64,000 bases of DNA from Tetraselmis striata (Eukaryota; Chlorophyta; Chlorodendrophyceae; Chlorodendrales; Chlorodendraceae). The DNA lies in contig VCJN01002174.1 of NCBI GenBank assembly GCA_006384855.1, positions 1 through 64,000 of the forward strand. Reading direction: 5' to 3'. The notes under the pieces were generated by a model. It saw only the letters and a list, made by a program, of their open reading frames with translations. It ran no database searches and had not been told where the DNA came from. The position numbers and the translations under genes were made by a program. Positions 1 through 64,000 of the stretch are shown piece by piece (position 1 is the stretch's first letter; each line of letters opens with the position of its first letter).

Positions 1-340
1 AGACACCTTTGGCACAGGATTTTTTGGGGTGCACTCTCTGATTTTTGTGTAGTGTTCGGTGTATAGATTCGTTTACTGCTATTTGGTAGGGAACAGCAAG
101 CGCTTTCTTATGTAGCACTTTGTGGAGGTGCGTCGGCACCGCCCTGCAAGTGTTCACCACGACTGGCCTGCCGCCGGTAGTCTGAGCGCGCGTATCCTCG
201 AGCTACACACCGCCCTCCTCCGCGGTGCTTCAAGGTTTGCGGAAGCTTGGTATCAGCTCTGGCAGACAATGTCGGCATGGCAACATGATCGGTCTGCTGG
301 CTCCTCCGGCTATGTGTTGTGTCACCGTGGCCGGGCGCAG

Positions 341-3300
341 GAGGACACTGTGACCAAGGTGGCCTCCTTCCTGGATGCGGAGCACGACGTGGTGGTCTCC
401 GTGGAGAAGATCAGGTGAGTAGGTGGGCAGGGGGGCGGGGGGGGGGGGGGGGGGGGCACGAGGGGGATCGCTGACCATGCCGGCAACAATCCTGGCTGCA
501 AGGCGGCGCATGGCGCAATGACCAGCTTGTGCACCTTGCAGGTACTCCAACCTCGCACTCAACTGCATCTGCCCGGGTGCCTCCACGCTGATCAACAACC
601 TCCTGAGGTCAGATACTATCCCCCCCCCCCCCCCCTCTCTCTCTCCCCATCTCTTTCTCTCTGCCCTCTGCTGTCCATTGATGGATACAGATTGGAGGCT
701 GCCATTATGGCGGTCGTCACAGACTACTACATCATGCACGGGTGCCAACGTAGTGATGTCAGCACCGCGAATGGCAACTTGCCCTGCCCACGAGAGATCG
801 AATGCAGACGAAACCACAGCGGAATTGTAGTAAAGTATCCTTTCGTTTGCACGAAGCCCAATGGAAGGCTTTTGATAATGAAGTTCTGGGCGAGTCGGCA
901 CCACTATAATTGCGTAATCGATGTTAAATGCCGTGGAAGCGCCAGCACCGTTGCACCCGTGCTCCGTAGTCTCCACACCCGCAGCAGCTCATGATATGCG
1001 CCACACGTCTCGAAACCCCCAATCGCATTGGGCCCTCCAAACCCACAATGCGCATGACGGGGAGGGCGCGCGCCCCGCCTTGCACCGGGTTGCTCTTTGA
1101 TGCTGGTCGGTTTGTGCGGCGCAGGCGGGCGGAGATAGACGAGACCCGCGCACGCGAGGACACGGTGATGGCCAACCGCGAGTGGGCTGCGCAGCTACGC
1201 CAACGGCTGCGCGTACGGCATCTACCACGCCGAGCTGGGGAGCAGCCTCATCGGGGAGCCCTTTCTGTACGCCGTGGATGCGATGTACCGCGCAACCGGA
1301 TGTGTGCTGATAGGTGACACCCGCCTGCCGGGAAGGCTGCGCTGGGATGACATCGCCCGGATTGTGTTGGATTGTCCGGTCTTGGAAAGCGCGTACGCCG
1401 GAGGTAGAGGTTTGGGCCGGTGGTGAGTGGCTTGGTGGGGCAGTGCTCATGTCGTCTTGCAACATCACACCCACACAAGCGGCCCATACAATACAAAGCC
1501 CTAAAACCCAAACCCTAAAAACCCATGTAGCATATTGCTGTGTCCTGTGTTGCTGCAAACTTATACCGGGTATGTTTCTCACCTCACATTTACAGGTATA
1601 AAGTATATACCGGGTTGTACATACCGCTCCCAAAACAACCACCCCCAAGTACCTCGCAGAGCACCCTCGGCGTGCTGCATACATGCGCAAGTACGCACAC
1701 ACATTGAGACGAGCTTGGGCCACTATAAGCCGCTCACATATTACCATTCTTAACGACACCCATCAGCGGCCATATGCAGCAGTTGACGTCCAGCCCGCAG
1801 CGTAAGCATCCAGATGCCTGGGGGACGCACGGCACAGCGCTGTCATTCGCTCGCCTGTGGTCCGCGCTGGCCGGTTGATACATGAACGCGGGAGAATTCT
1901 CGGGTCGGATTTACCGTTTAGATATACGTCAAAATATTATCTCGGCCAGTGACGTCCACAGCAACACAGACTGCGCCACTCGAGTTCTGTGGAGGTACGA
2001 GGCAGGTATGCCCGTACCAGTTGAAATGAAAGAGAGATATATCTCTGTAGCTCCGGTGTAGTAGTACCGATTTTACGAGTATGAAACAAATGTGATGCTT
2101 GTGCGGGACAAAAGTTCAGCAGTACTACGCATATGGGGGCCGCCTGCTGGACATTGACGCGAAGTATGACGTCTTTCGTTCGGACGGGTGTGGTAAATGT
2201 TTCATGATACTCGCGATGCCACTTGGAGCTGCTGCTGATTCGGGGGTGTGACAGCGATTGCTCTAGGTCCGTCCTGCCGGTAAAAGCAATCGGCTGTTTG
2301 CATACAGCTGGCTGGCGGGGAGCAGTCTACCCAAAGAGACGGTTTCAAATCGCAAGTATGATGCTGCCTGAGGTGGTGCGACGGACATCGATGTCGCGCA
2401 GCTTCAGCCCCATGCAAACGCGCTTGCGTCAGTGTATGTGTGGCATTCCCTGAGCAAAATAAGCTGAGACGGATGTGTGCATTGGCCCACCGCTCTCCTG
2501 TTGCCCCCCCCCTCCTCCCCTCCAGGGATCGTTTGCCCCAACGACGGCGTGCTGCTCAACCCCGGGCGCCTTGCGCTGCAGCACGGCGACAAGGCGATCG
2601 TGCTGGCACGCAGCCTGGAGGAGGCGTCGGCCGCGACGGCGGTGACGTACAACCGCCTCCCGGGGGCGAGCGAGTACGACGAGCTGTGCGACGTGTCGGA
2701 GCTGCTGAGCCAGTGCCAGAGCCACGGTGAGCCACAGTGCCCCCTGCGCGCGGCCGCTGGCCCCACCGCCCTCCGCACCCCGCCGTTCTTTGCCGCCCGG
2801 CTGCACCGCATTTTGCCGTTTCCCGGGCGCAGTGGATACGCGACCGTCTCACAGTGGGCTGGTGCTCTGCTACGACGCAGGCAGCGCGGACTGGGGAGGA
2901 GATGGCGCCCGGCGCGCCGCCACTGAGGTGGGCAGCGCATCGCCCTGTGGCTGCCCCCTTTGCATCTGTCTGTCTGTCTGCCGGCTGGATTGGACAGGCC
3001 GCGTTGCCGCATCCATTACAGAGACAACTTCAAAAACATGGATTATTTTGTTTCCTAAGTGGAGCGCTCTGATGCCCTCAACTTGCGGAATTTTAACCCT
3101 ATTATTTATTATTTTAAATTTATAAAAGTTTTAAGGTTTTCAGGGTTTTAAATGTAAATGAAATCATACCGGAATTATAGCGAATGCTCTTATTTATAGG
3201 TTGCATGCAAGCCCTGTTTGAGGCTCATAATAAAGGTACTTCTTATAGGCGCATCGGCACCCGTTCTCTCCCTCCCTCCCCTCTCTCCTGTTCTCGCGAG

Positions 3301-4183
3301 CGCTTTGGTCATCATGAGAAAAAGAACATGATGATTGACGTTATTGTTTTCCAGCACCGACACCGTTTTCATACGGGATGGGCTCACTTCCCCTCTGCAT
3401 CCGGATGGCACGGGGATACGCAACGGTTCCTCACTCAGCGTGCCGCTGCTTGGTGACTTTTGCAGGTGGAGGCTCGGCAGCCTTCCCGCGCAGAGGGGGG
3501 CTCCAACGCCAGTGACGTAGGTGTCTCTGGCGGAGGAGCGCCGGCGGCGGAGGCCACAGAGTGGAGCTGATTGACTTTGTGACGACGGCCTCCTTCGACC
3601 CGGAGGACAGCGTGCTGGACGGCGACTCCGTGGACATGGGCAGCTTCGACGATGGTGGCGAGGGCGGCGCCGGCCTGCGTGGGCGCGGCCATGTACTGCT
3701 CCTCGGGCTCTGGCCGACGAGCAGCGCGGCGCCGGGCGAACGCTGGCGGTCCACTCGGGGCGCTGCGCCTCCACGGATGCGTGGGCAGAGCTGGAGCTGG
3801 GCGAGATCCGCGCCAACTCCACCAAGCAGTCCTACATCCGGCCCGCGCCGCCGCCCCAGGACCCGGCCGGCGCCGCGCCCAGCGCGGGGGTGCCCTCCCT
3901 GCGGAGCCTGCAGGGTCACTACATCCTGTGCGGCTCGGTGGCGTCCATGCCAGGTGGGATGCGCGGCTGCCCAGCAGTGGCCCCGCGCCTTTCAGCCGCA
4001 AGATGGCTTGGTGTATACTCACAGACGATAGAGTTGCAACTTTGTCATGTCACCCCTCCCGACAAGCCTGAACGCAATGCCACTCGATGAATTCACCTGA
4101 GTATGACTGCATTCCCCCCCCTGCACCCCCCTCTCCCCCCCCCTCCTCTCTCCCCCTCTCCTCTCTCTCTCACTCTCGGTGTC

Positions 4184-4216
<33 letters not shown>

Positions 4217-4467
4217 ACCCTCCATGAAACAACTACACTATATAGTATGTTTACTGCCGTAAACAAACTTTATAGGGGCCGCGCATAAATTTTTTGGTGA
4301 GCCCCCCCCCCCCCCCCCCCCTTACGTTCTGCTTGCGAAGAGTGGAAACTTATTATGGAATGATAAAACCCCATCAACACAGAGCGAATAGTCGCTATAG
4401 TGCGGAACTCTTGCCGCAATGTGTCAGAGCCTTTCATTATTCTGGGGACCTGCGAACCCTATTAAAT

Positions 4468-4529
<62 letters not shown>

Positions 4530-7500
4530 GCTCACATGAGAATTTGCGCAGCCGCTACATACCCTAACGCGGTGGTTGGATACCCCGCCCCCTTCGATAA
4601 CGCATGCAGTCATGACGCCACTATCTATGCCCTAATCTATGCCACTAATCAACCGCAGCGGAGGGCCGCCTGAACGGTGGGATGCGCTTGTCTCCCTTGC
4701 TGACTGCCGCACATGCCCGGCTGTCTGCGCCCCCCCGCAGGCTTCCTCGCCGCGCTGGTCCGGTGTGACCCCATGCCCGAGCCGCCCGTGGTGGTGGTCA
4801 TCACGCCGGAGCGGCCGCCCGCCAGGGTGCGGTCCCGCATGGAGGCGCTGGCGACCGTGCACTTTTGCGCGGGCTCCCCCTCGGACCAGGCGGTGCTGGA
4901 GTCAATTAACTCGGCGGCAGCCAGGTGTGCGCTGGTGCTGCACACATCGCGGAGCGCGAGCCAACGAAGCCATTGCTTACTGCTATTGCAATGAGTTCCC
5001 CTTCTTATTCTTGGGGCTGCCTCCCTGGAGCTGCTACACGGGCACGTCATCCAGATAGACAAGCGTAGAAGTATCTTACACTAAGTAAAGTGTTTTATAA
5101 AAAGGAAGTTTTTTTTTTACGTGGCGGCAAATCAAAGGATTCACGAGGCGTAGGAATGCTGAGGGGGGCAGTGGACAAACCAAATGGCATTGACCATAAC
5201 TAACTACGCTTTGGGTTTGCGGTAAATTTTGAAATTTTGAACCCCCTCCCCCTCCCGGCGCGGAGGGGAAACGGACCTTTTATATCGTGAAGCACATTAG
5301 AATACACAACGAATACCAAACACATATCCGGGCTCGATACTGTCAAGCAATAAATCATGCTTTTGAGCCGCAACCACAATTGAATGTTACGGCACTCAAA
5401 TGTCGAAACGGCCAGATTGGCACTCAGAGGAATGTTTTCTCTGCATCGGAGCTTTTATAGTTGATTATAGCCCAGAGTGAGATCTGCGGAGGAGTGAACC
5501 GTGGAGCCGGGGGCGGGGGCATGTGAAGGGGCATGTCCGCGCGTGGGGCCGGAGACTTTGTTGTCCGAGTCCACAATCGCCCAACACGTGTGCCCCCCCT
5601 CTCCCCGCTGGCGGCCAGCGTGATGGTCCACCTCTCAGAGGCGCAGCAGGCGTACGAGGACGAGTCCCCGTCCGAGCAGGATAGCCCCGATGCCAGCGGC
5701 TTCTCCCCGGCCACGACCGCGGACCACGTGGCGGACGCGGAGGCGCTGCTGGTGTGCTACGGCGTCGGGGAGGACAACGGCAAGGCGGTGAGCTCCGTGC
5801 TGTCACCCCCACGCAGCACTTTGGGGGCACCGGGCGGGTAGGGGGGGAGGGGGGGTGGGGGGGCACTCTGTGCCGAGCGCCTTTTTCCCCTTGTATGCAT
5901 GCCCTGATGGTTTCCTCAATGACACCGCATCATTAATTGGCGTTTGATGATTTTTTTGGACTGATGTTGGTACATTTGGATACTTTTTTAGGATTGTGTC
6001 AGCATTGCAGCTGGCGAATTCATCTGTTTCATTAATGCCGGTGTTGCGTTCAGAGGGCTGCATGATTAGGGCAATGCCGACCCTAACGGGGGCAGCCAGC
6101 CCTATGCGGGTTATAATGTAGTCGGGCCGGAAGGCAGCCCGGGAATAAAGTTGTAACAAATTTCACATACCAACTAACAATGCTGGTGCGCCTGAATCGG
6201 CCGCGGAGGACTGTATCTTCTAACACGCTCGTGCCCCCGCCTCCCTGGCAGGAGCTACTACACACCGTGGTCGAGCTGGGCTTCACGTCGTCCGTTCAGT
6301 TTCTGCAGGCGGGGCTCAACATCCGCGGGCATGCGCGGCCGTCCTCCTCCACGCTCGAGCGGCGCGGCCTCCCGCGGCAGAGCTGGGTGATGCGCAAGCT
6401 GCAGGAGCAGGCGGCTCAGGCGGAGGGGCTGTCCGCGTGGCAGGTCAACCCTTACTTTGCCTCGGGGCGCGTCACGGTGCCGGCCAGCATCGACACCTTC
6501 ACATGCGAGGTGCGCCTGTGATTTCGCGGCTGCCAGCATGCTTGTGGCGGTGCAGGCACGCATGAGACACCCTACTGGAAAATGAGATGCCGGATATTGG
6601 CACCGCAATTGTATGTCTCTTTATGTATTTACTGTTTTAAAACAAAACGAACAAGAAAGAAGAAGCCCGATGAACCAAAAACATATTGACATTTCATCAA
6701 CTATATTATATTATGCAAGTATATGAATGAACAGATAATTCTATTTGAACATCTTATAATCAACACACTGAGAAGGCCATGCGCTACCTAGGCTGTCTTA
6801 GTACATATTTTTATAGCTTAATGGAAAGTGCCGTGTATGGATATCGATAGCGCTACGAGCAGTCGCATCCTCCGCCATCTCCCGGGAAAGCAATATTTAT
6901 CTGTGGGCCATGCGGGACTTCATCGCGCAGAGGATAGTTCGGATCACGCAACCCCAAGGCCTCCGGGTTTTAACGGAGGGTTTTAACGGCTGGGCGCGTT
7001 GAACTATACCATAAGGATCACGCGAGTTTGGGAGTAGTCAAGTAGGAAATCAGTATCTATCAGAATGTTAATTTCCGTACCGCCTCCATCCACTGTGACG
7101 GTCGCTAACCAAATCCTCCTACAGTCCTGTCGATAATTGCATTAATTCGGCGGCGGCGTATGTATGTCGTCACCGCGTGCTGATTATTTCACGACGTCCA
7201 CGGTGGATGGCTCGCAGTGCTTCTTCAACAACGGTGTCATGGTGGACATCCTCACTGAGCTCAGCGGCGACGACGGCCGCCCGGGCGGCGCCATCCTGCG
7301 GCAGATCAGGGTGCCGGCGTCGCTCATAGGCCGCACGTACGGAGAGCTTGCGCGAGAGCTGACGTTGCGGGGCGAAGTGATCCCTCTGGTGCGTGGCCTA
7401 CTGCCCCGAGTCCGCGCCTTTCCGGCGCCCTGCCGCTCCGCTCAGCGCCCACCGCCGCCCTTGTGCTTCCTGTAGTTATTATGATAAATTCTTTAGTCGT

Positions 7501-7890
7501 CACGATTTCGCTGTGTCCATAATATACGGCGACTGTTGTCGGTGGCACTATATACGGTATTCTGATGTCGAAGTCCGACTAGTTATTTGTCGGCATTGCA
7601 TTTATATCGTACAGTCGCAGAAGCTGTAACAAATAAGATCAGGTGATAAGCAGCCCCAATGCCGCCGCCGCTGTTGAGCACTAACGAAATTTCGCCGATG
7701 AGCGCCCTGACCCTGAGCACGCCGCCGTTTTCAGGGCCTGTACCGGCGGGCGCACGAGCACAGGTTGTGGAAGCTGCCGTACGTGGCCACAAACCCGCCG
7801 CCGAGCACGGAGCTGCTGCCCCACGACCGCGTCTTCATTCTACGCCGGCGGCAGCCTGCCCCGCCGCAGGGCGCCCAGGGCGGTAGGTAA
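341..7890 (+). CDS. Slo/BK-type potassium channel, C-terminal gating ring (partial at 5' end)
   Basis: Cytoplasmic gating-ring part of a large-conductance Slo/BK-like K+ channel; the voltage sensor and pore would lie before the window. Exons supported by homology and phase: 341-414, 542-607, 1125-1313, 2526-2726, 2833-2927, about 3469-3953, 4741-4924, 5619-5787, 6252-6509, 7218-7388 and 7735-7890 (TAA). Motifs in BK order are CPGASTLINNLL (end of RCK1 core), GEPFLYAVDAMY, LLNPG, LQGHYILCG (opening of RCK2), VVVVITPE, VVELGFTSSVQFLQ, NPYFASG, NNGVMVDIL and YVATNPPPSTELLPHDRVF, the last matching BK YVITNPPYEFELVPTDLIF. All introns are GT-AG. The acidic calcium bowl that follows VQFL in BK is absent. 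The frame appears broken by one base near 1195 and again in the 3469-3953 exon (near 3560 and 3690), so the copy may be decaying, the exon model may be wrong there, or the assembly carries indels. The family call is firm; the exact 5' exon is not. Confidence 0.8.
437..456. repeat. G homopolymer in channel intron 1
   Basis: Run of about twenty G, starting some twenty bases after the donor of the first visible channel intron. Similar G or C runs sit in many introns here. Confidence 0.8.
741..902 (+). mobile_element. Short inverted-end element (MITE-like), copy 1
   Basis: Begins GGTGCCAACG and ends CGAGTCGGCACC, imperfect inverted ends shared with five other copies in this window. The inside carries the family's central block (ATGCAGACGAAACCACAGCG). 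It lies in the second visible intron of the channel gene. No coding capacity, so it would be non-autonomous. Family membership is seen directly; a DNA-transposon origin is inferred from the inverted ends. Confidence 0.65.
1497..1526. repeat. Telomere-like CCCTAAAA tract
   Basis: Interstitial tract of three CCCTAAA-type units (CCCTAAAACCCAAACCCTAA then AAACCC) in the channel intron after exon 1125-1313. The unit matches the telomere repeats of plants and green algae, and is too short to be a chromosome end. Confidence 0.5.
3160..3261 (+). mobile_element. Short inverted-end element, copy 2 (partial)
   Basis: Right half of the family: a TATAGCGAATG-like centre, GTTGCATGCAAGCCC, GAGGCTCATAATA and the terminal GCGCATCGGCACC. 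The left end is not recognisable. Lies in the channel intron between 2927 and about 3469. Confidence 0.55.
4120..4218. repeat. Pyrimidine-rich simple repeat
   Basis: C runs merging into CTCTCT and GTCTCT tandem units inside the channel intron 3954-4740. No other signal seen. Confidence 0.75.
4471..4527. repeat. (CA)n microsatellite
   Basis: About 28 uninterrupted CA units in the channel intron 3954-4740. Confidence 0.95.
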
Positions 7891-9074
7891 TGATTTGCGA
7901 TGCATGCACTGCACGGCGTCGGCTCGTCAACGAAGCGCCCGCCATCCAGCGAGATGAGCCGTCCCGGACGGTAACGCTGATGTAGTATGGGCTCTGGTCC
8001 CTTGTCAGCTCCGGCTGGTTTTCGATTATTCCAAGCCTGCGACTTCTGAATAAGCCGGCACCCACTACTACGATAACCCAGCACAACAAAGTTCTGCTCT
8101 CGGGCGGGCCGAAACCAACGCACCGAAACCGTCGCGGCGCAGCAATTGCCCTAAAGATCTCCAGAGTAATTCCCGTATTCCATGGGTTCAAGACAAACAT
8201 GCGCCTCGCCCCTGACGCAACTTCGGACCGCCGTCTCGAGCTCGGCGCGAAGGACAAGAGGATGTCCCGCGCACGCCAAGACGCGATGAGCATGATCATC
8301 AGGTCTGGGTGTAGGTGCGCACAGGCCCGACAGCGCCTCTGCCACCCTCGACGAAGAGGCACGGCGTCATTGCGCCTGGCCAGACGAAGATGCACCTCAG
8401 ATCCGCCTGCCAGATCCCGCCGGATTCCGATAACACGCAGCGGAGGTAGAAGGCCGTGGAGTCATGGGGCCGGAAGCTGTGCGTATCGTAATAGTACATT
8501 AGTATATCATAGGACTATAGTTGGCTCCGACTTCGTGTGTACGGAAGGTAGTTGATTACAATTAATAACCCGGCGGCGGTTGCGGTAGCGAGAGAACTGT
8601 CGACCTTTATTGTAAAAGTACAAGGACAAGGGCATAAGTCTCGCGAGTGTACTCGCAAGAGGTGGCTGGGGTGCACTCGGGAACTGATATCATAGTGCGT
8701 GACGCCGGGGACGCGCCACTTTTCCGCATTCGCTCCTGAAGCATTGAAATCGGTATTACACGGACAGGTGCTAGACGAACGATTCATCGGGCCATCCGCC
8801 ATGTCGTGAACGAGCATGCAGCTACTGACACTGAAATCAATGTTCCGGTGTCATCAGTATCCACTCGCGCCATTCTCGGATATGCTCTAGCGGCCTCAGC
8901 TTTGAATGCATGGCCGAATTCCAATTCAGCATGTCGATGATGTGTTGGTTTGCCGACAAACGCAAAGTATATCACATCGCTGTCGTACCGATCGCCGCTG
9001 CGACGCTTGCTACGGACGAGCGCAGAGCCTGTCGGCAGCGTACGAGGTCGACATAATGAGGGCGCCAAGGGCAC
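7891..9074. other. Intergenic space between two converging genes
   Basis: The channel gene ends at 7890 on the plus strand and the acidic surface-protein gene ends at 9075 on the minus strand, so this stretch holds the two facing 3' untranslated regions. A minus-strand open frame of 186 codons at 7835-8395 overlaps the last channel exon and matches nothing I recognise. I see no RNA gene or convincing promoter. Confidence 0.5.
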
Positions 9075-12000
9075 TCAGACCCGACTCGTCTCTGGCGGCG
9101 GCTGCCCTCCGCCCCCGCCTCGGCGCCTCGCAACTGCTTGGACCTTCCGAGAGCGGCGCCTTGCTCCCCATAACACTGCCAGCAGAAACGCGACAACCGC
9201 TGCACCGGCCAACACAGCAGCGGTTGTGCCCGCTCGAGCAGACGAGGCGAGGCCGAAAGCTGCAGATTGCGGGAGCGGTTGCGAGCTGGAGACTGGCTGG
9301 CCGGGGGGAGGCTGCGAGGGGTTGTCGCCGCTGCTAGGGACCGACGAGTCCTCGCTGTCGTCGGAATCGTGCGCACCGTGGCCGCCGGGCGATACGCCAC
9401 TGTTCAGCAGGCGTTGCATGTCGCACAGCTCGCTTGGGCTCGTAGCGTCGTCGGAAGTGCACAGGCCGCAACTGGGGCCGCCGCGCCCCGTCCCGCAGGT
9501 GCATTCCCCGGACGCCCGATCACACGTCCCGGCGCCGCTGCACTCGGAGACAGCCAGCGGCGAGGTCGAGAGGTCGGTGTCCGGCCCTCCGCTGATGTAT
9601 CCAAAGGGGCACTTCCGCGAGCAGTCGGCGGCGCAGGAGACGCTCTCGCCAACCTCGCACACTTCGTTCCCGCAGATGCCTATGCGGCACCCACCAGTGA
9701 AGGATTAAAATGGTTTATATGGCCCGCGAGTCGTCAATTCGCAGCCCGCAGAAGGTTTCCACGGAACCATTGCAATCCAATGTACGACACCGCAAAGACA
9801 ACTCGGCCATGGATGCACTCAGATGCCAACTCCAGGCCTTTGAACCAATGTTACTGTGCACAAGTATCGCATGGGGACGCTGACCCACCTGTGCGCTCCG
9901 CGAGGTTGAGCACCATGGAGTACATGACGACGGTGGTGCTGCCGTAGCTGACGGAGCTCTCCGCCGCCGGGGCCGCCATGTACACCGCTGCCTGACCGAG
10001 CCGGGCAACGGCCTCTCCCATTGTGGGCGGCCTGACCTCGGCGTCGGGAGGAGGCGTCGCGCCACCTGCGCACATCGAAGCATGCACGCTGAAGGCCACG
10101 GTACAGCCCTAAAACTCAACCGCCCAGCACGATACCTCCAGGTAATCCAATATAGTAATCCAACTATAAAACTATATAATATGGTGTATCTAATCCAATC
10201 TAATCCAACCTAGTCTAATCCAATCTAATATTATATATTATGTTATTTTATTTACCCTATATTAGCTTGTCTAATCTTATCAAATCCAAACTAACTTAAT
10301 ACAATCCAATTCAATCAAATCTAATTCAATCCAATCCAATCCAATCCAATCCAATCCAATCCAATCCAATCCAATCCAATCCAATCTAATCTAATCTAAT
10401 CTCATCTAATCTCATCTAATCTAATCTAATCTAATCTAATCTAATCTAATCTAATGCAATCCAATCTAATCTAATCTAATCTAATCTAATCTAATCTAAT
10501 CTAATCTAATCTAATCTAATCTAATCTAATCTAATCTAATTTAATCTAATCCAATGAAATCCAATGAAATCAAATCAAATCAAATCCAATCCAATCCAAT
10601 CTAATCTAAACTAATCTAAACTAATCTAATCTAATCTAATCTAATCTAATCTAATCTAATCTAATCTAATCTAATCTAATCTAATCTAATCTAATCTAAT
10701 CTAATCTAATCTATTTAATCTAATTTGAACCCTAAAACCTGCCGCACGCCTGATGATGACAGCGGTGAGAATGAAAGCGTACCGTTGCCGGCATCCACCG
10801 CATCAGGAGGGCCCTGGGCGCCGCGACTGCCGGGTCTGCCACCTATCACATAAGTCACCCGCACGTCCACCACAGCAGCAGGCACCCGGCCGCCGCCTGC
10901 CGCCCCACCGGACCCCGGCGCGTCCCCTCCCCGGCCGGGCTCCAGGCGCAGCCAGAGGTTCTGCTCCGTCTTGTACACCGGCGGGATACCCTCGGCGGCG
11001 ACCGCGACCGCTTCCGCATCCCACCCCGGCTGGCCGCTCTTCTCCGGGAACACGCGCGCCAGCAGCGCCTCCGCCGTGCGGACAAACTCGAGGAACTTGT
11101 CGGAGTCCGGGTCGCGCAGCACCGCGGCCTCCGCCGCCCTCTCCAGCGTGACGGTCACCGTGGTGGCGCACGCGCTATTGCCGCCGCACACGCCGCAGTC
11201 GTCCACCTCGCCGGCGCAGCACAGCCCCCCGGCGTCCGTGCCGGTGGACCCTGGGAGGAAGTCGCAGCAGAGGCCAAACGCATCCCGGACGCTGCAGGCC
11301 GAGTTGGGCGGCGCGGGGGTCGGCGCCGGTGCTGGCGGTGAGGCGTGGCTGCCTGGAGCCACGGGCGGTGGCAGCGGCTGCAGCACCAAGGCGGCCGTGT
11401 CGAGCCCGTACATGACCGGCCCGCCGAGGGCGCCGTAGAACAAGTCGCCGCCGGGCGGGGTGAGCTGCAGCAGCGGCTCGACTGGCCCGGGTGGGCGGTG
11501 ACCCCCCCGGGAGCCACTGGGGGCGCTGCTGCGCTCGTCTTGATCCCGCGGGGTGCCGCCGCCGCTCTCGCCCGGCCGAGGTGCGATGCCGCGGCCGAGG
11601 GGCGGCTGCGGCGGAGCGCCGATCAGCCCATAAAAGCCATACAGTGCCTGCGCGGCCACAGAGTGTCCGCGCTCGTCCGCCGCGCCTGGAGCTGCCTGGC
11701 CGGGCAGTTCGGCACCGCGCGGGCTCGATGCGACGCCGTAGTAACCGTCGTAGATCCCGGCCAGCGTGACCACATTCGATGTCGGCACCGAAGGCCGCGC
11801 CGCGCCGCTGCCGCTCTGCCCATCACCCGCCTGGGGAGCCTCAGCGGCCGGGCGACTGGGGGGCTTGCCGCCAGCGCCACCCGCCGCCGGGCTGCCTGGA
11901 CCCCCGCTGCCTCCCGCACGCACGCCGCCGGAATTGGCGTGATAATATCCCAGCTCATCCGCGCCATCGCCGCGCCATTCGATGTGCACTCCGTAGACGG

Positions 12001-15000
12001 CCATGTTGGCCCCGTACATGACCGCCCCGTCGCCGGGAAAGAACAAGTCGCCCAGAGGGTGGTCGCCGACATCGCCGGGTGCGTTGACAGGCGGCCTTGG
12101 CCGATGCTCAGGCGTGCCGGGGGGCGCCCCGCCATCCGGGGCGGGGCTGCCGTCATCGCTCACCGGCTGAGGTGCGCTGCTGGGAGGCATGACCGGGTGC
12201 AGGGTGGGGGGCGCAGCAGCGGGAAGGAGCACGCACAAGCCGTGCAGCAGCTGCAGGGTCTGGGCGTCCATCATGGCCAGAGCCGCCTCGGGGTCGGAGG
12301 CCGCACCCGCCAGGCTTGTCACCAGGCCGTAGTACCCGTCCCGGAGCCCACTCCACGGCGAGGTGCCCTCCCCGGAGGCACCGGGCGCTGTGGCGGACTG
12401 CTCGCCATCCGGCACGGAGCCGCCGCAGCCGCCGCCGTCATCGCCCTGCGGCTGGGCGCTGCCAGTGGAGGCGGTTGGCAGCAGGGCGCCGCCGCCGGCC
12501 GCCGCGGTGAGCCCACCCAGGCCGTACAACGTGGTGCGAGGGGCGCGCTCCTCCGCGGTGTTCAGAGCCACACCCGGCGGGGTTGAGGGGAGCGCGGCGC
12601 CGCCCCCCGTTGCCCCGAGGCCGTAGTACCCGTCATAGCGCTCCGTCAGCGTGTGGATATCCGATGCCGGCATGGCTGAACCAGCAGGGCCGGGGTCCCC
12701 CTCCCCAGCTGCCGGGGCATCCTCCGGTCCAGCTCCGCTGCCATCATCTGCAGATGCCGGCCGCCCCTCCGCGCTCTTGCCACCAGAGGAGTCTGTTCCA
12801 GCGGCGGTCGGGTCGTGGTTGATATTGCCGCCATCGTCCTCATCCGAGGTGTCTCCCCCAGGGCTGGCAGGACCACCCTGGCCTGCAGCCGGTACGCCGT
12901 CAGCATCGTCCACATCTTCGGTGCCGCTGTCATCATCCGCTCCTGGGCTGCCGGGGCTACCAGGGTACTCCCCCCCTCCTGGCCCCCCACTGCCAGCATC
13001 ATCATAACCATCCTCAGCATCCCAGTCGTCATCAGCCCCGTCATCACCTTGCGCTCCAGGGCTGCCTGGGACCCCACTGCCTCCGGCTCCCCGGCCACCT
13101 CCATCAGCATCATCACCCTCAGCATCCCCGTCATCATCATCCGCGCCAGGGCTGCCAGGATCGTCCGCTCCCGCAGGTCTATCACTGCCAGCATCATCTC
13201 CAGTGTCGGCATCCGCTCCAGGGCTCCCGGGGCTGTCAGAGTCCTCCCCCCCTCCTGCCCCCCCGCCGCCACCATCATCATCATCAGCAGCAGCATCCCC
13301 GTCATCACCCCCATCCTCAGCGTCATCACTGTCATCATCTGCTCCAGGGCTGTCGGGGCTACCAGGGTCCTGCGCGCCTCCATGTCTCCCGCTGCCATCA
13401 TTCCCGTCATTATCCCCATCATCATCATCCACAGCATCATCAATGTCATCATCATCAGCGCCAGGTCTGCCGGGGCTGTCCGGGTCCTGTGCGCCTCCAG
13501 GTCTCCCGCTGCCACCATTCCCGTCATCATCCCCATAATCATCCTCAGCATCATCATCAGCATCCGCTCCAGGGCTCCCGGGGCTGCCAGGGTCCTCCCA
13601 ACCTCCTGCTCCCCCGCTGCCACCACCATCATCATCATCATCATCATCATCACCAGCAGCAGCATCCCCATCGTCATCATCCTCAGCATCAGCATCATCA
13701 TCCGCTCCAGGGCTCCCAGGGCTGTCCAAGTACTGTGCGCCTCCAGGTCTCCCGCTGCCACCATTCCCGTCATCATCCTCATCGTCATCATCATCAGCGT
13801 CATCACTGTCATCATCCTTGCCAGGGCTGCCAGGGCCCCCTGCGCCACCATGTCTCCCGCCGCCATCAACATCTTCAGCATCATCCTTATCGTCACCATC
13901 CTCAACATCCCCGCCATCATCATCATCTGCGTCAGGTCTGCCGGGGCTGCCTGGGTCCTGCGCGCCTCCAGGCCTCCCGCTGGCACCATTCCCGTCATCA
14001 TCCCCTTCCTCAGCTTCCTCTGCAGCCCCGCCGTCATCAACATTCGCTCTAGGGCGGCCGGGGCTGCCAGGGTCCTGCTCGCCTCCTTGTCCCCCGCTGC
14101 CACCATTCCCGTCATCATCCCCATCGTCATCATCCTCAGCATCATTGCTGTCATCATCATCGCCAGGGCTGCCGGGGCTGCCAGGGTCCTGCGCGCCTCC
14201 ATGTTTCTGGCTGTTACCATCATCCTCCGCATCCCCATCGTCATCATCATCTGCACCAGGGCTACCGGGGCTGCCAGGGTCGTGCGCGCCTCCAGGTCTC
14301 CCGCTGCCACCATTCCCGTCATCACCCCCATCATCCTCGTCATCATCCTCAGCATCATTGCTGTCATCATCCTTGCCAGGGCTGCCGGGGCTGCCAGGGT
14401 CCTGCTCGCCTCCTTGTCCCCCGCTGCCACCATTCCCGTCATCATCCCCATCGTCATCATCCTCAGCATCATTGCTGTCATCATCCTTGCCAGGGCTGCC
14501 GGGGCTGCCAGGGTCCTGCTCGCCTCCTTGTCCCCCGCTGCCACCATTCCCGTCATCATCCCCATCGTCATCATCCTCAGCATCATTGCTGTCATCATCA
14601 TCGCCAGGGCTGCCGGGGCTGCCAGGGTCCTGTGCGCCCCCATGTCTCCCGCTGCCACCATCATCATCATCATCATCATCATCCCCATCGTCGTCACCCT
14701 CAGCATCATCACTGTCATCCTCCGCTCCATGTCTGCCGGGGCTGCCAGGGCCCCCTGCGCCCACATGTCTCTCGCCACCACCCTCATCCTCATTTCCATC
14801 GTCATCATCCGCGCCAGGGCTGCCGGGGCTGCCAGGGTCCTGCCCGCCCCGAAGCCGCATGCTCCCATCGTCATCGTCGCCCATACCCAGCTCAGATCCG
14901 CGCCTGGCCCAGAAGCTCTGGTCCACCACGCCCCCGTCATCATCCGCCGCAACTGCGACTGCAAAAACATCATGGGCCGACATGTCTTGGTAAGACCGCT

Positions 15001-15376
15001 AACCCGCCAGGCATTGGGCCGTGCTTTTGCTGGCGTCGCTAACTAATGATGCGTGCCGTGGACTGCTGTTAAAGCACCAGATCATGATCAACCAGGTGTG
15101 ATTTTGTTGGTGTATAGCTAGACACCGCAGCCTTCGCTGTTGATCACACAGTGTCATCCGGCCCCAAATACAGAATGTTACGTCGCCGCTCATTCGTCCC
15201 AGGTGCATATTGCCGGAATCCTTACCTTGGGAATGCAGGCCAAGCAATAGAAGCGTCAATACCACAGCTGGTATGGCTGCACTGCGGGAGAGAGTTCGAG
15301 CACGATTTCGGGTACTCGTCCCACTTCTGCTGCCGTTCGCCCCGGGCTGCCTGGCTGGATGTACCATTGCAATCAT
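9075..15376 (-). CDS. Asp-rich DPGSPGSPG-repeat type I membrane protein, 1702 aa
   Basis: Probable cell-surface or wall protein; no known enzyme domain. Exons on the minus strand are 15376-15226, 14958-10783, 10065-9889 and 9679-9075 (TGA). All three introns are GT-AG in phase 1 and the sum is 1703 codons. Exon 1 supplies a basic N-terminus and a hydrophobic stretch (AAIPAVVLTLLLLGL, about residues 33-47), taken as the secretion signal. Exon 2 encodes about eighteen acidic units of 30-45 residues built on DPGSPGSPG plus poly-Asp, then a Gly/Pro/Ala-rich half with recurring YDGYYGL and YGLGG motifs, then the Cys-rich VDDCGVCGGNSACAT module. Exon 4 has Cys pairs, an EGF-like segment (ECSGAGTCDRASGECTCG), a Pro/Ser linker, a membrane span (AAVLAGAAVVAFLLAVLWGA, near residues 1655-1674) and a basic cytoplasmic tail. 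The Cys-rich module resembles green-algal extracellular proteins. Calcium binding by the Asp tracts is inference. The start could be the in-frame ATG at 15367. Confidence 0.72.
10139..10726. repeat. (TAATC)n pentanucleotide array in an intron
   Basis: Nearly 600 bases of TCTAA/TCCAA pentamers with point variants, degenerate at the left and almost pure at the right. It fills most of intron 2 (10066-10782) of the surface-protein gene, whose transcript would carry it as GATTA repeats. Confidence 0.92.
12840..14890 (-). repeat. Coding minisatellite for the acidic DPGSPGSPG units
   Basis: About eighteen direct repeats of roughly 100-135 bases inside exon 2 of the surface-protein gene, always in frame. 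On the plus strand each carries a CAGGGCTGCCGGGGCTGCCA-like core followed by TCATCATCC tracts that encode Asp on the minus strand. Units around 14385-14505 and 14505-14625 are nearly identical over 120 bases, a sign of recent copying; units near 13000-13300 are more diverged. The tracts look open on the opposite strand too, because TCATCA repeats avoid stops in several frames; those frames are shadows. Confidence 0.85.
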
Positions 15377-15921
15377 GTCGCCGAATCCTCCTTCAATCGT
15401 TCTTGGCGGGCATGTGTTTTGCACCTGCGAGCGCACGGCGGAGCGCGGAGACGTGCCACTGATTAGAATCGTGCAACGGCGCGTCGACGTCGATAGTCTC
15501 GACAAAGCCTGACCTGAAGGCGGTAACTAGTGACGAGTGCCAGCGAGTGCGTCTGCCAATTAAATCTAGACTAAGCAGCATGCTTTTAATATAACATCAT
15601 TGGCTGTCCTAGCAGAGGCTTTAGCACAAATCTCTGCATGGCGAGAATTTAGTTGTACAGCCGACTCCATCCATGATACTGTGAATCGCGCTAAACCTGC
15701 TGCCTTGTATGCACCTGCGAACGTGCGGTGCGCTTGGTGCTGTAGCAGCGCCGGTTGAGTCAGAATATGCAACCCCGGAGGCTTCCTGCCGGTTAGCCCG
15801 GTAGTTCGGAGAAATAAACAGCGGGTGGGCGGGATGTTAAAGTCGGACCAGGGTAAGCGGATGCCGGTGCGCATCAGCCAGTATTAGCCAGTATTAGGAA
15901 CTACTCGCCTCCTGCACTGCA

Positions 15922-16221
15922 GTGTTATCGCTGCTATATACGGACCAGCCACGCGACACTTGCGGAGCCTGCGCCGCTCTTCGCCACACAGCATGGCAAA
16001 CGAGTCGTGTTCGAAGCAGGGCCGGACCGCCGTTTGTTTTGACATGCGTCGAGTGCTGCACCACTCTGCACGCAGCCTGCCTACCCTCGAAACGTGCCAG
16101 AACCTTATTGGCTGAATACGCCGCACTGACTCGACGCCCGCCTTGCGATGCAATACAGTCGAGTCCCGTGACGCCGACTCCTGCTGCTGGCGAGGTGGTA
16201 TTTACTGTCGCGCTGCAATGA
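15922..16221 (+). other. Open frame with zinc-ribbon-like cysteines
   Basis: A 99-codon frame with the pattern CGAC, then CVEC and TTLHAACLP, giving C-x2-C ... C-x2-C-x4-H-x3-C. This pattern occurs at the C-terminus of piggyBac-type and related transposases as well as in other zinc ribbons. No catalytic Asp triad can be seen upstream, so at most it is the tail of a decayed DNA transposon. It could also be chance. Confidence 0.22.
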
Positions 16222-16554
16222 CAGCACGTCACACAGTGTCGCCGAGCGATACGCACGAAGATCCGCTCGCGGTATTTTATCGTCGCCGGGTGCCTACTGC
16301 TATATGTGATAGCGACCGTGTGCTGTAGCAGAAACACCACGTCGCGCGCGCGTTTTTGTGCACGTTATTCGCCGTCTCGCAGCAAGGTGGAAGAAGGGCT
16401 ACTGAGCTATTATTTCAAACAGTATGTATGGTCGCTGACTTGCACTGCTGGTACCGCCTGACGTTTTGCTACGGCCCGGCATGGCTACTGCACCGCGCGC
16501 GGCGCCGCGACTAGGACCGCGCGCGACGACTACTACGATCGTCGACTATTTTAT

Positions 16555-17093
16555 AATACGACGATGATGATGATATGGGGTGATATATACCTCTCCACAT
16601 AAGTCCCAGGTCTCTGTCTCGGCGAATCCGAGCTTACAAATGAAATAGTAGGGCAGCTGAACCTAGGGTTCATGACCTGAAATTCTGGACTGTTGCATAA
16701 TTATGCCGAGCCTTCATCACCATAGGGTGTAAGCAAGCCCTTTCGCCCTAACAAGTGTCCTACACGAGTGGCACTTGCGCCACACTGAGCATTTCCAGCA
16801 CCCCCACAACAACGGGGGTTGGTGCCCTGCACGTCCCGCCGCGCATGCATAGACCATTCCATGCTATGGCCATGGGTGGGGGAGAAAACATGCCAGCAAA
16901 GAGGCTAGGGTATTTTTGGTTGGGTTGGGGCCACAGTGGCGTGCGCCCGTGCACAATGTGGCGTGATACCATCACCATTACAGTGATGTCTTGTAGTGCA
17001 GCATCAGCTCTCAACCTCGCGGTATCGCTCAATGCGTCACAAGGAAACGTCAGAAAATTTTGATATGAATAACACTAAAATTAACGCGAGCGC
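16555..17093 (+). repeat. Dispersed repeat of about 540 bp, copy 1
   Basis: Aligns along its whole length with 27375-27913. Shared anchors in order: TCCACATAA, a GCAGCTG(A/G) block followed by AGGGTT(C/T)ATGA, GCCCTAACAA, the G(T/C)GCATGCAT block, GAGGGGCTAGG-like and a terminal ACGCGAG/ACGCGAG. No coding frame is kept. Family unknown. Confidence 0.6.
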
Positions 17094-19379
17094 GACTACA
17101 ATTTTCACAATGGTGGCACGGTCGTTTTGGCTCAATTAGGCTAGTTTTTTTTTTTTTTTTTAAATAATAGGCCAAAATCAGATGTCTGTGTCAGCGCGTG
17201 GTCAACACATTGGCGTTAAAATTTGCCTCAAATTGATCTCAAAACCTTATATACACGGTGGTGGGACAGAGTGTTGTGTGTACTCGTGCACGGACCACTC
17301 ATACTGTCTTGGCACATACGCCCCCTGAGCGATACCCACTGCCGCCATGCCGGATCCCCCCTTTCACAACATTATTTCCACCAACATCGACGCATTAAGA
17401 TGGCTGCACGTCATTGCCGTCCCACTGGGCTCACCATGGCGCGCTATGCGCATGCGGCCATGCACTAATTCTATAGAAAAGCTTTGGCCTACGGCAAGGA
17501 GGCCGTGAGAACCCTCTCCCGCCTGCGCGCGCCGCGATCACACTCAGTTACATTTTGTCCATGATGTTGCCCATAAATCATCGTCATCAACACTAAGGGC
17601 TTGGTCCAGGTTGTGAATGACCCAATTTCAATGCCCTACGTGTATGGTGGATAGTTATCATACCAAGGGCGGTGATGTGGTATGATCACGGGGGCGGTGA
17701 CAGTGCCCCATGCCTTTTTATGCACACAAGTGGCGCAATTTGTGGTTTTGAAGCGCTAGCGCCAAAGGCCTGCTTTTGCCTAAATGAAAGTGTTGACAGC
17801 AACGGCCACCGCGAGGCAATATCGGGGTGTATCGCGCTATCGCGGCATTCCCCCCCAGCCGTACGACCCTGAGTAACATGTATGCACGCGCGCACGGCGG
17901 TCTTAGTGTAGCCGCGAATGGGCGGTTTTAATTCGCAAACCCCATACTTATGTGGAAAAGTGTATACATATATAATGTTGATAGATATATTCAATGAGGA
18001 CTATCAAGATTACATGATGTGTACCAGAAATTGAAGGTAAACTAAGGTACAAATAAAGTAACCTGGAACAAATCGTAACCGCATGGGCACGTGCAATCGT
18101 ATTATATGTGTATTGTACATTAGTGGACAGAAAAGGCCAAAACGCGAGCAAAAATGTACTGTACCACGAGGTCCTAGTTTTGCTGCTGTTTTTCGAGCCA
18201 AATCACGTTGCCCGATTAGGGTTTCCTGTTCTGCCTCTATATACTATTTTCACCGCCGATTGTGCGGAAATATGGGGCACGAAGATGTGCACGACGGCTG
18301 CCGTAACGAACTACAACCACCTCTCCCTCGGCACCCACCCACACTCCTCGCCACGCCTCTCAGTCCGTAGTCACCCTTGCTAGCCCTGCTAGCCGTCGGA
18401 GTGAAGCGCGGGCCACTAGATACCCTTATGACCGAGCCGTACCTACGACGGTCCTTGCTCAATGTCGCTTGGGGGGGTTAAGTCACCGGATTTCAGGGCC
18501 GATGAAGGACCCCCCAGACGCTCGGCGGCGGCGGAGGCCTACGCAGGCCGAAGGCACGGCTCCTGCCCCAGTACCATAGTCATAGCCAGCCAAACCGACG
18601 TGGCGATCCTTGCGGCGGGTGCGGCGGCAGCCGCCCGCTTTGTACCGTCCTTAATTGGGTTTCTTGCCGAGCCGTATGCGGATATATCGGGTACTGCTCG
18701 GCGCCCGTCTGGCTGACAGTCGTGGCGGAGGCAACGTCTACGGGTAGGCTACGTTCTGACCGCAACCTCACTACAATGTCGGGGCGCATAACCGGCAGAT
18801 TGCTATTTGCGCTGTTGCTGCCAGTAGGTTTACGCTACGGTTGACGGCGCCGAGGCTAGTGCGTGAACGGTGGCGGGCAATCCCGCGCGCGTTCAGCCGT
18901 GGCGCCGTCGCCGGCGGTTATCTAGCAGTGGCTAGGGCCGGGATATACGCGGGTACCCGTATCTGCCAGGGACGGCAAGCCGAAGGGAAAATCGTGTGCA
19001 TTGACCAGGGCAGATTTAATCCTTTCAGCCGCCTAGATCGTGCGCGAGCCCTGTCGCGACTCGTCGATTGTTGGCGGGGGTAGCGCGCAAATCTAGTTGG
19101 CCCAGTACCGGTACTGGTACCGACTGCTATACAATCTCCCCGGTACTAGTCACTACAATCTTGGGGCGCGGCACCGGCAGACTTGCGAGATTGCTAGTAT
19201 TCCAAGTAATACCATGCCACGATTGCTGGCGCCACGAGGTGAGCGGGTGTAGGGTGCATAATTGAGATGATATATGCAGGTAGCCTACGATCTGACTACA
19301 ATAGCCAGTAAGGATTTCGAACGATCGAGTAATACAATCTGACTACGGTAGCGACTACTGGTAGCGAGCAAGGAGTGTT

Positions 19380-20115
19380 GCGTTAGGCATGCGGTAACTG
19401 CCTATCTGGCTGAAACACTTTCCTTGTCTGGGGTATTTGTTGCATACTTGTATGACAAAAGCGCATAGGGTTGACGGGAAAGTACGACTGCTAGCGAGGT
19501 GCTCTCCCGAGAACTTCACTTCGGCTTAGTGAAAGCCCTAGATTGTTGCGCGCCACGCCGCAGATTGTTGCCTCAGGCATGTTTTAAATCCGCACACGGC
19601 TGCGAATCCTTACAGTACCCGGATAATGCGGCATATAGAAGTATTATGCATGCGCATGGGCTCGGCGACACGACATAGGTAGATAGCCACACCCCCAGGT
19701 ACATCATATTTGCGACGGCGAGCCCTAGATTGCCGCAGATTGTTGCCTTCGGCAGGCAGGAACGGCCTACCTGGCTGAGACACTTTCCTTGTCCGGGGTA
19801 TTTGTTGCAAACCTGCACGACAAAAGCGCACACGCTTGACGAGAATGTACGATTGCCAACGAGGTGCTCGCCTGAGAACTTTACTTTGGCAAAGCCTCAG
19901 ATTGTTGCGCCCCGCCGCAGATTGTTTCCTTAGGCATGTTTGAAATCCATACACAAAGGCTCACAGTACCAGGATAATGCGGCATATAGAAGTATCATGC
20001 ATGCGCATGGGCTCGACATCAAGACATAGGTGGATAGTTTCACCCCCAGGTACATCATATTCGCGACGGTGAGCCCTAGATTGCTGCGCTGCGCCGCAGA
20101 TTGTTGCCTCCGGCA
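19380..20115 (-). repeat. 375-bp repeat units, inverted arm
   Basis: Two units that are reverse complements of the units at 24655-26515. For example GGTATTTGTTGCA... here matches TGCAACAAATACC there, and the CGCAGATTGTTGCC joints match GGCAACAATCTGCG. Together the two sets form the outer arms of a long imperfect inverted structure around the central satellite. Confidence 0.7.
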
Positions 20116-20985
20116 CGGCATGCCGGAACGGCCTAATTTTGGGGTGCGGTACCGACAGTTTGCTATTTGTGTTGTTTGGTATAATGCTAAGATTGACGGC
20201 ACCACAGCTGTGTGAGTAGCAGCGGTTGGCACTCCCGCGCGCGTGCATACAGCCATGGCGCCTTCAATCGTAGCGTTATACCACTGGCAGCATCGCAAAT
20301 AGCAATCATCTCCCGGTACCGCGCCCCGAGATTGGAGTCTGATTGTAGCCATCCTGTATATTGCAGACCGTGTATTTGCACGCTATACCCACTCCCCTCG
20401 TGGCGCCATCAATTGTAGCGTAGTAGTAATTGTTAATTTGCACGCTACACCCACTCCCTCTTGGCGCCATCAATCGTAGTGTAGTAGTTATTGTTAAGAG
20501 AACTAACAATCTCGCATTAGTCTGGTACCGCGCCCCCAAGATTGTAGTAAGCAGCGGGCGGGGAGTTTGTAGATGCAAAAACCCCGCGCATGCAATCGTG
20601 GCGCAGTCGCGAGCGGCCATCAAGCAGTGGCTACGGCCAGAGTAATACGCAGGTACCCGTATCGACCGGGGACGGCAAGCAAACTGTGAGCCTATGCGCA
20701 TTCATATTCTTTCTATGCCATATATATGCGCATGCACAAAGATTGCCAGTCATCTAGGCAGTTACGGGATGCCAAAATACAGCAATCTATGGCGTGCCGT
20801 AAGCAAATATCAGGTATTAGCGGTACTGCCTAGCAATCTGTATAGTATCGTCAAGCATATGCTCATTCAGAATCCTTCTTTGTCGTATACATCCGCATTT
20901 GAAACGATTGGCAGCCATATAGGCAGGTAGTACAGCGTGCCTAAAGTCAGCAATCTGCCTAGCAATCTATATACTATTGCCAAGC
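20116..20985. repeat. Scrambled satellite-related spacer
   Basis: Contains recurring blocks such as GGCGCCATCAATCGTAG and GGTACCGCGCCCC next to AGATTGTAGT, also seen around 24430-24540. No gene seen. Confidence 0.4.
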
Positions 20986-23900
20986 CCACATCAAAAACGC
21001 ATGATGCCCATTGTGGTGCCAGCCCGCGGCGCTCACACTTGCGGCTTTGCGAACCCCCTCTCAGAATCACACGACTCCTCCGCTTTTATTTGCGAGACTC
21101 GCGTGTAAAAGCATATGTGAGGGTCGGCTGCTTGGAATCTGGTCGTCGGCCATAGAAGATTGCTGTATACGGGCTCGGCAACTCACATTCTAGCCAAACG
21201 GGTGTGTCATTCGTCTCCGTATGTGCTTTGCGACTGCGACACTATACCACATACACCGGAGTGAATCAAAAACGCATGATGCCTTTTGTGGCGCCGGCCT
21301 GCGGCGGTCATACGTGCGGCCTTGCGAACCCCCTCTCTGTGTCACACGACTCGTCCTTCGCCTTTTCTGCAAGTCCCGCGTCACGGCCGTCGGCCTTGTA
21401 ATGTTGCTATGTACAGGCATATATATGGGGGTCGGCTGCTTGGAGTCGTCGGCCATGGAAGTTTCCTGTATATACGGGCTCGGCAACTCGCAATCTAGCC
21501 GAACGGGTGTGTCATTCGTCTCCGTATGTGTTTTGCGACTGCGACACTACATACCACAAACACCGGTGAAAAAAATCAAAAACGCGTGATGCCCTTTGTG
21601 GTGCCGGCCCGCGGCGCTTACACTTGCAGCTTTGCGAGACTCGCGTAAAAGAAGCATATATGAGGGTCGGCTGCTTGGAATCTGGTCGTCGGCCATAGAA
21701 GATTGCTGTATACGGGCTCGGCAACTTGCAATCTAGCCGAACGTGTGTGTCATTCGTCTCCGTATGTGCTTTGCGACTGCGACACTATACCACATACACC
21801 GGAGTAAATCAAAAACGCATGATGCCTTTTGTGGTGCCGGTCTGCGGCGCTCATACTTGCGGCTTTGCGAACCCCCTCTCTGTGTCACACGACTCGTCCT
21901 TGGCCTTTTCTGCAAGTCCCGCGTCACGGCCGTCGGCCTTGTAATGTTGCTATGTACAGGCATATATATGGGGGTCGGCTGCTTGGAATTTAGTCGTCGG
22001 CCATGGAAGTTTCCTGTATATACGGGCTCGGCAACTCGCAATCTAGCCGAACGGGTGTGTCATTCGTCTCAGTATGTGCTTTGCGACTGCGACACTACAT
22101 ACCACAAACACCGGTGAAAAAAAATCAAAAACGCGTTATGCCCTTTGTGGTGCCGGCCCGCGGCGCTCACACTTGCGGCTTTGCGAACCCCCTCTGAATC
22201 ACACGACTCCTCCGCTTTTATTTGCGAGACTCGCGTGTAAAAGCATATGTGAGGGTCGGCTGCTTGGAATCTGGTCGTCGGCCATAGAAGATTGCTGTAT
22301 ACGGGCTCGGCAACTTGCAATCTAGCCGAACGGGTGTGTCATTCGTCTCCGTATGTGCTTTGCGACTGCGACACTATACCACATACACCGGAGTGAATCA
22401 AAAACGCATGATGCCTTTTGTGGTGCCGGCCTGCGGCGCTCATACTTGCGGCTTTGCGAACCCCCTCTCTGTGTCACACGACTCGTCCTTGGCCTTTTCT
22501 GCAAGTCCCGCGTCACGGCCGTCGGCCTTGTAATGTTGCTATGTACAGGCATATATATGGGGGTCGGCTGCTTGGAATTTAGTCGTCGGCCATGGAAGTT
22601 TCCTGCCTATACGGGCTCGGCAACTCGCAATCTAGCCGAACGGGTGTGTCATTCGTCTCAGTATGTGCTTTGCGACTGCGACACTACATACCACAAACAC
22701 CGGTGAAAAAAATTAAAAACACGTGATGCCCTTTGTGGTGCCGGCCCGCGGCGCTTACACTTGCGGCTTTGCGAACCCCCTCTCTGTGTCACACGACTCC
22801 TCCACTTTTTGTTGCAAGCCGCGCACCATGGCCGCCGGCCGTGTAATGAAAGCATATTTGGGGGTCGGCATATTTGAGAATGTGGTCGTCGGCCATAGAA
22901 GATTGTTATGTACGGGCTCGGCAACTCGCAGTCTAGCCGCACGGGTGTGGTATTCGGCGCCGTATGTGGTTTACGACTGCGGCATTACCACATAGACCGC
23001 AGTAACTTCATTTAAAACGCACGAATACCCTTGGCGGTGCCGGCCCGCGGCCCTCATACTTGCGGGTTTTCGGATCCCCTCTCTGTCACACGACTCGTCA
23101 TCGTCCACTTTTATGTTGTACGCTACGCACCATGGCCGTCGGCCGTGCTCCCTTGCTATATACAAGCATATATGCAGGTCAAGAGCTGAGAATATGGTCG
23201 TCGGCCATATAAGATTTCTGTATACGGGCTCGGCAACTCGAAATCTAGCCGCACGGTGTGGGATTCGGCTGCGTATGTGCTTTGCGAATGCGGCACTACC
23301 ATAGACCCCGCAGTAACTTTCTCTAAAACGCATGATGCCCTTATTGGTGGTGCCGGCTTCCCGTAACGTGCTATGGAGTTGTATCTGGACTGCGATGGTA
23401 AGTGCGTCGCACTCTGCACGGTGAGCAAGATTGTTCAACCCTGACTAGGGTATACTTCTTGCCCTAATTCGGTTTGTAGTAATGAGCCAAATCTGAAGGT
23501 CCCACAGACCCACGCTGCTCGGTGCCGTCGGACTCAAGGGAGGCTGCAGTAGGCACTTGGATGCGCAACTCCCCCAGAGGCTCGGAGCTATATTTGTTGT
23601 ATATGTGAGGTCGGCAACTGACAATCTAGCCGAATGCCAGATGTTGTATTCGGCTCCATATGTATGCTTTACGACTGCGGGACTCATTTCCACATTGTAA
23701 ACCGCAGTATCCCCTCCCCGGGGATATCTTTACCAAAACGCGTGGTATTGCACCACCCCTCTCTGTCACACGACTCCTCCGCTTTTAGTTTGGAAGTCGC
23801 GCCTCATGCTCGTCGCGCCCGTGCTGTAATCTTGCCATGTATAAGCATATATGGGGGGGGGGGGGGGGGGGGGGGGCAGCTGAGAATATGGTTCGCCAGG

Positions 23901-24215
23901 AGATAAGATTGTCGTATATAATATGTCGGCAATGTACAATCTAGCCGAACGGGTAAGTCATTCGGCTCCGTATATGCATTAAGACTGCGACACTACCACA
24001 TAGACCGCAGAAACTTCATCAAAACGCATGATGGTGCCGGCCCGCGGCGCTGCGGACCTGCTTTCTGTATCACACGACTTCTTCCCCATTGGTGTGCCGG
24101 CCCGCGGCGCTTATATACTCGCGACTTTGCGGACCTCCTCTCTGTATCACACGACTTCTCCGCTCTTATTTTGAAGCAAGTCACGCAGGAAAGGCCCAAA
24201 CCCGGCTCGCGCGGC
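20986..24215 (+). repeat. Central satellite array, about eleven units
   Basis: Tandem units each opening with (T)CAAAACGCATGATGCC or a variant, near 20992, 21266, 21577, 21809, 22125, 22398, 22712, 23012, 23320, 23733 and 24018. Spacing runs from about 230 to 410 bases. Two subtypes alternate in the left half, giving a higher-order period near 540-590 bases: one carries TCACGGCCGTCGGCC, the other GCGTGTAAAAGCATATGTG. Both share GGGCTCGGCAACT(C/T)GCAATC and GTCGTCGGCCAT. Units to the right are more diverged. Short open frames appear in every unit because the repeats are copied; none looks like a gene. Confidence 0.85.
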
Positions 24216-24654
24216 ACAATCTCGGCGGCTGGAGAGAAAAAAACTGCCCACTAATTGCACCACCCAACTTCCTTTCGGCTTGCCGCCCCCGGTATAGTCG
24301 CTACATACGGGTACCCGTAGGTATTACCTCGGTCGTAGCCACTGCTTGATGATATTTCGCGGGATTGCGCCACTGCATACGGCTGGGCGAGCGCGGCGGC
24401 TTGCCCGCCGCAGCTCGCGCAGCCGTGGCGCCGCGAATTGTATCGTAGTATTATTAAGACGACGTGTTAGCCATATCTTGCATTGGTCTGCCGGTACCGG
24501 TATCACGCCCCGACGGAGATTGTAGTGAGTATGCTGGGGATAAAGGGGAGATTGAGAGTAATTCCTACTCGCTACCAGTAGTCGCTACCGGTAGTCGCTA
24601 CCTTGCTAGATATGCACGCCACAGGCACCGGCAAACATACGACGAGTCGTCGCG

Positions 24655-26515
24655 ACAGGGCAACAATCTGCGGCGGGGCGCAACAATCTGGGGCTTTACG
24701 TAAGCCAATGTGAAGTTCTCAGGCGAGCACCTTGCTAGCAATCGGATTTTGTCATACAAGTATGCAACAAATACTTGGACAAGGAAAGTGTTTCAGCCGT
24801 GTAGGCATTTACTCCTGCCGAAGGCAACAATCTCCGGTGCAGCACAGCAATCTCGCCGTTGCAAATATGATGTTAGTACATGAGGGTGTGGCTATTTATC
24901 TGTGTCTTATCGTCGAGACCTTGTGCATGCATAATACTTCTGTATGCCGCATTATCCGGGTACTGCAAGGCGTGCAGCCGTGTACGGATTTAAAATATGC
25001 CTAAGGCAACAATCTGCGGCGGGGCGCAACAATCTAGGGCTTTCACTAAGCCGAAGTGAGGTTCTCGGGCGAGCACCTCGCTAGCAGTCGTACTTTATCG
25101 TCAAGCCTTTGCACTTTTGTCATACAAGTATGCAACAAATACCCAGACATGGAAGGTGTTTCAGCCGTGTAGGCAGTTACCGCCTGCCGAAGGCAACAAT
25201 CTGCGGCGCAGCGCAACAATCTAGGGCTCGCCGTCGCGAATATGATGTACCTAGATAGGGGGTGTGGCTATCCACGAGTTTCTTGTCGTCGAGCCCCTGT
25301 GCATGCATAATACTTATGTACGCCGCATTATCCGGGTACTGCAAGGCGTGCAGCCGTGTATGGATTTAACATATGCCTAAGGCAACAATCTCCGGCGCAG
25401 CGCAACAATCTAGGGCGTTCAGTCCTAAGCCAAAGTGAAGTTCTCGGGCGAGCGCCTCGCTAGCAGTCGTACTTTCCCGTCAAGCCTATGCGCTTTTGTC
25501 ATACAAGTATGCAACAAATACCCGGACATGGAAGGTGTTTCAGCCGTGTAGGCAGTTACCGCCTGCCGAAGGCAACAATCTGCGGCGCAGCGCAACAATC
25601 TAAGGCTCGCCGTCGCAAATATGATGTACCTAGGGGTGTAACTATCCACGAGTTTCTTGTCGTCGAGCCCTTGCGCATGCATAATACTTCGCTATGCCGC
25701 ATTATCCGGGTACTGCAAGGCGTGCAGCCGTGTATGGATTTAACATATGCCTAAGGCAACAATCTCCGGCGCAGCGCAACAATCTAGGGCGTTTATATAG
25801 TACTAAGCCAAAGTGAAGTTCTCGGGAGAGCACCTCCCTCGCAGTCGTACTTTCTCGTCAAGCCTATGCGCTTTTGTCATACAAGTATGCAACGAATACC
25901 CGGACAAGGAAAGTGTTTCAGCCGTGTAGGCATTTACCGCCTGCCGAAGGCAACAATCTGCGGCGCCGCGCAACAATCTAGGGCTCGCCGTCGCAAATAT
26001 GATGTACCTAGGGGTGTAACTATCCACGAGTTTCTTGTCGTCGAGCCCATGCGCATGCATAATATTTCTTTATGCCGCATTATCCGGGTACTGCACGGCT
26101 TGCAGCCGTGTATGGATTTAACATATGCCTAAGGCAACAATCTGCGGCGGGGCGCAACAATCTAGGGCGTTTATATAGTACTAAGCCAAAGTGAAGTTCT
26201 CGGGCGAGCACCTCGCTAGCAGTCGTACTTTCTCGTCAAGCCTATGCGCTTTTGTCATACAAGTATGCAACAAATACCCGGACAAGGAAAGTGTTTCAGC
26301 CATGTAGGCATTTACCGCCTGCCGAAGGCAACAATCTGCGGCGCAACGCAACAATCTAGGGCTCGCCGTCGCCAATATGATGTATCTGTAGGGGTGTACC
26401 TGTCCACGAGTTTCTTGTCGTGGAGCCCATGCGCACGCATAATACTTCTGTATGTCGCATTATCCGGGTACTGCAAGGCGTGCCGCCGTGTATGGATATA
26501 TTAAAACATGCCTTA
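24655..26515 (+). repeat. 375-bp repeat units, direct arm
   Basis: About five tandem units marked by ATATGCCTAAGGCAACAATC at about 24998, 25372, 25746 and 26124, a period of 374-378 bases. Each unit has two GCAACAATCT joints, the CATACAAGTATGCAAC block and the GCATTATCCGGGTACTGCA block. Reverse-complement copies form the arm at 19380-20115. Confidence 0.85.
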
Positions 26516-27083
26516 CCTTCGCGGCGCTAGATCGGTGGAGGTAGCGCCACTTTTCGCCGAAGTCGAGAATATCAGTCTTCAAGGCCTTGTACGACTCCCA
26601 CTCTCTTTCATGTACAACCGGCCTTAACCACTCATGATCATGTCCTCCTGACTTGGAAGGTTGGTGTTCTTGGACCGGGACGCTGGTAGAAGGTTGCGTG
26701 CGAGGCGGTAAGCGAGTCCCGGTACGGGTTGGGGTTGTAGCTTCCGGCCGAAACTTTGGCAGCGACGCAAGGGCTTCACTTTCTGCGGGCACCCCCCCTC
26801 GAATGTTTGACGCCTCAGCCGGTGCTGGGAACTCCCGGTCATTAGGCCCGACGCTTGCCTCCTGTCCAGCGCTGCCATGTGTTGGAGTCGCACCAGTTCG
26901 TGGAAGCACCGGAACCTCAGCCAAGGAGCGGTCGACAAATCTAGTCAGCAAGCCCCGTGCCGTATCGGCACCAAGCGCAGGTTCCAGACGCTGCAACATC
27001 GACCACACACGCTCAGAATTGACCTGCATGTACTGAAACATGCCGTCGATATGCTCGCCATTGGACCACGCCGAATTTGACAT
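26460..27083 (-). other. Unrecognised 207-codon open frame at the satellite edge
   Basis: Begins MSNSAWSNGEHIDGMFQYMQ and runs to VPG without a stop; the last part (from about 26515 down) lies in the satellite unit. The middle is Pro/Thr/Ser-rich and the C-terminal half has an HEREWESYKALKTDILDFG stretch that looks like ordinary helical protein. It could be the N-terminal ORF of a mobile element or a short host gene. No domain recognised. Confidence 0.35.
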
Positions 27084-27374
27084 GGCTATAAGGTAGGAGG
27101 CCTATGGGGCACGGCACGGGTGTGGCGAGTGATGCCCCCCCTTGCGAAAACCGTTGACGACACAATCTAGAAGCCGCGGTCGTGCCAGCGCCATGATCCC
27201 AGTACTTAATGCAACTGTACGAAACCCTAAATTCGTCCTTTTCGGTATAACGAGATTTGGCTCACTTTGCTCGGATTAGGGCTCAAAAACAGAGCCAAAA
27301 CACGGTGCGCGTGATACATTACCTTTTTGCTCGCGTTTTGGCCCCCTCCCCATTAGTGGATGTTGATCATATAA

Positions 27375-27913
27375 ACCATTCATCGTCGTCGTCATGCTGC
27401 TGTGCTATGTGTACAGCCCTCCACATAATTCCGGAGCCCCCTTTTCGCCAAATCTGAGTTTACGAATAGATAGGCAGCTGGATATAGGGTTTATGAGCTG
27501 AAACCCTATATTTATGCACATATATGATCAGCCCTTATCATCGCAGGGTTTTATCACCCTATTGCCCTAACAACTGCGCCACACAGGGATCATGGCGCCA
27601 TGAGGGGCGTTTCAAGTACCCCACGACACTGGGGTCGGTGCCTATCACATGCCACGGCGCATGCATGGAACGTGACATGGCGGGTTGGCCATGGATGGTT
27701 GGGAGGACATGTTAGCAGAGGGGCTAGGACGTTGTTTGGCGCGGTGGGGCTATGTAAGCGCGAGCCACTGCACGGTGTGTGCTGATACCCTCGCAACTGC
27801 AGTGTTGCCGCCCTCTTCAGGCACCCTAACAAGACACGCAGATGTTCAGCCATAGCGTTGCAGGGATTTGATCAGAATGATTCCAAAATTATTCTCATTA
27901 AATGATACGCGAG
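27375..27913 (+). repeat. Dispersed repeat of about 540 bp, copy 2
   Basis: Second copy of the repeat at 16555-17093, same orientation. Just before it, 27245-27350 is similar in reverse complement to about 18100-18230 (shared TTTTTGCTCGCGTTTTGGCC), so the flanks were copied separately. Confidence 0.6.
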
Positions 27914-28074
27914 GCGTAGCCCATTCACAAGTCTCCTTTTGCGGCCGGCCGCTTTTTTTGCTGTAGGCTGGAACTACTGCATATGGCGCACTACCCTTTT
28001 CTGCTCGCGATAACCCAGAATTAATAAGCATCATTTGGACCCGGTGCGGCGGGCTGCACGAGCCGCCGCTGCCG

Positions 28075-30216
28075 TCACAGGGGCAGCGTGGACATTCCAC
28101 CACTTGCCCCCTCTACTGCTCTGCCTCCTGCCACACCCGAAAGCTTGAGCTGCCGCAGCCCGGCGGCGAGGCTGTCCAGCACTTGGCGCGGGCGGCTATC
28201 CTCCACCGCCGCGCGGAGCAGAGGCCGGCCGCGGCGGTCGCGTAGGCGGTCGAGGCGGACGCCGCCCACGTTGAATGCGGCGGCATCGACGCCCAGCGGC
28301 AGCCCGGCGGCCAGGAGGGCGTCGACGGCGGCGAGGCGCTCCTCCTGCTCGGCCGCCAACCGGCCCAGCAGCGCCGCGCCGGCCGGGTCCTGCTGCGTTG
28401 CCAACAGCCCCTGGCGATGGCGACCACACGCACATCATTCCGCCGCGTGGGCACCGCTACCTACACATGCAATGTCCGTAATGTCCATGTGCAGGAGGTA
28501 CATGGAGCAGCCGCCACCGCGGTGAAAGGAGTATCGCCACTGCGCCCAAAGCCGGAGCGCGGTGCACTGGCATTTTATGGCACGGTGTACGAACAGTGCT
28601 ACCACCGCTATCTACTCTGATATACATTGACAGCACTCGATTGAGCACCAAGCTACACGGACGTCACCAGCCACCCCTGTCGCCTGTTCCGCTGCGTACG
28701 CTGCGACATCCTGTGGGCTGGCGGTGAGTTTGGTGCGACTTGATATGGTGTATGTGTGACATATATACCGTACGGTTTGAGGGGCCAAAAATCATAAATC
28801 ACGTCGCACCTTTGCGTCGGAATATTTGTGAAGTATTCGTGATGTATTCTGAATAACCTCTCTGTTTCAATACTTTTCCTTTTTGCCGGAAAGGGGGGGG
28901 GGTCAAAAACGTCATTTGTCCGGGGACCGATTGTGCTTGATTGGTATATATAGCATGTTTGTGGTAGAAAGGGGGGGGGGGGGGATTCAGTCGCAATCGT
29001 GCATCGGGTGGCATCAGGCGGCCGTGTGAACTAGTAAGAGTCCTGCTATAGCAACAGAATAACCGACAAGGCCTGGATAGAAAGGCGGCGCATCAAATAC
29101 ATCTGTTCCGCAGAGTGCACTTCAACGCAGAGCCATCGCCAAGGGGCGGGGTCGTGCGCAAGCCGATTGCGAGTCGACTTGACTTAATTCTGTAGAGTTT
29201 CCTGCTCACAGCAACTAAACTGCAGTAGCCGTCCATTGGATACTTACGCGGGGGCTGAAGCTGTCTTGAGTGGCATACTTACGTGGACTTTATGTCAGCT
29301 TTTGCGAAGTTCCCGGTCATAACATCTGTATGAGGTTTGCTTACGTTGCATCTGGATTCAGAACTTAACTTAATTGACGTACTTAAGTTAAGTTGGCTTA
29401 AGTATTTCAGTTGACTTAGGTCACTTAACTGAAATTCAGTTACACTTCAGTACTTCACTTACGCAGCTCAGTGCCTTCAGTTGCCTTAAGGGCAGGTCCG
29501 CTTATTTGGCTTGGTGTACCTATTACGCGACCCGTAAATACGAGGGTCACTTCACTTAACTGCACTTGATTATCAAGTCGGCTGAACGAAATTGAAAAAT
29601 GCAACTTAGCAGTACTTACGCCCGACCCTGCAAAGGACCCTCACATCCCCCAGCGCGACGCCGCTGTCCGGGTGTCTGATGGTACAGTGCCCAGAGAGAA
29701 TGGTGCGCTGACCATTGCGGGCGTTCACCTGTGCGTGCAGGGCCATCAGCCCCGGGCCGCCCTCCGCGAGCACGAGGCTGTAGCACTCATGCAGGCGCGC
29801 GCGCAGGATGAAGCGCGCGATGCTGAGCCGGCCGGACTGCAGGTCGTGCGGACACAGCACGTCCAGGCGGGCGCCGCCCTGCACGACCAGCAGCTGCAGC
29901 ACCCGCAGCGCGCGGCGCCCCCGCGGCAGCGCGCCGACCCCGGCGGCTGCGTCGTCCGCGGGGAAGTGCGCCTCCCAGTGGAACAGGTTGAGCACCGCCT
30001 GGCAGGACGGCTCCGCCTGCGCGGCCATCCAGTCCACCGCAGCCCACTGGGCCGCGCCGGCAGCTGCCCCGCCGGCGCCCGCCGCGACGGCACTCCACGC
30101 CAGAATGGCATGGAGCAGCAGGTGGTTGACGGGGAAGGCCACCAGGCAGCCACGGCGCGCACCTGAGGGGCACATCGCGCGCGTCACTCGCGGAGCACTG
30201 GCGCCATTGGGCTCCC

Positions 30217-30251
<35 letters not shown>

Positions 30252-33200
30252 AAACGCGTGCATGCTGGAAGAGCGGAGCCAAATCAGTTTACAAAAGGCA
30301 ATCACTCAAACAATGCCACATAATATAAGAAAACACGCTATTACAGCATTCAAGTGAGGTAATTCCCATACATTTATCCCATTACATATATGTATATACA
30401 TACATACATATATATATACCGTGACATACCATTATCTACCCATACACACATATAGTATGCATATCACATACATACCATGATATACCCATATGTAAATGGG
30501 AAGAAGACACGAAACTACAGCATTCAAGCATATAGATGTATATGTACAAGTACATCACTTTTACGTGTAATTGCATAAATGTTCAGTTATATGAAAATGT
30601 ATATTTATCATACTCCGATGAAACTGTTCTATATCATATATTGTACTCCTTACATGCGCATAACTCAAGGCAAAGGGAAAGGTCTGGCGATGCACTCTAT
30701 CATCAACACTTACGAGTAGTGGGGCGACAAAGTACCCTGCTAGCTACCAGCCCTACGCATTACGAGTTAGAAGGCGTCCGTTTTGTCTTCCTGGGGCAGC
30801 CGCAACAAGGGCATGATCTACAGAAGTGCATCCTGCCTTCACAGTAGAGCATGAAAGCGACACAGACGCACGAAGTGCCATCATAAACAGCGGGTGCCGA
30901 CGTGGCAATAAGACCACTGCTGCGAATAGGACCCTGCCCTGCCTGCCAGAGGTCAGATGCAGACGAATATATAGCGGAACTATAGCGGGTGTTCTTTTGG
31001 GTTGCATGCAAGGCCAGTTCGAGGCTTATGGCAGTCGCCCTGATACGTGTGTCGGCGCCTATAAATCGATGACCTGTTGTCAGTACGTCCGGGTATACAA
31101 ATACGACTATCAGAACAATTAAGGCTGGCTGTCCAGGCAAGGGCCTCCGCAGCAGCAAGGACGGCGCTGTGGGCGTGGGCGCACACGGCCGGCAGCGGGG
31201 GGGGGGGGGGGGGGGCACTGCAAGGGTCAGGCTGCGCCTCTACCTGAGCGCACCGCCAGTTCCAGGCGCCCGTCAGCCTCCCCCTCCCCCTCGCCCTCCT
31301 CCCCCTCGCACTCCTCCGCCAGCCAGCTGGGCATGACGTCCCGCGCCACGCGGATGAGCGCGCCCCCGCAGGCCGCGCAGCGGCAGTACTCGGCGGCGCT
31401 CCCCGGCAGCATGCGGCTCGCTCCCGCCCAGGCACTCCCGGCTCTTCCGGCCGCCCCGGGCGCAGCCACCAGCGGCCACAGGATCTGCGGGTCGTGGAGC
31501 GATTATCGAGGGTAAGGCGCGTGCGCGGGGGGGCGGTCAAGCCGATTGTGATGGGCAGGCCGAGAACCAGCTGGCAGACCACCGCCCCTGACTGAGCCTT
31601 ATACTGTGTTCCACGCAAAATAACTGCATTGAGCCACGCGGACAGTAGCGAAGGGTAACGACCAAGCGCCAAGAGAACCCGGGAGGTGACTGAATCGTAA
31701 TCACGGCCCTTTGTGGAGGGTTTTCACGGACGTCCCAGCAATGGCGCAGAGGCTTCCCTCTGGCGCATGATATACACATGTGTGAACTGCAAGCTCGATG
31801 AATCCATATGTTGATCCCGCCCCCGCGTGTTTGCTGCCACCAGCTGGGTACGGCAGCTCTGGCATGTGTGTAAATATAACCCTGCTGTATGATTTTGTGG
31901 GCTGGTATACGCGGTACCACGCCGTGTTCTGGATGACTATGTAATGTTCTAGTGCGTGTAGGTGGCAACTACTCTTAAACGGCGGTGCCTGGCCGTGTTT
32001 TGCCACCCTTGTTTCGATTGTATTCCGCTGTTATTCTGTTCTCGCATCACTATTGCTGAAGTTCTATCGTAATACACTGTTGAGACGTGGTGAGGATTAT
32101 GCAATCCTTCACATATAGTACACTGCTCGATTACACGGCGCATTGCAATCCTTACCAGTATGGGTACGCGTCCGTTACGAGTTTAGGTATACCATATATA
32201 AGGATTACATGATGCGCAAATGTTGCGAGTATGTTGTCTTATCAGCATTATATTATTGCTATGCATCGGTCCGGATTCCTGTATTCGCTGTCTAATCAGC
32301 AACAATGCACGATTACTTTCACTGAATAAACGGGCAATACAAACTTAAAAATGCACCCAGTGCTATCCGAGATCGATTCGTAATACGACTTAAATGTATA
32401 TCTGCCAGTTTTCTGTCAAAATAATCTAAACTATCTTTTCTATTAATATTTCAAATTGCCAAACTTCCATCCTAATAGACAGTTCAGTTGTGCACGCAGA
32501 CCGTGCAATTTATCACCGGCACGCTTGCCGGAGGTTGGACGATAACCACGTAGGAGGATAACACAGTACCTGCAGCAGCTCCAGCTGGCCGCACAGCGCG
32601 GCGGTCGCGAGCGCCGAGAGGTGCGCGCACTTCCACTCGTCGCTGCGCTCCTCCAGCAGCCAGCGCGCGATGCGGCCGCCCTCAGCACCGCCGCGCGACA
32701 CGGCGACGCAGAGAGCGCTGCCGCGGCGCCGGTCGTCGTGCGCTGTCGCGAGACCGTCATCGCCGTGGCTGGGGGCGAGGTGGTGGCGCGGCAGTGGGCG
32801 CATCCTCTGGGCGGCGGGGTCATCCAGGACGGCGCGCCCGTAGTAGCACCGCGCGAGGCTGCACTCGCGATGCTCCTGCGGCAAGCTGCGCGCCACGGCC
32901 GCCACCGCGTCGCAGGCGGCTTCCGCTGCTTCCAGGCTGCCTGTGGGGGACAGCCCAACACCAACCTTCTCAGTCTGGAAGCGATTGGCAATAATAATAA
33001 GAATAATAGCAGAAAGAATAGAATAGGATAGAATGGAGCAGAAACGCTAGAAGGGTGGCAAAACACGACCAGCAGGCACCGTCGTTTAGATTACTTGCCA
33101 CCTACGGGCTAGTAATAAGAGCACTGCTGTCATTGTGAGTGAGCCTGCCCTGCCTGCCAGAGGTCAATTTTAGACGAAACTATAGCAGAACCACGGCGAG

Positions 33201-36200
33201 TGTTCTTATTGGTTGCCTGCAAGCCCACTTTGAGGCTTATAATAGAGATTCTTTTAGGTGCGTCGGCGCCGGTATAACAAAGACAGACATCCTAAACAAA
33301 TTAAAGCATATCTTAGTATGCATCCCAGCCGATTCTGCAGGGTCAATTGACGGGTCGCTATGCCATGCGCTGGGCCAATGGCAAGTTGGCAACAGGAGAT
33401 GAGGGAGGAAAGACATGTTGGTGTGGAATGCGCGGGGTTGTACTCAGCGGCGCCGCAACTCGCCTGCGGTCACGCTCTCCTCAAACGCGCGGTGCTGCGC
33501 CTCTGCTCGCGCCAGCGCCCCCAGCAGCGCCTCCACCTCATCAAACACCGCCTCAAAGGCTGAGCCGCCGGCGCATTGCGCTGTGGCGGCGGCAATGACG
33601 GCGTCGCGGGTGATGAGGGGTGGCGGCGATGCCATGGCGGGCGCCAGCTGCGCCCAGCCGTGCAGAAGGAGCCAGCGGAGGATGTCGGTGCGGGCAGCCC
33701 CCACCACCACGTCGTACACAAAGCAGCGCAGCGGCGAGCGGGGGGCGCCTGCGCCCTGCGCGGCACAGCACGCCCACATGCTGTCATCAGTGCAGGGTCG
33801 CAACGCGCATGAAGCGCATGTGCACAACAGTGCTGTCCGAGGGCTGTTGGAATCACGGAATTGCACCGAGGCGCGCAACAATGAAGTGGGTTCGGGAATT
33901 ACAGAAGTAAATAATCGTTTGGCATCGCTGGGTCCAAGATTCCGTGCAATGTTTTTGTTTTCGCCCCCGGGACAGACTGGCACCAGTGAAACCCTTGCAG
34001 CGTCTCAACGACGGCCGTGCAATGTTACTGATGTATTCTGATGTGTTTATTTACCCGGAGTGTAGTCAGAATGACAACTACGTATATGGGGTCTGTGCTT
34101 TGTAGCAAAACAACTTAATGCCGTGTATTTGATATCCTGCAGGCTCCTAGTATCCCGCTTTCATCCTTGCGGGTACACATACTGAGACCATGGAAATAAC
34201 GGCGCCCGCATGTTCCCAGCATACCTGGAAAACTCGAATACTTCCAGATGAATTCAGTGTAATTTCTCCCCCCCCCCCCCCCCCCCCCCCGGGGGCGGGG
34301 GCAAGAACAAGTATAGTGTATACCGAACCCAACACGTGATTACGTCGGTATTAGTGAGGGTGTGATGAGGCCTCCTCAGGGGGCGCAGTTTGCGGCTCAC
34401 CATGTCCCCGCGCACTGACGCCAAGTGCTCCTCCACGGCGTAGCGCAGCGGCCGGTGGTCCGTGAGCGCCGGCGCCACCTCCTCCAGCGGGCAGCCCGCC
34501 GCGACACGCCGCGCGATGTCCCCATCCGCCGCCAGCACGTGTGAAGCGAGGTAGGCCTCGGCGCGGCGGCGGAGCTCCGGGGCGCTGCTGCGCAGAGCGC
34601 GCCCCAACCAGCCGGTGGGCGTGCGCGGGAACGCGGCGCGCAGCTCGGGGCTGTCGGCGGCGCAGCGGCGCCGGCCGAGGAGCAGCGCCTGCACCCCGAG
34701 GTCAAACTGCGCGTCCACTGCCGCGTCAATGGCGCGCCGGCCTGCGTGAGTGGGAGTGGAGTGCAGCGCACACGGAGGGATGGCGTCAGAGTAGTAGGCG
34801 CTGCAGCTGACGTTGTTCCTCACATCGACAGAGGTAGAGCGGAGACCGACATAGCCGCCTGAGGATGGGAGTGGCCAGAATGCCACCACCACTGGCAAGC
34901 TTGGTATTCTGCTTGTAATCATCTGACCGCGGTGGTATTCAGGAATCAAGGACGCCATTATGATGGCAACTGCGTGCCTGTCATGTGATTGCGATGGCGC
35001 TGGTGTGAGAACGTGTTTTTGGAGGCAGCCATGTTTGATAATTCCCAGGCATGCAGTGCTGGAACGCCGCCACGGTGCGGCAACATCGCATGTGGCACGA
35101 GCCGGCCTATCACTGGCGGCAACGACGTACAGTGATCTCGCCTTATTTGACGAGAACATGGCGATGGCTGCTCTAGTGTGGCGGCACTGGCGATACTGGC
35201 ATTGAACGGTGTGACTACGCGGCGACGAACCTGTGACTGCTGTTCATCGTGTGACCTCATTGGCTATGTCGCTGCAGACTCAAGCTTGGGGAGGGGTGGG
35301 GGATGGCCTCGTGACAGCATGATGGCGCAGACAGGCGGGCATGTGAAGGGGCGCTGCGGCGCACCTGCGCTGTCCGTGGCGGTCAGGCAGCGCTCCAGGT
35401 GCGCCGCCCCCGCGCCCGCCGCGTGCGCCAGCAGCCACAGCAGCGGCACGGGCTGCCGCTGCTCGCAGGCAATGTGAAGGAGGGTGCGGCCGCCGCCCGC
35501 CCGCACGCGGTGCGGGCGAACTCCGGCCGCGAGCAGCGCCTCGAGGAAGGCGCCCGAGCCGTAGCCCGCCGCCAGCGCCATCAGCACCTCCCCCAGGCTT
35601 CGCCCCCGCATCTCCCCGGCCGCAGGCCCGCTCGCAACGTGCTCGTCCGTGCGGTCCGTGGCAGCTGGGGACGCTGCGCTGGCGAGGCTGTTGGCCAGCA
35701 GCCAGGGCGCCTCGCGTGGCAGGTGGTGCCGCAGCTTCTGCACCACATCGCCGTGGACAATGCGCGGCGCCGCCACCTGCAGCCGCCGGAGAAGAGGGGA
35801 GGGAGGGGGGGGGAGGGGGAGGGGGGATCAGCCGTCAACTGCCAGCGCGGTTCCAGATGAATTGGCAGGGCAACAGCATCACCGGAGCCATGCAGTGGGT
35901 TCTGTACACATCATTGTTTGTGAGAGGGAAAAGCTATAGTTACCTGGAATCTACGGGTGCCGACGCACCGAAAAGGGACCTTATAATAAGCCTCAAAGTG
36001 GGCTTGCATGCGGCCCATAAGAACACCCTCTATAGGTCCGCTATAGTTTCGTCTGCATTTAACCTTTGACACGCATGGCAGCCTCTTTGTCGCATCAGTG
36101 GTCTTACTGCCGCATCGGCGCCGGTATTGGGATATACCACACATCTACCACGGCATCTCTGCCTTGATGCTGCACAACAGTTCATTGTTTTGTGACCCGC

Positions 36201-38375
36201 GCACCCAATTAACTGTTGTGGATATGATGGGGCCGGATTTGGCGGAATACTGGACCGTGCAGCAGAAAGCGCACACCCACACATACACACATACACAAAA
36301 ATCATTTGATTAGTTGGTCGCAATAACCCAGCATCCGGGTGGTTCCGTGTGACACAGTAAAGAAGAAGACGAAGAAGAAGGAGAAAAGCAGGCGTGGAAT
36401 GACGCCTTGTCATGTGACCCAGATGCATCTTCCCCTGCCAGGTCGAGGCGGGATTGCCCACCTCCCGACGGCAGATAGGGCACGGCAGCGTTGCAGGTAG
36501 CGCAGGCAGGGTGCAGGGACTGTCAGCGGCGGCGGCGTGGTACGCAAACAGCTCCCGCGTGCACCGTGTGCACAGGCGGTGCCCGCACTGCAGCGCGCAC
36601 GCAAAGCCCGCCGCCGGGAGCGCGTCGATGCAGATGCCGCAGACGTCGCCGCAGGTGCCTGCCTGGTCGCCGCACTCGCTCCCCCCTTCCCCATCCCCTT
36701 CCCCTTCGCCGCTGTCGCTGTCGCCGACTTCCCACACTGGGGCGGCAAGGTCCACCAGATGCTCCTCCAGCAGCCAGGCAAAGGTGTGCCAGTTGCCGTC
36801 CTGCGCGAGGGGGTAGAGGGGGGCCGGCGCAGGGCATGTAGGTGGGAGGGGGGGGGGGGGGGGGGGGGGGGCGGGGGGGGGGCACCCATACGGAAGCAGG
36901 TCAGCAGGTCATGCGCCATCGCCCTTCATCCTTCATCCTTCCTATGACGCCGCCACACATGCACCCTTGTAATCACCCCCCTGCCCCCTCCCTCCTTTTT
37001 CTTCCTTGCCCCCGTGCCCCTCACATGGAGAGGAGAAGGGTGGAACCTTGACGAGCAGGTCCAGGCGCGGCACCGCGTGCTCGTTGAAGCGGTCCACAAA
37101 GAGGCGCAGCGTGGCCACCATGGCGGCACGCCGGCGGGGGCCGCCCCGCGCGCCCACGTCGTCCAGCAGCAGCAGCTCCCGCCGCGCCGCGTCGCCGCCC
37201 ACCCGCATGCCCTCTCGCTGCAGAGCCTCCACCAGCTGCGACACTGCAGGCGCGACGCTGAGGCCCTCCATGCCCAAACTACCGCCATGGCCAGGGGCGC
37301 CATCATGCGCGGGGTCCGCGCCCTCATCGGTGCCATCGTCCAGGGCATCATAGTCGCCATCCTCCGTGCCACTGGTGTCGTAACACAGTGCGCCATTGCG
37401 GCCAGTTCCGCTCCCGTCATGAGCGTCCTCGCGAGCGCCATCACGGGTGCTGTCGTGGGCGTGGCCCTGGGCGTCAGCGGCGCACACATGTGCCGCAGTA
37501 CATGCGCCACCCACCTTATCGGCGGCATTGTCCCAGCCCGCCCAGCGCAGCAGCGTCTCCGCCCACCAGCGGGTCCAGGCCCTCCCCGGCGCCGCGGCGC
37601 CCTGCACGGCGGCCTCACCCGGCGCGCACGCGCAGTCGGCCAGCGTGAAGGCAGCGTGCCGCCGCGCGCCAAAGCCAAAGCGCCACACGTCCAGCAGCCA
37701 CGCCACCACGTCCGGCTCCGACTTGGCCACCGCGGTCTGCAGCGTAAGGTAGCCGTCCGCCTCCTCGTGGGCGCTGCGCCCCGCTGGCGGCCCCACTGCT
37801 CCCGCCGCACTCGCCTCAAACTCCGCCCACCAGGGCTCCGCGTGCACGTGTGCCAGGATGGCAGCCATCTTGACGCTTCCCACAGGCTGGGCGCATGTCC
37901 CGGCTGCCGCCGCTGCCGCCGCCTCCTCCTCCGGCATCCAGAGCACGCAGCGCACGTGGCTGAGCGCCGCGACGCGCAGCGCGCTGTCCAGGATCTGCAC
38001 CACGTGCGCCAGCCGCGCCGCGGGCCGCCGCCCCGCGCCCCTCAGCGCCGCCTCTGCCGCCGCGCGGGCCGCCTGCACCGCCGGCAGCACCTGCGGCCGG
38101 GGCACAGCCTCAGGCGGGCCGCTTCCTCTGCGCGCGTGCCGCAGTGTAATAGTGCACATGCACCGTAACAGTTCAACGGGCCGTCAAATATATATGTTGA
38201 ACCCAGAGCATGTTTACAATATATCGTGTTATGTTGCATTGCCGACATGTCAACAAAGTAATGGAGCTGGTATTTAGACACATGTATCCCCGTACATACT
38301 TAAGGCATTGTTGTCAGCACCAGAAGCTTTATGTATATAAGCTGATGACAGCCTCTCTCCCCCTCTCCCGCTCTG

Positions 38376-38418
<43 letters not shown>

Positions 38419-39147
38419 AAATATAATTTACATGAGCTAGCAGCAGAAGGCGATATCGGAAATCACCAAAATAATACACACAAAATATGCGATGACTGAG
38501 TCTAGTCGTATATCATTTTACATTATTCCTTCAGGCAGTGCGCACCGCGGCTTCATCACCGAAGTGCAGCACCGCAATTGCGTCCACCAGCGCCTCCACG
38601 CACTCCACCGCGCCCTCCCCCGCCGCTGCCGCCAGCGGACTGCGCCCCGCGCTGTCCGGGCGCAGGTGTACCGCGGCGGCCGCAGCGTCGCGACGGCGCG
38701 CAGCCCAGCGCAGGGTGGCCGGCGCGCTGCCGGCGACGGCGTGGTGCAGCAGCGTGGCGCCGCCGCCATCCGCGGTGGTCACGGGCACGCGCAGCTCGTC
38801 CAGCAGGTAGGCCAGAACCGGCAGGTTGGCATGCCGCGCTGCCACGAAGAGGAGCTCCTCCTGACAGAAGAATGCATCCCATAGCGTGTGCTCAACTCCC
38901 TTAACATTATATCTTATTATTTGTAAATAAGTAAATGTGCCGGGGAAACATTTGCCGATGCGCAACGCGATGCGACGCCGGCCCCCACCTGCACGAGGTG
39001 CGGGTCCACTCGTAGCTCGTCGTACAGCCGCACCCATACTGCGGTGGACTCACCACTGCGCACCATCTCGCTCAGCTCGCGCAGCGCGGCTACGGTGTCG
39101 GCCGCGGCGCCGCGGCTGCTGCCCCGTGCGCTGCTGCGCGAGATCAT
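28075..39147 (-). CDS. Ankyrin-like/RING-finger protein, probable E3 ubiquitin ligase, 1362 aa
   Basis: Probable RING-type E3 ubiquitin ligase with flanking ankyrin-like repeats, reminiscent of plant XBAT/XB3 proteins but with the RING in the middle. Twelve exons on the minus strand: 39147-38989, 38860-38546, 38090-37515, 37235-37047, 36800-36462, 35776-35365, 34741-34401, 33755-33464, 32940-32570, 31484-31244, 30162-29645 and 28410-28075 (TGA). Phases fit at every junction and sum to 1363 codons. Ankyrin-like helices: ELLFVAARHANLPVLAYLLD and GATLLHHAVAG in exon 2, TLLHIACEQRQPVPLLWLLA in exon 6, ALCVAVSRGG and LATAALCGQLELLQ in exon 9. The RING in exon 5 is C3HC4 with metal ligands near C467, C470, C485, H487, C490, C493, C520 and C523 (CGICID, CGHRLCTRC, CPIC). 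Exon 10 has an extra YCRCAACGG cluster. Intron 8 starts with GC. The start ATG at 39147 is the first in frame. Substrates are unknown. Confidence 0.75.
30893..31059 (+). mobile_element. Short inverted-end element, copy 3
   Basis: Full copy, 167 bases, from GGTGCCGACGTGG to GTGTCGGCGCC, in the intron between exons 31484-31244 and 30162-29645 of the ankyrin/RING gene. Its inner block GCAGACGAATATATAGCGGA and the GAGGCTTATGG block match the other copies. Confidence 0.7.
31201..31215. repeat. G run (C run in the transcript)
   Basis: Pure G run starting 28 bases inside the intron that follows exon 31484-31244 of the minus-strand gene, so the transcript carries C here. Confidence 0.85.
33098..33270 (+). 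mobile_element. Short inverted-end element, copy 4
   Basis: In the intron between exons 33755-33464 and 32940-32570 of the ankyrin/RING gene. The right end CGTCGGCGCC is clear; the left end is degenerate. The centre (TTTAGACGAAACTATAGCAG) and GAGGCTTATAATAGA match the family. Confidence 0.65.
35956..36122 (-). mobile_element. Short inverted-end element, copy 5
   Basis: Full 167-base copy in opposite orientation to copies 1-4, from GGTGCCGACGCACC to CGCATCGGCGCC, in the ankyrin/RING intron between exons 36800-36462 and 35776-35365. The inner TATTATAAGCCTC and GTTTCGTCTGCATT blocks are the reverse complements of the family blocks. Confidence 0.7.
36848..36890. repeat. G-rich homopolymer
   Basis: Over 40 bases, almost all G, about 50 bases upstream of the acceptor of exon 36800-36462 in the minus-strand gene, where the transcript would read C as an extended pyrimidine tract. 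Confidence 0.85.
38377..38418. repeat. (CA)n microsatellite
   Basis: About 20 CA units in the intron between exons 38860-38546 and 38090-37515 of the ankyrin/RING gene. Confidence 0.95.
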
Positions 39148-40209
39148 CGCGGGCTGCGCGCCTCCGAGGGCGAGGGCGCTCCGGCGCCGCAGCCGCCTCG
39201 CTCAGCGGCTCAGCCCGGCCCGCTCCGCATCACGCTACGGGGCGCGGCACACTATGCAAATGAGGTGCAGCGGGGGCCAGGGTGACGGGCGACTGTATTT
39301 CGCGCCCACCTTCGCGCGGGCACGCGCGCGAGTCACGCACTCGCGCCTGCTGCCGCAGTGATTCCCGCCCCGTCGGTCGGTATCCCACGCCACCGACCGC
39401 ACGCAGTTGCCACCGACCGACCCCACTAGTCGGAGCTCCCCCAGCGTCGCGCGGCTTGGATAGTCAGGTGTTGCCCGCTGTGTGAACGGGTTGAAGATAA
39501 CACGGGCCACCGTGCTCGACGCAGGGTTGGTTAAACGTGACGGGGAAGAAGTCGGATGAAGGAAAAGTACTACGGGTGACCTGTGGCGGATTGTGTTGTG
39601 ACCTTGGCTCTTCGCTGGATGCTAAAAACGATATTTCATGACGACAGCATCCATACCATTGACGACAGTTTTCGCCATCGTCGGGGGTCGGGCGGCGGGG
39701 TTATGGGTTTGGTCGTTATGGGTTTTGTCGTATGGGTTTGGTCGTATGCTGGATTTGGTCGTCTGGGTTTGAGGCGGCGGGGTCGTCATCGGGCGAGCGG
39801 GGATCGGGCAGGGGTGTGATGGGTTTGGTTACACGGGGTAGAGGTCAGGTCTTCGGGGTAGGGGTCCGCTACGCCGATGGGCGGCACCCTGTAGCTATAG
39901 CCGCCAGCGCCTCCTGCTGACGATGGCGGGTGCGCGTTGCTGGCTGAGCATTACTCGCGTAATCGGAGCTAGGTCATTAGTTGCGAGCAGCGCCATATTA
40001 TCGGGAGCAGCCCCGGCCGGTATTCGGAATCCTGCCGGACCAGCTCCCCAGAGGATTCCCTCCGCCCGACGGATGACGATGCGGATGAAAAACCCTGATC
40101 AGGGCCTGACTACTGACTGATGATACCCTACGATTGGGGTACATGCAAGTATGATCTAAACTAGTTTATTACGGGGTAGTTTCCTCCTTTCCTAACCACT
40201 TTCCGCTAG
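39148..40209. other. Spacer upstream of the ankyrin/RING gene
   Basis: Holds the likely promoter region of the minus-strand gene. A CTATGCAAATGAGG string (octamer-like) lies near 39253, about 105 bases upstream of the start ATG; its meaning is uncertain. From 39700 to 39780 a short GGGTTTGGTCGT motif recurs four to five times. No coding frame is convincing. Confidence 0.4.
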
Positions 40210-40216
40210 CTGTTAT

Positions 40217-43200
40217 TTGTGGGGACCCACCGTCGGTTACCAAACGCCAAGCTGCTCGGGCTTTGGCCTTGGCTACGCACGGTGGGCGAGTACAGCCGCG
40301 CAGCTGCCGCCCTTCACTCAGTCCCGCTCGCGCCCGCTGGCCCGCGGTTTCACAATAGAGAGCTCCTCCGCTTGCATCCCTGCTAGACCCCGAACCATGT
40401 TCCTTGCGCGCTCCCGGATCCGTTCTCGTTGGACCGCCTCACTTTCCCTGAGGCTTCGGTGGACGTTTGCGAGGTGTTGTCCAGCAGCCCCAATGGTTCT
40501 GCCCCATTCCTCGATGGCATCCGCTTTGAGGCTCTCCGTGCCCTCTGCTCGCGCTCCCACCTCCGTGGCATAGTCGAGGCCATCGCGAATGCGGAGGTCG
40601 TCCCTGCTGGCGTCGCCCATTTCCTTTCCTCCACTACCTTGGTTCCCCTAGATAAGCTGACGGCGTCGCCGGCGGAGCGCAATGCGTTGGAACTTAGTGC
40701 CGGAGACATGAAGGGGTTCGTTCGGCCATTGGCATCGGCAGCGTGCTCGTCCGGTACGCTATGCGCGTCCTCTTGCGCGCTCATGGCGAGCCCATCGCCC
40801 AATGGCTTGCCACCCGCGGCCAATATGGTTTTGGCGTTAAGGGTGGCGTAGAATTAGTTCAATTCCTTGTGCGATCTCTCCTTGACTCGGATCCATCCCT
40901 CGTCTTGGTGCAGCTTGACGCCGAAAACGCGTTCAATTCCTTCTACCGCTCCGAAATGTTCCGCACACTGCTCGAGGACCCTGTTTGGCAGCCTCTATTG
41001 CGTTCGGCGATCATGCTTTATGGTCAAGAGTACATTATGTACGATTTCGACGGCTCCCAACCCGGTCCCTCTCTCCGGATTCCAAGCCGTCGAGGGGTCC
41101 GCCAGGGTTGCGTCCTTGGCCTCGTCATGTTCGCCGTCGTCGCTGCCCGAGTGTATATATGCTCGCATCGCCGCGGCTGCCCCCAGTCACTCAGTGTTGG
41201 CGGCTTTCTCTGACGACGTCAACCTGGTCGGCACTGATGACGGACTTGCGCTTGCTACGTGGGTGGCCCCATCCGCTTTTGCCGCCGTTGGGTTAAGCGT
41301 CACCATTCGCAAACGACAGGCGCATTGTCAGCTTGGCTCTTCGTCCTCGTTCGGCGCCCTTCCTTTTGGGCATTTGTTGCATGGTGTTGCAGCCTCCTCG
41401 TCCGGAATCGAGGTGCTTGGTGCCCCTGTGGGCTCGGCCACTTTCGCCCGGGACCTGTTGGACAAAACGGTCGAAAAAATTCACCAATTTGGCTCTCGGC
41501 TTATCGGTTTGGCCGACCACTTCCACTCCCACACTGCTACTCGTTTGCTGCAAGTTTGCGGCCGTCGTTTCGGCCACCACCTCGTCCGCTCCACGCCTCG
41601 GGGCTTGGGTCGCTGTGAGGGGTATGGCGACACTATTACGTCCTTCCTTGAAGATGCAGACGCCGCCGCATTTTCAACGCTCGCCGGCATATGGGGTGTT
41701 AGCCCCGACCTCTTGGATACGCCCACCATGCGCACGCGGCTGTCCCTCCCGGCCCAATTTGGGGGCCTCGGCATCGGCGATAATGTGGTTATCGCAGATG
41801 CCTCCCACATCCGTTCGGCGCTGCCGCCCTTGTGGTTGGCCAAGCTGTGACTTTCCGCCGTGCTCAACACGCCACCCTGAGCGACGCCGGCGCGTTCCTT
41901 TCCGACCCGTCCGGCGTATCCAGCCCTCATAGGCTGTACCTTGTTGGGGCGTCCTCGATTCACCAGGCTTTGGCCACCCCAACGTTGGAGCCCGATGCCG
42001 CGCCAACGTGTCGGCGCCGATGTGGGCTGTCGAGCTTCGCGCTGCTCATACCCGTGTCGTTGACGAGTGTGGAGACGCGGTGCTCGAGGATCTAGCGGGG
42101 CCGTTGGCCTCTGCCCTAAAGTTGCTACCCTCCAAGCGCTCCCACGTTGCCCGTGCCGGCTGCTCGGCCGCTGGGGCTGAGCCGGCGTCTGCAATGCCCT
42201 CGGCGGCCGACCTCCAAGCTATCCCGCATTACTCGGACTGGGCCGCACTCCACTCCACTTTCCTGTGGAAAGTACAGGAAACCCTGAGCCACCTCATTCA
42301 CACGGTCCGCTTCGCAAAGCTTGCTGCACGTACGCCTACAAGCGGCCTTGACAGCATTCGCTTCCGAGGCCGCCTCTTGCGCGTTGCGACAGCGTTCCTG
42401 GTGACTGATCCTCCAAGTGAGGGTCGACTTGGTTAAGTCCGTGAGCGTTCCCCTGAGTACTACGATTCCATATTCCGCGTTGCCGCTTGCCGCCCATTTA
42501 TTTGGCCTTCCGGCGGCTCCTGTCCTCTCCCTTGGCGAGCCATGCCCTTGTGCTTTTTGCTCCTTCTCGGTACAAGGTATGCTGGCCCGTTTTGAGGATG
42601 CTGGCGTGGATTTCACTCCTTCAACTGGGGCGGTCGCGTACGCTGATCACGTGGCACGTTGCTCTGGGGGCGACTCCGATCACGCCGCACACGAGTGGGC
42701 GGCATGTGGCCTTTCCGACGTGTGCCACGACGTGAAGTCCGCGCTGGGCGTGGGTGTCCAGATCCTCACGGTCCCGTCGGAGCTTGTTTCTCTTCCGAAG
42801 GGCAGCGACGGCCGGCCGGCCGATGTTGGGCTTTTTGGGTATGGTGGTATCCGCGGGAACACGGTTGCTGTCGATACCACCATTGCCCCTATCCTCGGCG
42901 TGTCAAGCTCGGATCCAACGACTGCATTGCGGGATGCAAAGCGCCACAAAATCCAGAAGTATGACGAGGGTGTGCGAAACGCCGCCGTCATGCTTCGCTT
43001 TGTTCCTTTCGCCGTTTCCGAGTTTGGCTCGCTAGCCCCGCACGCTGAGGCCTTATTGGTGGAGCTCGCGGAAGCTAGCCACACACACACTGCCCAAAAA
43101 ACCGGCCGGCTCTTGTCTGCGTGGCGCCGCCGTTTCTCCGTGCCCATCAACATGGCACATGCAGACAACGTTCTTGGCGGGGTCGCGGCCGCGCGCGCGG

Positions 43201-43295
43201 CACGTGATGGTGCTCCTGCGCCTGCGTCGCGTCGCTCGTCGGCATGTGTTGCTACGACCCGGGTCATTGGTTGCAAGCGTCCTCGCCGCGGCTGA
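40217..43295 (+). mobile_element. Non-LTR retrotransposon with reverse transcriptase and restriction-like endonuclease, decayed
   Basis: LINE-type element of the class that carries its endonuclease after the reverse transcriptase. The RT part shows LVQLDAENAFNSFYRSEMF (near 40906), RRGVRQGCVLG (near 41090), LAAFSDDVNLVG (near 41198) and a thumb region to about 41840 ending FGGLGIGDN. From 42417 to 43295 a long frame shows GRPADVGLFG, VAVDTTI, AKRHKIQKYDEGV and FVPFAVSEFGSL, fitting the PD-(D/E)xK restriction-like endonuclease of R2/NeSL-like LINEs. The frame changes near 41150-41190, stops at 41850, and changes again at about 41900-42010 and 42420, so the element is not intact. Ends are not defined; the 3' end may reach about 43480. 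No poly-A tail or target duplication was seen. Confidence 0.7.
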
Positions 43296-44992
43296 TAGCC
43301 TACCCCGGGGCGGTGGTCCCTTTGGTTCCTGGCAGCTTGGCGACTTCGTGGTTCCCTTGGCTCCTCCTTGGTTCTTGGCTCCCTGGCCTCCTGCTCGACG
43401 TTGGTTTCATGCTTATGTCTCTCTTTTGCTGGCAACCTTTCATAGTTGTTGTTAGTTCTGTTTGTAGTGCGCATTTGCTACAGCCATGATGTAGTAATAT
43501 TTCTGCCAGCTGCATGTGCTGCCGGAGCGGTACGGCTCAGTAGTTCACCTATCGATGTGCCTCTTCGTGTGATGCAGCACGAGCAAACATAATAAAAGCA
43601 GCCGTAACAGCTAAGCATGCCATCTCCCATTTTCGTTGTAGTGTTCCACACAACGATTAATTGTCCCGCCGGTAACATGTTCGTTGCGGCCAAGATCACG
43701 CGTTGTTTAAAGACCGCATTCGGCTAAGTCACCATCCGAGTGTGATATCATCGTCCGCACGTCACTCCGTGCGATACCATGCCATATGGATAAGGCCCCG
43801 CTGCCAAGCCGATGCTCGAGTCGCTTTAAGCAATCATGCATGCCCACTATGCGTTGTTGTTGGAGTAGCTCACCTCGTCGCTGGCTCAATTGACGGCTCC
43901 GTGAAACTGATTTGTGGATATTCCGTCGTCGTAATCTACGCATTTCAGGATTATTCGAAAAGCCGTAAATGTCGCACTTTCCCGGGTCAGTGAGTGTGCG
44001 GTGCCGCATGTGGCGTGCTGCCGGGCCTTGGATGTGGCCGATGGCGAAACATGGGGGCAACATTCTCCCTTGCCCAACAACTTGGACGCCGCCTTCCGGA
44101 TTTGCAGCGGTCGCGCCCTCCGCATTGACATCTTCCGTTGCTGTTGGAAGGCTGCATTTCGCGGCTGCCGAGCGATGCGGCTCGGCCCACGGTGGGTAGT
44201 GCCTCGGCCGAGGTGCTAAAATAACGTGACATATTGTGTGCGGTGCCTCACACTTTGGGGCCGGGAAAAATATGACAAGCAATGTACACCATGTGAAGAT
44301 ATGATTTCATTCAATCACTTCCGTCAGGTAGCATTTGTGCGCGCGGGGGGCTCTTTGTCGGCATGATTGCAGCCTGAGCTATCCGAGGCCCGCCTTGCGT
44401 GGTACATGGTGCACTCGGCTTGGTGTGTGGTGAGATACATACTCACTCCCGGCAGAGAGCGCCGGCGCCAGATCTATATGCGTGCGATTACCGCGCCTGG
44501 GATCGCGGCCCCGGCCCCGTCCTTGGCTCCTTGTGCCGCTGCGCGCGGGTCCAGGCCAGAGCTCCCGTCCATATTCGTTATTCCAGATCTACTAACTCGT
44601 TGTCCGGGTATACCTTTCGCTGGGCTGCCGCCCTGACTCGGCTGATAGCTGGCCGAGTGAGCATGCGTGGCTAGTGGCCACCTGAAGCAGCCCGGGCCGT
44701 GGCGCGAGCTCCGACCGGCCGCTATGATCGCCCACATGATACGGCGGTGGAATGCGATGACATCTCTTGCGCTGCATTTGTTTCTCGCCAAATATCTCTG
44801 TCGGCACGCCGACAGCCGCCCCCTTGGCTTCGGCGGGAGGGATTTTGGCCGGCTGGCCGCCATTTGCCAGCCTCCACGCACGGCCTTGCGGCCCGGCGTT
44901 GAGCTATTTTGTTCTGCTTAATGTAGGCATTTTCTTTCCCAGTACTTTCCGTGCATCTCCGGACGCTTTGCATGTAACCAAACCCCTTACCC

Positions 44993-45590
44993 TTACCCTT
45001 GCTTAGGCAAGGCAACCAGGCCCGCGAGAACGTGCTCGGCCAGACTCCCGCCCTCCTCGACGACGCACGGCACGAAGCGGCGGCGCGACGGGGTGGGAAG
45101 AGGATGCGTCGACAATGTACTTGGTTTCCTCTCGCAAGCGGGCGGCGAACCCTGGCTGGACCGCGGCATAGGCCGCGATGGAGTTCCGGAAGACACGTGT
45201 GACGGCGGCATCGAACACAAGGTGCACCCTTTGTCCCATGCAGTCGAGTTGGACCATGTCGCCCGCCCGGCTTGCGTCCGCGGAGCGCATGCCGCGAACC
45301 TCGGTTCGTACAGAATCTCGCGGGGCGCCGGCTTTCAGTAGGATAGTACAACGAGCGCAGTGGCGACGCGCGCGTGCACCTTGTGCCACGCGCCAGCTCG
45401 GAGGCAATCTTACGGACGATGTGATGTTCCAACGCCTCGTCAGTAGCGCCAAGGGACAGGTTGTAGTGCGGGCACGAGTCCTCGGGGCTCAACGAGCTGT
45501 CGCCGAGGGCGGCGACGCCGCAGCACTGCGCAACGCGACGCGGTACGGTTCGGGTTCCACATTGTAAGTAAGATGCGGGAGTGTTGCAGG
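44993..45590 (-). mobile_element. LINE fragment, endonuclease part, opposite strand
   Basis: Minus-strand pieces resemble the endonuclease end of the element at 42417-43295: ALEHHIVRKIASELARGTR, then QRVHLVFDAAVTRVFRNS, AARLREETKYIVD and, in another frame, FVPCVVEEGGSLAEHVL, which parallels FVPFAVSEFGSLAPHAE. At least two frame changes separate these blocks. It looks like a 5'-truncated, older relative rather than a recent copy. Confidence 0.5.
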
Positions 45591-45974
45591 CTAGGTGTGC
45601 AACGTTCCCGTGGCGGCTAGACAAGGACAGTAGACGTATGCGTTCGGGCATTGTGGCCGCCTTATACATGTCGAAAAAGGCTCGCCACTTGAGCGTGTGC
45701 GAAGGAACCGCGGCGACCTTGCGCTTGCCGAAGGGGCAAATCGCCGAGCGGAAGTCTGTGCGGCAGGTCGAGCGTACCGGTGGAGTCGTTGAGAAGTCGT
45801 TTCAGTAGCTTGATTGGTCGTTTGAGTAGTCGTCGTCGTATCACGGCGACGAAAACGTACTATGGGTATGAGATTTGGGGCATATTGTACGATAGGAATT
45901 GTACAAAGTGCCGCTAAAGGTCGTAGTCCACGCGCGACTAGTATATACGGTACAACGCGCGTTCGCGCGTTTTG

Positions 45975-46300
45975 TTTACTACTGATAGTTGGATGTCCTT
46001 CCGCCGGATGCGGATTGCGCGCGTTCGCCGGCGACACGCCAATCCACGTGGCACGTATGCGACGCGCGCAACTACACGTCTTACCGAGCACGAGGATGAA
46101 GCGATGTACGGCGGGCGAGCTACAACCCGCAAATTAGACATAGACAAAAAACTGCCGTGACAACGAGCACAGTCAGCTCCAGCACATCGCAAAGAGTCGC
46201 CCCCGCTCTAGGTAGTAGCCTTTTAAAACTAGCGGGCTCTCTGCTGTCGCCATCTTCTATCTTCGCGCCCGCCTACCATGTGGCGGGTCGCGTCGATGCT
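45975..46300 (+). repeat. Left direct terminal repeat of the DIRS-like fossil
   Basis: Shares CGACACGCCAATCCACGTGG, CTACACGTCTTACC, ACTAGCGGGCTCTCTGCTGT and CATCTTCTATCTTCGCGCCC, in the same order, with 50300-50620. Ends are approximate. Confidence 0.65.
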
Positions 46301-47974
46301 CGCGACTTTGGTGGAAGCCAAGACTATCTATTGTCGTTAGTGGAAGTCAAGACACTTTGGTTTTCCCGCACGCTAGACCCGCGTGTGAAGACCCGCCGTC
46401 CCTCGACCACCAGCACCGTCTTTCTGGATGCGAGTAACCGGCCTATACCGGTTATGTTGACGGCTGCCGACTTTAAATCGCTTTCTTCGAAAGGCGAGAG
46501 CTAAGACATCGCACATCTCTCTTCTCTCTCTCGACCCCCATTACCACTGCGCCGGCCGCGCGGGTTGGTGGTACTGGTACCCTCCCCTCTTTTGCGTCGT
46601 GCCTCACTGCTATGACACGCTCCATCTTAGCGCCGACTACTAGGCGCTTCAGCCTTGCCGGCCGATTCATTTTTTGCCCCGTCATTGGTCACGGTTCAAC
46701 ACGCGACTTGTGTCCGACTCGACAGCCGTAGTCGAAAGAGCGGCCTGTCTGGCCGGCTACTTCTACCGCGGCGTGCCACGGTTACTCGTCCCTTAGCAAT
46801 CGACGTGTCTCCTGATTGAGCGCGGGCGAGTAGCCACATGCCAACCGCATAATAATGCACAGTTTGGACTACCCCCGGAATATTGTACTCGCGTGTCCGA
46901 CTACACGGGTCATAGAGTGCGACGCAACTGGCAAGCTTGGGCGGACATCGACGCCGGGCGCATCAAGGTCGTCGACAGTATCCGCAACGGCGTGCGCATC
47001 TAGTTCAAGGAGGGGGCGCCTGCCCGTTTTTACGAAGTAGTCGTCTCGATGGAGGGCGCCACTCCCGACAAGCGAAGTTACATGAATGGCGACCTGGCTC
47101 GTTTCTTGTCTAGCGGAGAATGGGAGGAAGGCCACTGCTCGCGGTGGGTCTCCCGACTCTTTCTCGTTCCCAAGCCCGGCGTCAACAAGTGGCGGCTCAT
47201 CATCGACCTGCGACCCCTTCACCAGTACGAGGAGCGAGGAGTCAAGCTTGAGCTTCGAGACCCTCACTCGGCTGCGTCATTTGGCTCGGCCCGGCGACTA
47301 CATGCTCTCTATATGGACATGCGGGACGGCTTCTACGCCGTCGGCATTGGCCCCGAGGACCGAGACTACTGCATCGTCGATTACCGAGACAAGCTTTACC
47401 GACTGGCGGGGCTCCCCATGGGATGGAGCCTAAGCCCCTGCTACTTATGCTCCTTCACTGCCGCGTTCAACCGCCACATGCGTCGCCCGACTTTCAGTGA
47501 CCCCTCACGGAATGCGTCGGTCCAAACTCGGGATGAGACGACGCCAGACACTGCGACCTCACGTCGTCACTTCCGCGGTTGTCGCATGCTCATCTACATG
47601 GACGACTTTATGTTTTTCGCGTCAAGTCGGGCGCACGCCTACGCCGTACGATACCGCATTACCTCGCTACTGGGGAAGCTGGGCCTCGACATCCCGATAA
47701 AGGCCAGTGGGAGCCGGTGCAACGGTTGGAGTACCTCGGCATGAAGTTTGACTCGCAGAACGGTTAGTACGATTCGGCCCCCTCAGCATATAAACTCGAC
47801 TCACTCGTTGTAAAGGCCCTCGGTCTCATCCGCCGTGCTAAGCGCGACAAACGATGGTTGCCTGTGCGAGAGCTCGCGAACGTCTCCTGGCAAGTCGTGC
47901 CCATCTTATGTTCCTCGCCATTAAGCCTGCCCGGTTCTACCTTCACGGCGCACCCGCACGGTGTTTAAAATCGG

Positions 47975-49140
47975 CGGTATAGGGCGCGTACTTTGCCTCA
48001 TGTACCCGTACACGAACCACCCCCCATCTCACCCCCGAGTCGGCCACTAGCAGTTCACATCACGATGTGAACGAAAGCGCTAGACCACCACCCATGGGTC
48101 CTTATGGGCTATGGGCGGGACACGGGCCGAATCGTTTGGGATTTGGTGAGGCACGGGTGAAGAATTGTGCGATTCAGCCCGTGTCTCACATCCGCCCAAT
48201 AACCGCATTTCCGCTATTTTCAAAGATTATCACAGCTACCCGTCCCTACATCGGCTCCCGGTGCACCTACAAGGAGACAAATCGACCCATATCGGTCTCT
48301 ATCACTAGCATATGGGTATAATGGCCTTCGATAGGCGTAGGTAGATGGGTGGCGCGCCGATCACCCATCTACGGGTGGTGGCTGACCGCCCCCCAATAAA
48401 TTCAGCCATTTATCTAATTTCGGCTCAAAAATACGGGGGGAGATGGGGCACCGCGCACCGACCACGTTATGGGCCACTCATGGGCTCTGCCGCACCTCTG
48501 CTAAGAGCTAGGCCATGGGACGGTACATGTGCGGCGGGCTAAATAGTATGCTGCTGCTTGTGACATGGAATGCCTACGCGGGAGGGGGTCGAGAGCGCGG
48601 AAAATCCGGGTCGGTCGGGTCCATTGGGCCGCGGCATCGACTGAGATTGACCGCAAACTGACCGCTAGCAGGCGTCGTCCCGTAGTATGTGCCTCTACTA
48701 GTGCCCATACGGTCGATAAGCAGAGAGCTGGCTCAGCGGCCCCCACGGGAAGGGTTGAGGCCGGGGGTGTATTTCCAAAAACGCGGGCTCCAAGATCGGA
48801 CGGTTTCTTGAATCGGGGGCACATGGGGCATCATTCGTCTCGGTATCTCCCTACCTCTAGCCCAATGTTTGTATAGCATCCCTCTGAGATAGGCTAGGGA
48901 CCTATCTTGTATTTCCAGGGCAAGTGGTGCCGGTTCGCTCGGGCATGAGGCCGTGAGCATCCCTCCGTGAGACGGGCGGACACTACCCGCCCGCAATTAC
49001 GGCCGACATGAGGCCGTTTTAGCGCACTGCTACGCAGCACACGAGCGGAATATACCGGGAAATAAGCGATAAACACATTATAGTATTCTAGAGTACTAAA
49101 TAACGTTATTCGAAATATATTTCGCTATTTCTCCGATTAG
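47975..49140. other. Insertion inside the DIRS-like fossil
   Basis: Lies between the RT and RNase H regions, which are contiguous in relatives. It contains short self-similar pieces (GGGTGG/ACCCATCTACGGGTGG) but no domain. Its own family and ends are not recognised. Confidence 0.4.
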
Positions 49141-50299
49141 GCAGCCGGTGACGGGTGCGCCGTGTCCGCGAGCTGCACGACGTGCTCCGCACGACGAATG
49201 ACTCATGGGATGGGCTTATCAAGATGACGCACAATCTCCGGCGTCACCTCGAGTGGTGGAGCGCGGTCCCTACCCTCAACAACGGGTGCTTACTCTACAA
49301 GTCCGCCGAGACCGTCTACATGCACGTCGACAGGTTCGGCTACGGGGGAGGTGCCGTCCTCAACGATGACGAGACCACCGAGACGCGCGGCTTCTGGCAC
49401 CGCGGTGACCGCGAGGTACACATCACCTACAAGCAGCTCAAGATTGTCCGGTCCGCCGTACTCACCTTCCTCTCGGAGCTGCGAGGTCGACATGTAATGC
49501 TACTCCACGAGGACTACACCATGGGGGTGGTCTACATTCTCGCCAACCTCACCTCCCGCTCCCTCTACCCATGACCGAGCTGGCGAGCTATGCAAGCTGT
49601 GGTTCATCCTCGACACCAACGACACCTCCATTCGTACACGGTCGCTACATCAAGACCACGGCGAACATCTGGGTTGACCGCCTTAGCCGCGAAAGCTACT
49701 ACGACGACTTGGCGTTCAACCTACGCCACTTTGACCACCTCGACAACATCTGAGGTCGCCACATCATCGACCGCTTCGCTACAATGGAGAACGCGCGGCT
49801 CCCACGCTACAACCCCGTTGGCGCGACCCCTGCAGTAGTGAGGCCACCGACAGGCTGCGCCGTTCCGACGCCGCGTGGCGTTGCGAGCACAACTTACTGG
49901 TGCAACCCTCCCAAGGGCCTCATTATCTCTACACCCTTGACGATCTCCACACCCCTGGCGCGGCGGCCACCGTCATCGTGCCCTACTGGCCCGACCGGAG
50001 CTGACACCAGCGCCTCTTGGAGATGGCGTGAGGTGGTTCTGTTCCAACCCTACTCCCCGGACCTCTTTTTGCCCGGCCGATGACTCGGAGTGCGCGACGG
50101 CGTCGGTCCTCCCAACTCCCAAGTAGTGGCCCGTGGTCGCCTTTCGCCCCCCCTCCGGAACCGGTGCCCGGCCCCGGCTTCTTGATCGCCCCTCGTCTGC
50201 CCCTCGGGCCGGCCGGCGCCCACCCGAGTCGTGCCCCAAGATCAAGCTCGGCAAAAAAAAACACAACCCCTCCCTTTGAAATGATTCTTACTAGTATAG

Positions 50300-50620
50300 T
50301 TGGGGTTTCATTCCGCCCAAAAGCGCGCACTGCGCGCGTTCGCCTGCGACACGCCAATCCACGTGGCACGCATGCGGCGCGCGCAGCTACACGTCTTACC
50401 AAGCACGAGCATGAACAGCTATAATGCGGGCGTGCCATAGCGCCCAATTAGACGTAGAAAACATCCGTGACAACAAGCACGGTCAGTTCCAACCCATGAT
50501 CCCAGTAAGTCGACTCACCCTAGGCTCGAGGTTGTATTCTATTAAAACTAGCGGGCTCTCTGCTGTCTCCATCTTCTATCTTCGCGCCCCGCCTACCATG
50601 TGACAGGTCGCGTCCGCCCC
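50300..50620 (+). repeat. Right direct terminal repeat of the DIRS-like fossil
   Basis: Partner of 45975-46300 in the same orientation, with base changes and small gaps between them. Directly followed by a C homopolymer. Confidence 0.65.
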
Positions 50621-52845
50621 CCCCCCCCCCCCCCCCACCCCCTTCCGCACACTTCGTGCTTTCTGTAGTTCTTGCGGGTTGCCGAATGCCGATAGGCCCC
50701 TGCCCTAGAAACCTCTGTAACAAATGCCATTCATCTTTTCGGCAAAACACACAGCCCCTCCCTTTATGAAGTTTTGTACAGTATACGAGTATGAAGTAAC
50801 TTGAGGACCTTTCTGATTGTCCTGTTTTTGGTGATTTCCGATATCGCCTTCTGCTGCTAGCTCATGTAGTTGCTAAATATAACTTGACAGTTTAATCAGC
50901 GACGCGTCGATTTTTCAGATAATTTCAAAAGAACGGGTTCTATATCACTGGCCTACAGTTCCATGGATTGCATTGCCAGCGCTTTGAAGTAGCGACTACC
51001 AGCAGTGAGCGTTCGCATTGCCAGCAGCAGCGCTTTGAAGTAGTAGTCGCTACTAGAGTTTTTTTTTCCATTACCAGCAGCGAGTAGCGAGCACTGGTAC
51101 CAGTACCTCCCAGCCGTGAGATCGTAATCGGACGGCTGTGTAATTAAGGACCGTGGGCGGGTGGGTGGGCGGGTGGGTGGGTGGATTATAGTACTTAGTA
51201 ACACATGCCAGTAGATAAGCGCTTTTGTCATGCACCTATTTATAGGCCCGATCCGCTGCGCAATACGGGTAGCGACCTACCCGTACGGCAATAAAGCTCA
51301 CCGCCGAAAAATCGACGCTTCGCTGGATCATCGCGCGAGTCCAGGTCAGCGTCCGTACAACTCGTATCGTCGGTCGAATCTCCAAATATCGCGGCGGTGC
51401 GCGGTGGCGCGCGCCTTGAAAGCAGCACGATCCAGGGGGGGGGGGGGGGGCGGGGGGGGGGGGGCGTTGGGCGTTTTAACGACAATACGCGCGATATGAA
51501 CAAATATATATATGGATATATAGAGCCAAACAATATGCTGCAATATAAATAAATATAGATATATTTCTGATATAAACTACAGCGCTATGTATGCTATAAT
51601 ATTTATACAATATGTCTATAACGACAATATGAATATACATATATAATACACTACACAATATAATAATAACAAATATGTATATGATATAAAGCCAAACAAT
51701 ATACACATATGTATATTGTTTGGCATTCTGAGCGCGTATGGGATAACAAACGTGCCGTCCACAACGGCTGATGCAGGAGACACCCGAACCGGATAGGCTT
51801 TGGAGATACCAACCGCCGCAAGCGAAATATACCGAAATATACACGTTCTGATTGCGCATTGTTTCCGTGCTCCGCAACTGCACCCTACGTCTGAACCATG
51901 CTGCGGAGATACTACTTCCGCCACGCAGCAGCGGCGCCCGCGCCCGCCCGCGACCACGGCCGGGTGGGGAGGTTGGCCTCGCCGGCAGCAGCAGCGCGCG
52001 GACGGCCACGACAGCAGCACTCCACCCGCCAGCCCGAACCCAAAGCCCCCCAATCTAGCACAGGCGGAATACGTGCGCATACAGGCGTAGCTTTTTACAC
52101 AGCTGCGTCGTCTTCCGAGGTGCTTTCGAGCGGGTGCGTGGGTGCGTCCTGCCCCGCTGCTGCTGTGAAGTCGTATCTTGCTGGACTCGCTGCGCCCTGG
52201 TGCCGGCTCGGCCGGGCGGATGTAGCAACCGGACGGACTGCCGTGGGCAACGAAGGCTGCTGGCAACAGAGCGCTTGCCAGTAGTCAAATCAAAATATAG
52301 GGTAGCTGGAAGGGGCGGTTTGATGGCCTACCTTGGCTGGCCCCTCACCACACCGGGGGGTAGTTTTTTTATTTGGGGGGGGGGGGGGGGGGGGGGGGGG
52401 CAGCAACTGCCGAGATTGCGTGAGAGCCGGGCTCGCCGAACACGTAGAGACTACAATAATTTGCCCGTTTGGCCGACGACTGCAAGAGCGCGTAGGTCGC
52501 TGGACCGGTGGGAAGTAGGGGCCTTTGGGCCAGCAGCAGGACGGGCGGGGCTCTGGGTCGGGGGCACTAGGTGGGCGCGAGTCGGGCGACCCTGTCACTC
52601 TCCTCTTTCCGATGTTACTTCCGGACTCGCAAGCGCTGCGCCGAGCAGTTGTTCCGCCGCTGCGGCGACTACGCTGGAGGCGTGCAGTGCCTGATAATCT
52701 TGTCGGCCCGCCAGGCGACCTTTTGTTTTCTCGTTCTCACTTCGCTGGGACGCTATGTCCCGGTGCGTGTCTGGTTGCTGCTTGCAGCTGTGACGGCGAC
52801 CCTGCAGCGACCGACTAAAACGAGAGCGAGCCATCGGAGCGCGTG
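50621..52845. other. Gene-free stretch with homopolymers and an AT island
   Basis: Contains a C run near 50617-50636, GTAGCGACTAC-type motifs near 50985-51095 that recall the satellite flanks, a G run near 51437-51464, an AT-rich island at 51480-51760 and a G run at 52375-52400. The last part, up to 52845, would hold the promoter and 5' UTR of the CBM20 gene. No gene seen. Confidence 0.5.
51691..51724. repeat. 34-bp perfect palindromic hairpin
   Basis: Two 14-base arms, GCCAAACAATATAC and GTATATTGTTTGGC, around ACATAT, in an AT-rich island. A third copy of one arm (AGCCAAACAATAT) lies near 51522. Confidence 0.8.
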
Positions 52846-54658
52846 ATGGCCAACGTGACGCTCGCCATGCGAAGCCACATAGCTGGCTCCGTCGTCAACG
52901 CGCGCTACAGGCGCAGAGCCCTAGACACCGGACACGCCAGGCACGGGGTCGCCGGGGCGGAGGCCGCATGCCCGCGCCCCCACGTGGCGCCATGCGCTCG
53001 CTTCTCGCGCCCGGTCGCCGCGCCTCCCAGTGCGCGCTCCTGCGCCCGGCGGGTGGCCGCCGCCTCCCACATGCCCGGTGGGCACGCCGAAGGTGCGCCT
53101 GCGCCTGGGTACCTCACGTCTGCAGACCCAACTCGCCTGGCGCATGCAAGTAAGAGTCCTGAAAGGCTGTGCGCTGCTGCCACGTAGCTCCTCCTGAATG
53201 TGCACCGATGCGCTCTTCACACAGGTCCAGAGTCCCAATGGGCGGATGTCACCACCGTCGCCATTGAGGCGGACGTTCAGGTGAGCAGGCGGACGCGGAA
53301 CTCGCTCAGTTGCTGCCCTGCCCATTCTCAGCGCCATGTGCTCACCATGCACTGATGGCCGGCTGAGCCCATGCCGATGTGCCCCCCTCAGGCGAGGCCC
53401 GGGCAGAGCCTGTACGTCACCGGCAACCTGCCGCAGCTGGGTGCGTGGGCGGCCGACGCCGCCGTCCCGCTGGCCTTCCCCACGGAGGGCGGCAACATGT
53501 GGCGCGCCGTGCTGACGCTCCCGGCGGGCGCGGCCGCGGAGTTCAAGGTGCGATGCCTAAGCCACAAGGGGGCTCATGTCCATTCCGCCCCGTGAAGCGC
53601 TCATGCCATGCGTCAACCAGCTCTCAAGCAACAGAAAGACTCGCTTCAAGGGGGGGGGGGGGGGGTAGAAAGCATCCTGAGGCATGCACGGGCAACAGGC
53701 GAGTGGCCACTCAACAGGGAGGCGGGAGCCAAACGCCAAACCCCCGCCCTGATCCTGACCCCTGCCGTGTTCATGCTGCCATGTCGCGCCCGCGCAGCTT
53801 GTGCTGGTGGAGCCGGACGGCCAAGCCGCTTGGCAGGGCGGTGACAACCGCATGCTCAAGGCATGCTCCCCCCCCCCCCCCCCCCCCCCAACCAAAAAAA
53901 ACACTCCCCCCTTGACCCCTTGACCCCCTTGGCCAGACAGCGAGCAACGCTTATATGCTGATAATACTTACACTTGAGAACGTGCGCCGGCGGACCTATA
54001 AGAACCCTTATTCCAAGCCTCAAGGTGGCCATGCATGCAACCTATAAGAACATTCGCTGTAGTCCCCCTTTTGTCTGCAGTTTGTCAGCATCCGACCTCT
54101 GGCAGGCAGGGCAGTTTCCTATTCGCAGGGTTCTTATTGCCGCGCCGGCCCCCGTGAGCGCACGTAGACATGTACGTCTCCAGGGATAGTTTCTTCGTTG
54201 CAGCTGCGTGTGCTCCTGTCCCCACCTAGCACCGGCAGCTGCCGCCTAATGCCGGCTGCGGCGAGTGCGCTGAACATTTTCTCGTTTGCCCCAGCAGGTG
54301 CCCAGAGTGATGTCGACCGTGAGGTGCAGCTGGGATGCGATGGACGTGTCTGTCGAGGAGGTGAGCGCCCCGGCGGCGCCGATGCACGCAGCCGCCGCTC
54401 ATGCCGCTGCCGGCTCCGCGCCTGCCGCCGGGGACCCGGTGCGCACCGTGCTCTCGATCTACATGGAAGAGGTAGCTCCCCCATTGCTCCGCCCCCCCCC
54501 CCCCCCCCCCCCCCCTTTCCCCATTGCCCCCCCGCTGTCCAATGCCTCCGAAGAGGAGCGGCTGAGTCTATGCCGTAGAAAAGTTGCCATCAACATCGTC
54601 GTGTCGATGGACGAACTGTATAATGCAATCGGTTGCTACCCCCCCCCCCCCCCCCCCC

Positions 54659-54723
<65 letters not shown>

Positions 54724-57154
54724 CCACACACACACATATACACACTCGCATGCACCCACATAAGTACATGTGGTCAGCTTTGCCAGAAGGGGTGTGGGCG
54801 CACCTCCCCCCAATCAGGGCGCGACAGAGCCTCCCCGCGAGAGGCCTCCGCCTGGACGCTCCGTCCTGCGTCACGTTTACAGGCATCTATGCCGTTTACA
54901 GGCATCTATGTTGTGCACACAGCCATCGGACGCCTTGCCGCCATTCCCTCAATCCGGCGAGGCGCCGCTTGTTGCCCACCCCGGCAGTGAACCCGGTCGC
55001 GCTTCTCGCCGCACTTGTCGCGATTCACCGGCGGGCGGCAATGCGGCATAGGCAGCATGGGCGCCCATGCCCCCTTTAATACCCCGCCCGCACTGCACCA
55101 CCCGGCCTGCTCTGCCATCTAGCCGGCGGCACATACGGGACCGGGGGTCCGGAACTCTTTACAGCACCCTCCCCCCACTGCCCCTGCCGAGGCGCATAAT
55201 CGCAAGTTGCGACTCCCGGGTGCCGACGCAGCATCAAGAACCTGTGTAAAGGATACTCCTGGCGGGGGGGACTGCTTTGTGGAGCCGCGTTTCGTCGTGT
55301 GGCATGTGCCACTGACCTCCAATTAGTTGTTTGGAACACCTCGACACTTTACGGGAGCTGCTGCCTGCGCCGGCCAGCCCTGACCGGTGGCCGGGGAAAA
55401 GGGGCGATGCATCACCTGACTGTAGAATGTCGGCACTGTCTTAGCGGTGTGGTTCTTGCCGCCTCCCCGCCACCCATGCCTAGGAGCTGCCGGTACACCT
55501 ACTGGGAATACCTACAGTCTCACCCACCGCACCCCGGCTGCATGCCCCCCTGGCCGCCGCCGCTGACACGCGCGCTGCCCTGGCCGCCCTGGGCGCAGGA
55601 GGACCGGGACCACAGCGCGTCGTACTGCCTCGTCGGCAACGCGCCGCAACTGGGCAACTGGACCGTGGGCGACGGCCCCGCCTGCCGCTGGCTGAGCCCG
55701 ACGGAGCTGGGCTCGGTGTTTTTCCTCCCGCAGGGCCAGGCCGCCGAGTTCAAGGTCCTCCCCCCCCCCCCCCCCCCCCCCCCCGCCCCGCCCTGGCAGT
55801 CCTGTCCGTGCCATCATGTGCCGCTGATGATTGGGGGGCCCTTCTGACTTTGCACCCGCTGCTGCAACCCCTCCATGTGTGCGTCCGCAGGTCGTGAAGG
55901 TGGACACCGCGGGCAACGCCGTGTGGCAGGGCGGCAACAACCGCTGCCTGGACGTGCGCCCCCCCTCCCCCCCCCTCCCCCCCCCTTCTCCCCCACCTCA
56001 ACACACCACATCCGAGCGCACACTCACATGCGAAGCACACAGCAGCGCCTGCTGCCCGAAAGCATGACGCATGCCAATGCCCATGATCCTATGGATACCG
56101 ACAGCTTATCTTGACTAAGAGGAATTAGAGCTGTGAGGTGTGTGTGTGTGTGTGTGTGTGTGTTTTGAGGGGTGGGGGGGGGGGGGGGGGTCCATGCAGT
56201 TCCTCAAGTACAGTGCTCGTGAACTTTAGCCCAAATGCCCAATGACATGCCGCCAAATTAGGGATTCCAGCATGGCGTATCGCTGAGCTCAGCAATGGCA
56301 CTTCTGTGGGCCTTTGGCCTCCTGAAACCCACCGCCCAGAACCTAAACCCTAAACCCTAACATCGACATGCGAGGGGCCTGCAGCATTCGGGGGTGACAA
56401 ACGGGACTCCCTGCGTACGCATGGGAGCGTGTCCGCATGGGGCTCCACCCACGCATGGCTGGCGGCCGACACCCGCCCTGACCCGCCCCGCGTGTTGGGC
56501 CGCAGGTGCCGCTGTGCGCCCCCAGCGCCGCCATCTTCTGCAGCACCAGCTGGCAGTCGGAGGCGGTGCACACCGAGCACTTTGAGGTACGGCGCCGCGT
56601 CCCCGGCCCTAACCCATCATCATCACGTGCTGGCAATGCCCCACAGGCACAGCGCCACACTTTGCTGTACACTGGTTGTGACACACACACACACTCACCC
56701 AAAGAGGTTGCCTACACCCTACGGTGGTCACGGCTGAGCCTAAATGTGCTATATTCCAGGATCCAGGATTAGGTCATAAACCCTATATTCAGCTGCCCTA
56801 CTCTTCGTAAGCTCGGATTCGGCGAGAAAGGGGCCTAGGATTCATCACGTGCTGGCAATGAAGATGTGAGCATTGTCACACCACGCGCATCATATCACAC
56901 ACACAAACAAGGGTGAGAGACAACAGGGGAGAGAGAGGGGTACCGAGCACTAGGGGGGAATGGTTTCTGGCTGACATTGGGCTGTGTCGCGGCGCTGTCC
57001 TCGTCAGGGCGACCTGGCGTACGCCAAGGTGGAGCAGGTGCGCCTGCGCGCGAAGCTGATGAAGGTGTCGCCGGACCGGGCGGTGCCGCAGGGGCACGCG
57101 AACGGCTCCCACAGCTGGGCGGCCGCCGACAACGAGATGGCCAGGGCGTACTAG
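52846..57154 (+). CDS. Tandem CBM20 starch-binding protein, 399 aa
   Basis: Likely binds starch or related alpha-glucan in the plastid; no catalytic domain is present. Nine exons: 52846-53149, 53225-53280, 53392-53547, 53798-53860, 54298-54471, 55599-55754, 55891-55953, 56506-56586 and 57008-57154 (TAG); phases agree and total 400 codons. Exon 1 encodes about 100 Arg/Ala/Ser-rich residues, transit-peptide-like. CBM20 module 1 shows VTTVAIEADV, SLYVTGNLPQLGAW, AAEFK, LVLVEPDGQAAWQGGDNRML; module 2 shows RTVLSIYMEE, SYCLVGNAPQLGNW, AAEFK, VVKVDTAGNAVWQGGNNRCL. Both modules keep the two tryptophans of CBM20 binding site 1 (LGxW and xxWQGG). The C-terminus (GDLAYAKVEQVRLRAKLMKV onwards) is unrecognised. 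The intron after 53860 begins GC. Two bare CBM20 modules suggest a granule-binding or targeting protein rather than an enzyme, by inference. Confidence 0.8.
53871..53889. repeat. C homopolymer next to a GC donor
   Basis: C run ten bases into the CBM20-gene intron that starts at 53861. Confidence 0.85.
53982..54151 (-). mobile_element. Short inverted-end element, copy 6
   Basis: Reverse-orientation copy in the CBM20 intron 53861-54297. Shows the AAGCCTCAAGGTGGCCATGC block, TTTTGTCTGCAGTTTGTC, ATCCGACCTCTGGCAGGCAG and a degenerate CGCGCCGGCCCC end. The CTGGCAGGCAGGGC block matches copy 3 (GCCCTGCCTGCCAGAG) in reverse complement. Confidence 0.65.
54493..54514. repeat. C homopolymer in CBM20-gene intron 5
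   Basis: Pure C run about twenty bases after the donor at 54472. Confidence 0.85.
54661..54719. repeat. (CT)n microsatellite
   Basis: About 29 CT units preceded by a C run (about 54640-54658) and followed by CACA, in the CBM20-gene intron 54472-55598. Confidence 0.95.
55758..55784. repeat. C homopolymer at the start of CBM20-gene intron 6
   Basis: C run beginning within five bases of the donor GTCCTC at 55755. Confidence 0.85.
56138..56163. repeat. (GT)n microsatellite and G run
   Basis: Thirteen GT units, then a G run near 56172-56190, in the CBM20-gene intron 55954-56505. Confidence 0.9.
56340..56361. repeat. Telomere-like CCCTAAA tract
   Basis: About three units (ACCTAAACCCTAAACCCTAA) inside the CBM20-gene intron 55954-56505. 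Confidence 0.5.
56752..56850 (-). repeat. Fragment of the 540-bp dispersed repeat
   Basis: In the CBM20-gene intron 56587-57007. Reverse complement of the left part of 16555-17093: AGCTGCCCTACT, TAAGCTCGGATTCG and the CCTAGG-type block match. Confidence 0.5.
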
Positions 57155-57331
57155 GGCGGCGCACACGCGCGCCAGTAGTCCCCGTGAGTAGTTGTAGTCA
57201 GTACACCCATGAATGAACGGTGCGCGCCAGCACCTCACCGCCCGCCCAGCAGCTTTCCGAAGGCACCTGTACCACCAGCTCGTCCTCTGCTTGTTTCCAC
57301 TCTATCGATATGTTGTAGTAGCATGCACGCT

Positions 57332-57740
57332 CAGGGCGCTCCAGTCCATTCTAGCAAGCTGTTGTAACACGCATTGAGAGCGCCCATTGCCGGTTGGCCT
57401 GCTGGGAAAGCAAACCGGTGGCCCTTGATTCGCCACTGGTGCTGATGGTGATGTGTGGGGGCGTTTGTTGTCCTTTGACGCCGTTGAATTACATAGCTAG
57501 CACGGTCGTATTGATTGAAATGTGTTTCAGCTGCATCAAGCTTGCTCTCTTGGCAGGTTGTCTTTTACCCAGCATCGGGGAGGGGCCCGCCCCTAACCAA
57601 CCCGCATAGGGTCCGCTTTAAACAGTGCATAGGGAGGGGTCCTTGTAGGCCAGCGTAAAGCCATGCTGCAGTACGGGTACGAATTGCGCATCAATGGCAT
57701 CGGTACGCAACATCAAATGCGCCGAACGGGGGGTGTGGCG
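57332..57740 (+). repeat. Direct repeat, copy 1 of a pair
   Basis: Nearly identical over long stretches to 58672-59052: CAGGGCGCTCCA, CCATTCTAGCAAGCTGTTGT, ATTGCCGGTTGGCCTG, AGCACGGTCGTATTGATTGA and GCATCGGGGAGGGGCCCGCC occur in both in the same order. Copy 1 keeps about 25 extra bases near 57420. It begins about 180 bases after the CBM20 stop codon, so it may be part of that 3' UTR. Confidence 0.8.
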
Positions 57741-58671
57741 CGTACAAGGACGCCAACATACACGCGCTAGCCCGGCAGAAACCCGGGATCACTTGATCGC
57801 CGCCTGTGCATATACGCCCGCCGTTTGCGCCCCAGGAAGCCCCAGCCTGCCCCAGCGCGGCGCTCCACCGGCCATGTACTTCCGAGCGGCAAGGCTGCCT
57901 CGCTGTTGACATCTGCTCTCGCGCCATAAGCTGCTGTTGGCGCTGTCCCTAAACGCCTCGGGGCTCGGAGGTGAATATAACGGCCACAACGGTGCTGGCT
58001 TCGTCCGACGGGAGGGGGAGGGGACGGACATCGAGGCACCGGCTGGCAGATAGCGAATAGTATGTCACCAAATGCAGACATTGGCGGGCACTAAGCGCAA
58101 CCCGGCGTTATTGGGCGGCGGAGACACCAACACGAGAGCTCTGCGAGGCTAGCAGCCGCGAGCGGAAGGGGAAGATCAAGCGCACGGAACCAGGAAGAGG
58201 ATGTCACAGCCGCTAATGGCCGGATCAACCCTGACGCGGCAAGCAACAACGTTGAGGGGCGAAGCGCGTCGGCTGCAACGTCCGACAATCTAGGTAGAAC
58301 ATCCATCTCTCGGATCGCGAACGCAGTGGCCCGTGGTCCATCTATAACCATGCAGATAAAATTCTTGCACATTGTAAATGAATTTCAATTCGCTGGTGCT
58401 GCCCGGAGTCAGCTGGTCACGACAACTACAAGTTAGTGGTTGTAGCGTGGGGAGCACCTTGTGACGGCGTTGGACCCCCAGTAACAGAGCGGCGTTTAAC
58501 ACCTTATGCGGCACCTAATTTGCCCAGAGACTCCAAGGCTTGTTCCGTCGACTTCTCTCGTCGACGACCCCGGCCGCCTATACCTAAATGCTGCTCCCAA
58601 TCGGGCACCTTATAATTTGAAATGGAAATTGAACATTGTCACAACATGCTGGTCTGCTGCTCTCCGCCGCC

Positions 58672-59052
58672 CAGGGCGCTCCATTCCATTCTAGCAAGCT
58701 GTTGTAACACGCATTGAGAGAGCCCATTGCCGGTTGGCCTGTTGGGAAAGCAAACCGGTGCTGGTGCTGGTCTGTGGGGGCGTTCGTTGTCCTTTGACAC
58801 CCTTGAATTACATAGCTAGCACGGTCGTATTGATTGAAATGTGTTTCAGCTGCATCAAGCTTGTTCTCTTGGCAGGGTGTCTCTTACCCAGCATCGGGGA
58901 GGGGCCCGCCCCTAACCAACCCGCATAGGGCCCGCTTTAAACAGTGTATACCAGGGAGGGGTCCCTGTAGGCCGGCGTTAAGCTATGCCTCAGTACTAAT
59001 TGCGCATCAACGGCATCGCTCGCAGTACGCAACACGTGCGCCGTACGGAGGG
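58672..59052 (+). repeat. Direct repeat, copy 2 of a pair
   Basis: Partner of 57332-57740, about 930 bases further on, same orientation. The space between has no coding frame. A local duplication or a small terminal-repeat element with no coding content (TRIM-like) would both fit; no primer-binding site was recognised. Confidence 0.8.
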
Positions 59053-59059
59053 ATTATGC

Positions 59060-62000
59060 ATCAGCCACATATTCAGATTCCCCATTCCCATGCGGCGGCG
59101 CGTTCTCCAGTGCGGCACCTCAACATCATCAGCATGTGCCGTCGCGCGGCATGCGAAAACGCACTCTTCATCCTCTCGCGGCAGCGTGTTTTATATTGTC
59201 GCTACATTGCGCCCATGTTCTCAGTCTTAATTGGCCATATTTTTAGCCTTCAATAAACACAATTATGCATCGTCACGCCCTTTTGCAGCTTTGTCGCTCT
59301 CCATTCGAATTATTTCTCATCACTGGCTCTGGCCCAATCTCATTATGCGGTAACAATGGTGGTGTTGGTGTTGCTGCTCACCCGCATCTTTAGCTCTACC
59401 TCGTCATCATCATGCCGCTGCGCATTTTCCATTGGCGCTGCCGGTCATCAGCATCTTTGGCTCTCTTGTAAGCCCTTCATGAGCACTGTGGCTCCGCATG
59501 ACCATCCGTTTATCATCTACTTTGCATGCTGATGCATTGGGCTTCGCGATAAAGACTCGTGCCAGTAAGCGGAACGTCCTTGTGACAGTCACTGTGACAG
59601 TCACTATATCTGTAATTACGCAGTTTTCTTTGGAATCGTCCCTCTTCCATCTTTTGGTTTGTGGGAGGGTGTATGCATGTATGCTTGCCTTACGCCTGCC
59701 CTACTGCGGAACCCCACACCTGCTTTCTTCATGGCCAGGTAATTTATCATGAAGCTCCTCTTTCCAGGCGTTGTGACGCATATGAGCTTTAGCTAGGATC
59801 AGCCTTAGTGCTAGACAGTTTTACCACTACATACATCATTCATCAATATGGATAGCGGATTGATATAAACTACGACTCTACGAGTAGCACCGCACCGACC
59901 GACCAGTCCGTCAGATGACGGGCTACAAGTAGCACCAGATTCGTCGTCAAGAGTGCCCCAAGTCAGCTTCCACTGCAATTACACCGCCCGCAACGCTCGT
60001 CACGAATCCGGACGATCATCGGAATAAAAGATCATGATGTGTATGTGACGTTATTGCAGCGTAGCGGATATGCATGATTCATCCTAAATATCAGAGACGA
60101 TCACTGGTGCCAGTGGTCCACTATGTCCACTAAGGCCAACTAAGGACAGAGGTCCACTTCGACGCAATTGTGGTATAGTGGTGGTCATAGAGTAATAGTG
60201 TTGGTAAATATCACAGACGATCACTGGCGCCCAGGCTGTAGAAATGATGGCGCCCCTGTAGTAGTAGGGTCTGGTGGCGCTGATGAAGCAGGAATGACTA
60301 ATCGCGACTATATGAGCGACTATATGAGCTACTACATATACTAGCGCGCAGGTGACAATCCTTGTTTCCAGGCGGTAATGACGGCCCGTAGCGTTTTGGC
60401 ACCCTTCCAGCGCGCACTCCGTGCTGTCACCGGTAAAACACGCGCTGTCGAATAAAACGCCTAATACATCGATAACGCGTAAAAGTGAGATTGCGGTGCG
60501 TAACAAGTACGATAATCGGTATTCACCAATTCGCCATATACTATTGTATCGTCTATCGATATTAATTAAGGATGACCTATTTATAGCTACCACGAACGCT
60601 AAAATTGTACGTGAAGTAATCCATTGTCAATGGACAATACAAGCTCAAAGGATGTACTTAATATTTTCCGGATTCGATCATACATTTGCAATACGACTAA
60701 GATGTGTCTGCGAGTTTACTTTCAATAATATATAATAATCTAAACTATCCAAACATATATTGTCTATAACATATTATATTATATTTACTATAATGGACAT
60801 TGATTCGGCAATTGCTGCCGAAACCCCGTCATCATCGCATTATGATTATTTGTAATCAGTAAAGCCCATGATACAATTTCTATACATTTCTTGGCTTTCA
60901 GCTTTTTGACTACTGCTGTTAGTTAAGGATAAAACATATGATATGATATCAGCCAAAAACAGAAATTATCAGTATAGTATATTCCTTAATTAATACAAAA
61001 TAGTAATATAGTAATAACCGGTATTAATGTACCGGCAGTAGGTACCAATCAATCACAAGTAGTTTTTAATTACATACGCTGACTTAGAATAAGTATTACC
61101 TGTTCATAAATATTATTATGAGTATGGATAGCATTAGTAAATTAAACAACAAAACAATTAAAAACACGGTAACTATTTTGGCCTCGCTTCAGCCGTATAG
61201 TCGTGAATAGCTACAGTTTCACGATGAAAATAAGACTTAGATTGGTAGCGGGCAGCCCCCCTCGGTCCACTCGAGTGGGCGGGATAAGGGATGGCGGCGG
61301 CGACGGCGAGTACAGTACTTTGCGCTGTATATGTATGTCTGTAGTACATTGTTTGGCGCGTGAGCTAGTAAATTGTCCCAATTTCAGTGAGTCAAAAGAG
61401 AAGTATAGTGGCCTCTACCGTTTACGCTATAATATTGCGCTTTTCCCCATCAGAATATGCGCCAATAGATGGCACGCGTGATGGGAAATCACTCCTGCGG
61501 CGAGGCCGTTGGCTATCTGGTACATGTTATTCATACGGCGTATGTGTGGTAACAACGACACAGTCGCTATTTAATTAATACGGCAGATGCGATCATGTAT
61601 AATGGTTTGTAGCAATCCTTCATATTAATACGGCGTATACCACCGCGTGGTAAAGTCTCATGGAAAAGTAATAGTGCGGAAATACATGTGTCACTCTGAC
61701 GCACACAGGTATGCGTGCATTCTCCGTAAGGCCTACCGATTATTATTTAAGATTCTTATGATTCTACTACGGGCATTGTGTCTCTGCAGTCCTTGCATTA
61801 TATGCTATTGATTCGCTACCAAAAGCCGGTACAAGCAGCCACATGTATGTATCTTGCGTCTGCTGATGCTGCTGGCTGCTGCTTTATTTGTATTGTAATA
61901 AATTACTGTCCATATCTATAGTCGCTACGACGGACGCCCGCGTTTTAAAGCATGAGTAGCGACGACATGTTACGACATATCTAAAAACAATATCATCGCA

Positions 62001-63355
62001 CGACATATCTGCTGCTAGAATATATACATCAGGGTAGTCAGCCGCAGCAGGAATAAGGCAGCTTACTACCAGTTAAGGATTCATTACTCTACTCTAAATG
62101 ATTAATCTCTACTCTCTACTCTGAAAAAATTATTCCTCGTCCTGCATTATTATTGCCGCCGGCCCTAGCCGTGCGCTTGCGTCGTCAGTATGTGCGGCGC
62201 GTACGAGTACGAGTACACGGAACATTCCTTGTCGTCCGCTCGGTGCACTGCTGATAAGCGGTGGCCTGTTACGAAGTCCCAGGTTCGATTCCTGATTGAC
62301 GTATTTCTATAGGCATTACCGGCGCGGCATGCCCCGGGTTGACCTGGTTGATGGATGCATTAGGCCTTCGGGGCTCTAACTTATGATGCAATGGTCTAAA
62401 GGCGATGCAGACCTACCACAGTTTGCGCAAGATGATGTCAAGCGGTGGAGCGGCGTTGGCCGATATTATGACCGGGGCGAATAACTCTACTTATTTATTT
62501 ACGTTTAATCCTTAGTACATGCACCATACTCGTACTCGTAGGACACATAGCAGGTGCAGCATGCGCTAGCATGGCAGCATGCAGGCTACCAGTCAGTGTA
62601 TATCCGCTACCCGTAGCGCACGGTAAGTGTATATCTGCCGGTCTGCCCTTAGTGGATCGTCCGTTATAATACGCCCGCAGCATACTACATACATTCCTTG
62701 CCGCGCCGGCTGTAGCATATCAGTGTCAGTACAACGCCGGATAGCAGTATGTTGCGAGGTGCAGGTTTTCATTTCATCAATATTTATGGTCCGCGATTGC
62801 CCGTACTGCTCGCCCAGCAAGGTTGAACGCCCAAAGCGTGCCATGTAGTATGCAACGAATGCATCGCGACTGGTCAGGCGGTGTGCCAATCAATGACGAG
62901 CAGTTTATTGCTGCTGCAGCAGTGCAGCACCTAATGGCGCCCGCGACGTGTAATCCTTACACGTTATATTTATCGTGACTAACTACGGGCGCGCGCGCGG
63001 ACCGTGGCGGTCGATGCCGACAGGTGCCGGTTACATGCACCTGTACGCGCGTCAAGGCGCTTCTCATAGGCGGTAGCAGTAGCTGCGCGGGTCCGAGTTA
63101 AAAGTAAGCAGAGAACTCTCAGATTCATTCGCAGCTATATTTCAGCGACTGAAGCACCTGACTCGCACCGACATCGAGGTGATAGTCCGCGCGAGCAACC
63201 ACACCACCGTCCTCTGCTATCTTTGCTGCCGTCCACACTACTTCCGGAAAGGCTGCAACAATTTAAACGGCCCCGCCTGTCCCGCTATACGGGTTGTCGC
63301 TTTTGCATCGGCGGTCGTAACACCATTGCTGAAACCCGCATTTCTTGGCCTACGG
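59060..63355. other. AT-rich gene-free stretch
   Basis: No exon set, domain or long frame is convincing. It holds a doubled GTGACAGTCACT near 59583-59605, two copies of AAATATCA(C/G)AGACGATCAC near 60087 and 60206, and AT-rich DNA from about 60700 to 61200. The tRNA-like relic is listed separately. Confidence 0.45.
62231..62300 (+). tRNA. tRNA-like relic (Ile-GAT-like), probably not functional
   Basis: Has a good B box and T arm (CAGG TTCGATT CCTG) and a hairpin CACTGC-TGATAA-GCGGTG that resembles an anticodon arm with GAT. The D arm lacks the usual GG, the anticodon loop is six bases rather than seven, and the acceptor stem pairs only in part. A tRNA-derived SINE head or a decayed tRNA gene is more likely than a working one. 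Confidence 0.25.
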
Positions 63356-63391
63356 TAATATAGGCCGACACCAACGTCGTCCACCAGCACA

Positions 63392-64000
63392 ATGCTTCGA
63401 TCGGAGATGTTGGGACAGCTACGTCAGCGCCTTCAGGCGCGAGGCATTTCAGAGGGATTGTCGGCGGGTGAGCCTGCACTGCTACGCCGGTCGCCGTCGA
63501 TCACGTTACCAATGCAGCTAGCGGAGGCAGAGGTTGCGTCGGGCCTGCTGAAGCGCTCCAAGTCAGCGTCGCTGGATTCCCTGACCTCCCTCTGCAACAG
63601 TACTGATCTGCAGCAGGAAACAGCAACAATCCGCGACGTCATCAAGCCTGATGGCGTGACGCGTCGCGAATTGATGTCATCCCGCGGTGGCGCTCGTTTG
63701 AAGTTTAACGCGAATATGGACGGTAGCTACTGCCGATCGGTACGCAGCATCTCCAGCGACGGCCTTCCTTCCCACGATGTCTTTCGCAGCGGGCGCCTCG
63801 GGGCAAACGGTGTCACTCCGTCTCTCATCAGCGCCGAGAATCGCTCTATTTTTGAGAAGGACGCGGCTGACGAGGAGCGTCTCGAGCAAATGCTTTCCGC
63901 GTCTCGAAGCAAACGAGTGATGAACGTATCTGGCTCGCTGCCCGGAGGTTCTAACGGCGAGATGCCTCTGGCAGCTGCTGGACGTAAATTCATGTGCAGG
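63392..64000 (+). CDS. Unrecognised protein, N-terminal part (runs off the window)
   Basis: Open for 203 codons from the first ATG after an in-frame TAA at 63356 to the last base of the window, with no stop. Opening residues are MLRSEMLGQLRQRLQARGIS. The sequence is Ser-rich with basic-Ser clusters (LLKRSKSASLDSLTSL, SRSKRVMNVSGS) and an acidic stretch (FEKDAADEERLEQML), as in regulated cytoplasmic proteins. No domain is recognised. The codon third positions favour G/C, unlike the AT-rich DNA just before it. A long first exon is likely, but an intron could end it anywhere. Confidence 0.5.
   Translation, partial: MLRSEMLGQLRQRLQARGISEGLSAGEPALLRRSPSITLPMQLAEAEVASGLLKRSKSASLDSLTSLCNSTDLQQETATIRDVIKPDGVTRRELMSSRGGARLKFNANMDGSYCRSVRSISSDGLPSHDVFRSGRLGANGVTPSLISAENRSIFEKDAADEERLEQMLSASRSKRVMNVSGSLPGGSNGEMPLAAAGRKFMCR

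Follow-up and report, generated by a model that had tools for sequence, protein, structure and literature searches.

The window, i.e. the whole stretch of 64,000 nucleotides analysed (positions 1-64000 of contig C1760 in the 224-Mb, 2903-contig assembly of Tetraselmis striata), contains on its minus strand a gene of four exons, which when joined encode 1702 residues with zero internal stops (Table 1). The three junctions proposed in an earlier note on this DNA (15226/14958, 10783/10065 and 9889/9679) proved exact to the base, with GT-AG borders at all three introns, and the observation as a whole was borne out, the gene model, the acidic SPG repeats, the Cys/EGF-like stretch and the membrane span being all readable from the sequence. 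In the unique part of exon 2 the sense frame has 0 stops and each of the remaining five frames has 3 to 15; in the second copy of the gene (see below) this part is likewise open in the sense frame alone, with 4 to 15 stops in the others. The repeat block gives no proof of its own frame or strand, being free of stops from end to end in three of the six frames in the window, and in four of the six in the second copy. An antisense reading, for which one frame is open over this block (691 aa, with Ser/Pro-rich readings on that strand), was rejected because the adjoining unique region has 3 to 15 stops in its antisense frames and none in the sense frame. The (TCTAA)n pentamer array inside intron 2 has about 91 copies and differs between the two gene copies, given how few bases of this intron can be aligned.

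Table 1. Features of the gene and of its predicted product, in the direction of transcription (window coordinates)
Feature	Position	Strand	Remarks
Exon 1	15226..15376	-	Start codon plus the greater part of the signal segment, whose hydrophobic core is PAVVLTLLLLGL; donor CCAAG/GTAAG, same in second copy
Intron 1	14959..15225	-	GT-AG; 2/3 inter-copy indels not multiples of 3
Exon 2	10783..14958	-	Acidic repeats, YG region, CC/CGVCGGN module, start of X domain; inside a 1427-aa stop-free frame
Acidic SPG block	12767..14839	-	19 units, 691 aa, D 210 + E 32
YG unit R1, residues 812-874	12488..12676	-	R1 vs R3 z 11.0, exceeds all 2000 shuffles
YG unit R2, residues 915-975	12185..12367	-	Degenerate; R2 vs R3 z 9.0, exceeds every shuffle
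YG unit R3, residues 1105-1171	11597..11797	-	Pairwise scores with R1 and R2
CC..CC..DDCGVCGGN module, residues 1272-1314	11168..11296	-	14 aligned modules
X domain, exon-2 part	10783..11167	-	Aligned with paralogs; domain spans exons 2 to 4
Intron 2	10066..10782	-	Contains (TCTAA)n array at 10270-10724; 370/717 bases alignable to second copy
Exon 3	9889..10065	-	Remainder of X domain in exon 3; 98.3% identity to second copy, zero indels
Intron 3	9680..9888	-	GT-AG
Exon 4	9075..9679	-	CGNxVCExGE, EGF-like, acidic/Pro linker, membrane span, basic tail
CGNEVCEVGE..CAADC..C module, residues 1504-1525	9609..9674	-	CxNxxCE conserved in paralogs
EGF-like repeat, residues 1548-1575	9459..9542	-	PF07974 EGF_2, 16.2 bits, below cut-off
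Membrane span, residues 1653-1673	9165..9227	-	Hydropathy maximum 2.4; short basic tail after

Elsewhere in the window there are two tandem arrays (24747-26497, 378 bp x 4.7, 91% matches; 22241-23357, 310 bp x 3.6, 75% matches), a plus-strand reverse transcriptase match (47004-47741, RVT_1, 4e-9) that probably marks a retroelement, and, on the minus strand, ankyrin repeats (38534-39049, 4e-10) followed by a RING XB3/XBAT31-like match (36033-36908, 2.1e-6, below cut-off), the last two possibly belonging to one ankyrin-RING ubiquitin ligase gene. The rbcL of the assembly is of the green type, with 1gk8, which we take to be the Chlamydomonas rbcL structure, as its best solved-structure match. The atpB of this assembly is unsplit; that of T. 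marina is reported to be cis-spliced (PMC10776064). Three T. chui qPCR primers were compared with the assembly: one matched with 1 mismatch, the other two gave no match with up to 3 mismatches; the PGK reverse primer differs at 6 of its 24 positions.

Acidic repeats, YG units and stalk of the predicted protein

A strong hydropathy window at residues ~29-55 marks the signal segment (signal region ~1-54), in agreement with the secretion signal claimed in the earlier note. The same note had counted "about eighteen DPGSPGSPG-Asp units" in the acidic block; the block comprises 19 SPG-anchored units, each 27-46 aa long, but the exact DPGSPGSPG occurs in only part of them, and the variant anchor starts include GPGSPG, YPGSPG, DSDSPG and VPGSPG. 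Acidic residues account for 35.0% of the block (242 D+E in 691 aa, against 29 K+R+H), and TRF describes the array as 12 copies of a 114-bp period with 67% matches. Pfam gives no family within the block at E-values up to 1, and therefore no recognised Ca-binding motif. The highest acid fraction over 150 aa is 0.41, compared with 0.13 to 0.23 in nine paralog frames, some of them partial, none of which has an acidic block. With a degenerate DPGSPGSPG DNA pattern (one mismatch at most), all 17 matches in the 224-Mb assembly fell inside the two copies of this gene, the reversed control giving one match; by this anchor pattern the acidic block is confined to one locus.

The middle of the protein, previously described as a Gly-rich half, is indeed rich in Gly and Pro, but it is not featureless, having three degenerate DGYYG...YG units (R1 to R3). 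This repeat claim is based on pairwise scores against shuffles: R1 and R2 both match R3 (Table 1), and R1 against R2 gave a z of 4.3, the best of 2000 shuffles scoring higher (52 vs 48). A fourth pair, T2/T3 (z 4.5), was beaten by its best shuffle and was dropped as a repeat. In the middle region 10 of 17 Tyr residues precede Gly, which was matched by 3 of 20000 shuffles. A blastp self-comparison of the YG region listed no second match that would indicate an internal repeat.

The Cys-rich stalk contains the CGVCGGN module that had been claimed, which in the second copy reads CGVCDGS. Across 14 aligned modules C11, C12, C27, C28, C35, G36, V37, C38 and C44 are shared (numbering of the first sequence in the alignment); the target has DD where the family has DE, so that CC..CC..D[ED]CGVC is present, and it shares the invariant Cys. 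For the X domain, a single-sequence structure model of the exon-2 part of the stalk reached a mean pLDDT of 37, unusable for a fold search. The X domain as a SEA domain was unsupported by profile comparison, as the X profile and that of the upstream GSVAV domain fail to align; of the ten paralog frames scanned, one gave a SEA match (E 0.018, below cut-off).

The EGF-like segment described earlier exists as a stretch, but is sub-threshold by Pfam (16.2 bits for EGF_2, PF07974, against a curated cut-off of 22.1). A profile search of the N- and C-terminal parts had also been suggested, and Pfam, over pieces jointly covering residues 1-1702, yielded this EGF_2 match alone, with neither a TSP1 nor a pherophorin domain (Pro is confined to SPG and short runs), so that the target does not qualify as a pherophorin or Hyp-rich wall protein; NCBIfam gave no match for the two pieces scanned. 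The C-terminal membrane span proposed at the outset is among the strongest hydropathy windows of the protein (residues ~1651-1675).

A stalk family with different ectodomains

A protein search of the genome gave 24 matches, and a DNA pattern for DECGVCGG gave 19 sites (0 for the reversed control). With near-identical pairs counted once, and with the target, C165 and C2629 included, whose motif differs, the family comprises about 16 loci, a lower bound given the strictness of the DNA pattern. The combination of modules, which was new to the earlier note, is special in its acidic block only, since about 15 further loci in this genome carry the stalk as well. At the 19 pattern sites plus C165 and C2629, CxNxxCE is found at most 2.6 kb downstream of CGVC in all 21 cases, whether in frame with it or not; 18 of these sites go on to an EGF pattern, and 17 have a strong hydrophobic segment at least 60 residues past CxNxxCE. 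Among the misses, the frames of C1134, C2062 and C2380 close at, or within ~60 bases of, the end of the DNA examined, and that of C2762 ends after the EGF, with no membrane segment located. The target shows the family traits, with CxNxxCExGE followed by the EGF-like repeat and the membrane span, and its stalk has 25-32% alignment identity to five paralogs; the PF07974 cut-off is exceeded by five of the ten paralog frames scanned.

In C1357, C225, C649, C165, C2629 and C2880 the elements CC/CC/DECGVC, X domain, CxNxxCE, EGF and membrane span come in the same order as in the target, but the paralog ectodomains that could be read consist of FYG repeats, or of TSP1, to which C165 adds a GDSL esterase that was not detected in the others. 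Upstream of the stalk, C225, C1711, C1357, C476, C649 and C2880 have 7 to 11 FYG codons each, of which the degenerate YG units of the target are reminiscent, and TSP1_ADAMTS domains are present in C165, C2629 and C553. These assignments cover the paralog loci other than C1134, C1821, C2156, C2380, C2688 and C2762; a DNA pattern for FYG had no matches, probably because Ser was fixed in it as AGY. The paralog on C2156/C2157 has two tandem CGVC-X-CGNxxCE modules, then EGF and a membrane span.

The earlier note knew CGVCGGN from green-algal extracellular proteins, but it is no hallmark of green algae: the CGVC module alone has ADAMTS5 as its one match among solved structures (E 0.02), and a viral-collection contig protein carries the motif too. 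That contig (L061, 1526-3115), the one recovered by the short module search among 41 pattern matches, encodes a 530-aa protein with DECGVCGGDGSSC, then DDCGVCNGNNAC; CGVCGG is the one visible feature shared with the stalk, and shows that the motif occurs outside eukaryotic surface proteins. When the 432-aa stalk alignment was used against the viral and prokaryote collections, there were 53 and 288 pattern matches, with no relative by tblastn. Neither CGVCGGN nor CGVCGG led to a paper in full-text literature searches, most subscription papers lying outside the searched set. Searches on thrombospondin, EGF or SEA in green algae showed nothing on the stalk family in titles and abstract starts, and the same applies to Asp-rich proteins with green algae among the matches listed. 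The main text of a green-algal matrix review (PMC10762512) mentions neither EGF nor thrombospondin.

The second copy and constraint between the copies

The assembly holds a syntenic second copy of the gene on C1103, which we read as the other allele or haplotype, since both flanks align, with ~96% identity. Seven locus pairs of the family are ~94-99.8% identical (97.7-99.8% for the six other than the target pair), which suggests that both haplotypes are retained in the assembly. In the C1103 copy the start, all splice borders and the stop are intact, giving a frame of 1643 aa. Its acidic block has 631 aa, with 226 D+E (35.8%) against 25 K+R+H and 16 anchors, two of which span double units; the charge density is therefore similar in both copies, though the number of units differs.

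Each of the 19 indels that separate the coding sequences of the two copies has a length divisible by three, which is true of just 5 of the 21 in non-coding sequence (16 of 21 are not); however, 14 of the coding indels sit in the repeat and would be multiples of three in any case, so that just five give independent support. Outside the repeats dN/dS is 0.61 (919 codons), with 0.26 for the X domain, 0.73 for the YG region and 1.73 for the Cys module, the latter from 55 codons and 6 differences only. The single substitution affecting a Cys lies in the repeats, outside the stalk. In the repeats themselves the constraint is mixed: the 5' part (324 codons, 167 differences, dS 0.44) has a dN/dS of 0.31, and the 3' part (195 codons, 26 differences) one of about 1.2 (1.17). 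The dS of 0.44 indicates that the 5' alignment probably pairs non-orthologous units.

Possible roles of the acidic ectodomain

The sequence gives good support for a large, apparently secreted protein that is anchored in the membrane and bears acidic SPG repeats on a Cys-rich/EGF stalk. Within its algal surface-protein family it is an acidic variant present at one locus, interesting and not categorically new. On its role, we tentatively favour, at slightly below an even chance, a type-I membrane protein that presents a polyanionic, divalent-cation-binding brush. The signal segment would route the protein into the secretory pathway, and the C-terminal helix would act as an anchor, leaving the short basic tail on the inner side. 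A stalk made up of CC/CGVCGGN, X domain, CGNxxCE and EGF, with presumed disulphides, would keep the ectodomain off the membrane, and the YG units may self-associate or cross-link via tyrosine. The outermost ~690 residues would then be the polyanionic brush itself: a chain that carries about 210 net negative charges and is interrupted by SPG turns every 27-46 residues should stay extended and attract divalent cations, and it may bind and concentrate Ca, Sr or Mg, either at the cell surface or along the luminal face of secretory vesicles. The composition of the block is compatible with such an ion-binding or spacer role.

The strongest rival, which is possible though less probable, is a passive spacer, i.e. 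a tolerated minisatellite, growing by GAT slippage and unequal exchange, that lifts the ectodomain with no specific ion role; it holds this rank because the two copies are so closely related and their repeats show mixed constraint. Slippage of GAT codons can lengthen acidic repeats with no selection on charge, and the 114-bp tandem array, the difference between 19 units and 16 anchors (two of them double), the elevated dN/dS of the 3' repeats and the several open frames of the block all fit this explanation. The near-equal acid fraction of the two copies despite unit turnover is what would be expected if charge rather than sequence were kept, and together with the low dN/dS of the 5' repeats it argues against a mere spacer, but weakly, as equal charge density means little in copies that share recent ancestry.

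Poly-Asp proteins stabilise amorphous calcium carbonate in animals, and by analogy the acidic ectodomain could face a vesicle lumen and do the same as a mineral-matrix protein, which we consider improbable. Its acid content and secretory layout would suit this role, as would the occurrence of Ca/Sr carbonate micropearls in chlorodendrophyte algae. According to PMC9292747, these lie below the plasma membrane in species including T. striata, and come with S-bearing organic matter that is probably protein; compartments enclosing them are regarded as likely but unproven in PMC10103758. The fuller version, in which a membrane-tethered poly-Asp/SPG protein would nucleate or stabilise Ca/Sr carbonate, an acidic minisatellite having taken over from the original ectodomain in a surface family that bears an ADAMTS-like motif, presupposes a chlorodendrophyte host and is speculative and very doubtful.

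Equally doubtful is an adhesion or recognition receptor (for mating, flagellar or other contact) with the acidic part as ligand: the modular EGF/TSP1 family with membrane spans near the C-terminus would agree with it, but Pfam gives no recognised adhesion domain in the target past the sub-threshold EGF. Least probable of all is a wrong gene model or a decaying gene, for which one could cite that the model is drawn from genomic sequence, that the non-repeat dN/dS is not low, and the dN/dS of the Cys module, but against which both copies keep frames, splice sites and stop, with all coding indels in-frame and the one Cys-involving substitution in the repeats rather than in the stalk.

If the polyanion binds Ca or Sr, as in the cation-binding brush that we favour, the gene would be a candidate for cation handling at the algal surface or vesicle, with a defined block to test; if the carbonate reading were true, the gene would open the carbonate inclusions inside cells of the Chlorodendrophyceae to genetic study. 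The family also suggests a route to new ectodomains, with one stalk at ~16 loci bearing TSP1 (one with a GDSL esterase), FYG repeats or a one-locus polyanion.

Among known systems, the mollusc poly-Asp mineral proteins aspein and asprich are secreted, with Asp-rich low-complexity sequence, and belong to the soluble matrix, with no EGF stalk or membrane span known in them. The target resembles them in its predicted secretion and Asp-rich low-complexity block, but differs in having an EGF stalk and a membrane span. With the ADAMTS family it shares the DxCGVCGGDxSxC motif (ADAMTS5), and the TSP1_ADAMTS domains of the paralogs C165, C2629 and C553 fit a link of the CGVC motif to these animal proteins. 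The target is, however, predicted to be membrane anchored, and by Pfam it has no protease, disintegrin or TSP1 domain; membership as an ADAMTS or ADAMTS-like protein was rejected because neither a metalloprotease nor a TSP1 domain was found. When the stalk profile is compared with solved structures, EGF-bearing mastigoneme proteins come first: the tubular mastigoneme EGF proteins (PDB 9ufe) match over the EGF and the region just upstream, the CGVC module lying outside the match, and have EGF-like repeats as the target does (5.3e-10 with the stalk profile, 1.9e-4 with the target alone).
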